DNA of 64,000 nt, from positions 1 to 64,000 of the forward strand of contig JADLBH010000023.1 in assembly GCA_020847855.1 (NCBI GenBank). Reading direction: 5' to 3'. This stretch comes from Fimbriimonadaceae bacterium. GTDB taxonomy: Bacteria > Armatimonadota > Fimbriimonadia > Fimbriimonadales > Fimbriimonadaceae. The translations under genes and the position numbers were made by a program. Under the pieces are notes generated by a model that did not search any database, had not been told where the DNA came from, and saw only the letters and a list, made by a program, of their open reading frames with translations. Below, piece by piece: positions 1 through 64,000 of the stretch (positions within the stretch are counted from its first letter, which is position 1; each line of letters starts with the position of its first letter).

Positions 1-734
1 CCGGCCGGGGCGACACCGAATCCGGCACCGCCGCCAGCGCCGCCACCGGGCGCCCCGGCGACTTCGGGTACCGAGGCCGAGATCTTCTCACCGCGGATGT
101 AGGCCACCATGGTCACGTTGTACGTACCCGTAAGCTTTGGCGCGGTGCCCTGGATCTGTAGGCCGCTGGCGACCGCGAGGAACTTTGGCATGTACTTCCA
201 TGCCCTGACGTTCTCCGTGATCTGGTCGTACGTGCCGCGAACGGTCACTTGGCCGAGGTCGAACACCGCGACCGGGAACCGGATGGCGGGATAGTTGAAA
301 TAGGTTTCCACCAACTGGGTCGAAGTGTCCGACGGGAAGGGGACGAGGGGCCCTTGGACCACCATGACCCCGCCCTTCTTGACCTGATAGTTCACGGCCC
401 GCTGGACGTTGTTGCGGAACGACTTCGCGTCGTTCACGAGCTGCCACCGGTTGACGGCGAGATTGATGCCGCCCGTTCCCACGTCCGCGGTGGGGGTCTT
501 CGCCGCGACGATGGACTGCCATTCCCGCGCCATCTGGTTGACGGTCGCGATCGCCTTCTCGACACGTTTGTTCGCATCGCCCTGTTTCCGCGCCTCGGTC
601 TTCAGTTGCTCCGCATAGGCTTTTTGGAGCTTGGCCTCCTGCATGTCGGGAAGGAACGAGCGAAGCCCGACGCCCAAGGCGACGATCATGACGGCGAGGC
701 CGATGATGAGGATGGTGAGTGCGCTGAGTTTCAT
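1..734 (-). CDS. pilO: PilO-like type IV pilus inner-membrane protein (partial, runs off window)
   Basis: PilO-like component of the inner-membrane alignment complex that works with PilM and PilN. Translation from the ATG at 734 gives one N-terminal membrane segment (LTILIIGLAVMIVALGVG), then a coiled-coil-prone stretch rich in K, E and Q, then a soluble alpha/beta domain. A Gly/Ala-rich tail is reached at base 1, where the frame is still open, so the C-terminus lies outside the window. A good Shine-Dalgarno (GAGGA, 7 bases upstream) supports this start. It lies 12 bases after pilN in the same operon. The family call rests on topology and gene order more than on sequence, because PilO diverges quickly. 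Confidence 0.8.
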   Translation of the reverse strand, partial: MKLSALTILIIGLAVMIVALGVGLRSFLPDMQEAKLQKAYAEQLKTEARKQGDANKRVEKAIATVNQMAREWQSIVAAKTPTADVGTGGINLAVNRWQLVNDAKSFRNNVQRAVNYQVKKGGVMVVQGPLVPFPSDTSTQLVETYFNYPAIRFPVAVFDLGQVTVRGTYDQITENVRAWKYMPKFLAVASGLQIQGTAPKLTGTYNVTMVAYIRGEKISASVPEVAGAPGGGAGGGAGFGVAPA

Positions 735-746
735 CGTGGATTCCTC

Positions 747-1613
747 TTACTCGTCGTCCTGCCCGGTGGATCGAACCTGTCCAGTGCCTGCGGGGGTCGA
801 GCTGCCAGGCGTGCTGCCGGCGGCGGCTTGGGGTTGCGCCGCCGCACCTTGGGCGACGAGCGTCGCCCTGGGGTCGGGGACTTGGATGTTACGCTGGAGG
901 GTCACTGCCAGACCGACGAGGGACCAACCCGGCATGGCTCCACGATCGTCCACCTCGGGTCGGCCGAATCCGCCCGAGTCCAGGAACCCTTGCGGCTCTG
1001 CGGCCGCACGCGCGATCCGCTCCTCGTGCCGGTCATACGGGTCCGAAGGAAGGTTGCTGTCGCCGGGGCGGATCGGGAGTCCGAGCTGGTCGCTCTCGAT
1101 GAGGTTCGGAACAAACATCCTGCCTTCCACGAACCCGTTGCGGGACACGTTCACCGCCCCAGGGATTTGAAGCAGAGCCAGCATGATGTCGCTGTACTGC
1201 TCCGCCTTTTGGAGCGTGCCCGTGATCTGGACGTTGCACGTGGTGGCGTCCACGGGCCGGGCGGTGATCGAGTTCACTCGGAACCACGAGGGCATGTAGC
1301 GGAGCACCTCGTCATAGAGGCCGGGATAGACCGCGCTGTGCTCCTGCATCGCTTTGGCGAGCTTGAGGTTTCGGTCAATATAGACGGACTTCGCCATGAC
1401 CTCGTCGGCCTTCTGCGAGGTGGCCAGGGCCCGGTCGGCAAGCGGCTTCCAAGCCGCGGCCTCGTCGGTGGCCGCCTTGAGCTGCTGCTTGCCGTAGAGC
1501 GTCATTCCGACCGCGGCAGCGATGCCGAGCAGGGCAAGGGCCGCCGACCCGAAGATCGCGGCCTTGTGCTGGCCTTCTTTCGAGATCGAGGTTGGGAGTA
1601 GGTTCAGCTTCAT
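747..1613 (-). CDS. pilN: PilN-like type IV pilus assembly protein
   Basis: Bitopic inner-membrane protein of the PilMNO platform. The N-terminus MKLNLLP is the short cytoplasmic motif by which PilN docks into PilM. A membrane segment follows at about residues 20-42 (AAIFGSAALALLGIAAAVG), then a coiled coil and a periplasmic ferredoxin-like domain. Residues from about 190 on form a low-complexity tail rich in Ala, Gly, Thr and Pro. At 288 aa it is longer than many PilN proteins (about 180-220 aa), and the excess is in this tail. It begins 9 bases after the pilM stop and precedes pilO by 12 bases. Confidence 0.85.
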   Translation of the reverse strand: MKLNLLPTSISKEGQHKAAIFGSAALALLGIAAAVGMTLYGKQQLKAATDEAAAWKPLADRALATSQKADEVMAKSVYIDRNLKLAKAMQEHSAVYPGLYDEVLRYMPSWFRVNSITARPVDATTCNVQITGTLQKAEQYSDIMLALLQIPGAVNVSRNGFVEGRMFVPNLIESDQLGLPIRPGDSNLPSDPYDRHEERIARAAAEPQGFLDSGGFGRPEVDDRGAMPGWSLVGLAVTLQRNIQVPDPRATLVAQGAAAQPQAAAGSTPGSSTPAGTGQVRSTGQDDE

Positions 1614-1622
1614 GGTTCGGTC

Positions 1623-2822
1623 TCAGAAAGCGATGTGCAGGGCGTTCCCGATCGCTACGGTGTACTCGGTGTTCACCTCGGGCGAGCCCGCGGTGACCGA
1701 GCCCCCGGTCTGCAAGCCGCGGAGCGGGTCGAGGATCGAGGTCGGTAGCCCGAGAGCGTCTTGGAGCAGTCCGTCCAGGCCTTTGAGCTTCGCGCCCCCG
1801 CCCGTCACCACGATGAGGTCCACGTCTCCACCCTTGCTCCGGAAGTAGTCTATCGAGCGCCGCACCTCGGCGACGAACTCGTCCACGACCGGGGCGATAG
1901 CATGGAAGACCCTCCCGCCACCGTCCCCCGCCGGTGCGGGGGCCACGGGCTCCGGCGGAGCAGGGGCCACGGGCTCGGGGGTAACCGGGGCTACCTCGTC
2001 GGGATCGGCAAACGGGTTGTACGGGGCGAACGACTCGCCGCCCTGGTCCTCGAAGGCGGGCGTGAGCGAGGCGGCGCCAGCGGGGATGTGGGCCTCGGCC
2101 CGTTTCGTAGCCTCGGCCTCCTCGATCGTGACCCCGAGCGACTCGCTGATCGCGCGGGTCGTCATCTCCCCACCCACGGGGACCGTGCGAGGCATCAGGA
2201 GCTTTCCGTCCTTATAGATATTGATCGCGGTGCTCGCATGGCCCACATGGACCACGCACACCGACTTGCCCTCATAGGCGGGCCCGCCCGTGAGAGCGAG
2301 CAACCGGGCGATTCCGAGAGGCTCGACGTCAATCGCAGCCGGCTTCTTGCCTGCCTTCTTGATGGTTTGGACGAGCGTGTCCACGGCGGACTGGGGCGCG
2401 ATCGCCATGACCACGTCCATGTTCTGCGGGTTGTCCGCCGTCACGGAGAACGCCTTGTAGTCGCTGACGACGGTGCTCTCGGCGAACGGGATGTTCCGTG
2501 TGATCTCCCAGTCCATGTGCTGCTTGAGCTCGGAGTCCGACATGTTCGGGACTTCGAGGGTGCGCACGAGCACCGCGCCTTGGCCAGCGATGCTGACGAC
2601 GACGTCGGGCGAACCCGCGCCGGCACTGCCGAAAAGTCCCTTGAGGGCCGCGCCGACCGCGTCCGGGTCGTGGACGCCGACGTGATCCACCGCACCGACG
2701 GGAGTCGGGACGGTTCCCAACGCGGTCACCGAAGGTGCCGTGCCTTGCAGCCGCACCTCCGCCACTTTGATGGCCTGACTTCCAATGTCAACCCCGATTG
2801 CAGAGCTCAGTTTCTTCGCCAT
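1623..2822 (-). CDS. pilM: PilM, actin-like type IV pilus ATPase
   Basis: Cytoplasmic actin-fold protein that binds the PilN N-terminus and links the motor to the alignment complex. The 399 aa protein starts MAKKLSSAIGVDIGSQAIKV, with the phosphate-1 loop (GVDIGSQ) of the FtsA/PilM family; a later VVTGGGAKLKG is the adenosine-binding motif. The ATG at 2822 is chosen because it gives the canonical N-terminus. An AAGGAGG sits about 20 bases upstream, which is a long spacing. Unusually, residues about 248-302 are a Pro/Ala/Glu-rich insertion with PEPVAPAP-type repeats before the last subdomain. A near-consensus promoter lies just upstream, so pilM heads its own operon. Confidence 0.93.
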   Translation of the reverse strand: MAKKLSSAIGVDIGSQAIKVAEVRLQGTAPSVTALGTVPTPVGAVDHVGVHDPDAVGAALKGLFGSAGAGSPDVVVSIAGQGAVLVRTLEVPNMSDSELKQHMDWEITRNIPFAESTVVSDYKAFSVTADNPQNMDVVMAIAPQSAVDTLVQTIKKAGKKPAAIDVEPLGIARLLALTGGPAYEGKSVCVVHVGHASTAINIYKDGKLLMPRTVPVGGEMTTRAISESLGVTIEEAEATKRAEAHIPAGAASLTPAFEDQGGESFAPYNPFADPDEVAPVTPEPVAPAPPEPVAPAPAGDGGGRVFHAIAPVVDEFVAEVRRSIDYFRSKGGDVDLIVVTGGGAKLKGLDGLLQDALGLPTSILDPLRGLQTGGSVTAGSPEVNTEYTVAIGNALHIAF

Positions 2823-2858
2823 GAGCGAATCTCGATTACACGCCTCCTTGCGCGACTG

Positions 2859-2888
2859 ATCATAGCATTGGAAACTTCCCAATGTCAA
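2859..2888 (-). promoter_or_regulatory. Sigma-70-type promoter of the pilMNO operon
   Basis: On the minus strand, TTGACA (2888-2883) and TATGAT (2864-2859) are separated by 18 bases. This gives a perfect -35 box and a one-mismatch -10 box. It lies about 35 bases upstream of the pilM ATG and just after the terminator of the preceding operon. The predicted transcript start near 2852 leaves a 30-base leader that contains the AAGGAGG. It is the clearest promoter in the window. Confidence 0.8.
2866..2882. promoter_or_regulatory. Near-palindrome in the pilM promoter spacer (possible operator)
   Basis: The 17 bases between the -35 and -10 boxes read ATTGGGAAGTTTCCAAT on the minus strand, a palindrome with one mismatched pair around a central G. 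A symmetric site in the spacer is a common place for a repressor or MerR-type activator to bind. No regulator is identified, so the operator role is inference. Confidence 0.4.
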
Positions 2889-2956
2889 CCAGCACGAACG
2901 AGTCGCACTGGTGAGACGCGACAAGACGGCCCATTGGTTTCTAATTTCGGAAGAAA

Positions 2957-2984
2957 CCGTGCCCGAGGAAAGGCTCGGGCACGG
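2957..2984 (-). terminator. Intrinsic terminator after the giant propeller gene
   Basis: An 11-bp perfect stem (ccgtgcccgag / ctcgggcacgg) with a 6-base loop starts 7 bases past the stop codon at 2991. On the minus strand it is followed by GTTTCTTCC, a modest T-rich tract; on the plus strand it is followed by ATTTTC. It separates the minor-pilin/propeller operon from pilMNO. Confidence 0.8.
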
Positions 2985-2990
2985 ATTTTC

Positions 2991-5900
2991 TCACTGGGCG
3001 GGTCGCTTCGGTGTGAACCTGGGCGCGAGTGTCTGCATAAAGATGTCCGGCACTCCACCGCGGGTGCTCGACCAGAACATCCAGACAAGGCCGGGCCGAC
3101 GCACCGTGCTCGAGTTGAAGTTCGAGTTCATCGGTTCCATCGCCAGGCTCACCGAGCCCTCCGCCGAAACCTGCTCGATCGGGATCGCCTGCTCGTCCGT
3201 CTCCGGCACCATCCCGACCCTGAGGTTCAAGAGGCTGATCCCGCCCGGATTGCCCGAAGCGTCCACGGCGCGGTAGCTGATTCGAACCTGCTGATCCTCG
3301 GCACCGCTGAGGAAGTAGACCCTCCCGGTCGCCGGGTCGAGTTGGTAGAAGCGGTCTCCCAACGGGGTTCCGCCCCAAGCCGTGACCGAGAAGGCCATCG
3401 GCGAGCCGTCAGGGTTCAGCGCGATCGCCGTCGGCAGTTGAACACCGAAGCGGTAGGTCTTGTAGAACGGGCGCGCCGCGCTGGTGCCGTCGCCCGAGGT
3501 CCTCGAGTAGGAGATCAGGAACCGGTCGAACCGGACCAGGTCGGTCGCTTGCGGCCGCAGGTTGTTCTGGTCGCCCCAATAGCTCAGGTCCCCGATCAGG
3601 TTCCGAGACGGGTTGCCCGGGAAGACCTGGATGCCGATGAACCGGTCGTCGAACACGTGGGACGTTTGGCGGTAGTTCTGCGCCGTTCCGCCAGCGATCC
3701 GCACGATCTGCGGCGTATAGCGGACGAAGAGGCGCTGATCCCTTCCCACGAGGCCTCCGCTCAGCTGCACCGAGCCGGTCTCCAGGTTCAGATAGGCCTT
3801 CCCTCCGAACGTCGTGGAGAACGACACGATGCGCCCGCTGGGGTCGTAGTCATAGGTTGAGGCGTTCCCGTCCCACACCGTGACAAGCTGCCCGTTGTTG
3901 TCCAAGCGGTACAGGTTCACGAATTGGGTGCCGGTCGGCTCAGTCGCGGTCGGGCCGCCGTCCCACTGCACACCAGGTGCCCAGTAGAGCCCGCTTCCCG
4001 AGTCGAAGATGACCTCGTCCGTCCGGTTCGCGAACGAAACGAGCGGGTTCCGGCCGTTGATCGGCATGCCACCGTTCGTGCGAATGCGAGCGAGGAAGAC
4101 CTCGCTGAACGCACGGCCACGGACCTTGCCGGCAAACGTTACGTCAATCCGCCCCTGGCCGCCATTCTGGAACCGGCGCAGAGTCGCCGAGGGCGCGCCT
4201 ACTGCCTCGAAGGCGGTGCCCAGTCGCGCGTTGCCGTCGTAGAGCCAGCCCGCATTGGAGTTGTAGACGTACCAGTTCAGCTGACCCAGGGCCCCGCTCG
4301 AAGACATCGTGAACGCGGCGACGTCATAGCGGCCCGAGATGCCCGAAGGCACCTGGATCACGCTCGGCCTGCTCTTTCGTGACGTTGGATCGTATGGGGC
4401 TGGCACGGTCGCGCCCACAGAGACGCTGCCGTCGGCCGCGACCGTGACCGGAGCCATCATGAGTTGGCTGAGCTCTTGGTTCGAGCCTGCCGGGTCGCGC
4501 TTGGTCGCTTCCCCGATCCAAGCGAGGTACATCACGTCCGTGGAAGGCTTGCCTGTGCCCAGCGGCGGGGAGAGCGGGTTCGTCACCCCGGCGGACGGGA
4601 ACGCGGGCGATCCGTATCGCACGGAAGCCGGGTCCAGGCTCTCGCCATTGGCGATGTCCACCGCGAAGAGGTTGTTGGCCGGTTCTACCGGGAGTGGGCC
4701 GGCCGCGTGCCGGAACCATCGGTTTGGCGTGTTGGGAACCCAAGCGTTCAGATCCCCGATCGGGCTTTGGGTGCCGCCAGGGATCACAGCCGCGTCGTTC
4801 GTGACCGAACCGAGGTAGATCCGCCATTGGTCTTGGAGCGTTGCGTCCCCTTCGAGCCTGGCCTTCGGGAGCCATGCGGGCACGTTCCCAGCGTCGAGCC
4901 GGTTCGAGGCGAAGGCTACGAACACGTTGCCGACACCGTCGCGTGCGCCGGTCGGCTGTTGGTTGGTCCACGTGAAGGGCTCGTTACCGTTGATGATCCC
5001 TTCCACCATGGGGGCGGACTTGTCGGTCGGCCGGTTCGTAAGCCGCGCTTCCCGCACGTTGAACTTGAGGTCAATCCCAGGGTCGGAATAGGGCTCGAAG
5101 TTGTCGAGGGCCGGGCCGTCCACTCCCTGGTCGTTCGTCAGATCGTTATTCTCGAACGGGAAGATCTTCCTGAGGAACGAGCCGGAGGGTGCGCCGATCG
5201 GTGCCGTGACGCCCACCTTCGGGTTGCTGGGAAGGATCACGTTCGGGTCGAACAAGTAACCGCCGACGGTTAGCAGGTTCGCGTTCGGGCGGCTCTTCGG
5301 GTTCACATTGAACCTCGTGCCAATCGGATCACCCGGTCGCGGCTTTTGAAGGATGTTCCTGCCCTGCGCGTCGAACCCAGGGCCACCGCCCACGACGAGC
5401 GAGGCGGAGTATCGGAAGTCGAGCGAGCTATGAAGGTGGTATCGAGCATCGAGCCAGGCCAGCTCGTGCAGGCCCGGCGAATAGAGCTCGACCGGCCGCA
5501 CACCCGAGGCGTCGGCAAAGTACTTCGGCATCCGAAGGTTCAACATGTTCACGTTGCCGTCGTTCGAGAGGTCGAACGTCTGGAACATGTTGTCGAAGGC
5601 CGGGTTCCGAGGCCCGAACACGCTCGTGGGGTCCCACGGGTTCAAGGGGCCGGAGCCGACCCCGCCGTTATAGCCACCACCGGAAGGAAGCGAGCCAAGG
5701 TCCACGGTCGGCGTCTTGACGCTCAAGCGCTCGTCAATCGCGACCTGTGCGCCCAGGCCCCAGTGCCGGTGAGCCTCGTTGTCCAGGCTCTGGTCCCCGC
5801 CCGGCTGAGTGTCCACGTAGCAGTAGTGGCTGCCGTAGTAGCCCGCGTTGCTGGGCGGCTGGTAGGTCGGGATCGCGAGCCGCAGGTCGAAGACCGTTCG

Positions 5901-8900
5901 CACGAGCGTCCGCGGCAACTGGGCATCGTAGCCGTTCCCATTGTTGTAGCCCCGGTAGGTCGCATAGGCCCCAGGAGTGAAGATCGGGTCCGCCAATTCG
6001 ACCCCTTGAGAGAAGACGGGGTTCTCCACCGCACCGAGGCTGTTCTTGATCGCGGAGACCGCCTCGCGCCCGATGTCCGGATAGTCCAAGCTCCGATTTG
6101 GTACGTTGACGGGATAGTCCTCGAACCCTGGGTAGTTCACGCCGTTCGCGCTCAGTGGCTTGTAGACGCCACCCGTGGCCGAACCATCGCGCACCCAAGC
6201 GGTGTCGTTCGCACCCACCCTCACCTTGGGCATGCCTCGCCCGAGGAGCAGTTCCATCAGACTGCGGTCATAGACGATGAGTTGCTGGACGCCTTCGGTG
6301 CCATGGGCTACCGGGTCTCCCTTCGTGGTGAGTTCCGGACCGACGTTGCCGAACACTTCGCGCGGCGGGCCGCCAGGGCTCTGGTCGGTGCCGATCGCGG
6401 CGTCGTCGAAATAGAGGCCAAACCGCGGGTCGGCCAGGTTCACCGGCATCTGCCATCCCGAGCCGATCCCACCGCCGTTGTCAAGCCCGATGCTGGTGCT
6501 GACGGCGGCAGCATTGTCGAGGAAGGCAAGCGCCATGGGGTTGGCGACGAAGACGTCCCAAGTGTCGTCGTCCGGGAAAACGGGCGGCTTGGGCAGCGAC
6601 GTCTCCACGCTGCGCTGTCCCCGCTGACCGGGAACCACGGCGCGGAGGTCCACCTTGACCTTGCCGGGGGTCACGGCATTGGAGCCCGTCGTCATGATCG
6701 GGATCCCCACGAGCGTGTAGCGCTCGAGGCTGGGGTTGTTGCTGTAGGACCGGACAGGCACTTGGCGCCGCTGAGAGCCTCGCTTGGGCGAGCTCATCTC
6801 GATCTCGATGAAGTAGTTCGCCAACGAGCCGACGAGCCGTGGCATGTCCCAGATCACGACGTACAGGGTCTCGCCGTACTCGAAATGACGGCGCGAGGCG
6901 ACTCCGTACAGCGGGTTTCCAGGCGTGGTCGCCGCGAGGACGTCCGCTTGGGACAAACCGACGGTGTCCGCAAGTTCGCGCAAGCGGTCGTAGGACTCCG
7001 GGTTCAAGAGCCGCACCTTGTCGGGGTCAATGATCGTGTCAAGGTTGCCGCGATCGGGATCGTTCTCGGTACCGATCTCTTGGCCGGGCCGATCGCCGGG
7101 CGTGATCGGGTTCGGATTCGTGTCGTTGTTCGAGTTGAACGCATATACGAAGCCGGTTCGGTCGCCCGTGAACATCCAGGAATGGCCCTCGCCGGTCGTC
7201 CAGCCGCCGGTGGCAAGGCCGGCTACTTGGTCGGTTCCGTCCAGGCGATAGCCATAGACGCGCCGTGTACCCGCGACGTTAGTCTGGCCCCTGGCATGGA
7301 GCCCAGTGATGGTTCCGTTCAAAGAGACCACGAAGACGGTGGGGACGTCGTTGACGAGCGTGCCCGTGTTGTCGAAGGACGTTGTGTAGCTGAACCGAGG
7401 GCTACCGCCGACGGCTCCGCTCGTGATCTCGCCCGAGAAGAATCGGACGGCACCGGTCTGTGCGCCGAACGAGGTGAAGTAGCCCGTCGAGTCGCAGACA
7501 TAGATGAAGTCCTCCGTGTCCGCCGGGTTCACCTGAGCCCTGGGCACGGCGAGCGGCCCTGCGGTGAAGCTACGGAAGTTCCCGACTCCTGAGCCCGTCG
7601 CGTTCCAGACCGGAAGCCCGGTGTCAAGGTTCACGGCATGGATCGCGCCGACAGCCGAGGTCTGGTCCACGTTCGCGCAGAAATAGACCATGCCGTTGGC
7701 GACGACGGGGGCCGTCGTAACGGGGCCAAGGGGAGTGGAGAGGGCATCGGGGTATTGCCAGACCACGGTCGTAGTCTTGTTCGCGGCACTCCCGGCCGCG
7801 TCCAAGGCGTAGATCCGCCCCTCTTGGGTGGGGACGATGATGAGATCTTGGCCGCCCGTGGTGGTGCCAAACGCTACCGAACCCAAGATCGGCCTCATGC
7901 CACGCTGCATCGGGAGGCTGGGGTTCGAAGGGTTGTAGTCGTCGGGCCAGGTCCAACGCCGAGGCGTGGTGCCGTCCAGGCGACCCGCCATCTGAATCGC
8001 ATAGACCTTGCCGTTCTTCGAGCCCACGTAGAAGGTGTCGCTGCCACCTACGGTCGCGACGAGCCCCGAACTCTGGTCGAAGCCCATCGGAGCCTCAGCG
8101 ATCCGATCCTTGCCGTCTTCCAAGGGGCTGTTGTTCGGATCGGTGGCAGGGATCTCGGCCGGATAGGTCCAGTGCGTGATGGGGGGTGCGCCCGTTGTCG
8201 GGTTGCCGTGACCATCAATGCAGTGGATCGAGCCGTTCTCCATGGGTGCGACAAGGACGTCCTGCGGGCCCCAGCCCGCCAGCTGCGCCATGGCGGCGGC
8301 AGGAGTCGAGACCGAGGAAAGGTCGGCGTTCCGGACGAAACGGAAGGCGTCCGCGTTCACGGGCTTGCCCTGCTCATTGGCGTCGTTTGTCAAGTTCGTG
8401 AGAATGACCCGCAGAGGGACCGCCTCGCTGCTCGCAAAGCCGTTAGTCGGCTGGAACGGCAGGGTGAGCCAACCTGAGCGGCCTGCCGGATCCACGGTCA
8501 CGGTCCGATCCAGCGTCCCTCCCAGATAGATCTCCACCTGGATCCCGTTCGCGAGACCAGCGCTCTGGCCGCCCGTGGGCACCCACATTTGCACCGTGTA
8601 GTCCCCATCGGGAAGGTAGGGCTCGTAGCGAACGTTGCCGTCCGCAGCACCGCCCACCGCGATCGTCTGCAGGAAGGTCGGGCCGATATTGTTCACGTTG
8701 CCGGGCTGGGTTATGAAAGTCCCGCCGAACTGGACGGATCCGTTGAGGTCGTCCACTTGGATCCGTTGTTTGGCCCGGCTGATGTCTGGGTTGGACGGAA
8801 CTGGGCCGAGCACCCAGTCGCGCTTCTCGTTCGCGTACCGTTGTAGCTCGCCGTTGCTTCGGTCGAACGGCCTCCGCACGGGCCAGCTGAAGACCATGTT

Positions 8901-9938
8901 GCGCCGCCCAACTTGGAGCGGGTCCCCGATGTCCTGTCCGTTGTAGGTGAACGAAGTGATCGTTGCGAAGGGGAACGAGAGTCCGAGGTTCCCCACGAAG
9001 GTGTCCTCGTTGCGCGTCGTATAGACCCTGCGCGGGTACTGCGGCGCACCGCCGATCGGGGGCTGCTGAGTAAGTTCTGCCACCACCGGCGTCGCGATGA
9101 CCTCGGCGGCCCCGGTGTCCGAGAGGGAGACCGCGCGAACGGCGTCCGCATAGACGAGCTCGTTGCCGGGGTTGGCCCCACTGTCGAGGAAGCTACCGTC
9201 CGCCGCGCGAGGAGCGGTGTTGTAGAGCGTGACGGTGATGGTCGTGCCGGTCGGCACGTAGGTCCTCGAGGTCGTGTTCCCATTGGCACCGAACCTCACT
9301 TCCCCGCCGCCAAAGCTGAACATGTCAATGATCTGCGTATCGTCCCCGCCTTGGATACCGCTGATGCGGAAGACGAAGTACCGCTGCTGGAAGAGGGTCG
9401 TGATCCCTGGACCAGGGTCTACGTCGGTTCCTCCGATCGGCAGATTCACGCTTAGTTCATAGTCCCGACCGGTGGCCAGGTTGTCCACGTTCCAAACGTA
9501 GGTCGAGGTCGCCCCCGCGGTCGGGTCTGTGCCTGGCGTCTGCGCCACGGTGGTCGCAAAACGGTAGGGCGGGTTGAGTGGGTCCTCTTGGATCGCGTTC
9601 ACGGCGGTGCTCGTTGCGCCCGCACCGGGCGCGATCCAGTTCCCTGCCGGGATTCCTGCCGCCGTTCCGTCCAGACTGACCTCATCGGTGTCCACGGTCT
9701 GGCGCAGCGCGAGGACAGGGTCCCACCACCGCAAGAAGCCACGCCCGACGTCGTTATAGACCGAAGGAGGCGTGCCGAGGATCGTGGAAGGCGACACGGC
9801 GGGGAGCCCCGCTCGGGAGTTCGTGCCGTTGGCCACTCGGAACTCCTGGGCGTGCGCCAAGAGGGCCAGCGCAACGCCGAGAGTCGCACCGGTCAGAAGG
9901 GTGCGGTTCCTATTCCAGATACTGTTGATGGACGACAT
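2991..9938 (-). CDS. Giant exported beta-propeller protein (about 2,315 aa) of the pilus locus
   Basis: I do not recognise a named family. The N-terminus has positive residues, a hydrophobic core (LLTGATLGVALALLAHA) and an AHA-Q signal-peptidase-I-like site, so export is likely. At about residues 600-960 there are several PQQ/quinoprotein-like blades (for example GKVYAIQ, GRIYALD, GFVYAF). The rest is long, beta-rich and full of Asn, Gly and Pro. The ATG at 9938 is preferred; GTG at 9947 is an in-frame alternative. It is the last gene of the minor-pilin-like operon, 13 bases after the preceding 1327 aa gene and ahead of a terminator. By position it could play the part of PilY1, the large propeller adhesin that works with minor pilins, but no PilY1 sequence signature is visible. 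Confidence 0.85.
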   Translation of the reverse strand: MSSINSIWNRNRTLLTGATLGVALALLAHAQEFRVANGTNSRAGLPAVSPSTILGTPPSVYNDVGRGFLRWWDPVLALRQTVDTDEVSLDGTAAGIPAGNWIAPGAGATSTAVNAIQEDPLNPPYRFATTVAQTPGTDPTAGATSTYVWNVDNLATGRDYELSVNLPIGGTDVDPGPGITTLFQQRYFVFRISGIQGGDDTQIIDMFSFGGGEVRFGANGNTTSRTYVPTGTTITVTLYNTAPRAADGSFLDSGANPGNELVYADAVRAVSLSDTGAAEVIATPVVAELTQQPPIGGAPQYPRRVYTTRNEDTFVGNLGLSFPFATITSFTYNGQDIGDPLQVGRRNMVFSWPVRRPFDRSNGELQRYANEKRDWVLGPVPSNPDISRAKQRIQVDDLNGSVQFGGTFITQPGNVNNIGPTFLQTIAVGGAADGNVRYEPYLPDGDYTVQMWVPTGGQSAGLANGIQVEIYLGGTLDRTVTVDPAGRSGWLTLPFQPTNGFASSEAVPLRVILTNLTNDANEQGKPVNADAFRFVRNADLSSVSTPAAAMAQLAGWGPQDVLVAPMENGSIHCIDGHGNPTTGAPPITHWTYPAEIPATDPNNSPLEDGKDRIAEAPMGFDQSSGLVATVGGSDTFYVGSKNGKVYAIQMAGRLDGTTPRRWTWPDDYNPSNPSLPMQRGMRPILGSVAFGTTTGGQDLIIVPTQEGRIYALDAAGSAANKTTTVVWQYPDALSTPLGPVTTAPVVANGMVYFCANVDQTSAVGAIHAVNLDTGLPVWNATGSGVGNFRSFTAGPLAVPRAQVNPADTEDFIYVCDSTGYFTSFGAQTGAVRFFSGEITSGAVGGSPRFSYTTSFDNTGTLVNDVPTVFVVSLNGTITGLHARGQTNVAGTRRVYGYRLDGTDQVAGLATGGWTTGEGHSWMFTGDRTGFVYAFNSNNDTNPNPITPGDRPGQEIGTENDPDRGNLDTIIDPDKVRLLNPESYDRLRELADTVGLSQADVLAATTPGNPLYGVASRRHFEYGETLYVVIWDMPRLVGSLANYFIEIEMSSPKRGSQRRQVPVRSYSNNPSLERYTLVGIPIMTTGSNAVTPGKVKVDLRAVVPGQRGQRSVETSLPKPPVFPDDDTWDVFVANPMALAFLDNAAAVSTSIGLDNGGGIGSGWQMPVNLADPRFGLYFDDAAIGTDQSPGGPPREVFGNVGPELTTKGDPVAHGTEGVQQLIVYDRSLMELLLGRGMPKVRVGANDTAWVRDGSATGGVYKPLSANGVNYPGFEDYPVNVPNRSLDYPDIGREAVSAIKNSLGAVENPVFSQGVELADPIFTPGAYATYRGYNNGNGYDAQLPRTLVRTVFDLRLAIPTYQPPSNAGYYGSHYCYVDTQPGGDQSLDNEAHRHWGLGAQVAIDERLSVKTPTVDLGSLPSGGGYNGGVGSGPLNPWDPTSVFGPRNPAFDNMFQTFDLSNDGNVNMLNLRMPKYFADASGVRPVELYSPGLHELAWLDARYHLHSSLDFRYSASLVVGGGPGFDAQGRNILQKPRPGDPIGTRFNVNPKSRPNANLLTVGGYLFDPNVILPSNPKVGVTAPIGAPSGSFLRKIFPFENNDLTNDQGVDGPALDNFEPYSDPGIDLKFNVREARLTNRPTDKSAPMVEGIINGNEPFTWTNQQPTGARDGVGNVFVAFASNRLDAGNVPAWLPKARLEGDATLQDQWRIYLGSVTNDAAVIPGGTQSPIGDLNAWVPNTPNRWFRHAAGPLPVEPANNLFAVDIANGESLDPASVRYGSPAFPSAGVTNPLSPPLGTGKPSTDVMYLAWIGEATKRDPAGSNQELSQLMMAPVTVAADGSVSVGATVPAPYDPTSRKSRPSVIQVPSGISGRYDVAAFTMSSSGALGQLNWYVYNSNAGWLYDGNARLGTAFEAVGAPSATLRRFQNGGQGRIDVTFAGKVRGRAFSEVFLARIRTNGGMPINGRNPLVSFANRTDEVIFDSGSGLYWAPGVQWDGGPTATEPTGTQFVNLYRLDNNGQLVTVWDGNASTYDYDPSGRIVSFSTTFGGKAYLNLETGSVQLSGGLVGRDQRLFVRYTPQIVRIAGGTAQNYRQTSHVFDDRFIGIQVFPGNPSRNLIGDLSYWGDQNNLRPQATDLVRFDRFLISYSRTSGDGTSAARPFYKTYRFGVQLPTAIALNPDGSPMAFSVTAWGGTPLGDRFYQLDPATGRVYFLSGAEDQQVRISYRAVDASGNPGGISLLNLRVGMVPETDEQAIPIEQVSAEGSVSLAMEPMNSNFNSSTVRRPGLVWMFWSSTRGGVPDIFMQTLAPRFTPKRPAQ

Positions 9939-9950
9939 GGGTCTCACTCT

Positions 9951-12900
9951 CTACTGCCTCTCCGCGAACACGGGGCCGATGAGCTCCCGCACGCCCTGCA
10001 TCGGAGGCAGTTCAAACTTGATGCTGAGGGCGTTGAATCCTAGGTTGGGTCTGGCCAGGCTGTAGCCGGGCTGGTTGCCGGTGCCACCGAAGCCGCCGTC
10101 CACGAGGACGACCTCTCCGTTGAAGGTGGCGTTGTCGAAGCGCTTGCCGACGAAACCGTTCACCACGAGCACGTCCCCTGAGTCCAGGCGCCGCGCAAAC
10201 ATGGGTCGCAAACTTGTCGGGTTGTTCCGAAGGTCGGTAAGGTTGTAGGGCCCGGCCGCTCGGGGTCTTCGCATTCCTACGTAGGCCTCGGTCGGGAGCA
10301 TCCACCGGACGACCCAGTTGCCAGGGTTCGCCGTGTCCTCGACGAGTTCGTAGACCCCCGTGCTCTCGGCCACCATCACACCCAGCACGAGCGTGCCCGC
10401 CACGTCCACGTAACGAAGGGTGACGGAACGAAGGCCGACGAGCTTCTGCGCGATCGGAGGCTGATTGCTAGTGGGCAATACGAAGTCGTAGAGGTTCGAG
10501 CCGGGCGCGGTCTCGCCCAGGAAGGAGTTCTGCGCGATGCCAGGCTTCATGAACTCGGTGATTAAGATCGAGTTCCGTCCGTCATAGAGGACGATCCCTC
10601 CACCGCCGCTGCTGGCGTCCCGGCTTTGGCCGGTCGTGTCGAGGCCAAGGGTGGCGCGGCCCGGCTCGAGGTTCCCAAAGCCCAGTGCGACCACGGTGCG
10701 TCGCGTCCCTGCCACGTCAATCGTCGTGCGGGCGATGCTGTTGTAGCTGAACCGCTTGCCGCTCAGTTCCTCGGGCGAGTGCCAATAGAGCACCCCCAGG
10801 GCGGTGGAAACGTTCGCCGCGTTCCCTGGTTTGGGATCGGCATACGTGATCACGCCGAGGTTCCGCCGGGTGACAGGATCCAGGGCGAATCGGTCCACCA
10901 GTTCCAGAGCCCGGAAGTTGCCCGCGTCCGCGATCAGGTAGTGCGTCCACTTTTCCAGGGGCTGCGCGTTGCTGAACGGGTTGGCCCCTGGCACGCTACT
11001 GTCTACGATGGACTCGTAGACGAGCACGTCCTTGGGCAGCTTCAGTTCGAGGGGTTGGCCCGCTGAGCTCCCCGTGGGCCCGCCGATGTCCGTGAACCCG
11101 TCGGGCCGGAAGAGGGGGTCCATACGGATCGTCTCGATGCTCCGGAGCTCGCGTCCCGCGCCGTCCACCCGGACGATCCGGTTGTTGCCGCTGTCCACGA
11201 TCCAGTAGCCGTTCTGCCCAGCGGGATAGATGCGGTTCGGCTCCGAGACCTGCCTCCCGTTTCCGGTGGAGACCGTAGGTGCGTCGGGGCCCGCCTGGAA
11301 GGTCTGGTCGGTAGCCCAGAGCGGGTTGCCTGCTGCGTCGAACCTGCCGACGCGCCCCGAGTCCGCGACGAGGAAGTCGGCGCGGTTGAAGACGTGCAAG
11401 CCAATGTCGCTCGTTACGGCCAGGCTTCCGTCGCCCACGGCGAGGTTCAGGACGGCGGGCTCGGCGAGCGCGGCTTGCATCACCCGAATCCTGAGGTCGT
11501 CGAAGGACTCGATGCCTTGGAACTGGGGCCACTTGATCGAATTGGCCGGGCGGACGTTGAAGATGCCGGGCCCGTTCGTGAGGAACCCGTTGAGCTGGAG
11601 CATCCAGGGTCGGCTCGTGTTGGCGCGAAGGAACTCGTCGTTCGGGCTCACGTTCGCGTCCATGCCGAAGATCAGACCGTTCTCCGTGGGTGGGAACGAG
11701 CCGTTGAGGACGCTGGGTAGGACGCTGCCGCCCGCGAAGTAGAGCGTGTTGCCCGCGATCGCGGGGGCGGTCCGAGCGTCGAAGCCATTGAACACGGAGT
11801 ACCAGCGGAGTGGGTTCGTCCGTCCATTGGCGTTGCCCGCGATGGTCCGCCCGTTGTTGGCCAGTGCCTCGGGCTCGATGAGGGCGTCGGTCTGCCCGCT
11901 CCGACGAAGGATGAGCGGCATGCTGACGTTCAGGCAGTCGCGCATTCTTGCCCTGTCCACGGTGCAGAGCGTGTCAATCACGACCTTCGATCGGTTCGAG
12001 TTCGGCAAAGGCTGGATGACGTATTGGCTCGAATTGAGCGTGCTGAACTGGTCCGGCTGGATCTTGTTCGAGCTGAGCGTGACGTCCGGTTGGAGGATCT
12101 GGAAGTCCGCGTTCCGCCCTTCGACTTCAAAGGTGACAGGGCCTGGGTCGGCGTCAAACGCCAAGAGGACCGCAGTGTCCGTCGCGGCGCCAGGGCCGAA
12201 CGGCAAGAGCTTGATCGCGGTGGCGAGCACGTAGACGGTGTCGCCTCGGACCACGGGCTGCGCAGCGAAGCGCATCTGGCGCAAGGGTCTTCGGAGGAAG
12301 CCCAGTCTCTGCACGAGCTCGTCCTCGTCCGTGATCGCCGCTTCCAGCGAGATCCGGTCGTTGACCTGGCTCGAACCGTTGAGGAAGAACGTCAGTGCGT
12401 CATAGACGTCGAAACGGGTGAGTACGCGGAACGCTCCGCGGCCTCGATCCTCTTTGAAGTTGAAGAACGAGCCACCCGTTGTGCCGGGTCCGTCGGAGGT
12501 CGTGATGTAGACGTTGCCTTTGGGCCCGATCGCCGGGCTGCCGAGGATGCGACGTTGCTGGGCTGGGTCGTCGGGCGTGCTGATGCTTCCGCGGACATAG
12601 CTGTCTGGGGCGGGCTGTCCTACGCCCGCGCCAGCGCGGCCCCAGTCGAGGTGGTAGTCCAGGCGCCAGCCGACCGTGTTGTTCGGGTTGCCTCCCGAGC
12701 CGTCGAGGTCGAAGCCGCCAGGGTTGCCCACAATCGGCACCCTGAGTTCGCCGTTCGCCGATTGCACCACGGGCGTGCCGATGTACTGTTGCATCTCCGC
12801 TTGCGTGAAGGGGTCGCCAGTGAGCGGCTTGAGCATCGTGATCTTGAGGCCGAGCTTGCTCGGCCCTGCCGATAGGAAGATGGGAAGTTGGAGGAAAGAG

Positions 12901-13934
12901 GCCCGCGTCGTGAGCACGATCTCGTTGGGGCCGTTCATCTGCCGACGGATCGGGGCCTCTCCCCTCGCTCCGACCCAGATGCTCGTGAGCTCTGCGGGTC
13001 GCGGCGAGGTGGAGGGGCCGGGGGCGTTCGCCACGTAGACGACCTTGTCGAGGCCGCCGGAGGCGTCTTGGATCGGGATGTATCCCACGGCCGGGGTCGC
13101 CGAAGGCGCGTTCATCCGAGCGCTCCCGTAGATCTTCCAGTCCGAAGTGCTGAAGACCCGCTGTCCCTGCGTGGGATCAATCATCCACACGCGGCCCTGG
13201 CCATCGGCCGAGCGGTTGTCGGCCACATAGAGGAAGCCTTCGTGGAACGCGGGTGCGAACGGGCCCTCAGAGCCAGGTTGCCGTGCGTCTGGCGGTGTCA
13301 CCACGGCCACGGGCTGCATGGCGCCAAGCAGGCCGCTCGCCGGATTCACGCTGAGATCGAGGCAATAGGCGTTCCCATTGTCCCCCGTGACCCAAATCTG
13401 CTCCACCACGGCAACGTTCCCACGGTCGGGGTTCACCACGAGCGAGTCCGGGACCTCCGCGATCGTCGGCGCCGAGACCGCGCCCGACAGGGGCTGGCTC
13501 ATCCAAATCAGGTCGGCCTGGGCCCCGATCGGGTTCTGCAGGCCGTCGTCAAGCTCTCCGTTGCCGTCCAAGTCTGTGTCGGGCCTGGCGTCGTACACCA
13601 TGACGCGCCCGGCCGAGACTGCGATCACCCTCCCTTTGAAGAGGGCGGGGGGCGTCTGGGGGACGTAGCTTCCCGTCAGTTCGCTGAACCGGCGCAGGAG
13701 TGGGGCGGCCAGGGTTGTGCCGGTCGAGCCAGAGCGCCGGGCCCCTGCGGCCACTGAGTCGCTGGCGCCGGCGAGGGAGATCGCGTTCACGATGAACTTT
13801 GCGGTGGCGACGAACGGGGCATCCCGAACGGGTTCGAGGGCGTTGAAGCCCGTGTTGGGGAGGATCGTTCCGGGGTTGTTCACGTCAAAGCCGCGGTTGG
13901 CGACGGCCGACGCACCACGAGTCGTCAGTACCAT
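9951..13934 (-). CDS. Large propeller protein, in frame with the upstream 266 aa protein (1327 aa)
   Basis: Unrecognised large extracellular-type protein. It contains propeller-like repeats, including an NHL-like stretch (YWIVDSGNNRIVRVDGAG) at about residues 900-920 and PQQ-like segments such as VYVADNRSADGQG. It has no signal peptide of its own. Its ATG (13934) directly follows the TAA of the upstream gene with no base between and in the same reading frame, and the join SVGRLGSG / MVLTTRG reads like continuous sequence. It is therefore best seen as the C-terminal part of a roughly 1,594-codon gene interrupted by one stop, or as a product of read-through or reinitiation. If translated alone it would stay in the cytoplasm, which is unlikely for such a protein. 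Confidence 0.75.
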   Translation of the reverse strand: MVLTTRGASAVANRGFDVNNPGTILPNTGFNALEPVRDAPFVATAKFIVNAISLAGASDSVAAGARRSGSTGTTLAAPLLRRFSELTGSYVPQTPPALFKGRVIAVSAGRVMVYDARPDTDLDGNGELDDGLQNPIGAQADLIWMSQPLSGAVSAPTIAEVPDSLVVNPDRGNVAVVEQIWVTGDNGNAYCLDLSVNPASGLLGAMQPVAVVTPPDARQPGSEGPFAPAFHEGFLYVADNRSADGQGRVWMIDPTQGQRVFSTSDWKIYGSARMNAPSATPAVGYIPIQDASGGLDKVVYVANAPGPSTSPRPAELTSIWVGARGEAPIRRQMNGPNEIVLTTRASFLQLPIFLSAGPSKLGLKITMLKPLTGDPFTQAEMQQYIGTPVVQSANGELRVPIVGNPGGFDLDGSGGNPNNTVGWRLDYHLDWGRAGAGVGQPAPDSYVRGSISTPDDPAQQRRILGSPAIGPKGNVYITTSDGPGTTGGSFFNFKEDRGRGAFRVLTRFDVYDALTFFLNGSSQVNDRISLEAAITDEDELVQRLGFLRRPLRQMRFAAQPVVRGDTVYVLATAIKLLPFGPGAATDTAVLLAFDADPGPVTFEVEGRNADFQILQPDVTLSSNKIQPDQFSTLNSSQYVIQPLPNSNRSKVVIDTLCTVDRARMRDCLNVSMPLILRRSGQTDALIEPEALANNGRTIAGNANGRTNPLRWYSVFNGFDARTAPAIAGNTLYFAGGSVLPSVLNGSFPPTENGLIFGMDANVSPNDEFLRANTSRPWMLQLNGFLTNGPGIFNVRPANSIKWPQFQGIESFDDLRIRVMQAALAEPAVLNLAVGDGSLAVTSDIGLHVFNRADFLVADSGRVGRFDAAGNPLWATDQTFQAGPDAPTVSTGNGRQVSEPNRIYPAGQNGYWIVDSGNNRIVRVDGAGRELRSIETIRMDPLFRPDGFTDIGGPTGSSAGQPLELKLPKDVLVYESIVDSSVPGANPFSNAQPLEKWTHYLIADAGNFRALELVDRFALDPVTRRNLGVITYADPKPGNAANVSTALGVLYWHSPEELSGKRFSYNSIARTTIDVAGTRRTVVALGFGNLEPGRATLGLDTTGQSRDASSGGGGIVLYDGRNSILITEFMKPGIAQNSFLGETAPGSNLYDFVLPTSNQPPIAQKLVGLRSVTLRYVDVAGTLVLGVMVAESTGVYELVEDTANPGNWVVRWMLPTEAYVGMRRPRAAGPYNLTDLRNNPTSLRPMFARRLDSGDVLVVNGFVGKRFDNATFNGEVVLVDGGFGGTGNQPGYSLARPNLGFNALSIKFELPPMQGVRELIGPVFAERQ

Positions 13935-14735
13935 TTAGCCCGAGCCGAGCCGACCTACGCTCATCGTGCTCCCCGCCGTGCTACCGGCGACGCTCTCCAT
14001 GCGTAGAGAGTCCGGAGCGATCCAGGCAAGAACGGGATCGAGGCCGCCTTGGCTGGCGGGGTTCACCGGGATCGAAACGAGAGGGGTCGGGAGCGGATAG
14101 GCGATGGAACGAACCTCCGACAACGTGAGTGCGTTCGGGCTGTTCAGAACGGGATGGGTGAGGTTGGCGTCCGTCGGCAGGGCCGAGGTCGCGAAGTCGA
14201 ACGGAAACGGGAGGGGGTTCGCGATATCGAGGGCCACGCCCTCCGCGATCAGATCCACCCAAAGGATGCCGCCTTGGTCCACATAGCTGCGCAGCTTCTC
14301 GCGCTCGATGCTGTTGAGCGAGAGCAGCCCGTTGACCGGCATGACGAGAACGTCGAACCGCGTGAGCAAGTCGGCGCTCGCGCTGGAGAGCGGGACCTCC
14401 CAATAGGCGGCTGACCGTTTGGTGAGTCGAGTCCCCACGGCCGGGGCACCGCCAGGCCGCCCCGCCCACCGGTTGAACATCGTCTGGGTCATCGTGGTCT
14501 GGCCGAGCGGGTTCGTGAAGGTCCAACTCGCCGGGCGCACCGTGACGTCGCGGTCAAGGTTGCCCCACACGTGCGGGGTGCGGTTCGTGGGCCCAAAGAT
14601 GTCGCGCTGAGTGTCGAGGAGCAGGACGCCCGCCTTCACGTCTACCGTAGCTTTGGCGTAGTTCAACGCCTGCGCGCCAGCCAGCGCGCACAGAGCGGCG
14701 AGAACGGTCAGTGTCAATGCTTTCAATGGTTTCAC
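13935..14735 (-). CDS. Exported N-terminal part of the interrupted propeller protein (266 aa)
   Basis: Starts at a GTG overlapping the previous stop (GTGA), with a GAGGTGA ribosome site. The N-terminus MKPLKALTLTVLAALCALAG is a clear signal peptide. The mature part resembles the class-I amidotransferase-like fold found in many large surface proteins, with a strand-turn FDVLVMPVNGLLSLN, then a helix and GGILWVDLIAEG, but no catalytic Cys triad is evident. The frame ends in TAA at 13937-13935 and continues in the same frame as the 1327 aa protein. The stop falls in what looks like the last strand of this domain, so a nonsense change, a sequence error or programmed read-through are all possible. 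Confidence 0.75.
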   Translation of the reverse strand: MKPLKALTLTVLAALCALAGAQALNYAKATVDVKAGVLLLDTQRDIFGPTNRTPHVWGNLDRDVTVRPASWTFTNPLGQTTMTQTMFNRWAGRPGGAPAVGTRLTKRSAAYWEVPLSSASADLLTRFDVLVMPVNGLLSLNSIEREKLRSYVDQGGILWVDLIAEGVALDIANPLPFPFDFATSALPTDANLTHPVLNSPNALTLSEVRSIAYPLPTPLVSIPVNPASQGGLDPVLAWIAPDSLRMESVAGSTAGSTMSVGRLGSG

Positions 14736-17700
14736 GGGTTCACCTCGCCAAAATAGGCTAGCGTCGGGCTCACGGGCAGCCTCGGCATGGGGGGCAGCGT
14801 CCGACCCGCCGCGTCGGTGCGGACCGGGTTCGTGCCGTCATAGGTGGCGGTTGCCAACATCGGGTCGTAGACGATCTTCAGGTTGGAGACCGTACCGACG
14901 GTGTTCAGGTCGAGCCCGCCTGCGTGCTGGACCGGGATCCTCTCCCCGGTGCATCCTAGCGCCCTGGGGATCCAACCCCACTTCCGGAGCCATTCCGCTT
15001 GCGCGCTCGCGGGCGCGGGCATGTTCTCGCTCACCGCGCCCACGATCGTGATCCTCACGTCGAGCGGCTCGCCATAGAACGGCACGGCAGGCGTCACGCC
15101 GAAAATCTGGTAGCGGCGCAGTCGCGCCTCGTCGTCGCTCATCCCGGCATAGGGGCTGGAAGGCGTGCGGTCGAGCCAGCGCTTCCTCGTGTCCTGGTTG
15201 TTGTTGTTGAACCAGTGGCCAGGGATCACGAAGAACGAGCCTTCCTCGGCGAACATCGCAGCCTCGATACGGATGTCGAAGGGTGCGATCGCCGTCCGAG
15301 CGGCCAAAAAGTTCTTGAGCGGAACGCCACCGACGCTGTTGAGCCGGACGCGCACTTGGGTTCGATCCTGGGACGTGTAGACGACGTCGCCCATCAGCCC
15401 GCCCAGATCGCTGAGTTGCCTGCCCGCATAGGTGAACACCGAGGTGACGAGGGGCATCTCGATGGTCTCGAACTTCGGATAGCTGTTGCGACCGGGGTCG
15501 CCGAGGCCATAGACCGGGATCGTGGGGTTCGCGGTGAAGTACTGCGAGGCAGCGTTGAACTGAACGATGGACGCGCCGACGGCGACGTTGCGCGGGAAGA
15601 GCAGCGAGGAGGGCGAGCCGCCTGCCAGATAGGTGGCCGGGGTCACGTCGGCGGAGACGAAGGTCGGGCCGTTGTCGTCCGCGGCCGCCCGAAGCATCAG
15701 GTTGCTGGGCAGGGCCGTACCGGTACCGAACGCCGTGTACCGGTGGGCGAAGGGCTGCCAACTGCTCGGGTTCGCCGCGTTCGCGCCAACGCCTTCGGGG
15801 TCGAGCAGGAAGTCGGTCGAAAGCACCGCCTCAGGGGTTTCCACCGAGAGTTCGAGCGGGTTGGGCGTGTCGGGGATCTGATCGTCGTCCTTCTCGTCCA
15901 CCTTGGTGCCGGGCTCGGGCCCGAAGAGCATCGTCGGGTTCACGACGGCATAGTCCTTGGCCATGAGCATCAAGGCGCTGGCACTGGGCCGTTGGAGCAC
16001 CGCCCCGGCCTCGGTGACGACGCCCTTCGTGACGGAGCCCTCGACATAGATGGAGCCCAAGCTGACGACGCTGAGCTGGAGGTCGGTCGGGATGACGCCG
16101 CGGACGCGGACGTCCCCCTCGAACATCACGACGCCGTTGAAGAGCCTGCCGTTGTTCTGGAAGTCGCTGTCGGGCAGGGCCAGGCCGGGCCTTCCCACCA
16201 TGGTGGGGTGCTCGACGCTGTTCAGGCTCATCACTTGGAAGACTCCCGATCCCGCGGGGAACTCGACCCGCCGCAACCGGTACCGGATGGCCGTGCTGTT
16301 CGTGTTACCGCCCGTCGGGGTCCTCCAGAACGCACTCCTGCTCCGGGTGTCGCGAATGATCGTGAACCCGTCCGCACCCAGCCGCAGATAGGCGGCGAGC
16401 GGGATGTAATAGGGCCCGCGCCACCCGGCGCCGCCGGCGTTGTTCGGGTTGAGCCAGTCGTTCGGCAGGGACCGGACCGCGCCCGCGGCCTCGCGCTCGT
16501 CCTCGTTGAAGGCGTTGCCCCGCTCGGCGGAGTCGCAATAGACCCCGCGACCGAACCCATACCGGCCGATGTTCGTGAAGTTCACGACCGCGCCGCTGTC
16601 CCGTGTGAGGACCTGGTAGCGGTTCAGGCCGCTCTGGGGGTCGGTGTCGAGGATCGAAGGCGGCTCCTTGCGCGGGACGCCGCGGCTATAGCCCAGGTCG
16701 TCGGGCTGTGGCCCTCCGTCGCGAAACACGCCGCCTACGGTCGAGTACGCGCCGTTGTCGCTTCCGAGCGGATAGTCCCGCGTACCCAGCGCAAGGTCGT
16801 CGCTCAGGACGACCGGGTTGTTCACGGTCGAGGCGCGGGCCCGCTGAGCCCAGTCGCTGCGCCACTCGTCGGCAGTGCGGTCATAGTAGCTTCGGCTCAC
16901 CCGGACCATGGACTCGCGGTTGGCGGGAACAACCGAGCCCACCACCATCCAGGACTCGCCCAAGTACGTGTTCAGGGAGACGTCGTGCTGGCCGAAGACC
17001 TTGAGGTCGGCGTTCGACCAGAGCGAGCCTCCGCCGGGCGACGTGGCCCAGCCGTTGGAGAGCCCACCGTTCGGTTCGGCGAAGACCCGGCCCCAGGCAA
17101 GGACGCCAGTCACCGGCAGGGCACCGTCGGGGCCGGCGGCGAAGGGGGCCTGACCGTCCGTATAGGAAACGCCGGATCCTGCCGTGTCGAAGACGGAGCC
17201 TGTCGCGCGACTGTTGAGGAATCCTAGCTCGGCCGGGGCCGAGACCTTGAACTTGTTCGTGATATAGCGGCCACTTTCGATGATCCCGATCGAGGCGAAC
17301 GCGATGAGGACTCGCGAGTTGACGATCAGGTTGTTCAGCTGTTTGAGCCTGCCCAATCCGCCGCCCAGGTCCGCCTGCTTTTGGGCGTAGTTGGCAAAGC
17401 CCGTCACGCGGACGCGCTCGGCAAGGAGTTGGGTCGGGTCGCTCGGGTTCAACTGACCGGGGCGGCCGATGGTCTCGATCACGAGCATGCTCCTGGCCTT
17501 GCCGCCCTGCCTCATGTTGCCGGTGGGGTTCGCGAAGGCGTCGAAGTCGCTGGGCGCATACCGTACGCGGACGAGGGCGCGGCCCCGCTCGAAGGAGACG
17601 CGCGTATAGGGGCCAAGGCCGTCGGGCCCACCAAGGTCTTGGGCGAGGATCGGTGCGGCGGTGTCGCTCGGCAGGCCGAACGGGCTCCCCGGCCTCAGGT

Positions 17701-18016
17701 AGAGCGCGTCGGGGTCCTTCGTGAATCCGAGGGCATCAATCTGGGGCGGGGTCGGCTCGGGCCGCCAGTCCGCGCCCAGGGTGGAGTGTCGAAGCTGGTA
17801 GTGGACGTATTCCGCCCCGGATCTCGCGAGCTCGGTCGCGACGCTCCGATCCCGGCCCCGTCCTGCTTGGCTGATGTTGCGTGCGATGATGCTCGCGAAG
17901 GCAAACCCAAGGATCGCGAGCACGCCCAGGAGGACGATGGCGATGACGAGGGTTTGCCCGCCGCGCTTGGCGGGTCGGGCCGGACGGGTCTTCATAGTGC
18001 AGTCGCTGGCTCTCAT
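14732..18016 (-). CDS. Giant PilX/GspK-like minor pilin-like protein (about 1,094 aa)
   Basis: After a short basic leader comes a membrane helix (TLVIAIVLLGVLAILGFAFA) and a heptad-like segment ending SGAEYVHYQL. This is the N-terminal architecture of PilX/GspK-type minor pilins, but without a consensus G-F-E cleavage site. The remaining thousand residues are a large Gly/Asn/Pro-rich exported domain that I do not recognise; normal PilX proteins have about 200 aa. The start overlaps the previous stop as ATGA; an ATG seven codons in (17995) is an alternative. It lies between the PilW-like gene and the interrupted propeller gene, with both junctions overlapping. Confidence 0.8.
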   Translation of the reverse strand: MRASDCTMKTRPARPAKRGGQTLVIAIVLLGVLAILGFAFASIIARNISQAGRGRDRSVATELARSGAEYVHYQLRHSTLGADWRPEPTPPQIDALGFTKDPDALYLRPGSPFGLPSDTAAPILAQDLGGPDGLGPYTRVSFERGRALVRVRYAPSDFDAFANPTGNMRQGGKARSMLVIETIGRPGQLNPSDPTQLLAERVRVTGFANYAQKQADLGGGLGRLKQLNNLIVNSRVLIAFASIGIIESGRYITNKFKVSAPAELGFLNSRATGSVFDTAGSGVSYTDGQAPFAAGPDGALPVTGVLAWGRVFAEPNGGLSNGWATSPGGGSLWSNADLKVFGQHDVSLNTYLGESWMVVGSVVPANRESMVRVSRSYYDRTADEWRSDWAQRARASTVNNPVVLSDDLALGTRDYPLGSDNGAYSTVGGVFRDGGPQPDDLGYSRGVPRKEPPSILDTDPQSGLNRYQVLTRDSGAVVNFTNIGRYGFGRGVYCDSAERGNAFNEDEREAAGAVRSLPNDWLNPNNAGGAGWRGPYYIPLAAYLRLGADGFTIIRDTRSRSAFWRTPTGGNTNSTAIRYRLRRVEFPAGSGVFQVMSLNSVEHPTMVGRPGLALPDSDFQNNGRLFNGVVMFEGDVRVRGVIPTDLQLSVVSLGSIYVEGSVTKGVVTEAGAVLQRPSASALMLMAKDYAVVNPTMLFGPEPGTKVDEKDDDQIPDTPNPLELSVETPEAVLSTDFLLDPEGVGANAANPSSWQPFAHRYTAFGTGTALPSNLMLRAAADDNGPTFVSADVTPATYLAGGSPSSLLFPRNVAVGASIVQFNAASQYFTANPTIPVYGLGDPGRNSYPKFETIEMPLVTSVFTYAGRQLSDLGGLMGDVVYTSQDRTQVRVRLNSVGGVPLKNFLAARTAIAPFDIRIEAAMFAEEGSFFVIPGHWFNNNNQDTRKRWLDRTPSSPYAGMSDDEARLRRYQIFGVTPAVPFYGEPLDVRITIVGAVSENMPAPASAQAEWLRKWGWIPRALGCTGERIPVQHAGGLDLNTVGTVSNLKIVYDPMLATATYDGTNPVRTDAAGRTLPPMPRLPVSPTLAYFGEVNP

Positions 18017-20358
18017 CGGAGGAAGTTCCGAACCTCGGTCGTGCCGCGGACGGTGATCGTCTGGGCGTTGGGCAGACTCGACTGCGGATGGTTCTTGATG
18101 GTCAAGTTGATCTCAAGCACCTGGGCCGAGTCGTAGTCGGCGGCGACAACGTCGTTGGGCTCTGTGTATTGGAAGCGATAGGAGACGAAGATGTTCCCTG
18201 TCGGCACGTAGCTACCGCCGTTCAGGTAGCCGCTCGGGATCGGCTCGCCGAACTTGGAGTTCAGCTCGAGATAGCCCGCGCGGTACTGCGGCTGAAGGAC
18301 CGCCTGCACAAAGTTCGTGCCGTCATAGACCATCGGGTCGTAGAGGTTCGGTGCGCCGTTGCCGCTCAGGTTGAGCGCGCTCCAGTCGGGCTCCGGCTGG
18401 TCCACGTAGTTGATGAAGTACTGGTTCGGGCCGACGGGCCTCTTGGTGGCACGCGCATAGCGCACGTAGCGACCGTAGTTCGGCCCCGGCTTCTGGTCGG
18501 GCCCGATCACGGTTTCCGAGCCAGGGGTCACGAACGCGCGGGCCACGCCGTTGGCCGGGTCGAGCGGGCTTCGCGTGCCGTCGGGCTGGGGCATGATGCG
18601 CAGGTCAACGTATCGCTTCACGTACTGGGCGCGGTCCAGGCTCGGCGCGAGGACCGGGAAGTCGGTCCACAGCTTGTTGAAGCGTCGGTTGACCGGCTGG
18701 AAGAGGACGTCGTAGAAGTTGCCCGAACCTACGCCCGGATCGTTGCTCGGGGTGTAGTCCAGCGAGGTGTTCGGGTCGTACGGGCTCACCCTGACGCCTG
18801 TGCTCAGGTCAATCGGGGAACCGCCGGGGACGGACTGCTGGCCATAGGTGGGCACCCGGTAGTCATACGGGACGTTCTGGTCGGTGCCGACCTCCCGGGA
18901 CTCGAAGCTCGCCTTGACCTTCCCGGAGCGAGCGCCGGGGGCGACGGGGACGAAATTCGTCCGCCACATCGCCTGGCCGAGCCAGCCGCTTCGAGAATCG
19001 GCGAGGTTGGCCGCTTCGGTGAAAGCATAGGGCCGAGGAACCACGTCCCGCGGCAGGGCGCTCACCTCGAGGAACCGCTTGACGTCGAACACCTCCACTC
19101 CCTGCGCGAGGTCGTCCGTCATGGTCTGCGGGTCGAAGCCAAAAAGACTGAAATGCTCGACGCCAAGGTTGTCCACCCACGGCCTGCCCACAAGATAGGG
19201 AAGCTGGAAAGCGCCGCCCAGTCCCCAGCGAGGCCGGGCCGTGCCCGCGCTCAGGTTCGCCGCCCCCCAGGAACTGGGGTACGTGCTGGGCCAAACCCGC
19301 ATCAGGAGCGAGGACCACGAGCCGTACTGGGTGACGTAAGTGTCGGGGCCCGCCTTGACCCCGTTCTCGACCTCGGAGCCTGTCCGAAGGGCGGACTCGC
19401 CCACGGCGGGCTCGCTCGTCACCCGTGTCGGTTGGAACCGCACCATGGGGACGATCCTCGGGACGTTCCCGTCGTAGTAGACCGCTCGGTTTGTCTTGTT
19501 GAAGGCCGCGGCGATCATGTCGTAGCGGCTGACCTCGGTCACGACGGTGGAGGCCCTCAGCCAGTTCTGGATCCTTGCCGCCTTCGCCTGTCCCGCGGCA
19601 GTGAGGCCACCGGTGGGGTACGTCGCGTCCACGCCCGGCATCAGGGTGAAGAAGGCAGGGTCGTCCAGATCGTCCGGCTCGTTGTCGCCGTTCGCGTCCT
19701 GGAAGTACCTTGTGTCCACCTGGTACCGGCCCGCCCCGGCGTTCCAGATCTTGGGTGTGACCTCGGCGCGGAAGAGGACGTAGAGGTTGTCCCGACCGCC
19801 GGACCTCGCTTGCAGAAGGCCGTCGTAGGGGTTGAAATAGAGCCCAGGCTGGTCGGCGTCGCCATCGCCGTTGCGGTCAACGAGCGGCGCGCGCAGACCG
19901 ACGAACCAGCGCTCGATGGTCGGGCCTTGCACGGAGGGGAGGTTCGCTTGGCCCTTGGGAGCCTTGAGGGTCGGGTCCTCCTTGCCCGTGTCGGGGTTGA
20001 TGAACGCCCCGCTGGGCCCTCGGTTCGGCTCGCCTTCTGAGACCTTGGCAAGATCGAGCTTGACGTTGGGCAGCAGCACCGGCTCCCAAGTGCCCGCGGC
20101 CCGTCCAGGCACGACCACCCAGAGGCTTCCCTTCGCGCCAGAGTTGTCGCGAACTCCGCTGGCGTTGCCCACGTTCCGCTCGAGGAGGCGCACGACAGAG
20201 CGCGCCTTCTCCTGGGCGTCGGCGAACCCTTGGGCCGCCCTGGTGAGATTGAAGCCTTGGACGACCGGAAGGAAGATGATCGTCATGAGGATGGCCGTGA
20301 TGGCCATCACCGTGATCAGCTCTATTAGGCTGAAGCCGCTCTGTCTCGTCGTTCTCAT
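18013..20358 (-). CDS. Giant PilW/PulJ-like minor pilin (780 aa)
   Basis: The ATG at 20358 overlaps the upstream stop (ATGA) and gives MRTTRQSGFSLIELITVMA. This is a textbook type III signal with cleavage after Gly8, Phe at +1 and Glu at +5, followed by the hydrophobic helix. Prepilin peptidase (encoded at 23434-24492) would process it. The remaining roughly 740 residues form a large extracytoplasmic domain with no family I recognise. Ordinary PilW proteins have 200-350 aa. Its place between the PilV-like and PilX-like genes matches the V-W-X order of minor pilin operons. Confidence 0.87.
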   Translation of the reverse strand: MRTTRQSGFSLIELITVMAITAILMTIIFLPVVQGFNLTRAAQGFADAQEKARSVVRLLERNVGNASGVRDNSGAKGSLWVVVPGRAAGTWEPVLLPNVKLDLAKVSEGEPNRGPSGAFINPDTGKEDPTLKAPKGQANLPSVQGPTIERWFVGLRAPLVDRNGDGDADQPGLYFNPYDGLLQARSGGRDNLYVLFRAEVTPKIWNAGAGRYQVDTRYFQDANGDNEPDDLDDPAFFTLMPGVDATYPTGGLTAAGQAKAARIQNWLRASTVVTEVSRYDMIAAAFNKTNRAVYYDGNVPRIVPMVRFQPTRVTSEPAVGESALRTGSEVENGVKAGPDTYVTQYGSWSSLLMRVWPSTYPSSWGAANLSAGTARPRWGLGGAFQLPYLVGRPWVDNLGVEHFSLFGFDPQTMTDDLAQGVEVFDVKRFLEVSALPRDVVPRPYAFTEAANLADSRSGWLGQAMWRTNFVPVAPGARSGKVKASFESREVGTDQNVPYDYRVPTYGQQSVPGGSPIDLSTGVRVSPYDPNTSLDYTPSNDPGVGSGNFYDVLFQPVNRRFNKLWTDFPVLAPSLDRAQYVKRYVDLRIMPQPDGTRSPLDPANGVARAFVTPGSETVIGPDQKPGPNYGRYVRYARATKRPVGPNQYFINYVDQPEPDWSALNLSGNGAPNLYDPMVYDGTNFVQAVLQPQYRAGYLELNSKFGEPIPSGYLNGGSYVPTGNIFVSYRFQYTEPNDVVAADYDSAQVLEINLTIKNHPQSSLPNAQTITVRGTTEVRNFLR

Positions 20359-22505
20359 CGCTGCAATCCACCGGGCCGGAACCCTTCGATCTCGGTCCTT
20401 CGCCAGTTCCTCATCCACTCCTCAAGGGCGTTGTAGTTCGCCACTTCGTCGGTGCCGAGCAAGAACGTGGACGGGTTCCAAAGGACACGGACCTTCACAG
20501 AGGCGCCGCGCACCCTGCGCACCGCATAGTTGTTCGCATAGTCGAAAACGGTGCCGCCTCGGCTCGTAATGTCAAGATAGGCCAGGTCGGCCCCGCGGAC
20601 GTTCTCGATCCCGGTGACCGGCCACTCTTGCTCGTCGAACGAGCGCGGCCCGGTCGCGGTCGTGTACCAAATCTCTCCGATCAGCACACGCTGACCGAGG
20701 TCGTTGAGCGGAAAGTAGATTCGCGACGGGTTGCCCTGCGGCACTCCGCTGGAGTCCGGTGTCCCTCCCACGAGGCACTCTCCAGGGCCGAGGCCGTTGG
20801 CCCGGAGGGCGGCGGAAATCCGATAGTTCCGCGCGGCCTTGAACGGCTGGGCAGACCACTCCCCGATGCCCATATAGAGCGCTCGGACGTTCCGTCCTGC
20901 GATGTCCGGGACGAGTACCGGTGCGCTCCAAGGGTTGTTCGGGTCTCCGGTCGGATAGACCAGGTTCGCAGAGAGCCCGTTGGCCGGGTTTCCGTCGGCG
21001 TCGCGGAACTGAAGGACGCCGTTCGACTTGTCGGTCTGCCAAGCGCTGGTCGGGTACTGCGGGTACCCCGGCGCGTTCGGGTCGTTTTCGGCGTTGCCGA
21101 GGATCAGACCACCGCTTTCGAGATCAACGATCACCATGTCCTCCGTCTTGTTGGGCTCGGGCGGAAGGAGGGACGGGGAGGAGATCCCTAGGCCGGGGTT
21201 GGGCCTACCATCCTTGCCGAGGCCGCTCCGGGGCTTGATCGAGTTGAGTGTGAGCTTGACGTTGCCTTCGTTGGACCGGGGGACGCGGAACTCGTCGCGC
21301 ACGATCCGCCAGTCGAGGACGGTGTAGTCAACGTTCGCCTTGAGCGGAACGCGCTGGCCGCGCTCGGTCCGGAACGTCGCCTCGAAAGCGGAGGGGCTCA
21401 CCAGGAGCGTGCCCATGCAATAGTCCACGCCTGCGCCGCCGGTATTCGCGGCCCCGAGCACCTTGTACTCGTAGGGGTCGCCGGAAAAGGGCGTTGCGAG
21501 AGGTAGCTCTCGGAAGACCCTGGAGACGCGGACGGAGCCGAACTCTGCACCCCGGTAGTTCGCGGCGACGAACTGGGAGGCGTTGCCGAACACGTCGGGT
21601 TCTGCCACCAATTGTTGGAGCGAGATCACGAGGTAGTTGCCTGCGACTTGGGCGTAGGGCGGGAGCGCGGCGACGTTGATCCGTGCCTGAATGATGACGT
21701 CGTACTGCTGGATGTTCCCGGAGTTCGGCTCGAGGTAGGCGAAGCTGAAGGCAATCCGGAAGTCCGAGTTGCGGGCAGGCGCGACCCAAACCTGGTCCTC
21801 GCCAGAAAAGTAGGTCGTGTCGGTATTCGCAGCCTCGACGAAGTAGAACTCATAGTCCCGCCACCGACCCGATGGGCTGGGGCGGTTCTCGTTCCGGTCG
21901 CCCCATCGGCGCACGAGGTCGTTGCCGTACATGAGGACGACGCCCGGCTCACCGATCCCGGCCGCGGTCTGGAAGTAGTAGGTGGGCGCAAAGCTGAGTT
22001 GGAGCAGCCCGCCATAGTCGCTGCCTACCGGGAGACCAGGGATGCGCCTAGGGGAAGGCACGGGCTTGGACTCGCCGATCACTCGCGAGAACAGGTTGGC
22101 CCCAGAGACCTTCATCCAGTTCCCGATGCTGGAGCCGCCCACGATCACGTTGCCTTGGGAGTCGAGCCTGCCCGGAGCCGGGTTCGGGTCCTTGTCGGGC
22201 AAGAGGTCGCCAGGGCGGCGGTTGGGATTGACGAGGATACGGATGCCGCCTGCCTGGTTCACATAGCTGACCGGCAGGATCATCTCGGCGAGCTCTCCGG
22301 GCTGGCCGACGATGCGTTGCAGCTCGGCACTGGCGAGTTGGGCGGCCACAGTGTTGTTCCGGGTCGTCCGCAGGAGCGAGAGGCCGGGCGGGAAGACCTG
22401 GACGATCGCCAGGATCCCGACCAGGAAGACGACGATGACGACGAGGATCTCGATCAGCGTCGTTCCCGCGTTCTTCCTTCTGGGGTGTAAGTTTCTCGGT
22501 CTCAT
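20355..22505 (-). CDS. Giant PilV-like minor pilin (716 aa)
   Basis: The N-terminus is MRPRNLHPRRKNAGTTLIEI, a basic leader, then a Gly-Thr cleavage position, Glu at +5 and a hydrophobic helix (LVVIVVFLVGILAIVQVFP). This fits a PilV-type prepilin with Thr in place of the usual Phe. The ATG at 22505 is preferred over a TTG at 22517. The large C-terminal region is unrecognised and beta-rich. It overlaps the following PilW-like gene by ATGA, which implies coupled translation. Confidence 0.82.
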   Translation of the reverse strand: MRPRNLHPRRKNAGTTLIEILVVIVVFLVGILAIVQVFPPGLSLLRTTRNNTVAAQLASAELQRIVGQPGELAEMILPVSYVNQAGGIRILVNPNRRPGDLLPDKDPNPAPGRLDSQGNVIVGGSSIGNWMKVSGANLFSRVIGESKPVPSPRRIPGLPVGSDYGGLLQLSFAPTYYFQTAAGIGEPGVVLMYGNDLVRRWGDRNENRPSPSGRWRDYEFYFVEAANTDTTYFSGEDQVWVAPARNSDFRIAFSFAYLEPNSGNIQQYDVIIQARINVAALPPYAQVAGNYLVISLQQLVAEPDVFGNASQFVAANYRGAEFGSVRVSRVFRELPLATPFSGDPYEYKVLGAANTGGAGVDYCMGTLLVSPSAFEATFRTERGQRVPLKANVDYTVLDWRIVRDEFRVPRSNEGNVKLTLNSIKPRSGLGKDGRPNPGLGISSPSLLPPEPNKTEDMVIVDLESGGLILGNAENDPNAPGYPQYPTSAWQTDKSNGVLQFRDADGNPANGLSANLVYPTGDPNNPWSAPVLVPDIAGRNVRALYMGIGEWSAQPFKAARNYRISAALRANGLGPGECLVGGTPDSSGVPQGNPSRIYFPLNDLGQRVLIGEIWYTTATGPRSFDEQEWPVTGIENVRGADLAYLDITSRGGTVFDYANNYAVRRVRGASVKVRVLWNPSTFLLGTDEVANYNALEEWMRNWRRTEIEGFRPGGLQR

Positions 22506-22537
22506 CCGATGTATCAAGTCGTTGTCGTTGTAGGCGT

Positions 22538-23383
22538 CTAGGGGGTCGAGCGCCAGGACCGCTCATAGACGGTCTTGGAGTCGAACGGGCGGGCCGCGCC
22601 GCCTAGGAACAGGGCGATGTCGCGGTTGGCGGCGGTCGGTACGGTGGCCGATCCCTGATAGTCGCGGAAGTACGTGTTCCAGGTGATCACCGCGTCCTCG
22701 GTGGGGTCGGAGTAGCCGAGCTGTCGCGGGTCGTCCTGGGCGTTGCCGCCTTGGTTGATCGCGAAATCGGTCCAGAACCGGGTGTAGTGGAGCTCGGTCC
22801 GGGTGCCGCCACCCGCGACCCTGATGTCGGAGACGTCATAGCCGCTGAGCCTGTACCACTGCTGGGCCGCGCTCGGCGCGCACCCGGCGGTCAGGTCTGG
22901 GCAGATCCAGCCGTCGGCCGGGCCATAGGCTTGTCGCGCTCCCGCGATGTCGTCGGCGTTCGTGACCCTGCCGTCGCCGTCGAGGTCCTTGATGGGTGCG
23001 GTTCCGACCGCCCTCGGGTCCTGGTTCGGGTAGACGGCGTTCGTGATCGCCATGGCGTCGAAGCGGTTGTAGGCCGGCTTGAGGATTGTTAGGGCCTCGA
23101 TCCGCCGGGGGTAGAGGAAGCCTTTGAGCTTGTCGGCGGGGATGACGTCCGTGCCTCCGGGCGTGTACGTGGTCACGTACCCCAGGAGCGCGGGCGGGTA
23201 TCCGCCTTGGTCCACCCGGTAAAGCTGGAGCGCCGACCGGATACTGTTCATGTTGGAGATGTCGCCGTTCCGGTAGGCGGCGTCCTTGGCCCGGGCGAAG
23301 ACCGGGAAGATGATGGCCGCCAGAATCGCGATGATCGCGATCACGACGAGCAGTTCAATGAGCGTGAATGCCTTTTTCAGCAT
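22538..23383 (-). CDS. Type IV prepilin / pseudopilin (281 aa)
   Basis: The N-terminus MLKKAFTLIELLVVIAIIA is a type III signal with Ala before Phe at the cleavage point, continuing into AAIIFPVFARAK, the form typical of Armatimonadota and Planctomycetota prepilins. The ATG at 23383 has a good ribosome site (AAGGGGA, about 9 bases). The rest is a pilin-sized globular domain with the NMNSIRSALQLYRVDQGGYP helix-turn typical of pseudopilins. It sits 50 bases after pilD and just before the PilV-like gene. It may be a minor pilin; no obvious abundant major pilin is in this window. Confidence 0.9.
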   Translation of the reverse strand: MLKKAFTLIELLVVIAIIAILAAIIFPVFARAKDAAYRNGDISNMNSIRSALQLYRVDQGGYPPALLGYVTTYTPGGTDVIPADKLKGFLYPRRIEALTILKPAYNRFDAMAITNAVYPNQDPRAVGTAPIKDLDGDGRVTNADDIAGARQAYGPADGWICPDLTAGCAPSAAQQWYRLSGYDVSDIRVAGGGTRTELHYTRFWTDFAINQGGNAQDDPRQLGYSDPTEDAVITWNTYFRDYQGSATVPTAANRDIALFLGGAARPFDSKTVYERSWRSTP

Positions 23384-23433
23384 GGCGTAACGTCCCCTTC
23401 GGGCTTTGACTCGCCGCCGTGCAGGAATGTTCC

Positions 23434-24492
23434 CTACAAGGTGGCAAACTGTTCCAAGTATCCCCGGATTGCGACGGTGATCGGTTGTTCGAGGAAGATT
23501 GCGGCGATGGCGCCGGCGGCCAGGTACGGCCCGAAAGGGATCGTGGTCAGATCCACCTTGGGGTCTTCCTCGATCCCTTCGTAGTCGTAGGGATCCTCTC
23601 CAAACCACCTTTGGTAGAGTTCTGGAAGCGCTTTGTTCCCTCGCGAGCGGTTGATCCCTTCCATCACGAGTCCGATCACGTCAATGCAGAGCAAGTACCC
23701 GAGGCCACAACGGAGCAAGGACCCCAGGGATTCCGGCCCTTGTTCTTCCAGCGCCTCCTCCTCGCCAGGCTCCTCGCTCGACTTCCTGCCCAGCGCGATC
23801 CCGAGTCCGATCACGGCCCCGACCGTCACCGCGATCCCGAACGACGCGAAGGCAAGCAAAGGGAACAAGACTGCGCCCGTCCCACGCGCGAGCTTGATGT
23901 CGCCATGGCCCATCGCGTCCTTGCGGAACAGGAGCCGCCCCAGGAACGCGATCCCCCATAAGACCCCCACGCCGCACAGTGCACCGGCCACCGAGGAGGG
24001 CATGCCCCAGGTCCAGGCCTCGGGCCTGCCCTGCAGGATCATGACCAGGTTCATGACCAGGCCGATGACCAGGATCCAGGCGTTGATCTGGTCAGGAATG
24101 ATGTAGTACGCGAGATCGGTGAAGACAACGGCCACGAGGCAGGCCGACATCAGCATATAAGCGACCGCCCTGACCGGATCGCCATCCGTGTGGCTCCCGC
24201 TGAGGTACATCCACCAGATGCCTGCCCAAAGGGATGCGTTGATGAGCTCGACCACCACGTAGCGAACGCTGACCCTCGTGCCGCACTGGCGGCACTTCCC
24301 GCCTTGGACCACCCAACTGAGGATCGGCACCAGTTCGAGCCACGAGAGGCGGTTCTTACACGATGGGCAGAAGCTGTGTCGCGGCTCGTTCACGGAGAGC
24401 CCGCGCGGGAGCCGATAGATCACGACGTTCAAAAAGCTGCCTATGGCAGCCCCGATCCAAAATCCGATGATCCACGTCCACTCAGGAAACAA
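23434..24492 (-). CDS. pilD: Prepilin peptidase with an acidic insertion (A24 family)
   Basis: Bifunctional membrane aspartyl protease/methylase that processes the prepilins encoded beside it. The N-terminal domain has FLNVVIYRLP and two zinc-type pairs, CPSC (42-45) and CRQC (67-70). The catalytic aspartates are D126 (in TDLAYYIIPD) and D198 in GHGD, a variant of the usual GMGD. Unusually, residues about 236-316 insert an acidic stretch (EEPGEEEALEEQG) plus an extra hydrophobic segment before the conserved IPFGPYLAAGA helix, giving 352 aa instead of about 260-290. The start is TTG with GAGGG six bases upstream. It follows pilC. Confidence 0.93.
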   Translation of the reverse strand: MFPEWTWIIGFWIGAAIGSFLNVVIYRLPRGLSVNEPRHSFCPSCKNRLSWLELVPILSWVVQGGKCRQCGTRVSVRYVVVELINASLWAGIWWMYLSGSHTDGDPVRAVAYMLMSACLVAVVFTDLAYYIIPDQINAWILVIGLVMNLVMILQGRPEAWTWGMPSSVAGALCGVGVLWGIAFLGRLLFRKDAMGHGDIKLARGTGAVLFPLLAFASFGIAVTVGAVIGLGIALGRKSSEEPGEEEALEEQGPESLGSLLRCGLGYLLCIDVIGLVMEGINRSRGNKALPELYQRWFGEDPYDYEGIEEDPKVDLTTIPFGPYLAAGAIAAIFLEQPITVAIRGYLEQFATL

Positions 24493-24620
24493 GCATCGCC
24501 CTCACTGCAATAAGACGGGCTCGAACGCTCGTCCGCACCATATTGTCGGTGGAACGGAACCTAGGTTGAAGGAGGCTCGCGCCCGCTCCAGTCGTGCCTG
24601 GCGCGGGCGCGGGCGCGACT

Positions 24621-25853
24621 CTACTCCATGCCTTCGCCGGACGAGAGGCCCTCGATCACCTTGATCAGAGGCAGGAACATCGCAATCACGATGAAACCGA
24701 CGATAAAGCCGAGGAAAACGATGAGAACCGGTTCCAGGGCGGCCGTGAGAGAGGCCAGCGTGGCTTCGACTTCGTTCTCGTAAAAGTCGGCGATCTTCTG
24801 GAGCATGAAGTCTAAGGAGCCTGACTCCTCGCCGACGCCGATCATGTGGACGACCATCGGCGGGAACATCTTGCTTTCCTCGAGCGGGTCGCCGATTCGG
24901 TCGCCTTCGCGGATCCGTGCTCGTGCGTCGAGGACCGCGTCCGCCATGATCGTATTGCCTACCGTGCCGGCGACCGTCTCCATGGCTTGAAGGATCGGGA
25001 CGCCGGAGGTGAGCAAGGTGCCCATGGTGCGGCTGAACCGCGCCATACAGACCTTGTGGTGCAACTTGCCGAAGACCGGGACATAGAGCTTCATCCGGTC
25101 TGCGGCGCGCCTACCGAACTTCGTGGAGACGAAGAGCTTCCAGCCGAAGACGATGACGACGACGCTCACAATGATCACGAGCCACCGCTCTCGAAAGTGG
25201 GCCGAGAGGTCAATGAGGAACTTGGTCATCGCTGGGAAGTCGGTGTCCTTCAGGCCGATGTCCTTGAAGAGGGCGGCGAACTGCGGGACGATCCATGTGA
25301 CGAGGAAGATGACGATGCCGATCGCCGCGATGAGGACGAGGACCGGGTAGGTCAGTGCCGACTTCACCTTCCTGCGCAGGGCAACGTCCGCCTCCAAGAA
25401 GCCCGCCAGCCTTTGTAGGGTCTCTTCCAAGACGCCGCCGACCTCACCCGCGCGGATCAGACCGACGAAGAGATTGTTGAACGTTCTCGGGTGGCGCTGC
25501 ATGGCGCGGCTGAGGCTCTCGCCGCCTTCGACCCGCTCGCCGATGTCGAGCAGGATCTTTTTGAGCTTAGGGTCTTGAGTCTGGCGCGAGAGAACGTCGA
25601 GGCAACGAACGAGCGACACGCCCGCGTCCACCATGGTGCTGAACTGCCGACAGAAGACAGCGAGGTTGCCGAGCTTGACCTTTCCGTAGCGGCGCACCGA
25701 TGCGGCGCCCTTCTTCTTGATCATGGAGACCTCGACGATCTCCAATCCTTGCTCTGCGAACCGGGCTTTCAGGGCGTCTTCGGAGTCCGCTTCGGCGGTT
25801 CCTTTCTGCAGGCCGCCGTTCGGATCTTTGAAGGTGTAGCTGTAGACGGGCAT
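24621..25853 (-). CDS. pilC: PilC, type IV pilus inner-membrane platform protein
   Basis: Polytopic platform protein that couples the PilB/PilT motors to pilin insertion or removal. The 410 aa length is typical. The N-terminus MPVYSYTFKDPNG, the T2SSF repeat FCRQFSTMVDAGVSL and its second copy near MARFSRTMGTLLTSGVPIL are diagnostic of the PilC/GspF family. Three membrane segments are visible, including VLVLIAAIGIVIFLVTWIVP and the C-terminal VLIVFLGFIVGFIVIAMFLP. It lies between pilT (113 bases upstream) and pilD (128 bases downstream). Confidence 0.95.
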   Translation of the reverse strand: MPVYSYTFKDPNGGLQKGTAEADSEDALKARFAEQGLEIVEVSMIKKKGAASVRRYGKVKLGNLAVFCRQFSTMVDAGVSLVRCLDVLSRQTQDPKLKKILLDIGERVEGGESLSRAMQRHPRTFNNLFVGLIRAGEVGGVLEETLQRLAGFLEADVALRRKVKSALTYPVLVLIAAIGIVIFLVTWIVPQFAALFKDIGLKDTDFPAMTKFLIDLSAHFRERWLVIIVSVVVIVFGWKLFVSTKFGRRAADRMKLYVPVFGKLHHKVCMARFSRTMGTLLTSGVPILQAMETVAGTVGNTIMADAVLDARARIREGDRIGDPLEESKMFPPMVVHMIGVGEESGSLDFMLQKIADFYENEVEATLASLTAALEPVLIVFLGFIVGFIVIAMFLPLIKVIEGLSSGEGME

Positions 25854-25966
25854 GTTCTTTACTCTAAGTGATCGGCAGGCCGAGCCGTTCCCTTAGGACG
25901 CAGATTGTACACCAGGAGTTCTGGCCGGTTCGTTGCCGCTCTCTTCGCGGATCGCGAGTTGATGGA

Positions 25967-27217
25967 CTACCGCTTCGTGGGCGGGGCCCCTCCCTGGGCG
26001 CCTCCGAGGTTGATCATCTTCTTGAGCTCCTCGACGTTCTGGCATCGGGTCATCGCTTCGTCCAGCGTGATCAAGCCTTTCATATAGAGGTCCCGCAAGC
26101 ACTGGTCCATGCTCATCATGCCTTGCGCGCCGCTGGTCTGGATCATCGAAGGAATTTGGTGGGTCTTGTTCTCACGGATAAGGTTCCGGATCGCGGGCGA
26201 GGCGAGCATGACCTCGTTCGCGGGAACGCGGCCCGGCCCGCTCGCCCTCGGCAAGAGCTGCTGCGCCGCGATCGCGACGATGTTGTTCGAAAGCTGGACC
26301 CTGATCTGCTCCTGTTGCCCTGGGGGGAAGACGTCAATCATACGGTCAATGGACTCGGCCGCGTTGTTGGTGTGGAGGGTGGCGAAGACGAGGTGGCCCG
26401 TCTCTGCCGCGGTGATCGCCAAAGCGATGGTCTCCGTGTCGCGCATCTCACCCACGAGCAGGACGTCGGGGTCTTCGCGAAGACAGGCGCGGAGCGCGTT
26501 GCCAAAGCTCTTGGTGTCGCTTCCCAACTCGCGCTGGTTGATCACGCTGAGCTTGTGGGTGTGGAGGTACTCGATCGGGTCCTCGATCGTGATGATGTGG
26601 ACCGCGCGGGTGGTGTTGATGTGGTTGATCATCGCCGCCAGCGAGGTGGACTTGCCCGAGCCCGTGGGCCCGGTGACCAGGACAAGGCCGCGGGGCCGCT
26701 CCGTCAACTGGTCGAGGATCGGAGGGAGGTTGAGCTCGCGGACGGTCGGGATCCGGTTCGAGATGAGACGGAACGCGGCCGCGACCGCCCCACGGTCGCG
26801 GTAGAGGTTCACACGGAAGCGCGCGCGCTTGGGGAGCTGGTACGAGAAGTCGAGCTCCAACGTGGTCTCAAAGCGCTGGATATGCTCGTCCGCGATGATC
26901 TCGTAGAGCATGCGCTGCGTCTGTTGCGGTGTGAACTTCTCGTAGTTCAGCTTCTTGAGGGCGCCGTCCTCACGGATGATGGGCTCCGAGGCTGCACAGA
27001 CGTGGAGATCCGAGCAGTTCCGGTCCACGACGATATGCAAGAGCTCGTCAATGTGAAGGTCTTCCAGCGTCTTGGGTGCGCCCGCGCCGGTGAGTTTGGG
27101 CGGCGGCGCCTCGCCCGTAGGCGTGGCTACGTCCTGCGGGACGGCCGGTGCCTCGCCCGTGGGCGTGGCTACGTCCTGAGGAACCGGGGGCGCTGTGTTC
27201 GGAGTCGAGTCGTTCAT
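25967..27217 (-). CDS. pilT: PilT, pilus retraction ATPase
   Basis: Hexameric cytoplasmic ATPase that drives pilus depolymerisation and twitching. Walker A is TGPTGSGKSTS, followed by the Asp-box region IEDPIEYLH and Walker B (LVGEMRD). The C-terminal AIRNLIRENKT matches the conserved AIRNLIREGK retraction motif of PilT, which separates it from PilB. The ATG at 27217 has GAGAG seven bases upstream; an earlier ATG at 27244 lacks a ribosome site. The protein has a Pro-rich N-terminal extension with a perfect 11-residue repeat (VPQDVATPTGE twice) not usual in PilT. It is 45 bases after pilB. Confidence 0.95.
   Translation of the reverse strand: MNDSTPNTAPPVPQDVATPTGEAPAVPQDVATPTGEAPPPKLTGAGAPKTLEDLHIDELLHIVVDRNCSDLHVCAASEPIIREDGALKKLNYEKFTPQQTQRMLYEIIADEHIQRFETTLELDFSYQLPKRARFRVNLYRDRGAVAAAFRLISNRIPTVRELNLPPILDQLTERPRGLVLVTGPTGSGKSTSLAAMINHINTTRAVHIITIEDPIEYLHTHKLSVINQRELGSDTKSFGNALRACLREDPDVLLVGEMRDTETIALAITAAETGHLVFATLHTNNAAESIDRMIDVFPPGQQEQIRVQLSNNIVAIAAQQLLPRASGPGRVPANEVMLASPAIRNLIRENKTHQIPSMIQTSGAQGMMSMDQCLRDLYMKGLITLDEAMTRCQNVEELKKMINLGGAQGGAPPTKR
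27108..27191. repeat. Two-copy 42-bp tandem repeat in the pilT N-terminal coding region
   Basis: Copies at 27108-27149 and 27150-27191 encode the 14-residue unit VPQDVATPTGEAP plus one residue. The first 29 bases differ at one position, the ends more. The unit is Pro/Thr-rich and lies in the flexible extension before the PilT core, so copy number may vary between strains. Confidence 0.75.
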
Positions 27218-27262
27218 CGTCGTTCTCTCAAGGTCTACGTCCATTGTAGCGGATCGTTCGGG

Positions 27263-29032
27263 TTAGAAGCCTGCCGTAAAGACCACGCGCATGACCTCGT
27301 TCGGGTCGGTCTGCCCTGCGAGGACCTTTTCCAGGCCGTCCTCGCGCAGCTCCTTCATCCCGTTGGCCTTGGCGGCCGCCTTGATGTCTGCGAGCGGAGC
27401 GCGTCGGACGACGAGCTCGGCGATCTCCTCGTTCATGACCAAGAGCTCGTGGAACCCGGTTCGGCCCTTGTAGCCCGTCATTCGGTTGGACTCCTTAGGT
27501 ATCCCTCGGTAGAGCGTGATCTCCTCGTCGGGGTCGGTGACAGGGAACCCGAAGCGGCGCAGGTCAATCGCCTTGACCCCATAAGGCTCCTTGGAGTCTT
27601 GGTCAATCTTTCGACCCAGCCGCTGGGCAAGAATCCCGATGACGGTCGCCGAGATGAGATAGGGCTCGACACCCATGTCAATCATACGGATCGTCGCCGA
27701 GGGTGCGTCGTTCGTGTGGAGGGTGGAGAGCACAAGGTGGCCGGTGAGCGACGCCTCGATGGCGATTTCCGCCGTCTCCAGGTCGCGCATCTCGCCCACG
27801 AGGATGATGTCGGGGTCCTGTCGGAGGAACGCGCGAAGACCGGTGGCGAACGTGAGGCCCGCCTTGCGGTTGACCTGCACCTGGGCGATGCCCCCGAGCT
27901 GGTACTCGATCGGATCCTCCACTGTGATGATGTTCACCTCCATCGTGTTGAGCTTGTTCAAGACGGAGTATTGGGTGGTGGTCTTGCCGGACCCGGTCGG
28001 CCCGGTGCAGAGGAACATCCCGTTCGGCTGGCTCACGAGTTCCTCGATCCTCGCCTGCACCTGGGCGAGCATGCCGAGCTTCTGAAGCCCGACCATCGCG
28101 TTCCCCTTGTCCAGGATTCTCATGACGATCTTCTCGCCAAAGGGTGTGGGGATGCTACTGACGCGCAGGTCGAAGTCCTTGCCCTGGTTCCGAACCTCGA
28201 TGCGTCCGTCTTGCGGGATGCGTCGTTCGGCGATGTTCATCTCCGCCATGATCTTGAGGCGGCTGATGAGCGGTGCCTGGAGTGATTTCGGCACCGTCAT
28301 CGCCTCCATGAGGACACCGTCAATTCGGTAGCGGACGCGGACTGCGCGCTCCTGCGGCTCTGCGTGGATGTCGCTCGCCCGGTCATCAATCGCTTTTTGG
28401 ATCACTGCGTTGGCCAAGCGGATGATCGGGGCTTGCTCGGCCATTTCCTCGTCGCTCTGGCCGCTGTCCACACCTTTGTCGAGGGCGTCCCGACCGACCT
28501 GGGCTTGGGCCATCAGGGCTCGCATGTCGGTATTCATCTTGGAGCCGCCCGCTCCTCCTGCATCGGCTTCCGTTGCCTCTTCGGCCCCTCCGCTCGAGCT
28601 GGCGTAGTGCTTGCGGATGCAGTCTTCGATCGCTCCTGCGACCGCCATCACGGTGCGAACTTGGCACCCCGAGGCGAGCCTGACATCGTCAATCGCGGCG
28701 AGGTTGTTCGTGTTCGCCATGGCGAGCCAGAGCACCGTCCCTTCTTTCTTCACCGGGAGGACGCTGTGCATCTTCACCAAGCGCTCGGGAACCACGTTGA
28801 TCGCGCTTGGCTCGGGCGGAATCTTGTCCAGATCCACGAAGGGAATGCCCTGCTCGTGGGCGCGACCATGGACCACCTCGCGCTCACCCACGAACCCAAG
28901 ATCCAGGAGAACCTGGCCCAGGTCGGGGTTCTTCGTCTGTTTTTGAACCTTGAGGGCCTCGTCCAACTGTTCCTTCGTGACGAAGTTCTTCTCGATGAGA
29001 AAGTCCGCTAGCGACTTGCGCGTGATGGCCAT
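27263..29032 (-). CDS. pilB: PilB, pilus extension ATPase lacking the tetracysteine motif
   Basis: Motor ATPase for pilus assembly. The N-terminal GspE_N domain (SLADFLIEKNFVTKEQLDEA) is followed by the ATPase core with Walker A GPTGSGKTTT, VEDPIEYQLGG and Walker B ILVGEMRDLET. The C-terminal TGYKGRTGFHELL is the PilB/GspE signature. The four cysteines that normally bind zinc before this motif are missing: the positions read GRKIDQDSKEP and LYRGIPKESNRM. The ATG at 29032 gives the canonical N-terminus and 589 aa. It is the first gene of the minus-strand pilus block. Confidence 0.95.
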   Translation of the reverse strand: MAITRKSLADFLIEKNFVTKEQLDEALKVQKQTKNPDLGQVLLDLGFVGEREVVHGRAHEQGIPFVDLDKIPPEPSAINVVPERLVKMHSVLPVKKEGTVLWLAMANTNNLAAIDDVRLASGCQVRTVMAVAGAIEDCIRKHYASSSGGAEEATEADAGGAGGSKMNTDMRALMAQAQVGRDALDKGVDSGQSDEEMAEQAPIIRLANAVIQKAIDDRASDIHAEPQERAVRVRYRIDGVLMEAMTVPKSLQAPLISRLKIMAEMNIAERRIPQDGRIEVRNQGKDFDLRVSSIPTPFGEKIVMRILDKGNAMVGLQKLGMLAQVQARIEELVSQPNGMFLCTGPTGSGKTTTQYSVLNKLNTMEVNIITVEDPIEYQLGGIAQVQVNRKAGLTFATGLRAFLRQDPDIILVGEMRDLETAEIAIEASLTGHLVLSTLHTNDAPSATIRMIDMGVEPYLISATVIGILAQRLGRKIDQDSKEPYGVKAIDLRRFGFPVTDPDEEITLYRGIPKESNRMTGYKGRTGFHELLVMNEEIAELVVRRAPLADIKAAAKANGMKELREDGLEKVLAGQTDPNEVMRVVFTAGF

Positions 29033-29222
29033 ACCTTGAAACGCTCCCAACCCGATCCGGCACCAGGCGACCCGCCTGAAACGCACAGACTCGGCATTCT
29101 AGCCCAATCCTGCCCGCCGCGGGTACGGTCCGGCATTCAAAGTCTGACGCAGTCGGAGGCATGGTTCGTTCGCCCCTGGAGCCGCTTCTTGGGCCGCGCA
29201 TCTCAGGTATCCCTCTTTCCCC

Positions 29223-31265
29223 ATGCGACGCGCACTCGAGTCCGCCGTGCGGCGCGTCGTCCAATTGACCTTCGGTAACGTCGCCGATCCGCGAGAAATC
29301 GCGCTCGACCCACCGAGACAAGCGGAGCACGGCGACCTCGCGACGAACTGGGCCCTGGTCAGCGCAAACTCCTTGGGCAAACCGCCGCTGGAGATCGCGG
29401 CGACCCTCGCCCAGGCCCTTGCGTCCAGCCCGGAGTTTGCCTCCGCCGAAGTGGCCGGCCCAGGGTTCGTGAACCTCACCGTCTCGGAGGACGCACTGCG
29501 AGGGTTCCGCGCCGAGGCGTTGGGCTCGTCCCGTCTGCGAGTGCACGAGGTCGAGCGGCACTGGTGCAGGCAGAGAGCCCGATCCGACGCCCCGCAGCGG
29601 ATCAACGTCGAGTTCGTCTCCGTGAACCCGAACGGGCCGGTGACGATTGGCTCCGCTCGAGGCGCGGCCTATGGCTCGTCGCTCTGCAACGTCCTGAAGG
29701 CCGTCGGCCACTCGGTCCACCGCGAGTACTACATCAACGACGGTGCGAACAGCGAGCAGATGCGGCTCTTCGCCGAATCCGTGCGAGCGTCGCTCATCGG
29801 AAAGCCGCCGCCGGATGGCGGGTACCGCGGGGACTACGTGGACGCCGTGGCGACCGTTCTTGCCGACCTTTGTGCCACGGGGTTCGAGGGCGTCTTGTCC
29901 GAGGTCGAGGCTTTGGCCGACGGGGACGGGCCCGGTGCGCTGGTCGCCCGTCGAAGCGCCGCGGCGATGCGCCGTCTAGCCGAATCTGACCTGGAAGTCG
30001 CGGCCACCGAGGACATCAAAGTCGTTTGCGAGCACTTGATGGTGAAGGCGCAACGCTCCGACCTGAGCGCTTTCGGGGTGGAGTTCGACACCTGGTTCAG
30101 CGAGCAGTCCCTCGTCGAGTCGGGCCAGGTCACGGCTGCCGTTGACCGTTTGGTGGAACGCGGGGTCGCCGATGAAGCGCCTTTCCGAACCGTCCTGCAG
30201 ATGGCGAAGGGCGGCAAGGTCGCCGAGGTAACCCGCGAGCCACAGGAAACCGTCCCCCCTGGCGCCTCCCCCACGCTTTGGCTCCGTTCCACGAAGCTGG
30301 GCGACGATATGGATCGTGTGCTTCGGCGTGCCGATGGCCGCGCAACGTACATCGCGAGCGACGTGGCCTACCACGCCAGCAAGTTCGACCGCCCCCCGAG
30401 CGCGGACAAGGTGGTCACAGTGCTAGGGCCCGACCACCACGGGTACATCGCGCGGCTACGGGCTGTCGTCGCAACCCTCGCCCCGGATCCACCGTTTGGT
30501 GAGGATCCTGAACCCCTCGCGGGCACGGATGCGGACCTCTACGCCGACCCCGCGGAGCGGGACCAGTGCCGGCATGCGCTGGCATGGGCAAAGGACCGCC
30601 TCGAAGTCCTCATCTTCCAGCTCGTCCGCTTCGTCAAGGACGGGAAGCCCGCTCCCATGCGCAAGCGGGACGGGAACGTTTATGCAGTAATTGACCTCTT
30701 GCGGGAAGTGGCGGTCGGGGTTGCCCGAAACTTGGGCGACACAAGGGCCGAGGCGGACATTGTCGCGGACCCGACGGCGATGCTCAAGGCAAGGGACGTC
30801 GTCCGGTTCTTCTATCTCGCTCGGCACCACGACACGACCTTCGACTTCGACCTGGCCTTGGCCGAGCGCGAGTCCGAGGAGAACCCGGTGTTCTACGTGC
30901 AATATGCGTACGCCAGGGTCTGCGGGATCCTGCGCAAGGCGGAAGAGGCGGGCCTCGCTCCCGACCCCACTGCCAGCGCACCGATCGCAGAAAAGGAGCG
31001 CGCTTTGCTGCTCCGCGCGCTCGACGTTCCGATCGAAGTGGAGAGGACCGCTGCCGACGGGGCGGTGAACCGACTCGCGACGATCGCCCAGGAGATCGCC
31101 CGCGCCTTCCACCCCTTCTACGACAGTTGCCGAGTGATCGAGCCGGCCGAACCCGAGACCTCCCGGTCCCGGCTCGCGACCTGTGAGGCCGTGAGGGTGG
31201 CCCTGCTCACCCTCCTCGACCTCCTCGGAGTCTCCGCACCTGAGAAGATGGAGCGGGGAGCCTAG
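29223..31265 (+). CDS. argS: Arginyl-tRNA synthetase with an altered HIGH motif
   Basis: Class I synthetase that charges tRNA-Arg. The N-terminal additional domain, the NPNGPV catalytic-loop entry, the REYYINDG segment and the KMSKS-like loop (MRKRDGNVYAV, about residue 480) are in order. The C-terminal DALR domain ends LLGVSAPEKM, as usual. At residues 141-144 the HIGH tetrad, normally HVGH in this enzyme, reads TIGS, so both histidines are absent while flanking sequence is conserved. At 680 aa it is longer than the usual 550-590. It is the first plus-strand gene after the pilus block. The family call is firm; full activity cannot be judged from sequence. Confidence 0.93.
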   Translation: MRRALESAVRRVVQLTFGNVADPREIALDPPRQAEHGDLATNWALVSANSLGKPPLEIAATLAQALASSPEFASAEVAGPGFVNLTVSEDALRGFRAEALGSSRLRVHEVERHWCRQRARSDAPQRINVEFVSVNPNGPVTIGSARGAAYGSSLCNVLKAVGHSVHREYYINDGANSEQMRLFAESVRASLIGKPPPDGGYRGDYVDAVATVLADLCATGFEGVLSEVEALADGDGPGALVARRSAAAMRRLAESDLEVAATEDIKVVCEHLMVKAQRSDLSAFGVEFDTWFSEQSLVESGQVTAAVDRLVERGVADEAPFRTVLQMAKGGKVAEVTREPQETVPPGASPTLWLRSTKLGDDMDRVLRRADGRATYIASDVAYHASKFDRPPSADKVVTVLGPDHHGYIARLRAVVATLAPDPPFGEDPEPLAGTDADLYADPAERDQCRHALAWAKDRLEVLIFQLVRFVKDGKPAPMRKRDGNVYAVIDLLREVAVGVARNLGDTRAEADIVADPTAMLKARDVVRFFYLARHHDTTFDFDLALAERESEENPVFYVQYAYARVCGILRKAEEAGLAPDPTASAPIAEKERALLLRALDVPIEVERTAADGAVNRLATIAQEIARAFHPFYDSCRVIEPAEPETSRSRLATCEAVRVALLTLLDLLGVSAPEKMERGA

Positions 31266-31312
31266 GCCCGTGCCACGTCCCGCGTCCTGCACACGTTCAG
31301 TAAAGTAGAGCA

Positions 31313-31483
31313 ATGCTCCTGAAAGTTCTCGGATCCACGCTCATCGGAGCAGCCCTCGGCGGCGGCTATGCGGCGTGGATGGTGAGCATGAAGTCAGGAT
31401 GACTCAGTTGCAAAGTCCCGGCGGTGCCGGTGGCGATCGGTGCCCTCGTCGGACTCCTGGCCGCCTTGACTTCCAAGCCTTGA
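31313..31483 (+). pseudogene. Small two-helix membrane protein gene with an in-frame TGA
   Basis: From ATG 31313 the frame reads a hydrophobic helix (LGSTLIGAALGGGYAAWMV), then TGA at 31400-31402. It continues in the same frame with LSCKVP and a second helix (VAIGALVGLLAAL) to TGA at 31481-31483, which overlaps the likely hemW start as TTGA. Together they make a 56-residue helical hairpin like small DUF6132-type proteins (GGYxxW, then a Cys-containing loop, then a second helix). Either the stop is a mutation or sequence error, or the TGA is recoded: U-L-S-C would be a UxxC selenocysteine motif. A short CCGGC-GGU-GCCGG hairpin lies downstream of the TGA, but it is weak evidence for a SECIS. 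Confidence 0.4.
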
Positions 31484-32595
31484 CGCCGGTCGCGGTCTAC
31501 GTCCACATCCCCTTCTGCCCAAGCAAGTGCGGGTACTGCGACTTCAACAGCTTCGCGATGCAAGGCGAGATCGTTCCGCGGACGGTCGAGGCAACGGAAA
31601 GGAGCATCCGCCGCTCGGTCAGCGCCGGTAGGCCCTGCAAGACCGTGTTCTTTGGGGGAGGCACACCAACGCTCCTGCCTGGCTCAGACCTGGCAAGGTT
31701 GCTCCTAGCGGTCTTAGACACTCACCCAACAACCGATGGGCTCGAGGTCACGACCGAATGCAACCCAGGCACCGTGGACGAGGCCAAGCTGAGCGAGCTC
31801 CGGGCCGCGGGATTCGAAAGGATCAGCCTCGGTGCCCAGAGCTTTCAAACCCACGACCTGATCCAACTGGGCCGCGTCCACAGCCCGACGCAAACGTTCG
31901 AGGCGGTGCGGGCGGCACGAAGGGCCGGGTTTTCAAGGCTCAACCTAGACCTTATCTTCGGCCTGCCGGGTCAGTCCTTGGCGGCATGGAGGCAGAACCT
32001 CGTCCAAGCTCTCGAGCTCGAACCCAACCACCTCAGCCTCTACTGCTTGACCATCGAGTCAAACACGAGGTTTTGTCGGTACTGGAATCGTGGGATGCTC
32101 GATCTGCCTGACGATGGTGCGCAGGTCGAGATGTACGACGCCGCCGTGGAGGTCTGCGCGGAGGCAGGACTGCGACAATACGAGATCTCCAACTTTGCAC
32201 GTCCGGGCGAGGAGTGTCGGCACAACCTGGCCTACTGGCGAGGCGAGGAGTACGAAGGATACGGACCGGGCGCGGTGGGTTGCGTCCGAACCTCGGCGGC
32301 GGCGTGGCCGCGCAGGCGGACTACTCGCACTAAGCATCCCGCCCGGTTCAGCGATGAGGTCGAAGCCGGGTTGGAGGCCGTATGCGAGGAGGAGGCCCTC
32401 GACGAATTGACCGGTTCCTTCGAGCGCGTCATGCTCGGGATCCGGCTCAATGAAGGGATCGTGGCGGACGGCCTTTCCTCAGAGGGTCTCTCCGAAGTGC
32501 TCCGTCGAGGCTGGGCTGCCGTGACCGCTGGAAGGGTGGCACTTACTCCGGCGGGCAGGCACTTCTGCAACGAGGTCGCCGCTGCCCTCGCCTAA
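31480..32595 (+). CDS. hemW: HemW-type radical SAM heme chaperone
   Basis: Radical SAM protein of the HemW/HemN-like group, thought to insert heme into respiratory enzymes; it is not the coproporphyrinogen dehydrogenase itself. YVHIPFCPSKCGYC carries the CxxxCxxC cluster motif with the extra Cys context typical of HemW. It is followed by GGGTPTLL (SAM-binding GGE-like motif) and a C-terminal HemW-type domain. The TTG at 31480 gives the family's normal short N-terminus and 371 aa. An ATG at 31399 would add 27 residues of poor protein character. It ends by a four-base overlap with the convergent PEP-CTERM gene. Confidence 0.9.
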   Translation: MTPVAVYVHIPFCPSKCGYCDFNSFAMQGEIVPRTVEATERSIRRSVSAGRPCKTVFFGGGTPTLLPGSDLARLLLAVLDTHPTTDGLEVTTECNPGTVDEAKLSELRAAGFERISLGAQSFQTHDLIQLGRVHSPTQTFEAVRAARRAGFSRLNLDLIFGLPGQSLAAWRQNLVQALELEPNHLSLYCLTIESNTRFCRYWNRGMLDLPDDGAQVEMYDAAVEVCAEAGLRQYEISNFARPGEECRHNLAYWRGEEYEGYGPGAVGCVRTSAAAWPRRRTTRTKHPARFSDEVEAGLEAVCEEEALDELTGSFERVMLGIRLNEGIVADGLSSEGLSEVLRRGWAAVTAGRVALTPAGRHFCNEVAAALA

Positions 32596-33260
32596 CGCCG
32601 GCGACGTCCGCCTAGCAGGCCCATCAGGGCCAGGCCAGCACCGATCAGGGTTCCCGGCTCCGGAACCGGTGCCGTGGAAGCCTTGATATCGTCGAGACCG
32701 AACCCTTCCCCGCCGGGCCCCGCGATCGTCGTTCTGGAAACGAAGACGATTCGATCCACGGTGTTCCCCGTCACGACGAAGCCCGTGAATCGGTTGCTGC
32801 CATTGGAGATGTTCCTCGTCCCGAGGAGCGTCCCCCCGGAAAAGAGCTGGACGGTCGTTCCTTCGAGCGTGTCCGCGCCCCATGTGCGGAACGAGAGCGC
32901 GCCCACCGCTGCCGACAGGTTGAGGGCCACGTCAATCCTGGTCTCGCCGGGTCCACCGCCGTTCACGAACATGGAGGCATGGGCGGTCCCGTTGTTGTCG
33001 GAGGTGGCGAGGAGCGGCACGTCCACCAAGTTTCGGAAGCTGATCCCCGTCCCAACCTGGGCCAAGGTGCCACCAGTGATGGAGACCGGAGCGGCGACGA
33101 AGCTCTGATCGGCCCCGAAGCCCGAGAAGCTCTCTGTCCACGAGAGCGGATCCACGAGGTTCGAGGCCCAGCTCGCTTCGTTGCCATACCAGGCGACTTG
33201 TGCCGTCGCACCTACGGCGAAAGCGGAGATGAGTGCTGTGAGCGCTAGGCGGTTCGTCAT
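32592..33260 (-). CDS. PEP-CTERM-anchored exported protein
   Basis: Secreted protein with a signal peptide (LALTALISAFAVGATAQ) and a classic C-terminal sorting tail: VPEPGT, a hydrophobic helix (LIGAGLALMGLLGG) and RRRR. Such tails are recognised by exosortase, which is not encoded in this window. The mature 180-residue domain is beta-rich (FGLDDIK near the end), like the DUF4114/lectin-like sandwiches common in PEP-CTERM proteins. The ATG at 33260 gives the signal peptide directly. It lies divergent to the glycosidase, 101 bases away. Confidence 0.88.
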   Translation of the reverse strand: MTNRLALTALISAFAVGATAQVAWYGNEASWASNLVDPLSWTESFSGFGADQSFVAAPVSITGGTLAQVGTGISFRNLVDVPLLATSDNNGTAHASMFVNGGGPGETRIDVALNLSAAVGALSFRTWGADTLEGTTVQLFSGGTLLGTRNISNGSNRFTGFVVTGNTVDRIVFVSRTTIAGPGGEGFGLDDIKASTAPVPEPGTLIGAGLALMGLLGGRRRR

Positions 33261-33361
33261 TGGACGTGTCCCGCTCTCCCCGTTGGTCGAATGTTTGGGA
33301 GAACGGAGCGGCGCTTTCCCGTACGAACTACCAGGATTCACGGGTTCGGCCAGACTCTGCC

Positions 33362-34873
33362 ATGCCATGGAAGCTCTGGACGCTCGACGTCGCACGTGAA
33401 CAATCACCAAGCTTCGACCTACTGGCCCGCGCGGGCATCGCCTCCCAAAACGGTGGCTACAATGCCCTCGGGCTCTACCTTGAGCACCGATTCGCCTATC
33501 CCGGAGTGGAGTGGGCCCATGGGGAGGGCTGCCTGCAACCTGCAACGGTCAGGAGGCTCATCGAGGAGTTCCCGAGCCTCGAAGTCGTCCCTTTCCTCAA
33601 TCTCTTGGGGCACATGGAAGGGTTTCTCTACTGCGAGGAAGGCCAGGCGATGGCGGAAGAGCCGATGCGCGGGATGCAAGGCAACATGGGGAGTGAGGGG
33701 TTCCAAGAGCTTTGCTCCTCGATCGTAAGGGGCGCGCTGGAGTCCTTCGCCGCCGAGGTCGTCCATCTCGGCGGCGACGAGGCGGGCCAACTCGGTCGTC
33801 ACCCCGATTCGGTGCGCAGGGCCGAAGGCGCGAAGGGCGATGCGAAAGCCTGGCTGTACGGTCAGCACTTTGCGCCTTACTGTCAACAAGTCCTCGCCGC
33901 GGGGCGCCGGCCCGCGCTCTGGGCCGATATGATCCTCGAGCATCCCGAGGCAGCGGACGCGATCCCGAAGCAGACGCTGCTCTTTGATTGGCAGTACCGC
34001 ACTGGCTGCGAGGAAACGACGAGGCGACTGCAAGACATGGGGTTCGAGGTCGTCTGCTGTCCGACAATACACGCATACGACGCAGCCTGGACTCATTTGA
34101 CGGAGTCCGAGGCGAACGTTCGAACCGTCGCAAGGGACGCCGCGAGGGTGGGGGCGGCAGGGCTCTGCCTCACGACTTGGGAAGCCGGGCTCTTCGGCAA
34201 CTACGCGACGGTGTTTCCCTCGGTAGAGTGGGCGGGCAGGGTTTTCGACGACCCTGAGCTGGACGAGTCCATGGTCGAGGCGTATGGCGATGGCTCCGCG
34301 TGGGCCCACGAGATGGGAGTTGTGTTGAACCAGTCAGGCGGGCTTTTCTCGTTCGATGGCCACCGTAGCCGCCTGAAGTGTCGGCTTCTCCTCTTTGGGA
34401 ACCCATTCCTGCTATGGAGGCACCACCGCGCCGAGCTTTGCGGCGAGCCCGGAACCAGGGCTCTGCAAACCCTGGAACGCGCGAAGGAGGCGGCGGCGAA
34501 CCCTGCGCAGCTGGGCGTGGTCTCCTTCGTCCGTGCCGCGATCGAGTTCACTCGCGTCACCGAGGTTGCCCGCAACGAGTACCGCGCGGGCAACACGGAG
34601 CAGTGCGTCGCAGCACTCGCAACGCTCAGGAGGCTCTTTGACGACTTGGCCGCGCTCGCAAGGCACAATGCCCTGGAGTCAGGCGGAAGCTTGGCCGATG
34701 TTGAGCGGTGCGTCGCGGCGAAACGCCACGTCGAGACCGCGATCCTCCGGGTTCGAGCCTACGGTCAGCGCGAGCTGGGGTACCTGCCAGCCTTCGAAGT
34801 GCTGACCGATCCCCGCTTCGTCCCCCACGACCAGGGGTGCTGGTGGATCGTGAACCGCTGGGGCCTCGACTAG
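33362..34873 (+). CDS. GH20-like beta-hexosaminidase family protein
   Basis: Glycosidase-like TIM-barrel protein related to family 20 hexosaminidases, which cleave terminal N-acetylhexosamines with neighbouring-group help from the substrate. The Asp-Glu pair that marks the family is seen in VVHLGGDEAG (D139, E140). LEVVPFLNLLGHMEG upstream and ALWADMI downstream fit other barrel strands. No signal peptide is visible from the ATG at 33362, so it may be cytoplasmic. The C-terminal 150 residues are helical and not recognised. The start is uncertain because no good ribosome site is present. Confidence 0.72.
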   Translation: MPWKLWTLDVAREQSPSFDLLARAGIASQNGGYNALGLYLEHRFAYPGVEWAHGEGCLQPATVRRLIEEFPSLEVVPFLNLLGHMEGFLYCEEGQAMAEEPMRGMQGNMGSEGFQELCSSIVRGALESFAAEVVHLGGDEAGQLGRHPDSVRRAEGAKGDAKAWLYGQHFAPYCQQVLAAGRRPALWADMILEHPEAADAIPKQTLLFDWQYRTGCEETTRRLQDMGFEVVCCPTIHAYDAAWTHLTESEANVRTVARDAARVGAAGLCLTTWEAGLFGNYATVFPSVEWAGRVFDDPELDESMVEAYGDGSAWAHEMGVVLNQSGGLFSFDGHRSRLKCRLLLFGNPFLLWRHHRAELCGEPGTRALQTLERAKEAAANPAQLGVVSFVRAAIEFTRVTEVARNEYRAGNTEQCVAALATLRRLFDDLAALARHNALESGGSLADVERCVAAKRHVETAILRVRAYGQRELGYLPAFEVLTDPRFVPHDQGCWWIVNRWGLD

Positions 34874-35865
34874 CCCCTCAGTGCGTCCACATCTATGTCC
34901 GAGCTGTGACCAGGGAAGAGCCTCGCGTCAGGATCAATCACGGTTTTGGCCACGCAGACTGCGGTCGCGGCCTCCCCGGCACCCGTTGCGATAAGCTTGA
35001 GCTTGCCTTCCCTCGTGCAGACGTCGCCCGCCGCGAAGACTCCGGTTAGGTTCGTCCGCTGGAGATGGTCCACGACGATCTGGTTCTTCTCGATCTCGAG
35101 TCCCCAGTCGCGGATCGGGCCCAGGTTCGACTTGAATCCGATGTTCACCACGATCGCGTCGCAGGCGATCTCGTCTTCAGGCCCTCCCTGATGATCCTTG
35201 ACCCGCACCCCGGTCACAACATCGTCCCCCAAGACCGACACCACCGATTTCCAAAGCACGAGCTCGATCCCGAGGTCCCTCGCTTGCCTCACCGTCTCCT
35301 CGTGGGCCCGGAACTCGTCTCTCCGATGCAATAGGCGCACCTGGCTCGCGATCCCATGCAAGTGAATCGCCCAGTCGAAGGCCGAGTCCCCGCCTCCCAC
35401 TACCAGGACGTCCCTCTCGCGGAGCGCCTCCGTGTCCTGGACGCCATACTGAAGGCCCCGGCCCTCCATTTCGGCCTCGTTTCCCGCCCCGAGCTTCGTG
35501 GGAGAGAACGCGCCAGCGCCCGCAGAGAGGATCACGGTCTTCGTCGGCAACGCAAGGCCCGAGTCCGTCCCGATCATCCAGCCCTCGCCCTCCCTTCTTA
35601 GGGAGCTCGCGGTCTCGCGAGTTACGACTTCGGCGCCGAACTGTAGCCCTTGTGCGACGAAGCCGGCTGCAAGCTCCTTTGCACGCACTTTGGGAAAGCC
35701 CGCGACGTCGTAGACGTACTTCTCAGGATAGAGCGCGACGAGTTGCCCTCCGAGTTGAGGCAGGGAGTCCACGATCCTGCACGTCATCCCGCGGATTCCC
35801 GCATAGAACGCCGCGAAGAGGCCCACTGGCCCACCTCCGACAACGGTGACGTCTACGACTCCCAC
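34870..35865 (-). CDS. Ferredoxin--NADP reductase, thioredoxin-reductase-like type
   Basis: Flavoprotein of the YumC/FNR2 group that moves electrons between NADPH and ferredoxin. The FAD dinucleotide motif is VVGGGPVGLFAAFYAG at the N-terminus, the NADPH motif is VVGGGDSAFDWA in the middle, and GVFAAGDVCT near the end is the FAD-binding GD motif. The CxxC active site of true thioredoxin reductases is absent, which supports the FNR assignment. The start is GTG at 35865. It overlaps the glycosidase by CTAG and is divergent to mnmG by 57 bases. Confidence 0.9.
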   Translation of the reverse strand: MGVVDVTVVGGGPVGLFAAFYAGIRGMTCRIVDSLPQLGGQLVALYPEKYVYDVAGFPKVRAKELAAGFVAQGLQFGAEVVTRETASSLRREGEGWMIGTDSGLALPTKTVILSAGAGAFSPTKLGAGNEAEMEGRGLQYGVQDTEALRERDVLVVGGGDSAFDWAIHLHGIASQVRLLHRRDEFRAHEETVRQARDLGIELVLWKSVVSVLGDDVVTGVRVKDHQGGPEDEIACDAIVVNIGFKSNLGPIRDWGLEIEKNQIVVDHLQRTNLTGVFAAGDVCTREGKLKLIATGAGEAATAVCVAKTVIDPDARLFPGHSSDIDVDALRG

Positions 35866-35922
35866 GCGCCGATACTACGATACACCGCGCCTTCGACCGG
35901 GCCCGAGGGTACTCTCGAACGG

Positions 35923-37788
35923 ATGCGCGCGTATGACGTCGTAGTTGTCGGCGCAGGCCACGCGGGCATCGAGGCAGCGGCCGCAGCCGCGCGCTTAGGA
36001 GCCCGAACCCTTTGCGTTACACTTCGGCTGGAGAACATCGGGCATCTGCCCTGTAACTGCTCCATTGGGGGTCCGGGCAAGGGCCAGATCGTTCGCGAGG
36101 TGGATGCCCTGGGCGGAGTCATGGCCCTCGCGGCCGACCACACTACGACGCACACTCGGCGGGTCGGAACCGGAAAAGGCCCTGCGAACCAAACGATCCG
36201 CGCTCAGGTCTGCAAGGTCGCCTACCCGCTTTGGGTCCGTTCGTTCTTGGAGAGAATCCCAGGGCTCGAGGTGCGGCAAGGCGAAGCGAGCAGCGTGCTC
36301 CTCGATCATGGACGAGTCGCTGGCATCGTGCTCGACGGAGAGCGCATTGCAGCACGCGCGGTCGTCTTGACCACGGGCACGTTTCTCAATGGCGTTTGTC
36401 ACGAAGGCGCGAACTCGGTGAGCGCCGCCAGGCACGGGGACGCACCCTGTACCGACTTGGCAAGCTGGCTCGTCTCCGAAGGCTTCCGACTTCGTCGGTT
36501 CAAGACGGGCACGACCCCTCGGATCCACCGCGACTCCGTCCACTGGGACGAAATCGAGGAGCTGCCTTCCGAGCCCGAGGCGGGCCCGATCAGCTTCCTT
36601 CTCGACGCCTTGCCCGAAAGCGTCGGGAACCTCCCTGCCTATAGAACTCACACGAACGAGGCGACCCATGCGATCCTTCGGTCGAACCTTTCCGCGAGCG
36701 CAATGTTCTCCGGACGGATCGAGGGCACTGGGCCACGCTTCTGCCCCAGCGTCGAGGACAAGGTCGTGAGGTTTGCGAGCAAGGCCTCCCACCCGGTCTT
36801 CTTGGAACTCGAGGAGATGAACGGGCCCAGCGTCTATGTCCAAGGCTTCAGCACCTCGATGCCCGCCGAGGTCCAACTGGAGGCCCTGCAGACGATCCCT
36901 GGGCTCGCTCGGGCCGAAGTGCTCCGCTATGGATATGCCGTCGAGTACGACTCGCTCGACCCGCTCCATCTCGACCCGTGCCTCATGGCAAAGGACGTGC
37001 CCGGCCTCTACTTCGCAGGTCAGTTGAACGGCACGAGCGGATACGAGGAGGCTGCGGGCCAAGGGCTTCTCGCGGGTGCGAACGCTGCACTGGCCAGCCT
37101 TGGCAAAGGCAGTTTCGAGCTCAGCCGAAGCAGTTCTTACATCGGGGTTATGGTGGACGACCTCGTCACCAAGGGCGCCGAGGACCCTTATCGGATGCTC
37201 ACCGGGCGCGCCGAGCACCGACTCGTCCTCCGCCACGACAATGCGGACCAGCGGCTCACCCCCATCGCCATCGAGCTCGGGTTGGTGTGCGGGGCGAGGA
37301 AGGCGAGACTGGAGGAGAAGGTTCGGAAGCTCGCCAAGGCCAAGGAATGGGCCCTGAACACGCACCTCCTCGAGTCCACCGCGGAATCGGAGGTCCCAGC
37401 CTCCCTCTCAGTAACGGGCCGTGCCGCAGTTTGGTCGCTCCTGCGCAGGCCCGGCGTCGGCCCCGCCGAGATCGCGTCCGTGGCCGAAAGGCTAGGCTGG
37501 GCCCAGGCGGTGCCGTGGAGCGATCCGGTATGGAACCTCCTGGAGGTGGAGGCGAAGTTCGAAGGCTACTTGCAACGCGAGGAGCGGGAGATCGCGAAGC
37601 TAGCCCGCCTGGAAACGATGAGGATCCCAGGGACGCTCGACTATGCGCGCATCGGCGGGCTCAGCCACGAATCGAGGGAAAAGCTGGCAGAGGTCCGCCC
37701 CACCTCGGTGGGCCAAGCCGGAAGGATCCCCGGTATGCGGCCCACGGACATCGCCTTGCTCGTGGGGCACGTCAGGCTTATGGGTTAG
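35923..37788 (+). CDS. mnmG: MnmG (GidA), tRNA uridine-34 modification enzyme
   Basis: FAD-dependent partner of MnmE that makes carboxymethylaminomethyl-uridine at wobble position 34. The N-terminal FAD motif is VVVGAGHAGIEAA. CNCSIGGPGKG and the later GQLNGTSGYEEAAGQGLLAG, RAEHRLVLRHDNADQRLTP and GRIPGMRPTDIALL are all family signatures. The ATG at 35923 gives 621 aa, the usual length. It ends in a TTAG overlap with the convergent proteasome-like gene. mnmE is not in the window. Confidence 0.97.
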   Translation: MRAYDVVVVGAGHAGIEAAAAAARLGARTLCVTLRLENIGHLPCNCSIGGPGKGQIVREVDALGGVMALAADHTTTHTRRVGTGKGPANQTIRAQVCKVAYPLWVRSFLERIPGLEVRQGEASSVLLDHGRVAGIVLDGERIAARAVVLTTGTFLNGVCHEGANSVSAARHGDAPCTDLASWLVSEGFRLRRFKTGTTPRIHRDSVHWDEIEELPSEPEAGPISFLLDALPESVGNLPAYRTHTNEATHAILRSNLSASAMFSGRIEGTGPRFCPSVEDKVVRFASKASHPVFLELEEMNGPSVYVQGFSTSMPAEVQLEALQTIPGLARAEVLRYGYAVEYDSLDPLHLDPCLMAKDVPGLYFAGQLNGTSGYEEAAGQGLLAGANAALASLGKGSFELSRSSSYIGVMVDDLVTKGAEDPYRMLTGRAEHRLVLRHDNADQRLTPIAIELGLVCGARKARLEEKVRKLAKAKEWALNTHLLESTAESEVPASLSVTGRAAVWSLLRRPGVGPAEIASVAERLGWAQAVPWSDPVWNLLEVEAKFEGYLQREEREIAKLARLETMRIPGTLDYARIGGLSHESREKLAEVRPTSVGQAGRIPGMRPTDIALLVGHVRLMG

Positions 37789-38414
37789 ATCCGGACGAAG
37801 TTCCGGTCGGCATCCCCGCCACGACGCACATAGGCACACTCCAGCTCGCAGCCCTCCGGGCTTCCGAACGCCGCCACGAGCGCGTCCTTTGCGACCTCCA
37901 AGCTGGTCGCAAAGCCGGTCAGCTTCTTGACCACTTCCACGGAGTCGGCTTCCGACGCTGCGATCGCGACCGGGAACGGGCAGCTCGCGAAGTCGCCGTC
38001 GAAATCGAGGACGAAGGCCCGATCCTGCTCTGGCGCTGGCCCACACTCGACGAGCACGGCCTTGGCGATGAACGGGGCCGAGGAGAAGTCCGCGAAAGCG
38101 CGCTTGATCGGCGTGCTTACCGTCGTGGCGACCCGCTGGACGGTCACGTCCGCTTCCGCTCGCTGGAACCCTTCGCGGTGTGCGAACTCGATGCACGCCG
38201 TGCGGAGCGCCTCGATGTCCGACTGTAGCCCTAGAGCTCCCAGGGCGAGCCGGTCGTACACTTCGAAGAGCTTGTTCCCATGCCGTCCATAGGTCGCCAT
38301 CAGGACGCCCTCCGGACACGAGACTGCGGCAACCGGCAAGGCGGGGGCAAGGCGCGACTCGATGAACTGGATTCGGTGACCGACGCTCTCTTGCCAATCG
38401 TAGGGGGTCAGCAT
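37785..38414 (-). CDS. Proteasome alpha-like subunit
   Basis: Ntn-fold protein related to bacterial 20S proteasome alpha subunits. MLTPYDWQESVGHRIQFIE is the alpha-type N-terminal gate/helix region. The sequence EVYDRLALGALG, DIEALRTACIEFAHREG and DVTVQRVA matches the ISELYDRxxFAAxG and ADxRGY regions of PrcA. No threonine nucleophile or propeptide is visible, as expected for alpha. At 209 aa it is shorter than actinobacterial PrcA (about 250). No beta subunit, ARC/Mpa ATPase, Pup/UBact or ligase gene is adjacent. It follows mnmG convergently and has a GGGGAG ribosome site. Confidence 0.7.
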   Translation of the reverse strand: MLTPYDWQESVGHRIQFIESRLAPALPVAAVSCPEGVLMATYGRHGNKLFEVYDRLALGALGLQSDIEALRTACIEFAHREGFQRAEADVTVQRVATTVSTPIKRAFADFSSAPFIAKAVLVECGPAPEQDRAFVLDFDGDFASCPFPVAIAASEADSVEVVKKLTGFATSLEVAKDALVAAFGSPEGCELECAYVRRGGDADRNFVRI

Positions 38415-38436
38415 CGCTCCCCGATAGTATGCCCGG

Positions 38437-39012
38437 TCACAGGCCTCGCCATCGCGGCGTGTTCTCGGTGCCCGTCTTCCCTTTTAGGAGCGTCTCCACC
38501 GTTGTGCCCGGCAACGTCTCGACGATCTGCTCCTTCTTCCAGACTGTGAAGTAACCCAGGCCGCCCCTCCCCAGGCTCGACGGCATCGCGACCCGATATC
38601 GAGCGGAAGCGTCCAGCGCGGCACCGGCGACCGTGACCTCCTTGACCCTGGAGCCGGCCACGCCGCGTGGCGAGCAAGTCACCGTGATGCCCGATACCTG
38701 TAAGAAGCCAGGGTTGGGGGAAGGAAGCAGGGACACCGACCTCTCTAGAGCCGATCGAACCTGGGCCCCGGTAAGCTCCACGACCACGACTTGGTCCGAG
38801 GGGAACTGGAGCATCTTCGAGAGGTCGCCCGATTTGAAGTCCGACTTGATGACCCCGGCGGGCAGGAACGCGATCTCCGCCTTGGTGGCGGCTCGAATCA
38901 CGTCGGCAGCGGCTTGGGCCGGGCCGAACGACTCCGTGTCAGGACCCGCGACGGCGACCTGGGCCAAGGCCAGGAGAGCCATCACGGGCAAGAGAAAGTT
39001 CCGGGCGTTCAC
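38437..39012 (-). CDS. Exported 5'-nucleotidase C-terminal-domain protein
   Basis: A signal peptide (FLLPVMALLALAQVAVAG) is followed by about 165 residues that resemble only the C-terminal substrate-binding domain of UshA-type 5'-nucleotidases (ADVIRAATKAEIAFLP, VVVELTGAQVRSALERS, GFLQVSGITVTC, YRVAMPSSLGRGG). The metallophosphatase domain is missing, so it is not expected to hydrolyse nucleotides itself. A GTG at 39012 with AAGAG nine bases upstream is preferred; a TTG at 39021 is possible. It lies 66 bases after rplK and may be co-transcribed with it. Confidence 0.78.
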   Translation of the reverse strand: MNARNFLLPVMALLALAQVAVAGPDTESFGPAQAAADVIRAATKAEIAFLPAGVIKSDFKSGDLSKMLQFPSDQVVVVELTGAQVRSALERSVSLLPSPNPGFLQVSGITVTCSPRGVAGSRVKEVTVAGAALDASARYRVAMPSSLGRGGLGYFTVWKKEQIVETLPGTTVETLLKGKTGTENTPRWRGL

Positions 39013-39078
39013 GAGTCCCAACTCTTTTGACTCTTGCGCGACGCGTACGATTCGTCCGCGACCTAAGAATCAGGTCCT

Positions 39079-39504
39079 TTAGAAGTCGGTCTCCAAGCCC
39101 ATGGAGCGGGCGGAGCCCGCAACGATTCGTGCCGCCATCTCCTCGTCCTCGGTGTTGAGGTCCTTCATCTTCAAGCGGGCGATCTCGAGGGCCTTTGCCT
39201 TCGTGAGCTTGCCTGCGACCTCCTTGCCAGGGTTGCTCGAACCCTTCTCCAGGCTGATCGCCTTCTTGATCAGGTCGGTCATGAGAGGCTGCTTGATCAC
39301 GAACGTGAACGACCGGTCCTCGAAGACCGTGATCTCGACCGGGAGCGTGTAGCCCATCTGGGGCATGGAGAGCTCATTGAACTTCTTGAGGAACTCCATC
39401 ATGTTGATCCCTGCCTGTCCTAGGGCCGGTCCGACGGGAGGGGCGGGCGTGCCTTTGCCTGCCGGAATGTTGAGCTTGATAACGGATGCGACCTTTTTTG
39501 CCAT
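39079..39504 (-). CDS. rplK: 50S ribosomal protein L11
   Basis: Ribosomal stalk-base protein that binds the GTPase-associated region of 23S rRNA. The N-terminal domain has the conserved [20 protein letters not shown] loop and [10 protein letters not shown]; the C-terminal RNA-binding domain ends [13 protein letters not shown]. The 141 aa length is standard. A GAGG lies about eight bases before the ATG. Unusually, rplA (L1) does not follow: the next gene downstream is an exported nucleotidase-like protein, so the normal rplK-rplA pair is broken here. Confidence 0.97.
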
Positions 39505-39658
39505 GTTCTCGCCTCGCGCGGGATTCGTTCGGCATAGGCGAGGGAGTGGGAAGCGTCACCCCGTATGCCGCGGAGAGTTATACCGCCGTCCGTTCTTCCG
39601 ACGGGCCCGTTCGGCCCGGCAGGGATCGCTCGAATCGGCCTGTGCCAGAATCCTCACG

Positions 39659-41143
39659 ATGCCCATCGTTGAGCTCCGTATCCCCCAGATCGGGGAAGGA
39701 TTGCAGGAGGCCCGGATCGTAGGGTTCCTCAAAAAGCCTGGAGATCCCGTCAAGCGGGACGAGCCGATCTACCAGATGGAGACCGACAAGGCGGTCATGG
39801 ACGTGGAGTCCCCGTTCGACGGCACGATGGTGAGCTGGGTGGCCGAGCCCGACCAGGTGCTGAAGATCGGCACGGTGGTGGGCACGCTCGATTCCACCGC
39901 TGCCGCAGAAGCTCCCCCGGCTGTTCAGGCCACCGAGCCTGAACCCGAGGAGGCGGGCACGGTCACCCTCAAGGTGCCCCAACTCGGCGAGGGCCTCCAA
40001 GAGGCGAGGATCGTAGCCCTCCTCAAGCAGCCGGGCGAGGCCGTTCGGCGCGACGAGCCGATCTACCAGATGGAGACCGACAAGGCCGTCATGGACGTCG
40101 AATCGCCCTTCGACGGGGTGCTTCTCCGGTGGAGCGTGGAAGCGGATCAGATCGTCGCGATCGGGGCCGAGGTCGCCGTTATGGGGGGCGTCCAGGGGGT
40201 CGGCGCGGAGCCGATGGCAGGGGCTGGAACGGCCGTTGGTGTTACTGAACCACCGAGGAAGGCTGCTCCACCCAGTGTCACCGGGATTGGAGCGAACCGG
40301 CGCACCGACGTCCCCCCAAAGACAAGGGCCTTCGCCAAGGAGCATGGGCTGTCCAACGAACAGATCGAGGAGATTCCGGCGGCGGGAGTGAAGCTGATGC
40401 CTGCGGACGTCGAGGCGTACTTGCGCGGCGGAAGACCCAGCGAGACATCGAAGCGAGGCGAGGGCTATGTCGAGCACCCGGTCGGCACGAAGCAGCGCGT
40501 CTTGGCCTCTCGGCTCGTGAGAGGCAGCCAGCTCGTCGTGCCCGGCATGATGAGCGTCTCGTGCGACTGGGGGCCCATCGAGAACGTTCGGGCAAGGCTC
40601 AAGGCGGAAGGCGGCGAGTTCCAGCCGAGCACCTTCACGATGTTCGCCTACTGCCTGGCCAAGGCTGCCGCGAACCATCCCATCGTCCGGAGCACGCTCG
40701 TTGGCGACGCTATGTTACGAACCTATGACCACTTGCAGTTGGGGATCGCCGTGAGCCTGCCGGGAGACGAGCTCGTGGTCGCGGTCGTTCGGGATGCCAG
40801 CAAGCTCTCTTGGCGAGAGTTCGCCGAGCAAGCCCGAGAGCGGATCCGAGTCGCGCGCGAAGGCAAGGATCAAGCCGACGAATCGGTCACGCTCAGCGTG
40901 ACAAACATGCAGGCGTTCGGCATCCGCGAGGCCATGGCGGTGGTGGTGCCGCCAGGCGTCGCCACGATCTTCCTGGGTGAGGCTCACTGGGCGTTCGGCA
41001 GCGATCCCGGTGACCCTTCCCCGCGCCGATCCGCGAACGTCGGGATCACGATTGACCATCGCGTGATCAATGGGGTCGGCGGGGCCGAGTACCTCCTGGC
41101 AGTCCGTTCGCTCGTCGAGAACGCTGCCGAGGTACTGCAGTGA
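39659..41143 (+). CDS. Dihydrolipoamide acyltransferase (E2) with two lipoyl domains
   Basis: E2 component of a 2-oxoacid dehydrogenase-type complex. Two nearly identical lipoyl domains (about residues 3-78 and 102-175) each contain ETDKAVMDVESPFDG, with lipoylated K44 and K142. A linker and a peripheral subunit-binding domain (TRAFAKEHGLSNEQIEEI) follow, then the CoA-acyltransferase domain. The active-site motif HxxxDG reads HRVING (H467, N471), so the usual Asp is Asn. E1 and E3 genes are not nearby. The ATG at 39659 lies 154 bases from the divergent rplK. Its stop overlaps the next start as GTGA. Confidence 0.92.
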   Translation: MPIVELRIPQIGEGLQEARIVGFLKKPGDPVKRDEPIYQMETDKAVMDVESPFDGTMVSWVAEPDQVLKIGTVVGTLDSTAAAEAPPAVQATEPEPEEAGTVTLKVPQLGEGLQEARIVALLKQPGEAVRRDEPIYQMETDKAVMDVESPFDGVLLRWSVEADQIVAIGAEVAVMGGVQGVGAEPMAGAGTAVGVTEPPRKAAPPSVTGIGANRRTDVPPKTRAFAKEHGLSNEQIEEIPAAGVKLMPADVEAYLRGGRPSETSKRGEGYVEHPVGTKQRVLASRLVRGSQLVVPGMMSVSCDWGPIENVRARLKAEGGEFQPSTFTMFAYCLAKAAANHPIVRSTLVGDAMLRTYDHLQLGIAVSLPGDELVVAVVRDASKLSWREFAEQARERIRVAREGKDQADESVTLSVTNMQAFGIREAMAVVVPPGVATIFLGEAHWAFGSDPGDPSPRRSANVGITIDHRVINGVGGAEYLLAVRSLVENAAEVLQ

Positions 41144-41856
41144 GCGGTCATCCGCGAATAGGTGTGATCATGGGCCTGGGCCGGGCCCACGCCGGCAACG
41201 ACGGGGAGCGGTGCTACGTGGGCCGACCGTACATGGACGGGGTGCTGCAGGCAGGTGGGCTCCCCATGGGAATCTCTCCAGGCAGCCCACCCGCCGAAGT
41301 CTACAGAGCTGTGGACGGACTCATGCTCATTGGCGGGCCGGACATTGACCCTGCCCACTACGGACAGTCGCGCCACGAGAGGACCGAGGTCGTACCCGCC
41401 GACCGTTGGCAGATCGAGAGCACAATCCTGGGCCAGCGCCCGAGCGGGATGCCCGTCCTCGGGGTTTGCTATGGTTGCCAGGCGTTGGCCGTCGTGGCGG
41501 GAGGAACCTTGGACCAGCACTTACCCGATTCGGTCGGCGACGATCGGCACTCCAAGGGTGCCTTGGAGACGATCACCATCGAGCCGGGCAGCCTCCTCCA
41601 CCAATTGGTGGAGACAGGCGAGGTCGAAGGCAAGAGCTTCCACCACCAGGCCGTCCGGGATCCAGGGAGAGGGATGCGGGTCGTTGCACGGAGCGGCGAC
41701 GTGGTGGAAGCGATCGAAGGTGACGGCTGGGTGCTCGGCCTTCAGTGGCACCTGGAGCGGACGCCGGAGAGCCCGGCGACCAAGCGAATCTTTCGAGGCT
41801 TCGTCCAAGCGTGTCAAAGCTATCGAGAGGGAGCAGAGTCGTGCGGTACTTGGTGA
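41140..41856 (+). CDS. Class-I glutamine amidotransferase-like peptidase C26
   Basis: Member of the PuuD/gamma-glutamyl hydrolase group, which hydrolyses gamma-glutamyl amides. The GTG start overlaps the E2 stop. The nucleophile elbow is LGVCYGCQAL, the upstream glycine-rich strand is GLMLIGGPDIDP, and the C-terminal His-Glu pair is GLQWHLE (usually VQWHPE). FHHQAV fits the conserved substrate loop. The substrate cannot be read from sequence. It overlaps the biotin-carrier gene by 16 bases, so the two are probably translated together. Confidence 0.88.
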   Translation: MSGHPRIGVIMGLGRAHAGNDGERCYVGRPYMDGVLQAGGLPMGISPGSPPAEVYRAVDGLMLIGGPDIDPAHYGQSRHERTEVVPADRWQIESTILGQRPSGMPVLGVCYGCQALAVVAGGTLDQHLPDSVGDDRHSKGALETITIEPGSLLHQLVETGEVEGKSFHHQAVRDPGRGMRVVARSGDVVEAIEGDGWVLGLQWHLERTPESPATKRIFRGFVQACQSYREGAESCGTW

Positions 41857-42284
41857 ACGGCGTGGAGACCGATCTCGCGGCCCCCGTGGGTTCGGTGGTC
41901 AACTTGGGGGACCGCCTGAGCGTTCCCACGAGCACGGGCCGAGCATCCGCGCTGGCTCTGCGCCAAGCGGACGCCGTCCTCGTCTCCTTCCAAGGGCGGA
42001 CCTTCCGGGTCGAACGGCCGGGCCGTGCCAGGGCGAAGGGGAATGCGGGGAGCGACGGCCATGTCCGCGCCAGCATGCCAGGAACCGTCTCTGAAGTATT
42101 GGTCGAGGCAGGGGACGCCGTGGCCGCCGGGAACCGAGTTGCCGTGCTCGAGGCGATGAAGACGCTCCAGCCGCTCCTGGCTACCGCGCATGGCACGGTC
42201 ACCGAGGTTTGTGTCGCACCGGGGGATCAAGTCACAGAGGACCAGATTCTCGTTCGGATTGAGGCTGATGGTGGAAAAGTCTAG
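41841..42284 (+). CDS. Biotin carboxyl carrier protein-like subunit
   Basis: Small carrier subunit of a biotin-dependent carboxylase. The C-terminal biotinyl domain (about residues 75-143) contains VLEAMKTLQP, where the Lys of AMK is the biotin site (usual AMKM, here AMKT). The N-terminal 60 residues form the beta-rich section seen in acyl-CoA carboxylase alpha chains. The start is GTG at 41841 with GAGGGAG upstream. No carboxylase or carboxyltransferase gene is adjacent. HMG-CoA lyase follows, which hints at methylcrotonyl-CoA carboxylase in leucine breakdown, but this is inference. Confidence 0.8.
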   Translation: MRYLVNGVETDLAAPVGSVVNLGDRLSVPTSTGRASALALRQADAVLVSFQGRTFRVERPGRARAKGNAGSDGHVRASMPGTVSEVLVEAGDAVAAGNRVAVLEAMKTLQPLLATAHGTVTEVCVAPGDQVTEDQILVRIEADGGKV

Positions 42285-42320
42285 AAGAATCTTGCTCAAC
42301 TTCCATGATTGTGAGGTATC

Positions 42321-42422
42321 ATGGGGACTGCAGCCACGACTGGCAGTAGCTGGGCTGCAGCGACGGATCGTCAGGTCACGAACCTGTCGGACGAACAAGA
42401 GGGACATCCTGTCGAAGGATGA
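42321..42422 (+). other. Possible 33-codon leader peptide in the mvaB leader
   Basis: An ATG preceded by TGAGGT opens a 33-residue frame rich in Ala, Thr and Ser (MGTAATTGSSWAAATDRQVT and so on). Its TGA overlaps an in-frame ATG for a longer form of mvaB (ATGA at 42419). It has no run of Leu or other regulatory codons. It may be a leader peptide, a real small protein or chance. Confidence 0.25.
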
Positions 42423-42429
42423 AAGTGAT

Positions 42430-42463
42430 GGCCTCGCTCCGGAACGGCGCGGGGCCTTTTTTT
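42430..42463 (+). terminator. Intrinsic terminator in front of mvaB
   Basis: An 8-bp stem (ggcctcgc / gcggggcc with one T-G pair) continues after a mismatch into ccg/cgg with a gaa loop and is followed at once by seven T residues. This is a strong plus-strand terminator in a GC-rich genome. The ribosome site of mvaB (GGGAGG) begins five bases later. Confidence 0.85.
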
Positions 42464-42478
42464 CGTCGGGAGGGCGAC

Positions 42479-43363
42479 GTGAAGGTTAGGATCGTCGAGG
42501 TCGGGCCCAGGGACGGTCTCCAGAACGAGGCGACGCCCGTCTCGACCCAGTCAAAGGCCGCCTTCGTCGCATCCCTGGCCGCGGCGGGTCTTCACGAGAT
42601 TGAGGCGACGAGCTTTGTCTCGCCCAAGTGGGTTCCTCAACTTGGCGACGCGGAGGAGCTGTGGCCCCGGTTGCCGACAGGACCCTTATACAGTGCTCTG
42701 GTCCCCAACCTGCGCGGCCTCGAACGGGCGGTCGGCCTTGGCGTTCGGCGGATCGCGCTCTTCACCGCTTCGAGCGACCTGTTCACAAAGCGGAACATCA
42801 ACATGACCGTGGAAGAGTCCCTCGCGGTCGCAGGCGAGGTGATCCGCGCCTTTCGTAAGTCCGTCCCGGAGGGCTTCGTCCGAACCTACGTGAGCACCGC
42901 CTTCGAGTGTCCCTATGCAGGCCGCATGGCTCCCTCGGTCACGGCGGGCGTCGCTGGGCGCTTGCACGACCTCGGCGCGGACGAGGTGGCGATGGGGGAC
43001 ACGATCGGGGTGGCGAGCCCCTCCGAGGTCCGATCCCTCGCCTCTACCCTGGAGGTACCGCTCTCCAAGACCGCGTGGCACTTTCACGATACGCGGGGGA
43101 CGGCGATCGCAAATGTGGCCGCCTGCCTGGAACTGGGCTACTCCTCGTTCGACTCGAGCGCAGGGGGCCTGGGCGGGTGCCCCTATGCCAAAGGCGCGGG
43201 TGGAAACCTCGCCACCGAGGACCTCGTCTACTTTTGTTCCCGCGAGGGTTTCGAAACCGGCGTTGATCTGCCAAGCCTCGCGCGGGCTAGTCTCCCGGTG
43301 CTGGAGGCCGTTGGCCGGTCCCCGTTTGCGCGGGCCCAACTGGCAGTGCTGGCGGCTTCGTAA
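42479..43363 (+). CDS. mvaB: Hydroxymethylglutaryl-CoA lyase
   Basis: Cleaves HMG-CoA to acetyl-CoA and acetoacetate, the last step of leucine breakdown. The TIM-barrel enzyme begins VKVRIVEVGPRDGLQNE, with the catalytic Arg-Asp pair, and has ATSFVSPKWVPQL, the metal-binding HFHDTRG motif, and GGLGGCPYAKGAGGN carrying the catalytic Cys. The 294 aa length is typical. The GTG at 42479 has GGGAGG five bases upstream; an ATG at 42419 would add 20 residues read through the terminator and is less likely. It overlaps the convergent membrane protein by 77 bases. Confidence 0.93.
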   Translation: MKVRIVEVGPRDGLQNEATPVSTQSKAAFVASLAAAGLHEIEATSFVSPKWVPQLGDAEELWPRLPTGPLYSALVPNLRGLERAVGLGVRRIALFTASSDLFTKRNINMTVEESLAVAGEVIRAFRKSVPEGFVRTYVSTAFECPYAGRMAPSVTAGVAGRLHDLGADEVAMGDTIGVASPSEVRSLASTLEVPLSKTAWHFHDTRGTAIANVAACLELGYSSFDSSAGGLGGCPYAKGAGGNLATEDLVYFCSREGFETGVDLPSLARASLPVLEAVGRSPFARAQLAVLAAS

Positions 43364-44213
43364 GTCGAGACCAGACCCCGAACCCCGCCAGAAAGACCGC
43401 GATCGCGCCCACGAAGGCCGTCATCGCCTTTTCTTGTGGGGCGAGCCGGAACTCTCCTCGGTTGACGAGGATCACAGTGAGCCCGATGGGGACGAGCGCG
43501 GGCAACATGCCAAGACCGATCGGGAGCATCACGAGGATCAGGTATCCGACGAGCGCGACAACCAGCCAACGGGCGGTCTCGCGGGCCCGCATCTCGAAGC
43601 GATAGAGGGCGACGAAGAACATCGCGGAGAAGAAGACGTCGGCTGGACCGACGTAGGCGAACGGTTCGATCTTCGGCTCCTTCGGCGCTCGCCCTGGAGC
43701 CGCCTCCCTCGCCATCGGCACTTCGAGCGCCACGGAGCTCAAGATCTCGGGGTTCTGCGACATCACTTTCGCCACGGGCCCGCTCGGGTGAAAGACGAAG
43801 AAGACATCCAAACCGGCCAAGAACAGTGCGACGGGGAGGAGCAGATTCCTCTCCTTGATGAGCGACGCGACCAGGGCACCCAGGCCCGTACACCATGCAA
43901 CGAGCCCAAACTGGCCGAAGGACTGCACGATCAGGCCCAGGACACCCTCGCCCAAAGGAGTCCGGGCGAGCAGCAACGCACCGCCCTGGAGGACGATCCC
44001 GCCCACGATGAACGCGACGGCGTGGGTCCGGGTCCAAGGATGTGAGCCCGCCCAGAAAACCGCGAGCACGGGGAGCCCGACGAACGCTACGACGGAGAGC
44101 ACATCGAGGAACGGCGCCGCCGCGGCAGGAAACTCAAGAAGTCCAAGGGCGATCCGAAGGGCGAACAGCACCCCGGTCAGAAGGAAGTACCCGGCAAGCC
44201 CGTTAGAGCGCAA
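43287..44213 (-). CDS. Presenilin / signal-peptide-peptidase-like membrane protein (candidate GxGD protease)
   Basis: Polytopic 308 aa protein with about eight or nine hydrophobic segments. It carries the three signatures of A22 intramembrane aspartyl proteases in order and spacing: LDVFFVF (D136; usual YDxFxVF), then VAKVM, then YVGPADVFFSAMFFVALYRF (D192; usual LGLGD then ALLLRFD), and LPALVPIGL (residues 237-245; the PAL motif) followed by VNRGE. YD is changed to LD and GLGD to GPAD, but both aspartates and PAL remain. The cytoplasmic-side loop is Pro/Lys-rich. The TTG start has AGAGGAAGG upstream and overlaps the glycosyltransferase stop by 11 bases. The substrate is unknown, and the protease call is inference from motifs. 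Confidence 0.72.
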   Translation of the reverse strand: MRSNGLAGYFLLTGVLFALRIALGLLEFPAAAAPFLDVLSVVAFVGLPVLAVFWAGSHPWTRTHAVAFIVGGIVLQGGALLLARTPLGEGVLGLIVQSFGQFGLVAWCTGLGALVASLIKERNLLLPVALFLAGLDVFFVFHPSGPVAKVMSQNPEILSSVALEVPMAREAAPGRAPKEPKIEPFAYVGPADVFFSAMFFVALYRFEMRARETARWLVVALVGYLILVMLPIGLGMLPALVPIGLTVILVNRGEFRLAPQEKAMTAFVGAIAVFLAGFGVWSRLTKPPALPVGPAQTGTGQRPPAPGD

Positions 44214-45393
44214 GCGCCTTCCTCTCGGTGCGGCCGTCCAAGGAGAGGAGACGCCGGTAGGCGTCGAGCATGCGGTCCGCCATCGCGCTCGTGGTCATGG
44301 TCTCCGCGTGAGCCTTCGCCCTGCCACCCATCCGGCCTCGGAGATCTCGGTCCCGAACGAGCGTGGTGATTCGATCCGCCATGCGGAGCGCGTCGTTCTC
44401 GACAATGAAGCCCGTCTCACCTTCGAGAACCGCCGCGCTCGCGCCCCCTCCTCCCACGACCACCGTTGGCAGGCGGTAGCTCATCGCCTCCGCGACCACA
44501 AGGCCCTGGGTCTCCGTCATTGAGCCGAACGTGAAAACGTCGGCCGCGGCATAGAACTGATCCACCTCGGAACGAGGGACACCGCCCCAAAAACGTACTC
44601 GATCCCCGATCTGGAGGGCCCGTGCCATCGCAGTGTAGTGGTTCCGTGCGGGGCCATCGCCCACGAGCCAGAGTCGAAAGTCAGGATGATCGGCCACCAC
44701 CTCTGCGGTCGCTCGGAGGACGACCTCGATGTTCTTCTCGATGGCGATCCGACCGCAATAGAGGCCGACGCAGTGGTTCTCACCGACCCCAAGCTCGCGG
44801 CGGGCGGCTTGACGTTCGATCGCCTTGGGCAAAGGGATCCCGGTGGGAACGATCTCGGCCGGGGTGTGGACGGAGTGCCTGCGCAACCATCGGAGCGTCG
44901 GTTGGCTAGGACATGCCACGAGTCCCACGCTGTTGTAATAGAAGTGGGTGTGCTTTGCGACCTTGTAACGGACATAGGGGCGGGGGAAGAACGGGACATA
45001 GTGCGCGTACTTGTCGTACCGGGTGTGGTAGGTGGAGACGACGGGCAAGTCGAGGGTCTGGGCCCAGCGTAGGCCGACCATGCCTACCGTGAACGGCGTG
45101 TGGGTGTGGACCAGGTCGAAGTTGCGCTGCTCGAACTCGCGGAACCAAGCATAGAACGGCGGCACCGCCAGGGGGTAGTCGCCTGTCCAAGGCGACCTCA
45201 CCGAAAGGAAGCGGCGAAAGTTCGGATCAGGGTCGCTGTGCCCCCGGAACCGGCTCGTGTACACCGTGACGGAATGGCCGCGGTCACGGAGGGAGCCGAT
45301 CAGTGAGTCAATGCTGACGCTGACGCCATTGAGCACGGGCAGGACGGAATCGGAGAAAACGGCGATGCTGAGCGGCCGTGAGGGAAGGCTCAA
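44203..45393 (-). CDS. GT4-family glycosyltransferase
   Basis: GT-B retaining glycosyltransferase, close in pattern to bacterial glycolipid/diacylglycerol glucosyltransferases. The N-terminal FSDSVLPVLNGVSVSI with NGV, the middle VHTHTPFTVG and VSTYHTRYDKYAHY, and the C-terminal EKNIEVVLRA, LVGDGP, FWGGVPRSE and the E-x7-E motif (SMTETQGLVVAEAMS) are all present. No membrane segment is seen; such enzymes bind the membrane peripherally. The TTG start overlaps the HTH gene's stop. It may supply a glycolipid or exopolysaccharide; the acceptor cannot be inferred. Confidence 0.9.
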   Translation of the reverse strand: MSLPSRPLSIAVFSDSVLPVLNGVSVSIDSLIGSLRDRGHSVTVYTSRFRGHSDPDPNFRRFLSVRSPWTGDYPLAVPPFYAWFREFEQRNFDLVHTHTPFTVGMVGLRWAQTLDLPVVSTYHTRYDKYAHYVPFFPRPYVRYKVAKHTHFYYNSVGLVACPSQPTLRWLRRHSVHTPAEIVPTGIPLPKAIERQAARRELGVGENHCVGLYCGRIAIEKNIEVVLRATAEVVADHPDFRLWLVGDGPARNHYTAMARALQIGDRVRFWGGVPRSEVDQFYAAADVFTFGSMTETQGLVVAEAMSYRLPTVVVGGGGASAAVLEGETGFIVENDALRMADRITTLVRDRDLRGRMGGRAKAHAETMTTSAMADRMLDAYRRLLSLDGRTERKALAL

Positions 45394-45917
45394 TCCTCGG
45401 GCACCCGGCCATGCCGGTCAACGAACGAGACGATATGGCTCAACCGGAACCTGCGCTGGCCACCTTTGGTCCGAACGTGGTCGAGCCAGCCTCGGTTCGT
45501 GTACCGTCGGATCGTGGCCGGGCACACCCCGAGCAACCGGCTTGCGTCCTCCAGGTTGATTTCCGGGTCCACTAGCTTGCGGATGAGTTCTGCGCGCGAC
45601 TCTTTGAAGCCATCCTGGTAGTAGTGTCCCGTCACCTCGTCAGAGAAGAATCGGCCCAGGAACTCGATGTTGCGGGGGAGTTTCTCGAGCATCTGTTGGA
45701 GGTCGGAGTCCACGAACGCGCGCCCTGCCGTGCCTCGGGCACGACGGGGTCTCGGCGCCTGTAGCGCCGTCTTACGGAACTTTGTCTTTGCGCCCTGCTT
45801 GGTTGTTCTCTTCCGCTTCTCCTTGAGCGGTTCGATCGGTGCCACGCCTTCCGGGTTGGTGTCAAGGAACGCGTTCTCGATATAAGCCAGCGGGTCGAAG
45901 TCTTGACGATCGGTCAT
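45390..45917 (-). CDS. MerR/excisionase-type HTH DNA-binding protein
   Basis: The C-terminal 50 residues (INLEDASRLLGVCPATIRRY and then GWLDHVRTKGGQRRFRLSHI) form a winged helix-turn-helix of the MerR/excisionase class. The N-terminal half is a basic, low-complexity segment (EKRKRTTKQGAKTKF), followed by a helical part (LQQMLEKLPRNIEFLGRFF). It is not a full MerR, having no C-terminal dimerisation helix. It lies between queA and the glycosyltransferase and may control this operon, which is inference. The ATG at 45917 follows a possible TATAGT -10 box. Confidence 0.75.
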   Translation of the reverse strand: MTDRQDFDPLAYIENAFLDTNPEGVAPIEPLKEKRKRTTKQGAKTKFRKTALQAPRPRRARGTAGRAFVDSDLQQMLEKLPRNIEFLGRFFSDEVTGHYYQDGFKESRAELIRKLVDPEINLEDASRLLGVCPATIRRYTNRGWLDHVRTKGGQRRFRLSHIVSFVDRHGRVPED

Positions 45918-45955
45918 GCACGCCCCGTTGCACTATACATCCTTTCTCCACAGGA

Positions 45956-46969
45956 CTAGACAACGAGCATCGCGTCGCCGAAGCTGAGGAAGCGATATTC
46001 CGCCAAGACGGCCTGGCGATAGGCCTCGATGAGCGGCTCGACACCCACGAAGGCGGCGACCATCGCAAGCATCGTCGTCCGGGGCATGTGAAAGTTGGTG
46101 AGAAGGCCGTCCACGACCTGGAACGAACAGCCCGGTTCGATCAAGAGCTTGCTCTCGCCCGGCCCTGCCTGGATGCGGCGGGGGCCGAGGGAAGCCGACT
46201 CCAAGGTTCGACAGGAGCTCGTGCCCACCGCGATGATGTGCCCAGCGCAGTGCTGGACGGCCCGGACTGTCCCCTCGGGCACCTCGTACTGTTCCCCGTG
46301 CATCACATGGTCGGCGAGGGACTCCGACGAGATCGGCCGGAAGGTGTCCAGGCCGATCGCGAGGGAGACGTTGGCTCGCTCGATGCCGCGCTCTCGGAGG
46401 CCCTCCAGAGATTCCTCGTCGAAATGAAGGCCGGCGGTCGGTGCTGCCGCGCTCCCTGGCACTTTGCCGTAGACGGTCTGGTACCGCTCCTCGTCCAGTA
46501 GCTTGTCGTGGACATAGGGAGGCAGGGGGATCTCGCCCGCAGTGGCAAGTCCCTCTTGGGCGGCTTGGGCATCTAGCCAACGAAACCTCCTCCGCCCAGC
46601 GCCGAGGTCCTCGAGGACCTCCACTTCCCATCGGCCCTCCAGGTTCACCCGGTCGCCGGGCCTCAGCCGCTTCGCAGGCCGGCACAGCGCGATCCCTTCG
46701 CCATCGCTCGATGCGGTGACGAGCATCTCCACCGGACCGCCCGAGGATCGCTTCCCGACGAGCCTTCTCGCCGAGACCCTGGACTCGTTGGTGACGAGCA
46801 AGTCTCCCGGCTCCAGGATCTCTCGGAGGTCGCGAAAGTACGCGTGACGGATCGCTCCGCTATGGCGATCGAGGCAGAGGAGGCGCGAGTCGGACCTTCG
46901 TTCGAGGGGCCGTTGCGCGATGAGGCGCTCGGGGAGGTCGTAGTGGAGATCGGCGGCTCGGAGGCTCAC
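45956..46969 (-). CDS. queA: QueA, tRNA ribosyltransferase-isomerase
   Basis: Transfers and isomerises the ribosyl part of SAM to 7-aminomethyl-deazaguanine in tRNA to give epoxyqueuosine. The family signatures are DLPERLIAQRPLERR, GDLLVTNESRVSARRL, PLPPYV, YQTVYGKVPGSAAAPTAGLH and TNFHMPRTTMLAMVAAF. The 337 aa length is normal. The GTG start overlaps the HAD gene's stop (GTGA). The other queuosine genes (tgt, queG) are not in this window. Confidence 0.97.
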   Translation of the reverse strand: MSLRAADLHYDLPERLIAQRPLERRSDSRLLCLDRHSGAIRHAYFRDLREILEPGDLLVTNESRVSARRLVGKRSSGGPVEMLVTASSDGEGIALCRPAKRLRPGDRVNLEGRWEVEVLEDLGAGRRRFRWLDAQAAQEGLATAGEIPLPPYVHDKLLDEERYQTVYGKVPGSAAAPTAGLHFDEESLEGLRERGIERANVSLAIGLDTFRPISSESLADHVMHGEQYEVPEGTVRAVQHCAGHIIAVGTSSCRTLESASLGPRRIQAGPGESKLLIEPGCSFQVVDGLLTNFHMPRTTMLAMVAAFVGVEPLIEAYRQAVLAEYRFLSFGDAMLVV

Positions 46970-47658
46970 GAGATTCTTGCCAGCACCTGGCCCAACGACG
47001 AAACGTAGGTATCGGTGGTCGGCGAGCCTCGGTCAATCAGGTACGCACGCATCCCCAAGTCCTTCGCCCCGCGTAGATCGGCGACCGCGTCGTCGCCCAC
47101 GTGACACGCCTCCGCGGGATCCACAGCCAGGGCGCCTAGAGCAGCCATGAAGATGCCAGGGTGTGGTTTCTCGACTCCCAACGGCCCGCTCGCCGCGATC
47201 GCATCGAACCAACCGTCGAGCCCGAAGGCCCGAAGTATAGGAAAGATCGAGGCGTCCCAGTTGCTCACGATCCCCAGCTTCAATCCAGCGGATCGGAACT
47301 CCTCCAACGCCGGGAGCACGTCCTCGAACTGGCGAAGGATCCCGGACGCAGGGTCGGTGACCCGTGCGGTGGAGTCTTGAACCACCTTCCGTCCCAGTGC
47401 TCCCGGCCAGCCGCAACTTGTGGCCCAGTGCTCACCCGTCTCGAACCAGAACTCGAAATACGCAGCCTCGTCCCCGCCAGTGTCCGCGACGGCGCGAAGG
47501 TCCTTGCGAGCGCGCACCGTCTCGAGGGCGAGTGCTCGCTCCGGATCGCCTGCCTCGAGGCCACGGTCGCGAGCGCATTCGACCCACAAGCCGAACGGGT
47601 CCCAGTTGTCCTCGAGCAAGGTGTCGCCGACATCGAGGGTCAACGCCTTGACCTTCAT
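46966..47658 (-). CDS. HAD-superfamily hydrolase
   Basis: Phosphatase-like HAD subfamily IA protein (HDHD3/haloacid dehalogenase-like). Motif I is LTLDVGDTLL with the nucleophile D9, motif II is GIVSNWD, and motif III-IV is GVEKPHPGIF with later HVGDDAVADLRGA. An alpha-helical cap lies between residues 15 and 95. The ATG at 47658 has GAGGAG six bases upstream. It overlaps DUF2905 (ATGA) and queA (GTGA), so the three are probably translated in series. The substrate cannot be predicted. Confidence 0.9.
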   Translation of the reverse strand: MKVKALTLDVGDTLLEDNWDPFGLWVECARDRGLEAGDPERALALETVRARKDLRAVADTGGDEAAYFEFWFETGEHWATSCGWPGALGRKVVQDSTARVTDPASGILRQFEDVLPALEEFRSAGLKLGIVSNWDASIFPILRAFGLDGWFDAIAASGPLGVEKPHPGIFMAALGALAVDPAEACHVGDDAVADLRGAKDLGMRAYLIDRGSPTTDTYVSSLGQVLARIS

Positions 47659-47885
47659 GGTCGGCTCCTCAAGAACCAAAGGACCAGGGAGAGGACCGCG
47701 CTCACGACGAGCGATGTCACCACGGGGAAGTACACGTAGACACCAGGCCGCTCGATCACGATGTCGCCCGGCAGTCGCGCGGGCTGAAGCCCCGGAGCGA
47801 ACGACGCGACCGCCCACAAAAGGCCGCCCAGGACCGCGATACCGAGCCCGACTGCGACCAAGGTCTTTCCCAACTCAGGGGACAC
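47655..47885 (-). CDS. DUF2905 small membrane protein
   Basis: Two-helix membrane protein of the DUF2905 type. The first helix is LVAVGLGIAVLGGLLWAVAS, then the diagnostic loop LPGDIVIERPGVYVYFPVVT, and a second helix SLVVSAVLSLVLWFL. The GTG at 47885 gives the common N-terminus SPELGKTLV; a GTG at 47915 would add ten residues. The function of the family is unknown. It heads the six-gene minus-strand run that ends with the presenilin-like protein. Confidence 0.82.
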   Translation of the reverse strand: MSPELGKTLVAVGLGIAVLGGLLWAVASFAPGLQPARLPGDIVIERPGVYVYFPVVTSLVVSAVLSLVLWFLRSRP

Positions 47886-47936
47886 GGCCCATTTTCGCCC
47901 GAACCGGGGGCGCACCCAGGGACGTCGGAAGGAGTG

Positions 47937-48617
47937 ATGTGCCTGCTCGCTGCACTCGTGCTCGGTGTCACTACGCAGAACGGGGAATTCGCACTAACGC
48001 CCAAGCCGAAATACGAGGATTGGGCCTACCGCATGCACCGGCTCGTGCTCCACATTCCCAAACTCAAGACCGAGTTCGCCATGCGGGCCCGGCAAAAGGT
48101 GATCTCGATTGACAAGGACGGCAAGTTCGCGATGCTCTTCGAGACTCGGAGGTCGGTCGTCTTCCAGAAGGGAGAGGCGAAGGACACTCCCTTTAGCAAG
48201 AACCGCACACTGCTCTACGACCCCACAGGTTGGCAACAGCCCAGCTTCCTGCCCGGCGAGACCGGGACGACCCACATCAGCCTGCTCGTGGCGTTCCGCG
48301 CCCCTATGGAGCCAGTGCGCATCGGCAAGAGCTGGTCCTACTCCCGGATCGGTGAGCCTGGGATCACCGTAAAGTTCACCCTGCTCGGGCCCGAGAGGCT
48401 CGGGGCCTCCGATTGCCTCAAAGTCGAATCCGACTCCCGGCTGATCGGTACGGAGCGCCCGGCCCAGGCGAAGGGCTACTTTTGGATTCATCAAGACTCC
48501 GGGATGATCGTGATGTCCTCGCACAAGATCACGAACCTCTATTTCGCCGGGCGACAGATCGAGGCGATGCTGGTCTACGAACCCACTGACCCAGCCCTCT
48601 TCGAGCGCGACGGCTAG
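47937..48617 (+). CDS. Exported protein of unknown function (226 aa)
   Basis: A short signal-like segment (CLLAALVLGVTTQ) is followed by a 205-residue beta-rich domain without a family I recognise. It has regular strand patterns (KVISIDKDGKFAMLFETRR, GYFWIHQDSGMIVMSSH), reminiscent of outer-membrane lipoprotein-sorting-type or DUF-type folds that bind hydrophobic ligands. AAGGAG lies just before the ATG at 47937, with short spacing. It is divergent to DUF2905 and is followed nine bases later by another exported protein, so the two probably form an operon. Confidence 0.75.
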   Translation: MCLLAALVLGVTTQNGEFALTPKPKYEDWAYRMHRLVLHIPKLKTEFAMRARQKVISIDKDGKFAMLFETRRSVVFQKGEAKDTPFSKNRTLLYDPTGWQQPSFLPGETGTTHISLLVAFRAPMEPVRIGKSWSYSRIGEPGITVKFTLLGPERLGASDCLKVESDSRLIGTERPAQAKGYFWIHQDSGMIVMSSHKITNLYFAGRQIEAMLVYEPTDPALFERDG

Positions 48618-48626
48618 ACTCGTGCG

Positions 48627-49316
48627 ATGAAGCTCTTGCTCTCCCTCGCCGTGGCGGCCCTCACCCTGCCCGCGCTCGCTCAAGACACCTTCACGCTCAA
48701 GCGCGTCGTCGCCGCAGGCGAGAGCACGAAGTACAAGCTCCAAGTGGACACGACGTTCGGCGGAATGGCCGTCGTTTTCACGGCGGCGCTCCAGGAGAGC
48801 ATCGTCTCGGTCGCTGCCGATGGCACGGTGGTTTCCAAGACGACGCAGTCCAACGTCGTTCTCAAGGTGAACGGATCGGAGATGGACGCCGGTGCCGAGG
48901 ACGAGACGGATACCACCACTACGGACGCCCGCGGGCGCATCGTCCTCATCGAGGGAAGCATGGTGGACGAGGCTTCCTACCGGGTCGCGATCCTGAACGC
49001 CATCCTTTGGCCGGAGACGCCGGTCATGGTCGGCTCGAAGTGGTCGCTCGACCTGGCCGCATCGGAGAAGCAAGGGACTCCTGCGTCCAAGTCCGAGTTC
49101 GAGATTCTGGGAATGGAAGCCATGAAGGGGGTCGAGGCGGTGAAGATCCGATTCTCGACCCACGAGGCCACCGGCGAGACCCCTGCCTCCTCGACGGGAA
49201 CCTACTGGGTGGAGAAGGCGACGGGCAAGATACTTCGAACCGAGGCGGAATGGAAGAACGCCCCAGTCTCCGGACAAATCATTGACGCGAAGGTCGTGAT
49301 CGAGCTCGCGAGCTAG
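48627..49316 (+). CDS. Exported protein of unknown function (229 aa)
   Basis: The N-terminus MKLLLSLAVAALTLPALAQD is a clear signal peptide with an ALA-Q cleavage site. The mature part alternates strands and polar turns (STKYKLQVDTTFGGMAV, GTYWVEKATGKILRTEAEWK), like DUF6263-type exported beta proteins. I do not assign a function. It follows the previous exported protein by nine bases. Its 3' end overlaps the convergent thymidine kinase gene by 38 bases. Confidence 0.78.
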   Translation: MKLLLSLAVAALTLPALAQDTFTLKRVVAAGESTKYKLQVDTTFGGMAVVFTAALQESIVSVAADGTVVSKTTQSNVVLKVNGSEMDAGAEDETDTTTTDARGRIVLIEGSMVDEASYRVAILNAILWPETPVMVGSKWSLDLAASEKQGTPASKSEFEILGMEAMKGVEAVKIRFSTHEATGETPASSTGTYWVEKATGKILRTEAEWKNAPVSGQIIDAKVVIELAS

Positions 49317-49911
49317 GCCCGCCCCGGATCTCGAAGCACCTTCGGCAACGGGCCTCATAGCTCTCGGTCGCACCTACAAGGACGATGGGATCGTCCCAAT
49401 GCGCGGGCCTCCCGTCCACCGTGCGGTACGTGTGGCTCGCAGCTTGGCCGCATTTCATGCAGATCGCGCGTAGCTTGACCACCTCGTCGGCTACCGCCAA
49501 GAGCTCCGGCATCGGGCCGAACGGGCGACGCCGGAAGTCCTGGTCGAGTCCGGCCACGACGACCTGCCTGCCGGAGTCGGCAAGGTCCACGCACAGATCC
49601 ACCAGCGTGGAGTCGAAGAACTGTGCCTCTTCGATGCAAATCACGTCCGTGTCGTCCTCGATGGCCGCCCGGAGGTCCTCGACCCCCGTGACTGGAACCG
49701 CGTCGTGCCTCACGCCCATGTGACTGACGACCTTGGCCTCGTCAAACCGCCGGTCAATCTCGGGCTTGAAGACCTGGACCTTGAGCTTCGCGTAAAGGGC
49801 GCGGCGAGCGCGCCGGATGAGCTCTTCGCTCTTCCCTGCGTACATCGAGCCGCAAACCACGGTGAGGCACCCGTTCTCCGCCGCCCTCTTCCGCGCGGGC
49901 CTAGCCTTCAT
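49279..49911 (-). CDS. tdk: Thymidine kinase (type II)
   Basis: Salvage kinase that phosphorylates thymidine with ATP. The P-loop is GSMYAGKSEELIRR, the catalytic region is CIEEAQFFD, and the lasso zinc-binding Cys pairs are CMKCGQAA and CRRC. AGLDQDFRRRPFGPMP is also diagnostic. The ATG at 49911 gives 210 aa, slightly above the usual length because of a basic Ser/Arg tail after the second Cys pair, in the part that overlaps the convergent gene. It overlaps the zinc-ribbon gene by 11 bases. Confidence 0.95.
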   Translation of the reverse strand: MKARPARKRAAENGCLTVVCGSMYAGKSEELIRRARRALYAKLKVQVFKPEIDRRFDEAKVVSHMGVRHDAVPVTGVEDLRAAIEDDTDVICIEEAQFFDSTLVDLCVDLADSGRQVVVAGLDQDFRRRPFGPMPELLAVADEVVKLRAICMKCGQAASHTYRTVDGRPAHWDDPIVLVGATESYEARCRRCFEIRGGPSSRARSRPSRQ

Positions 49912-50224
49912 CCGGGCTCTCCATGTCGGCCTCGTAGATCTCCTCCATCTCGTCCGCGAAGTCCTCGTCCATCGCCTTTCCCACCTCGCGAAGCGCGGCC
50001 CTGGTCTTGGTGGAAGTTCCGGGGTCCTCCATGGTCTCAAACCGGGCTGCAAGCTCGTCGAGCCGATCGTCCTCGGTTCTCCCGCGGCGGAACCGGCTGA
50101 CGAGCCGTGCGACCTTAGGGGAGCCGCAGTGGGGACAAGCCTCGTCGTCAGGCTCCATCACCATGCCGATCAACAAGGAGCACCGGCGGCCACAGTCCTC
50201 GCAACGGTACTCGAACACCGGCAT
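49901..50224 (-). CDS. FmdB-type zinc-ribbon protein
   Basis: The N-terminal zinc ribbon begins MPVFEYRCEDCGRRCSLLI and is completed by ACPHCGSPKVARL, giving a CxxC...CxxC site as in the FmdB family of small putative regulatory proteins. The C-terminal 60 residues are acidic and helical (DEDFADEMEEIYEADME). The ATG at 50224 gives 107 aa. It overlaps the tdk start by 11 bases, so the two are coupled. The role of the family is not established. Confidence 0.85.
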   Translation of the reverse strand: MPVFEYRCEDCGRRCSLLIGMVMEPDDEACPHCGSPKVARLVSRFRRGRTEDDRLDELAARFETMEDPGTSTKTRAALREVGKAMDEDFADEMEEIYEADMESPDEG

Positions 50225-50245
50225 CGTTTCAAGGCTACCCGTGCG

Positions 50246-50272
50246 CCCTGGATCGTTGGACCGATTCCAGGG
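50246..50272. other. Hairpin in the gap between the zinc-ribbon gene and rng
   Basis: ccctggatcg pairs with cgat-t-ccaggg (one bulged T, six-base loop). An outer gtgcgcc/ggcgcac pair encloses it. No T-run follows on either strand, so it is not a standard terminator. It lies about 165 bases upstream of the RNase G start and could belong to a long 5' leader of that gene, as RNase E messages often have one, but this is inference. Confidence 0.35.
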
Positions 50273-50435
50273 ACTAGGGCCAGGCGCACTGCGGATTCTC
50301 CGCCCGACGGTAAGATCGGTTCGTGCGTAGAGAGCCCGTTTCTTAGGCTCCGCACACGCGAGACGCGCCTTGGCGGTGCCAGGGCAACGGGGCCAAGTTT
50401 TGAGAAGAAGGAACAACCGACAACCCGCCCGCTCA

Positions 50436-52160
50436 GTGCCGACGGACGGCGGGCCGGGCAAGATCGAGATCATCGTGAACTGTGCGAGCCGGGAGACCCG
50501 GATCGCCGTGCTGGAGGACCGCCTCCTCATGGAGTACCGGGTCGAGCGTGAAGAGCGGGTCGTCGGCTCGATCTTCAAGGGCATCGTCCAGAACGTACTG
50601 CCGGGGATGGACGCTGCCTTCGTGGACATCGGCCTAGAGCGGAACGCCTTCCTCTATGTCGCCGACATCCTTCCCGAGGAGACCGGCGACACGAGCCCGG
50701 CAAGCATCCGTCGCAGCGAACTGAGGCGACGCAGGATCAAGGAGCTCATCAAGCCGGGCCAAGAGCTGATGGTCCAGGTCACCAAGGGCGCTCGAGGCAC
50801 CAAGGGTGCTCGGGTCACGACCCGGATCTCACTGCCGGGGCGTTACGCGGTCTTGATGCCCGAGGGCAACCACGTGGGCGTGAGCCGGAAGATCGAGGAC
50901 CGTCGCGAGCGCGAGCGGCTCCGCAAGATCGCGGAGAATATCGCGCCCGACGGCTTCGGGATGATCTTTCGGACGGAGTGCGAGGGTAGGAACGAGGCGG
51001 AGCTTCGGGCCGATATCGCCTTCCTCCAACAACTCTGGAGCCAGGTGCTGGAGTCGGCGAAGCGGCTACGCGCCCCGGCGGTGGTGCATCGTGACCAAAC
51101 CCTGCTCTATCGAACCATCCGGGACGTCTTCGGCGATGAGATTGACCGCCTCGTGATTGACGATCCAGAGGAGTACGAGAAGGTCGGCCTTGTCGCACAG
51201 ATCGTGGCTCCCTCACTCAAGGATCGAATCTATCTCTACGATCGCACGGAGCCTATCTTCGACCATTTCGGCATCGAGCACGACCTGGACCGGCTGCTCG
51301 ACCGGACGGTACCTCTCAAGGGCGGCGGTTCCCTCGTGATTGACGAGACCGAGGCCCTGATCGCGATTGACGTGAACACCGGCAAACAGGTCGGCTCCAC
51401 CTCGCTGGGGGACACGATCCTCAAGGCCAATCTCGAAGCCGCCGAAGAGGCGAGCCGACAGCTCCGCCTGCGGGACATGGGCGGGATCATCGTGATTGAC
51501 TTCATAGACATGGACGAGGAGGCGGACAAGAAGAAGGTTCACGACCACTTCGAGCGCTGTCTCGGTCGTGACCGTGCCCGCACTCGCGTCGGCAAGATCT
51601 CCTCGCTCGGCCTCGTGGAGATCACGCGAAAGCGCACCGGCGAGAGTGTGACCGAGGCGATCACCTCCCTGTGCCCGTTGTGCGACGGTCGGGGACGGAT
51701 CGCGTCCGCGGACACGATCGGCCAATGGATCGAGCGCGAGGTCCGGCGCCGCCTCGCAGAGCAGGGGGACGCGTTCTTCATCGAGTGCCACCCCGCCGTC
51801 GTCGAGAGCCTCATCGGCTCGGACGGGAGCGCGGTCGAGGAACTCGAGCACGACCTTCGCCGAGGGATCTTCATGCGGGCGAACTTCGACTTCGACTTCG
51901 AGGACTTCGAGATCGAGTCCGGGATGATCTCCGAGTTCGAGAGGGAGCACCTCGCATTTCGTCGGGCGCAGGTCCTGGAGTGCAACGTTCGGCGAAGCCT
52001 CTTGGATGGGAACGAGAAGGCGGTCGGGTGGACGGACGGCGGCTATTATGTCGAGCTTCTGGACGGGTTCGACTTGGTGGGCCACCGCGCCAAGGTCGTC
52101 CTCCGGGACATTCGGCGCGCGTTCGCGGTCGCAGACGTGATCCTCCCCGGCAAAGGCTAG
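50436..52160 (+). CDS. rng: Ribonuclease G/E
   Basis: Endoribonuclease for rRNA maturation and mRNA decay. After a short N-terminus (KIEIIVNCASRETRIAVLED) comes an S1 domain (VGSIFKGIVQNVLPGMDAAF), then the RNase H-like catalytic domain with the magnesium-binding aspartates of IDVNTG (about 312) and IVIDFIDMD (about 355). The zinc-link motif is CPLCDGRGR. No long C-terminal scaffold is present, so it is RNase G-like. The GTG at 50436 gives the family N-terminus; TTG at 50370 would add 22 basic residues. No good ribosome site is visible. Confidence 0.95.
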   Translation: MPTDGGPGKIEIIVNCASRETRIAVLEDRLLMEYRVEREERVVGSIFKGIVQNVLPGMDAAFVDIGLERNAFLYVADILPEETGDTSPASIRRSELRRRRIKELIKPGQELMVQVTKGARGTKGARVTTRISLPGRYAVLMPEGNHVGVSRKIEDRRERERLRKIAENIAPDGFGMIFRTECEGRNEAELRADIAFLQQLWSQVLESAKRLRAPAVVHRDQTLLYRTIRDVFGDEIDRLVIDDPEEYEKVGLVAQIVAPSLKDRIYLYDRTEPIFDHFGIEHDLDRLLDRTVPLKGGGSLVIDETEALIAIDVNTGKQVGSTSLGDTILKANLEAAEEASRQLRLRDMGGIIVIDFIDMDEEADKKKVHDHFERCLGRDRARTRVGKISSLGLVEITRKRTGESVTEAITSLCPLCDGRGRIASADTIGQWIEREVRRRLAEQGDAFFIECHPAVVESLIGSDGSAVEELEHDLRRGIFMRANFDFDFEDFEIESGMISEFEREHLAFRRAQVLECNVRRSLLDGNEKAVGWTDGGYYVELLDGFDLVGHRAKVVLRDIRRAFAVADVILPGKG

Positions 52161-52212
52161 CGAAAAAACGGTCCTGGGAGCCCTCCAGCATTGGGCTCGG
52201 AGTGCCGTAGTG

Positions 52213-52312
52213 ATCCATGGCAACTCGACCTTGAGCAGAAACTCGGCACGACGGGGGCGACCCCGATCACGCAAAGCCACGGGTCTCGCAGGAGACAGCC
52301 GGGCCGCCTGGC
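52213..52312 (+). promoter_or_regulatory. GEMM-type (c-di-GMP-I) riboswitch upstream of flgM-like gene
   Basis: The stretch ACGCAAAGCCACGGG (52269-52283) followed by gtctc-gcag-gagac and AGCCGGGCCGCC is the characteristic second half of GEMM aptamers, including the invariant GCAAAGCC. Just before it is a 5-bp hairpin capped by a GNRA loop (cgggg-gcga-ccccg, 52252-52265), as in helix P2. The first-half strand is less clear: CCATGGCAAC (52215-52224) may pair with the 3' GCCUGG. No terminator follows, so control of translation is more likely. Ligands of this family are c-di-GMP or, in a variant, cGAMP; the sequence alone does not tell which. Confidence 0.7.
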
Positions 52313-52337
52313 ACCAAGGGCAAGGCAGGTCGAAAGC

Positions 52338-52604
52338 ATGAAGATCTCATTGGAACAACTGGAGAAGGTCGCCGAATCCGGCGGCCGGATCACCCCTCGC
52401 GAGAGCGAAGTGGACACGGCGTTCATCCGGCTCACGGACGCGGACCTCATTCGGAACGTCACGGCCCTGGTCGTGGCGATGCCCGACCGCGAGGAAATGA
52501 TCGCCGACCTGCAAGCACGAATCGAGGCGGGCACCTATCACCCTGCCGCCGAGGAGATCGTGGACGCGATGCTCCGACGCGCCAGGGCGGACAGCCTCCG
52601 CTAG
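52338..52604 (+). CDS. FlgM-like anti-sigma-28 factor
   Basis: Small 88 aa protein whose C-terminal half (MIADLQARIEAGTYHPAAEE, then IVDAMLRRARAD) matches the sigma-28-binding region of FlgM, with an intact IxxGxY turn. The N-terminal half is polar and probably unstructured. FlgM holds back flagellar late genes until the hook is complete. It lies 26 bases after the GEMM riboswitch and a little upstream of motA-motB, which supports a motility role. No sigma-28 or flagellin gene is in this window. It ends in a CTAG overlap with mutL. Confidence 0.75.
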   Translation: MKISLEQLEKVAESGGRITPRESEVDTAFIRLTDADLIRNVTALVVAMPDREEMIADLQARIEAGTYHPAAEEIVDAMLRRARADSLR

Positions 52605-54460
52605 CTTTCCGCCACCGGGGGCGAGACGGGCTCGGGGTTACGGTGGAAGCGCCGATAGATCCCCGCCTTCGGCATTACGATCGTGATCGGTCTGCCGTGC
52701 GGGCAAAGATAGGGGTTGGTCGTCCGACCCAAGTCGCTCAGAAGCTGCACCATCTCGGCATAGGCGAGGCGATCGTTCGCCTTGATCGCCATCTTGCAGG
52801 AGGCGAGGATGAAGACATCGTCCCGAGCCTGGCGCAGGGGGCCCTTGTCCCCCTCCTCCACCGCGTCCGCGATGTCCTGAAGCAGCTCCATCGGCCGTGC
52901 ACCGCGCCACAAGGCAGGCACAGCGCGCACCAAGAACGATTCCCCTCCGAAGGGCTCGATCTCGAACCCGATCGCCCTCAGGTCGTCCAACCGCTCCAAG
53001 AACAAGCCCGCCGCTCGCTTCTCCAGGTGCAGGGTCTCGGGCTCGAGGAGCTTCTGGGTCTCCACCGCCCCCGACCCGCGGGTCTCGAGCAGACGCTCGT
53101 AGAGGATGCGCTCATGGGCCACGTGCTGGTCAATGAGGAGCAACCCCTGCCAGTTCTCCGCCAGGATGAACGTGTCCTCCATCTGCCCGATCACACGAAG
53201 GCCGTGAAGGAACTCGGGGAGGCTGGGATCCGGCTCGTGGGCGGGCAGCGGATGTGCGCCTTCCTCGAGCGGGGCCTGAGCGTAGACCGCGGCGCGGAGG
53301 GCTCCCGGCCCCGTGGGGGTGGGAGCCGGAAGGTGCCAAGCCTCCGATCCCGGAAGGGAACGTGCGGACGCTAGCGCACGGTCGGCGAGCTCGACCGCCT
53401 CGACGCGCGGCACCATGCCCTGGGCCAGCAAAGCCTCGGAGACGGCTCGCCGCACCGCGTCGAAGACGCCCCGCTCGTTCTGAAACTTCACCTCGCTCTT
53501 CGTGGGCGAGACGTTCACGTCCACGGTCGAAGGGTCGAGCCGTACGTCGAGGAGCACGAGCGGGTATCGGCGCTCGGGTGTGAGGGAACGGTACGCCGTG
53601 TCGAGGGCCGCGGTGAGGAGCCGGGATCGAACGGGGCGGCCGTTCACGGAGAACCACTGGAGCGATCGCGTCGGTTTCGTGAAATGGGGAGGGCTCACCA
53701 GGCCGATCACTCGCGCGCTCCCGTTGTAACCGTCCACGGGTACGAGGCCCCTCGCCGCGTCCTGGCCCGCCGTTCCCGCGGCGGCGTCCTCGACCGAGCC
53801 CGTCCCCGGTGCGAAGAGCACTTCCGCGCCCCCGTGTGCGACGCGGAACCGAACCTCCGGCCTGGCGATGGCGAGGCGGGCCACCGCCTCGACCGCATTG
53901 TTGAGCTCGGTAGCATCGGATTTGAGGAACTTGAGTCGGGCCGGCGTGTTGAAGAAAAGGTCAGCAACCTCGACCTTGGTCCCCGCAGGCCCCGCGGCGG
54001 GGCCTGCGGACTGGGTTTCCCCTGCCTCGCCCTCGACCCGCCATCGGGCTGTCCCCGGCTCCGCGCTCTCGATCGCCCAACGGCTCACCGAGGCGATGGA
54101 GGGCAAGGCCTCTCCGCGGAAGCCATAGGTCGCGACCCTGCCGAGATCGGAGACGGACCGGATCTTGGACGTCGCGTGACGCCCCAGTGCCGCTTCCAGG
54201 GACGCGCGGCTCATCCCATGGCCGTCGTCCTCCACCGAGACCAGGCTCCGGCCGAAGTCCTCGAGCAGGACGGTGACCGCGCGGGCGCCGGCGTCCAGTG
54301 CGTTCTCGACGAGTTCCTTGACGACCGCGGCCGGCCTCTCCACTACCTCTCCCGCCGCGATCTGGTTTACCGTGTGAGGGTCTAGAAGACGGATCGGCTC
54401 ACGGTGGGACGGGCCCTGGCCTAGTGATTCTTCCGGGGTGGGCTCGTGGGGCATGTGCAT
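52601..54460 (-). CDS. mutL: DNA mismatch repair protein MutL
   Basis: GHKL ATPase that couples mismatch recognition to strand cutting. The N-terminal motifs are NQIAAGEVVERPAAVVKELV, the Asn-Asp pair in ENALDAGA, DDGHGM, and GFRGEALPSIASVS. The C-terminal domain has the metal-binding endonuclease motif DQHVAHERILYE (usual DQHAxxERxxYE) and CPHGRPI, so it is the nicking type found in bacteria without MutH. The 619 aa length is normal. It is convergent to the FlgM-like gene and divergent to motA by 69 bases. Confidence 0.97.
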   Translation of the reverse strand: MHMPHEPTPEESLGQGPSHREPIRLLDPHTVNQIAAGEVVERPAAVVKELVENALDAGARAVTVLLEDFGRSLVSVEDDGHGMSRASLEAALGRHATSKIRSVSDLGRVATYGFRGEALPSIASVSRWAIESAEPGTARWRVEGEAGETQSAGPAAGPAGTKVEVADLFFNTPARLKFLKSDATELNNAVEAVARLAIARPEVRFRVAHGGAEVLFAPGTGSVEDAAAGTAGQDAARGLVPVDGYNGSARVIGLVSPPHFTKPTRSLQWFSVNGRPVRSRLLTAALDTAYRSLTPERRYPLVLLDVRLDPSTVDVNVSPTKSEVKFQNERGVFDAVRRAVSEALLAQGMVPRVEAVELADRALASARSLPGSEAWHLPAPTPTGPGALRAAVYAQAPLEEGAHPLPAHEPDPSLPEFLHGLRVIGQMEDTFILAENWQGLLLIDQHVAHERILYERLLETRGSGAVETQKLLEPETLHLEKRAAGLFLERLDDLRAIGFEIEPFGGESFLVRAVPALWRGARPMELLQDIADAVEEGDKGPLRQARDDVFILASCKMAIKANDRLAYAEMVQLLSDLGRTTNPYLCPHGRPITIVMPKAGIYRRFHRNPEPVSPPVAES

Positions 54461-54499
54461 CGCGGTTCACGCCTCCGACAATGATACTGGCTAAGGGGC

Positions 54500-54519
54500 G
54501 GGCGTGCCCCGGCACGCCC
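54500..54519 (+). promoter_or_regulatory. Hairpin just upstream of motA
   Basis: gggcgtgc-cccg-gcacgccc is a perfect 8-bp stem with a 4-base loop that ends 10 bases before the motA ATG. No Shine-Dalgarno is evident in the remaining space. The hairpin may affect ribosome access or message stability; its function is not established. Confidence 0.35.
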
Positions 54520-54529
54520 AGGGCACAGA

Positions 54530-55387
54530 ATGTTCGCGTTCATCGGAATCATCGTGGGCGTCGCGGCGACGATGGTCGGCTATGTGATGCACGGTGGAAA
54601 CATCGGTATCTTGATCCAGCCGACCGAGGCGATCATCCTGCTCGGCGCAGCGTTCGGCATCTTCCTCGGATCGAACGGTCTGCCCATGGTGCAAAAGGCG
54701 ATCAAGGCCGTGACCGGGGTCCTCAAGCCGCCCGCGACGAAAGCGCAGTACCTAGACCTGCTCAAGCTGATGTATCAGCTCTTCACGCTTGCGCGCAAGG
54801 AAGGCCTTCTGGGCTTGGAGAAGCACGTCGAAAACCCGGAGGAGAGCGAGCTCATGAAGAGGAGCCCCGCCTTTCTCGCCAACCACCACGCCCTCCACTT
54901 CTTCTGCGACACCATGAAGGTCGTGCTCACCGGCGCGGTGAGCCATTACGATTTGAGCGACCTGATGGAGCTCGACCTCGAGACCGCCCACGCCGAAGAG
55001 CACGGGCCCGTCGAGGCGATCCAGAACGTCGCGGACGCGATGCCCGCGGTCGGTATCGTCGCCGCCGTCCTTGGGATCATCATCACGATGCAGAAGATCG
55101 GCGGCGACCCGTCCGCGGTCGGGCACTCGGTCGCGGTGGCACTCGTCGGCACGTTCGCCGGAATCTTCCTCGGGTACATCGTCTTCGCCCCCCTGGCCAA
55201 GGCGATTGACAACAAGAACAAGGCGAACGCGAGCTATATGAGCTGTATCCGCTACGCCCTTCTGAGCTTCGCCCGAGGTGAGTCCCCGATCACGTGCGTC
55301 GAGTTCGCTCGGAGGAGCATCGAGCCTTCCGTACGCCCCGGTTTCGTCGAGATGGAGACCGTGGTGAAGGAAAAGGAGGCGGCCTAG
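54530..55387 (+). CDS. motA: MotA, flagellar stator proton-channel subunit
   Basis: Membrane stator subunit that converts ion flow into torque. Four helices are seen: FAFIGIIVGVAATMVGYVM, AIILLGAAFGIFLG, VGIVAAVLGIIITM and ALVGTFAGIFLGYIVFAPLA. The large cytoplasmic loop lies between helices 2 and 3. The conserved Pro region is PAVGIVAAVLG. The 285 aa length is typical for the LafT/MotA group. The stop lies three bases before the motB TTG. Confidence 0.93.
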   Translation: MFAFIGIIVGVAATMVGYVMHGGNIGILIQPTEAIILLGAAFGIFLGSNGLPMVQKAIKAVTGVLKPPATKAQYLDLLKLMYQLFTLARKEGLLGLEKHVENPEESELMKRSPAFLANHHALHFFCDTMKVVLTGAVSHYDLSDLMELDLETAHAEEHGPVEAIQNVADAMPAVGIVAAVLGIIITMQKIGGDPSAVGHSVAVALVGTFAGIFLGYIVFAPLAKAIDNKNKANASYMSCIRYALLSFARGESPITCVEFARRSIEPSVRPGFVEMETVVKEKEAA

Positions 55388-55390
55388 GCC

Positions 55391-56248
55391 TTGGCAGACG
55401 GGCCTATCGTCGTCGTCAAGCGAAAGGGCAGGCAGGCCCATGGCCATCACGGCGGGGCCTGGAAGGTCGCATACGCCGACTTCGTCACCGCGATGATGGC
55501 GTTCTTCATGGTGATGTGGATCATGGGGATGTCCCAGGAGGAGCGCGACATCATCCAGGGGTACTTCAACGATCCGCTCGGCTTCACGTCCTCCCCGCCG
55601 AAGGCGAAGATGAACATCCTCCCCGACTCGGGGCCCACCCGCTCCAAGGGTGCGGGAAAAGGGACGGAGCAGCAGCAAGAGGCGGACGCGGCCGAGATCG
55701 AGCGGGCTGCCTCGGAGGTGCGCACGGAGGTGCGCGAGGACCCTGCCTTGGCAGGGATGCAGGCCGAAGGCTCGCTGGATGTCGCCGTGACCGCCGAGGG
55801 GCTGCGGATCAGCCTGAGCGAGAGCGAGTCGAACAGCGAGCTCTTCTTCAAGCTGGGGAGCGCGGAGATCCAGCCCGCGGCTCGAAAGGTGCTCGGCAAG
55901 CTGGGCCCCGTGCTGGCCAAGCTCGGTCGCCCGATCATGGTGGACGGGCACACGGACTCCCGCCCGCTAAACCTGGGCGGCTACGACAACTTCGACCTCA
56001 GCCACGACCGGGCGAACGCGGTCCGGCACGTGCTCCTCCAGGGCGGTGTGGCCGACCGCCAAGTGACAGCGGTGAGGGGGTTTGCCTCCCGGCGCCCACG
56101 CGTGCCCGAAGATCCCGAGTCCTTCGCGAACCGAAGGGTCGAGATCCTCCTCCCGTTCCAGGACTTCCAAGAGCCCGTCGCCCGTCCCCAAGGGGGCCCG
56201 CTCGGCGAGGAGATCGAGGGGGTCTTCCGGTTCCCAGGCCAAGAGTAG
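55391..56248 (+). CDS. motB: MotB, flagellar stator peptidoglycan-anchoring subunit
   Basis: Partner of MotA. The single N-terminal helix WKVAYADFVTAMMAFFMVMW contains the proton-carrying Asp in YADF. A plug/linker follows, then an OmpA-like peptidoglycan-binding domain with VDGHTDSRPL and NRRVEILL. The start is TTG (LADGPIVVVKRKGRQAHGHH), with a short basic/His-rich tail before the helix. It is directly coupled to motA. The C-terminal 25 residues after the OmpA domain are not conserved in the family. Confidence 0.93.
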   Translation: MADGPIVVVKRKGRQAHGHHGGAWKVAYADFVTAMMAFFMVMWIMGMSQEERDIIQGYFNDPLGFTSSPPKAKMNILPDSGPTRSKGAGKGTEQQQEADAAEIERAASEVRTEVREDPALAGMQAEGSLDVAVTAEGLRISLSESESNSELFFKLGSAEIQPAARKVLGKLGPVLAKLGRPIMVDGHTDSRPLNLGGYDNFDLSHDRANAVRHVLLQGGVADRQVTAVRGFASRRPRVPEDPESFANRRVEILLPFQDFQEPVARPQGGPLGEEIEGVFRFPGQE

Positions 56249-56314
56249 GCGCCCCGAGCGGCGAAACGCCCTCACCGCACGTCGTTAGAGCGTGGTGCAC
56301 ACGGAGGTGGACCT

Positions 56315-56602
56315 ATGGCCATGATGAGCAGCGAGCTCTACCAACTCAATATTGCCAAGATCGTGGTGATTGACGTCACGGACGACTACCGGCTCCTGAT
56401 GGATCCGCCGTTGCCGAACGACTGGTACCCGGTGCTCAAAGAGCTCTGCGTACCCGCCTATGACCTGGAGCGCTGGCTCCACGAGGGCACGCTGGTCGAG
56501 GGGTATCTCTACGACTGGCACAGTGGGCCGAGCGACGAGGACGGGCCCTATTACGTGGGCGTCGTGGATCAAGGCCTGGCCCGCGAGCCCGGCCCTCATT
56601 GA
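56315..56602 (+). CDS. Small conserved-type protein of unknown function (95 aa)
   Basis: I do not recognise this protein. The ATG at 56315 has a strong ribosome site (GGAGG, seven bases). It has a mixed alpha/beta pattern with many aromatic residues (NDWYPVLKELCVPAYDLERW, YLYDWHSG) and no signal peptide or membrane segment. Its stop overlaps the ruvC start as TTGA, so it is translated with ruvC. It stands between motB and ruvC and gives no further clue to its job. Confidence 0.75.
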   Translation: MAMMSSELYQLNIAKIVVIDVTDDYRLLMDPPLPNDWYPVLKELCVPAYDLERWLHEGTLVEGYLYDWHSGPSDEDGPYYVGVVDQGLAREPGPH

Positions 56603-57078
56603 GCGGGCGCCGGATCCTGGGGATTGACCCCGGCTTGGGGCGGACCGGCTGGGCCGTCGTGCTTCGGAAGGGATCCGAGGTCACGCCGATCGCGTTTGGC
56701 CTGATTGAGACCCGGCCCGGGCCTATCGGTGCCCGGCTCAGCACGATCGGGGACCAGATCCAGGGCGTGTGCCGGGAGCACGAGCCCGATGGGGCGGTCT
56801 TCGAGCGGCTCTTCTTCACCAAGAACCAGACCACGGGTCTCGATGTCGCCAAAGCGGCGGGCGTTGCCCTGGCTCGCGTCTACGAGGCCGGGATCGAGGC
56901 CGTCGAGCTGACGCCATCGCAAGTGAAGCAGGCCGTGACCGGGAACGGCCGGGCGACGAAGGCCCAGGTCGCGTTCATGGTGACGCGGCTCTTGGGTCTG
57001 GCCGAGCCTCCCCGCCCCGATGACGTCGCGGACGCACTCGCGATCGCGCTCGCCGAGGCCCTCTACCAGCGCCGCTAG
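56599..57078 (+). CDS. ruvC: RuvC, Holliday junction resolvase
   Basis: Dimeric nuclease that cuts four-way junctions with RuvAB. The RNase H-like core has ILGIDPGLGRTGWAV (catalytic D10), VFERLFF (E69), the DNA-contact loop FTKNQTTGLDVAKAAG, and the two C-terminal aspartates of PDDVADALAIA. The 159 aa length is standard. The start is TTG overlapping the stop of the small upstream gene. It ends in a CTAG overlap with the convergent dprA-like gene. ruvAB are not in the window. Confidence 0.97.
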   Translation: MSGRRILGIDPGLGRTGWAVVLRKGSEVTPIAFGLIETRPGPIGARLSTIGDQIQGVCREHEPDGAVFERLFFTKNQTTGLDVAKAAGVALARVYEAGIEAVELTPSQVKQAVTGNGRATKAQVAFMVTRLLGLAEPPRPDDVADALAIALAEALYQRR

Positions 57079-58001
57079 GCGGGCCAGGCGAGCCGCTCGC
57101 GAACCTCGGAGGCGCCGAACAACCCCGGCTGTAGGATCGGGACGTCCAGCGCGAGGAACGAGGCAAGGGCCTCTCCCTCCGGGACCGCGAACGGGTGCGC
57201 GCCGAGTGCCACGAGAGCCGCCTCGCCGCCGCCTCCCAGGCCCGGATGAACCCCTACCACCGCCAGCCTCCGGCGCAATGCGTCCAACGCCCCGGCCCAC
57301 GTGCCTCCCGCCCCGCGGCGGGGCTGCACCGCGATCGCGCGCCGACCCAGGGCATAGATGAGGGCGTTCCGCTCCATCGCTTGGCCCGCCGAGAAAGGGG
57401 CGCCGGGAGAGCACGCACTGAGCTGGACGATGCCCTCCCTCGGGAGGGCGTGATCCAGGCCGCACGGCAAGACCTCCAAGACCCGGCCCGCGCCCCCGGC
57501 CTCGAGGGCCGCACGAGCCGCCGCCCGATCCACCCCGTGGCACCCGCCGCTCACGATCGAGGCCCCTGCCTGCAGGAGCCCTCGCGCCAGGGACTCCGTG
57601 AAGCTGCGAGCCTCCCATCCGGGCTGCCTGCTGCCGACCACCCCCACGATCGGGCCAGCGGGAATCTCGCCACGGCTCCAAAGAGCCGGGGGAGCGAAGC
57701 TGCCCAGGGCCGCCCGCCAACCACATGGGTACTCCGGGCATGCGGCGGTGAGCACGAGCCTCGACTCGACGTACCTCGCACCCGCCTCAGCCACCCCTGG
57801 CTCGGCGAGCACGTCTGCCTCATCGGCGAGGCCGGCCGCTCGCAACACCCGCGGGGCGAGGCCCAGGGAAGGGGCCGCCGAGCACAAGACCGAGACCACC
57901 CGCGGCCATTTTCTCCTGACCGGCTGCCACGGGCGATCCACCCCCCGAAGATACAGGGCCGCGAGGCAGGCGCGCACCGTGAGCAACTCTCCCCGCTCCA
58001 T
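57075..58001 (-). CDS. DprA-like DNA-processing protein
   Basis: Rossmann/SLOG-fold protein related to DprA, which loads RecA on incoming single strands in transformation. Recognisable parts are VGVVGSRQPGWEARSF, GASIVSGGCHGVDRAAARAA, VLEVLPCGLD and MERNALIYALGRRAIAVQ. The usual SGAL/T loop is replaced by a Gly/Arg-rich turn (RRGAGGTWAGAL), so it is divergent. No C-terminal winged helix is obvious. The ATG at 58001 gives 308 aa. With type IV pili nearby, a competence role is plausible but inferred. Confidence 0.82.
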   Translation of the reverse strand: MERGELLTVRACLAALYLRGVDRPWQPVRRKWPRVVSVLCSAAPSLGLAPRVLRAAGLADEADVLAEPGVAEAGARYVESRLVLTAACPEYPCGWRAALGSFAPPALWSRGEIPAGPIVGVVGSRQPGWEARSFTESLARGLLQAGASIVSGGCHGVDRAAARAALEAGGAGRVLEVLPCGLDHALPREGIVQLSACSPGAPFSAGQAMERNALIYALGRRAIAVQPRRGAGGTWAGALDALRRRLAVVGVHPGLGGGGEAALVALGAHPFAVPEGEALASFLALDVPILQPGLFGASEVRERLAWPA

Positions 58002-58044
58002 GCCGGGGAGTGTACCGCCGCAGTAGAATCCTCCTTCTCGCGCC

Positions 58045-61000
58045 ATGCTCAAGCATCCAAGGCTTACGTTCGATCGCGTCCGCCAGTTTCTCAAGGACGA
58101 TCTGATCGCCCGGATCGTCGTACACGAGGCCCCTATGGCGGCCGAGCTGGACACCGGCGAGGGCTTCGTCGCGGTCGAGCCGGGGCACAAGTGGGGGCCA
58201 GCGTACGCAGAAGGCCGATACCGGGTGCGCGTCAAGATCCCCAAGGATTGGGCGGGATGGGAGTGCGGACTGTGCCACGGCCCCGCGACCGTCTGGGGCA
58301 CGACGGAGACCCCTTGCGAGGCCACGGTATTCCAGGACGGTCACGCCCTCGGTGGGCTCGACTTTGCCCATCCCTACCTCCGCCTCGTCGAGAAGGCGGC
58401 GGGTGGAGAGAGGTTCCGCCTGGAGCTCCAGACCTATGCTCGCAACGCGGAGACGACGGTCCACGGCCGCGAAATGCCGCGAACCCTGCTCCCGCAAGAG
58501 TTCCTCGGCTTCCGCCTGCTTGCCGTGGATACAGAGATCCTTGCGCTTGCCTACGACGTTTCCTTCGGGATCAGCCTCGTCGAGGCCCTCGGCATGGAGG
58601 ACCCGACGGGCGCGCCGATCCTGCGCGCCCTCAACGATGTGGCGAACCAGTTCCGCACGGACCGGCGGAACAACGTGGGACGCTGCCGAAGGATCCTGCG
58701 AGATGCGCTCGAGTCCGGGGCGGCAAGGCTCGGTCACGAGGTCACCGCCCTAGGCCACGCCCACCTCGACACGGCCTGGCTCTGGCCCCTCTCGGTCACC
58801 CGCCTCAAGATGGCACACACCGCGGCGGTGCAGCTCTCCCTGATAGACCGCTATCCCGATCATGTCTTCGTCCACTCCCAGGCGAGCCAGTACGAATGGC
58901 TGGAAGAGGAGCACCCGGCCCTCTTCGAACGGGTGAGGAAGGCGGCCCGGCGAGGGCAATGGGAGCCGCTCGGCTCGATGTGGGTGGAGGCGGACTGCAA
59001 CCTACCCAGCGGCGAGTCGCTCGTCCGCCAGTTCCTCTATGGCAAACGGTACTTCCGCGAGCGGTTCGGCCTCGACACCAAGGACATGTGGCTCCCCGAC
59101 GTGTTCGGGTACTCGGCCGCGCTGCCTCAGATTCTGCGGAAGTTCGGTATTCAGTCCTTTGTCACACAGAAGCTCAGTTGGAACCAGTTCAACAAGATCC
59201 CCCACCACACCTTTTGGTGGAAAGGGATTGACGGGAGCGCGGTCTGGGCCCACTTCCCCCCTGCCGACACATACACCGGGGACGGGACTCCCAAGCAGAT
59301 CCTGGAAGGAGTGCGCAAGTACAAGGACCACGCAAGGAGCGACCGCTCGCTCTACGTCTTCGGCTTTGGGGACGGGGGCGGCGGGCCCACCGAGGGGCAG
59401 ATCGAGTCCATCCGTCGAACCCGTGGCGCCCCTGGAATGCCAGCCATCCCCGCCAAACGATCGGCGGCACAGTTCTTCCGAGACTCCTTGGAGCAAGGGG
59501 CCGACCTGTGCGTTTGGAGCGGCGAGCTCTACTTCGAGCTTCATCGGGGCACGTATACGAGCCAAGCCGCGAACAAGGCGGCGAACCGGTACTGTGAGAT
59601 GCTTCTCCGAGACGCCGAGGCTCTCGCGTGCCTTGCCCACGGCACCGGGAGCACCTACCCGAAGGAGGCCCTGGAAGCAGCGTGGAAGACCGTGCTGCTC
59701 AACCAGTTCCACGACATCATCCCTGGATCCTCGGTCAAGGAGGTCTATTCCGACAGTGCCCAGGACTACGCCGAGGTCAAGAAGACGGGCGAGGGGATCG
59801 TACGCGACTGCCTTCAGAGCCTGGGAGCCAAAGTGGGGACGGACTGGGCGGGGCGCCCGTACGCGCTCTTCCAGAACTCCGGGGTCGCAGGGCAGTGCCG
59901 AGTCCCGTGGGAGCACGAGGAGGCTCCCGCGTCGGTGGTTTGCGGGGCCGAGCGATCGCCCGTGCAGTGGATCGAGGACCACGACGGGCGGGGGCTCGTC
60001 TTTGCGATGCCCGAGGCCGCGCTGGGGGCGGTTGCGGTCGCCGACCTCAGTTCCGAGCTCCCGAGCCTGCTCCCTCGCCTTGTTGGAAGCCCAAGGCGCC
60101 TGGAGAACGAGGAATGGGCGGTTCGGTTCGATGGAAACGGCCATATCACGAGCATCACGTCCTTGGACGACGACCCGATCGAGTTCGTCCGCCCCGGCTC
60201 GCTCGCGAACGTCTTCCAACTCTTCGAGGACAAGCCGCTCTTCTGGGACGCATGGGACATTGACCTCTTTTCTCTGGAGACCGGGCGCGACATGCTTCGT
60301 ACGGAGAGCTTCGAACTGGTGGAAAAGGGCCCGGCCCGGGTCGCGGTGGAGCTCGTGAAGCGGATCGGCGAAAGCACGTTGCGACAGCGGATCAGCCTTG
60401 GGCCCACCCCCGGCATCCGCTTCGACACGTGGGTGGACTGGCGCGAGAGCGAGAAAATGCTCAAGGTGAAGTTCCCCATGAACATCAACACCCTGCGGGC
60501 GACGTGCGAGATCCAGTTTGGCCACGTCGAGCGACCCACGCACCGAAACACCTCCTGGGACATGGCTCAGTTCGAGGTCTGCGCCCAGAAGTGGGTGGAT
60601 ATGAGCGAGGGGGGCCATGGGATCGCGCTGCTCAACGACGGAAAGTACGGGCACGACTTCCTGGACGGCGACTTGCGCCTCACGCTCTTGCGCAGCCCCA
60701 AGGCTCCCGACCCCGATTGCGACATGGGCCTGCATCGGTTCACGTACTGCTTGCTCCCTCACTACGGGGGGCTCCAGCAGAGCGATGTCGTGGCCTCCTC
60801 CTATGCCCTGAACGCCCGTCCCTGGGCAGAGCCGCTCGGCAGGCACGCCGGAGAGGCCGTCACCTTGCCCAAACTGGTCTCGAGCAGCGACCGGAGCCTC
60901 GTGGTTGATACCTTGAAGCTCTCCGAGGACCGCCGCTCGCTCATCGTCCGGCTCTATGAGTGCCACAACGCGCGAGGTACCGCCGCCGTGCGGTGCGCCC

Positions 61001-61128
61001 TCCCGATCAGCAAGGCCTTCGTCACCGACCTTGAGGAGAACCCGCTGCGGCCGCTCGATTTGAGCGAGGGAACGATCTACGTTCCCTTCCGCCCCTTCGA
61101 GATCGTGACCCTTTCCCTGGAGATGTGA
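58045..61128 (+). CDS. Alpha-mannosidase (GH38)
   Basis: Large zinc-dependent glycosidase (1027 aa) that releases alpha-mannose. The N-terminal beta domain is followed by the GH38 catalytic core: ALGHAHLDTAWLWP (zinc-binding His and Asp), DMWLPDVFGYSAALPQI with the nucleophile Asp at about 352, and LLNQFHDIIPGSSV. The C-terminal beta-sandwich domains end at VTLSLEM. No signal peptide is visible, as for cytoplasmic GH38 enzymes such as MngB. It stands alone between the divergent dprA-like gene and the Acb2-like gene. Confidence 0.95.
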   Translation: MLKHPRLTFDRVRQFLKDDLIARIVVHEAPMAAELDTGEGFVAVEPGHKWGPAYAEGRYRVRVKIPKDWAGWECGLCHGPATVWGTTETPCEATVFQDGHALGGLDFAHPYLRLVEKAAGGERFRLELQTYARNAETTVHGREMPRTLLPQEFLGFRLLAVDTEILALAYDVSFGISLVEALGMEDPTGAPILRALNDVANQFRTDRRNNVGRCRRILRDALESGAARLGHEVTALGHAHLDTAWLWPLSVTRLKMAHTAAVQLSLIDRYPDHVFVHSQASQYEWLEEEHPALFERVRKAARRGQWEPLGSMWVEADCNLPSGESLVRQFLYGKRYFRERFGLDTKDMWLPDVFGYSAALPQILRKFGIQSFVTQKLSWNQFNKIPHHTFWWKGIDGSAVWAHFPPADTYTGDGTPKQILEGVRKYKDHARSDRSLYVFGFGDGGGGPTEGQIESIRRTRGAPGMPAIPAKRSAAQFFRDSLEQGADLCVWSGELYFELHRGTYTSQAANKAANRYCEMLLRDAEALACLAHGTGSTYPKEALEAAWKTVLLNQFHDIIPGSSVKEVYSDSAQDYAEVKKTGEGIVRDCLQSLGAKVGTDWAGRPYALFQNSGVAGQCRVPWEHEEAPASVVCGAERSPVQWIEDHDGRGLVFAMPEAALGAVAVADLSSELPSLLPRLVGSPRRLENEEWAVRFDGNGHITSITSLDDDPIEFVRPGSLANVFQLFEDKPLFWDAWDIDLFSLETGRDMLRTESFELVEKGPARVAVELVKRIGESTLRQRISLGPTPGIRFDTWVDWRESEKMLKVKFPMNINTLRATCEIQFGHVERPTHRNTSWDMAQFEVCAQKWVDMSEGGHGIALLNDGKYGHDFLDGDLRLTLLRSPKAPDPDCDMGLHRFTYCLLPHYGGLQQSDVVASSYALNARPWAEPLGRHAGEAVTLPKLVSSSDRSLVVDTLKLSEDRRSLIVRLYECHNARGTAAVRCALPISKAFVTDLEENPLRPLDLSEGTIYVPFRPFEIVTLSLEM

Positions 61129-61150
61129 CCGTCCGTGGTAGAACCGTCGC

Positions 61151-61459
61151 ATGGGCGAGAACATGGAGAAGTTCCGACATTTGGACGGGAGCGAGGCGGT
61201 CGTCGAGCTTCCTTATGTCCAGATCGTCTTCCAGCACGGGAACCCGGCCGAGGTCGGGCCGAACGGCTGCCGGATCGAGGACGTCATTGACATCCTGGTG
61301 AACAAGCTCTTGGACTTTCAGGGACGGGATCTGGCCTGCGAGGAGAACGCTACCGCGCTCTACCACCTCGAGATGGCGCGGGAGGCCCTCGTACTTCGGC
61401 GAAGGCGCCGGGAGCAGCAAGGCCTGCTGGGCGTGAAGGGCTCTCACACGGCGAGCTAG
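61151..61459 (+). CDS. Acb2/Tad1-hairpin-like small protein (candidate cyclic-nucleotide sponge)
   Basis: 102 aa protein matching the helical-hairpin domain shared by phage anti-defence proteins Acb2 and Tad1. It has FQHGNPAEVGPNG, then EDVIDILVNKLLDFQGRDLA, CEENATALYHLEMAREAL and RRRREQQGLLGVKGSH. This is the same pattern as the family's N-E-D-L-L...FQ-G-FAC-ENA-AL-L-A...R-RGV-GT. Acb2 binds CBASS cyclic dinucleotides and trinucleotides. Here it is a lone chromosomal gene with no phage genes around, so its role may be in host nucleotide signalling. It ends in a CTAG overlap with the response regulator. The call rests on motif recall, not on a search. Confidence 0.68.
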   Translation: MGENMEKFRHLDGSEAVVELPYVQIVFQHGNPAEVGPNGCRIEDVIDILVNKLLDFQGRDLACEENATALYHLEMAREALVLRRRRREQQGLLGVKGSHTAS

Positions 61460-62127
61460 CCCAGGAGCCGATAGCCCACGCCACGGACCGTCACGAGCCG
61501 GCTCGGGCTCGACGGGTCCTTTTCGATCAACTTCCGCAGCCAGCGGACGTGAACGTCCACTGTCCGGTCGGTCACGTAGGTGTCGCTGCCCCACACCCGA
61601 TCCAGGATCTGTTCACGGCGGAAGACTTGGCCAGGGTGCGAGGCGAGGAAGTGTAGAAGGGCGAACTCCTTGGGGGCGAGCTTGAGGGTTCGCCCATCCA
61701 GTTCGGCGGTATGGCTCCGCGGGTCTATCCTCAGGTTTCCCAGCAGCAGGGGCTGATCTGTGCGGAAGCCGCGGGTGCGCTGCAGCACCTTCGCGACGCG
61801 TATCGCCAATTCTTGCAGCGAGAACGGCTTCACGACATAGTCGTCCCCCCCGGCCTCGAGCCCTGCGATCCTGTCCTCGTCGCTCGACCGGGCGCTCAGG
61901 AAGATGACCGGGGTCTCGGAGTCTCGCCTCACCGCCCTGCATAGGTCCAGGCCCGACCGCTGGGGGAGCATCACGTCCACGACCATGAGGTCGGGCCGCA
62001 GCTTGCGGAACAGCCGGATGCCGTCTTCCGCCGTCGTCGCCGTGAAGACCGAGTAGCCCTCCTTCTGGAGCCTTCCTTCCACCGCCTCCAGGATCCCAGG
62101 CTCGTCGTCCACGACGACCACGGTCAT
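61456..62127 (-). CDS. OmpR/PhoB-family response regulator
   Basis: Two-domain transcription regulator. The receiver domain has the acidic pair VVDDE, phosphoacceptor D51 (MVVDVMLP) and Lys in VVKPFS. The C-terminal winged helix is PhoB-type (LAPKEFALLHFLASHPGQVF, TVDVHVRWLRKLIE, VRGVGYRL). The 223 aa length is normal. No histidine kinase is adjacent. The start overlaps the stop of the 376 aa gene as ATGA, which links their expression. Confidence 0.95.
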   Translation of the reverse strand: MTVVVVDDEPGILEAVEGRLQKEGYSVFTATTAEDGIRLFRKLRPDLMVVDVMLPQRSGLDLCRAVRRDSETPVIFLSARSSDEDRIAGLEAGGDDYVVKPFSLQELAIRVAKVLQRTRGFRTDQPLLLGNLRIDPRSHTAELDGRTLKLAPKEFALLHFLASHPGQVFRREQILDRVWGSDTYVTDRTVDVHVRWLRKLIEKDPSSPSRLVTVRGVGYRLLG

Positions 62128-63254
62128 TGGGCGACGATGATCTCTACGTTGGCCCGAGGCACAGTAACCTCACGGCCATCCTCGAGTTTTGCTCGAAGCA
62201 CGCGAACCTCGGCTCCGGAATCCACCTTGACCAGGGTCGAAGGAAGGTCGGTGACAGTGCCCAATAGACCGAAGTAAGGCTCGCGAATGACCCGGACCGA
62301 GACCCCCACATCGAGGGTGCCGCCGCTCGCGCCCTCGGCGGCAACTTCGCCAGCATTCTCGGCGAGGGGGACAATGACCTCGGGCCGGATCACACCCGCT
62401 CGGATCTGGGTCGCACCGTTGATGCTCGCCGCCTTGCCCTCCAGCTTCGTGAGGAGCTCGAAGGTGCGCCCTGCCATATTGAGGACCCCGAATCCTTCCG
62501 TACACACGAGCGAGAGCGGGATCTGCTCCTGGCCCGTGATCGCGACCCCAATGTCGTAGCCGAGGAACTTGGTCAGGTCTGCGTCCTTGACGGCACCGAC
62601 CACGATCCCGGCCGCCCCGCGCTCCGCGGCGAGCTCGATCGCCTCATAGGTTACGCCGGATCCTCCGACCAGAATCTTTCCCGCATCGTCCTCCCGGACG
62701 TCCGAGGCCTGTAAGACCTGGTCGGTGCCGGTCACGGCGACCCGGATCGTGCCGTGTCGCTCGCCTCCCACGCCGAAGATTCCCTGCACCATCGCGCCCC
62801 GCGTCTCGACCACCGCGCCCTCTCCTGGCTGAACTTCGCTGATTCGCCCGGCAATATAGGCTCCCACCTCGACGGGCACCGAGGGCTCGCGCACCAAGAC
62901 GTGCCCGGTGACATCGCTCACCGACTCGATCACGCCTCCGACGTCCGACAACGCCTGGCTCTTGAAGAGCTTGCCAAATATGCCCTTGGTCTCGGCCACG
63001 AGCTGTCCCGGCTCGACCTGGTCCCCGACCTGGACCACCATACAGGCCCCGACCTCCCTGGGCTCGACGCCGAGCTTCTCGTTGAGCCGGATCGTCTGCA
63101 AAGGGCCGGGGAGCATGGCCCTGGCGACCACTTGGGTCGGTCCCACGGTGTCCCCGACCTGCACGAGGACTTCACCTTGGATCGGCAAGCGCCTCCGACG
63201 GTGGACAACGATGTCGCGGGTGACAGTCAGGCCAGGCGTGTATGCGCTTCCCAT
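62124..63254 (-). CDS. Conserved-type protein with barrel-sandwich-like repeats and a C-terminal KOW-like segment
   Basis: No named function recognised. The N-terminal 120 residues show repeated biotinyl/RnfC-like barrel-sandwich patterns (GEVLVQVGDTVGPTQVVARA; MVVQVGDQVEPGQLVAE; SDVTGHVLVREP). A middle Rossmann-like part has GVTYEAIELAAERGAAGIVVGA. A C-terminal stretch FGLLGTVTDLPSTLVKVDSG resembles a KOW beta turn. No signal peptide or membrane helix is seen. The ATG at 63254 is used. It is the first gene of a two-gene unit with the response regulator and is divergent to the dehydrogenase by 93 bases. Confidence 0.78.
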   Translation of the reverse strand: MGSAYTPGLTVTRDIVVHRRRRLPIQGEVLVQVGDTVGPTQVVARAMLPGPLQTIRLNEKLGVEPREVGACMVVQVGDQVEPGQLVAETKGIFGKLFKSQALSDVGGVIESVSDVTGHVLVREPSVPVEVGAYIAGRISEVQPGEGAVVETRGAMVQGIFGVGGERHGTIRVAVTGTDQVLQASDVREDDAGKILVGGSGVTYEAIELAAERGAAGIVVGAVKDADLTKFLGYDIGVAITGQEQIPLSLVCTEGFGVLNMAGRTFELLTKLEGKAASINGATQIRAGVIRPEVIVPLAENAGEVAAEGASGGTLDVGVSVRVIREPYFGLLGTVTDLPSTLVKVDSGAEVRVLRAKLEDGREVTVPRANVEIIVAQ

Positions 63255-63347
63255 GGTGTGCTCAGGGGCCCGGATGCGGGTCGGTGCGAGTATAGCATGG
63301 GCTCTGACGGCAGGTCTTCACCCTCGGCGCGGTGTATCCTGCCCGTC

Positions 63348-64000
63348 GTGAAGGCAGTCGCCAAGCTCCGTCCTGGGCCAGGGCTGGAAATGACCGAGGC
63401 CGAGGAGCGCGATCCCAGGCCAGGGGAAGTCAAGCTCAAGGTAGAGCGAGCCTCGATCTGCGGCACCGACCTCCACATCTTCCAATGGGACCCCTGGGCG
63501 GCGAGCCGGATTGTCCCGCCCAGGGTGATCGGGCACGAGATCTGCGGCCGGATCACCCAGATCGGAGCAGGGGTCACGGGCCGGGAGATCGGGCAGTTGG
63601 TCTGCACCGAGTCTCACATCGTGGACCCCGAGGACCCCGACCTCCAGCAGGGCCTCGGCCACGTCGCCCGCTCCACGCGAATCCTGGGGGTGGATGTGGA
63701 CGGCGGCTTTGCGGAGTCCCTCGTGATCCCGGCCACGAACGCAAGGCCGGTCCCGCCGGGGGTTCCCCCCGAGATCGCGAGCATGATGGACGCGCTGGGC
63801 AACGCGGTACACACCGTGATGGCGGGGCCCGTCGGAGGGCTGACCGTCTTGATCACGGGCCTGGGCCCAATCGGCCTTTTCGCCATGAAAGTCTGTGAGG
63901 CTCTGGGTGCCTCCTGCATCATCGGGACGGAGGTGAGCCCCTATCGCCGCGCACTCGCGGAGAGAATGGGAGCCTCCGCAGTGATTGACCCTAGCTCGAC
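63348..64000 (+). CDS. L-threonine 3-dehydrogenase-like zinc alcohol dehydrogenase (partial)
   Basis: Medium-chain dehydrogenase, closest in pattern to threonine 3-dehydrogenase, which makes 2-amino-3-ketobutyrate. The GTG start gives MKAVAKLRPGPGLEMTE. Catalytic-zinc residues C38 (ASICGTDLHIF), H63 and E64 (IGHEICG) are present, as are the Rossmann loop ITGLGPIGLFAM and GNAVHT. The four structural-zinc cysteines are missing: the loop after ESHIVDPED has none. The frame is still open at base 64000, so about a third of the protein lies outside. The substrate is not certain. Confidence 0.87.
   Translation, partial: MKAVAKLRPGPGLEMTEAEERDPRPGEVKLKVERASICGTDLHIFQWDPWAASRIVPPRVIGHEICGRITQIGAGVTGREIGQLVCTESHIVDPEDPDLQQGLGHVARSTRILGVDVDGGFAESLVIPATNARPVPPGVPPEIASMMDALGNAVHTVMAGPVGGLTVLITGLGPIGLFAMKVCEALGASCIIGTEVSPYRRALAERMGASAVIDPSS

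What the first reader, a model, noticed from the sequence alone, without database searches (positions are those of the whole stretch)
43287..44213. Bacterial presenilin/SPP-like protein with altered GxGD motif
One protein carries LDVFFVF, GPADVFFSAMFFVALYRF and LPALVPIGL in the right order and spacing for a presenilin/signal-peptide-peptidase core, plus shared minor matches (VAK after the first motif, RF after the second, RGE after PAL). A22 proteases are well known in eukaryotes and archaea but rare in bacteria. Both catalytic aspartates are kept although the flanking Tyr and Gly are changed. It sits downstream of a lipid-type glycosyltransferase and an HTH protein.
Basis: partly seen in the sequence, partly recalled or inferred. 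Interest (0 to 1): 0.8.

Follow-up and report, generated by a model that had tools for sequence, protein, structure and literature searches.

The report
Presenilin-type protease core to Armatimonadota
The gene encodes a bacterial relative of presenilin, the membrane-embedded protease behind Alzheimer's amyloid, and it turns out to be a near-universal but unannotated gene of one whole bacterial phylum.

Summary
The 308-aa minus-strand ORF at 43287-44213 belongs to a single-copy family found in 187 of 201 sampled genomes of its phylum (Armatimonadota; the window is Fimbriimonadaceae). No Pfam or NCBIfam model recognises it. In 111 homologues both aspartates (D136, D192) and the first Gly of GxGD are invariant. 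The window protein reads GPAD, but 49 of 111 have a true GxGD; PAL is largely kept; the Tyr of YD is not. A template-free AlphaFold2 model (pLDDT 93) finds only presenilin-1, SPPL2a and archaeal PSH above background (18 chains, Z 8.1-13.5; next unrelated 5.6). A second, distant homologue repeats this (23 chains, Z 9.4-14.3; next 6.8). Profile-profile alignment to a presenilin/SPP core runs in one piece through Asp1, Asp2 and PAL (E 8e-8; best of 300 shuffles scores under half). Positive-inside charge favours SPP orientation. Best reading: an active intramembrane aspartyl protease cleaving N-in transmembrane segments such as spent signal peptides. The classical bacterial SppA is absent from the window's genome and nearly all of its family, though present in about half the phylum. 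Activity, substrates and Asp-Asp distance are untested.

The parts
43287..44213 (-). Presenilin/SPP-like polytopic membrane protein, 308 aa, TTG start
43791..43811 (-). First catalytic motif LDVFFVF (aa 135-141) with invariant D136 (codon 43806-43808)
   Evidence: aligned to PS1 D257 / SPP YD
43596..43649 (-). Second catalytic motif GPADVFFSAMFFVALYRF (aa 189-206) with invariant G189 and D192 (codon 43638-43640)
   Evidence: aligned to GxGD of PS1, SPP and SPPL2a
43479..43505 (-). PAL motif LPALVPIGL (aa 237-245) at the start of predicted helix 8
43431..43463 (-). Conserved cytosolic-side segment N251-E261 between helices 8 and 9 (N 107/111, E 111/111)
44217..44226 (-). Shine-Dalgarno-like GAGAGGAAGG upstream of the TTG start, inside the 3' end of the GT4 gene
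   Evidence: sequence
44203..45393 (-). GT4 glycosyltransferase; its stop overlaps the start of the protease gene by 11 nt; same-strand upstream neighbour in 37 of 42 family loci
45390..45917 (-). HTH_17/MerR-type DNA-binding protein, first gene of the conserved three-gene row in Fimbriimonadaceae

Best explanation
The gene encodes an intramembrane aspartyl protease homologous to presenilin and signal peptide peptidase. It forms a new, divergent bacterial family that is a near-universal, single-copy gene of Armatimonadota. Nine predicted helices carry D136 in helix 5, D192 at the start of helix 6 and the PAL motif at the start of helix 8; a beta hairpin precedes the second catalytic helix. The two aspartates are inferred to activate a water molecule and cut a substrate transmembrane helix unwound against the PAL/beta-strand region, as in presenilin. 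Charge distribution puts the helix 5-6 loop outside and the 6-7 and 8-9 loops in the cytosol, the SPP orientation, so the expected substrates are N-in (type II or signal-peptide-like) segments. The most likely physiological role is removal of leftover signal peptides and small N-in membrane stubs. In Fimbriimonadaceae, where SppA is missing, it may be the main enzyme for this. Shown: conservation, predicted fold, homology, distribution, SppA absence. Inferred: catalysis, orientation. Speculative: substrate class.
For: Conservation: D136, D192, G189 111/111. Fold: AF2 pLDDT 93.2, pTM 0.89. VIA-align: the 18 best chains are all A22 proteases, PS1 Z 13.5 / 3.0 A / 191 aligned, SPPL2a 12.0, archaeal PSH 10.2, next unrelated 5.6. 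Foldseek places PS1 at ranks 1-6 with probability 0.91-0.99. A second, distant homologue (24% identical) gives PS1 14.3, SPPL2a 13.0, PSH 11.4, PS2 11.1, next unrelated 6.8. Sequence: family HMM against a PS1+SPP+SPPL2a core scores 53.6, E 8.1e-8, probability 94.5% over 105 columns joining Asp1, Asp2 and PAL; 300 local column shuffles have mean 12.9, max 24.4, and the reversed core 13.6. Single-sequence comparisons with PS1, SPP and SPPL2a each exceed every shuffle. The A24 prepilin peptidases, the ordinary bacterial GxGD class, give no signal: at most 21.6, no motif aligned. Topology: K+R per 10 residues is 1.55, 2.46, 3.18, 2.22 in loops 2-3, 4-5, 6-7, 8-9 against 0.34, 1.01, 0.74, 0.37 in loops 1-2, 3-4, 5-6, 7-8. 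Distribution: 187/201 genomes, 134/141 of good quality, 118/122 genera. SppA (PF01343): none in 37 Fimbriimonadaceae genomes; signal peptidase I is present in all 21 tested.
Against: No Pfam or NCBIfam match over cut-off. The Tyr of YD is absent, and the GxGD Gly is Ala in 62/111 including this protein. Only four helices precede the first catalytic helix (five in presenilin/SPP) and one extra helix follows the PAL helix. No activity data exist. The Asp-Asp distance was not measured. SppA co-occurs with this gene in about half the phylum, so simple replacement does not explain its conservation. Other intramembrane proteases (site-2, M50) are present too. Neighbours change outside the family, so gene context gives no substrate clue.
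Confidence: 0.82

Rival explanations
1. Same enzyme, but a regulatory (RIP-type) protease that releases membrane-held regulators, or an SPPL3-like sheddase acting on membrane-anchored glycan enzymes, rather than a signal-peptide scavenger.
For: In Fimbriimonadaceae it sits in a translationally overlapping row with an HTH protein and a GT4 glycosyltransferase in 37 of 42 loci. The SPPL3 precedent of cleaving glycosyltransferases is in PMC7768045. It coexists with SppA in about half the phylum.
Against: The GT4/HTH linkage is lost outside the family (pyrR/pyrB genes, or leuS next door instead) while the protease stays. The GT4 has only its two GT domains in Pfam.
Confidence: 0.3
2. A bacterial prepilin peptidase (A24), the ordinary GxGD protease of bacteria.
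For: Shares the GxGD-Asp idea; A24 enzymes may vary the motif (GxHyD in Saci_0139 PibD, PMC4343526).
Against: No Pfam A24 match. hhalign to A24 proteins of the same phylum gives background scores. The window's genome carries a separate A24 gene inside this window. The fold hits are all A22.
Confidence: 0.02
3. A presenilin-fold protein that has lost proteolysis and serves another role (scaffold, channel, lipid handling).
For: The YD Tyr and often the GxGD Gly are changed; no Pfam cut-off reached.
Against: Both aspartates and G189 are 111/111 over a very diverged family, and PAL is mostly kept, the pattern of a retained active site.
Confidence: 0.12
4. Chance motif resemblance in an unrelated polytopic membrane protein.
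For: Sequence identity to presenilin is only 11-17% in structural alignments, and HMMER finds nothing.
Against: Profile-profile E 8e-8 with shuffled maximum 24.4 against 53.6; two independent models with all-A22 top hits.
Confidence: 0.02

Closest known systems
Presenilin (PS1/PS2, PF01080, MEROPS A22A)
   Same: Fold (Z 13.5-14.3), two Asp in neighbouring helices, PAL at the start of a late helix, P-x-G after the first Asp helix as in PS1 CPKGP, beta strands before the second catalytic helix.
   Different: Predicted opposite orientation; four rather than five helices before Asp1; extra C-terminal helix; short Asp1-Asp2 loop; no Tyr at YD; Ala in place of the GxGD Gly in about half; no partner subunits known; below the Pfam cut-off.
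Signal peptide peptidase / SPPL (PF04258, A22B; archaeal SPP PF06550)
   Same: Fold (SPPL2a Z 12-13), predicted orientation, RF-[DE] after the second motif, an I/V-x-V/F-P strand before the second motif.
   Different: N terminus predicted cytosolic; one helix fewer before Asp1 and one more at the end; YD Tyr missing; below cut-off of both Pfam models.
Archaeal PSH / MCMJR1 of Methanoculleus marisnigri
   Same: Stand-alone prokaryotic enzyme with the same fold (Z 10.2-11.4).
   Different: PSH keeps YD and GxGD but lacks an obvious PAL (PMC2947513); this family keeps PAL but loosens YD and GxGD.
Prepilin peptidases (PF01478, A24)
   Same: Bacterial GxGD aspartyl proteases of the membrane.
   Different: No sequence match and no A24 structure among the listed fold hits; the genome has its own A24 gene.
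SppA (PF01343, S49)
   Same: Proposed shared task: degradation of cleaved signal peptides.
   Different: Unrelated serine-type enzyme; absent in Fimbriimonadaceae, present elsewhere in the phylum.

Membership tests
Presenilin/SPP superfamily (A22-type GxGD proteases), by homology and fold | Two Asp in adjacent transmembrane helices, both conserved | tested here: met
   D136 and D192 111/111; helices 122-141 and 190-205 in the model
Presenilin/SPP superfamily (A22-type GxGD proteases), by homology and fold | Presenilin fold | tested here: met
   All top 18 and top 23 VIA-align chains are A22, clear gap below
Presenilin/SPP superfamily (A22-type GxGD proteases), by homology and fold | Profile homology linking Asp1, Asp2 and PAL | tested here: met
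   E 8.1e-8, shuffled control max 24.4 vs 53.6
Presenilin/SPP superfamily (A22-type GxGD proteases), by homology and fold | PAL motif near the C terminus | tested here: met
   LPAL in the window protein; P238 105/111, A239 80/111, L240 104/111
Presenilin/SPP superfamily (A22-type GxGD proteases), by homology and fold | Strict GxGD | tested here: not met
   GPAD in the window protein; GxGD in 49/111 and GxAD in 62/111 of the family
Presenilin/SPP superfamily (A22-type GxGD proteases), by homology and fold | YD at the first aspartate | tested here: not met
   L135 here; F/V/I/L/A etc. in the family
Presenilin/SPP superfamily (A22-type GxGD proteases), by homology and fold | Nine transmembrane helices with catalytic Asp in TM6 and TM7 and PAL at TM9 | tested here: not met
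   Nine predicted helices, but Asp in helices 5 and 6 and PAL at helix 8
Presenilin/SPP superfamily (A22-type GxGD proteases), by homology and fold | Asp-dependent intramembrane proteolysis | not testable with these tools
   needs biochemistry
Presenilin/SPP superfamily (A22-type GxGD proteases), by homology and fold | Catalytic Asp side chains within reach of each other | not tested
   model coordinates are not exposed by the tools
Pfam PF01080 / PF04258 / PF06550 | Score over the curated cut-off | tested here: not met
   No hit for the window protein; best members E 0.072 for PF01080 and 0.015 for PF04258; PF06550 0/201 genomes and PF04258 0/61 over cut-off
A24 prepilin peptidase (PF01478) | Profile match to A24 | tested here: not met
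   No Pfam match; hhalign at background

The most novel reading that the evidence does not exclude
A third major branch of presenilin-type proteases, ancestral to and vertically kept in a bacterial phylum, with its own helix arrangement (four helices before Asp1, one extra after PAL) and a relaxed GxAD active site, serving as a core signal-peptide/membrane-stub protease and replacing SppA in some lineages. This would make the protease family older and more widespread in bacteria than the usual archaeal-origin picture.
Probability: 0.4. Interest if true: 0.85.

Novelty: new variant of a known kind. Interest (0 to 1): 0.74.

Why it matters
Presenilin/SPP proteases are studied as eukaryotic and archaeal enzymes; reviews read here list them in eukaryotes and archaea, and no paper found in the held library describes a bacterial clade (open-access papers only). 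A near-universal, single-copy bacterial family gives small stand-alone enzymes that keep the PAL motif which the archaeal model enzyme lacks, a natural series of GxGD to GxAD active sites, and a bacterial lineage where deletion could show what an ancient presenilin-type enzyme is for. It also adds a bacterial phylum to the question of where these proteases came from.

Tried and rejected
HMMER-level searches (Pfam, NCBIfam, PDB) did not find presenilin above threshold; presenilin was the Pfam family weakly matched by most members (6/68, best E 0.072), which is only a hint. A first genome-contig scan with the window protein found nothing; a second with distant homologues found 22 loci; those with an informative title are Armatimonadota, Fimbriimonadaceae, Chthonomonadia or Chthonomonas, apart from two titled Actinomycetota, one of which is the record of an in-phylum genome. 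Viral contigs and plasmids: none. Strict replacement of SppA was considered and rejected as a phylum-wide rule: PF01343 is over cut-off in 96 of 201 genomes, mostly alongside this gene. A functional link to the GT4 enzyme was rejected as general: neighbours differ in other families. hhalign with default realignment collapsed on single-sequence templates and was rerun without realignment; the first shuffle control timed out and was rerun smaller. A null of 15 unrelated membrane ORFs was too small alone and was replaced by shuffles.

Full report
Observation. The DNA confirms the codons of D136 (43806-43808) and D192 (43638-43640), and by eye shows a Shine-Dalgarno-like GAGAGG 7 nt before the start. 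The start lies 11 nt inside the end of a GT4 glycosyltransferase gene (44203-45393), which itself overlaps an HTH_17/MerR-type gene (45390-45917); families.

Family. A protein search of 101 related genomes found a homologue in 93, and a profile search of 201 genomes of the phylum found 187, including 134 of 141 good-quality genomes and 118 of 122 genera, nearly always one copy. The contig named Fimbriimonadaceae (392,987 bases) has the length of the contig of genome G026, in the window's own family. So this is a core gene of Armatimonadota, not a stray acquisition. It is missing from a reduced genus (g29, 1.5 Mb) and from one family (f18).

Conservation. In 111 sequences D136, D192, G189, G112, P127 and E261 never vary; N251 is 107/111, P238 of PAL 105/111, L240 104/111. 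The residue before D192 is Gly in 49 and Ala in 62, so the family spans GxGD and GxAD. One distant member (L133) reads GLGDFIFLAFFLAAVWRFGL, close to presenilin (GLGDFIFYSVL) and SPP (GLGDVVIPGIFIALLLRFDI). The Tyr of YD is not kept. A change at the second Gly has a precedent in the A24 class, where Sulfolobus PibD was redefined as GxHyD (PMC4343526).

Fold. AlphaFold2 on the family alignment, without templates, gave pLDDT 93.2 and pTM 0.89. Foldseek's best PDB hits are human presenilin-1 (E 0.02, probability 0.99). VIA-align 2 ranks 18 chains first, all A22 proteases: PS1 Z 13.5 (3.0 A, 191 residues), SPPL2a 12.0, archaeal PSH 10.2; the next, unrelated, chain is at 5.6. A second model for a homologue from another family (L053, 24% identical) gave 23 A22 chains at Z 9.4-14.3 including PS2 and PSH, the next at 6.8. 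The gap, and the agreement of presenilin, SPPL and PSH in both searches, matter more than the absolute Z, since helical bundles can reach 13 by chance.

Sequence homology. HMMER does not see it: no curated Pfam or NCBIfam presenilin/SPP match over cut-off for any member. Profile-profile comparison does. Against single sequences of PS1, SPP and SPPL2a the best alignment puts D192 on the GxGD Asp in every case and D136 on the YD Asp for PS1 and SPP, scoring above every one of 264-312 local shuffles each. Against a three-sequence core of the same proteins it scores 53.6 (E 8.1e-8, probability 94.5%) over 105 columns running through Asp1, Asp2 and PAL; 300 shuffles reach at most 24.4 and the reversed core 13.6. 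Prepilin peptidases from the same phylum score at background.

Topology. K+R density in loops over 70 sequences alternates and gives N-in, nine helices, helix 5 (Asp1) running inside-out, the 5-6 loop outside, and the 6-7 and 8-9 loops inside. That is the orientation of SPP, which cleaves type II segments, and opposite to presenilin (review PMC7768045). Compared with presenilin/SPP there is one helix fewer before Asp1 and one more after PAL. The structural alignments begin at helix 2 and end at residue 255-262, so helices 1 and 9 have no counterpart in them.

Function. Invariant aspartates over this divergence argue for an active protease. N-in orientation fits signal peptides and type II stubs. 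SppA (S49), the usual bacterial signal peptide peptidase, is absent from all 37 Fimbriimonadaceae genomes (one genome of the family has it), while signal peptidase I is present in all 21 genomes tested. In the wider phylum SppA is over cut-off in 96 of 201, usually together with this gene, so the two are not simple alternatives. Site-2 proteases are present as well. Neighbourhoods are fixed within Fimbriimonadaceae (GT4 upstream in 37 of 42, HMG-CoA-lyase-like gene convergent in 36) but differ elsewhere (pyrimidine genes, or leuS), which speaks for a general rather than a pathway-specific role. The signal-peptide reading is therefore the most likely substrate class but not shown; a regulatory or shedding role is the main rival.

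Membership and novelty. By fold and profile homology it belongs with presenilin and SPP. By the strict textbook features (YD, GxGD, catalytic helices 6 and 7) and by Pfam cut-offs, it is not a member of the three described families. It is best filed as a new, divergent bacterial family of the presenilin/SPP group. Literature searches of the open-access library found no description of a bacterial clade; one review calls what is probably the archaeal PSH a 'bacterial presenilin homologue' in passing. Subscription papers, including Raut et al. 2021 on archaeal roots of these proteases, could not be read, and other bacterial phyla could hardly be searched here, so phylum restriction is not claimed.

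Noticed in passing
window 43287-43363: The protease gene and the convergent HMG-CoA-lyase-like gene overlap at their 3' ends by 77 bp; antisense 3' overlaps of roughly 64-178 bp recur in nearly all Fimbriimonadaceae loci.
   Followed up: partly
window 23803-24153 (-): A prepilin peptidase (A24, the ordinary bacterial GxGD protease) lies in the same window.
   Followed up: partly
phylum-wide: SppA (PF01343) is absent from nearly all Fimbriimonadaceae and, apart from weak partial matches, from the other families of the order that were sampled, though common in the rest of the phylum.
   Followed up: partly
L159 (G145 contig 1, 5630767-5632599): Two tandem copies of the protease gene in one large genome.
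   Followed up: no
L053, L055, L058, L060, L061, L063: In distant families the gene sits directly upstream of leuS on the same strand.
   Followed up: no
window 43431-43880 (aa 112, 127, 251, 261 of the protein): G112, P127 and E261 are invariant and N251 nearly so, but have no named role in presenilin motifs; they may define the bacterial family.
   Followed up: no
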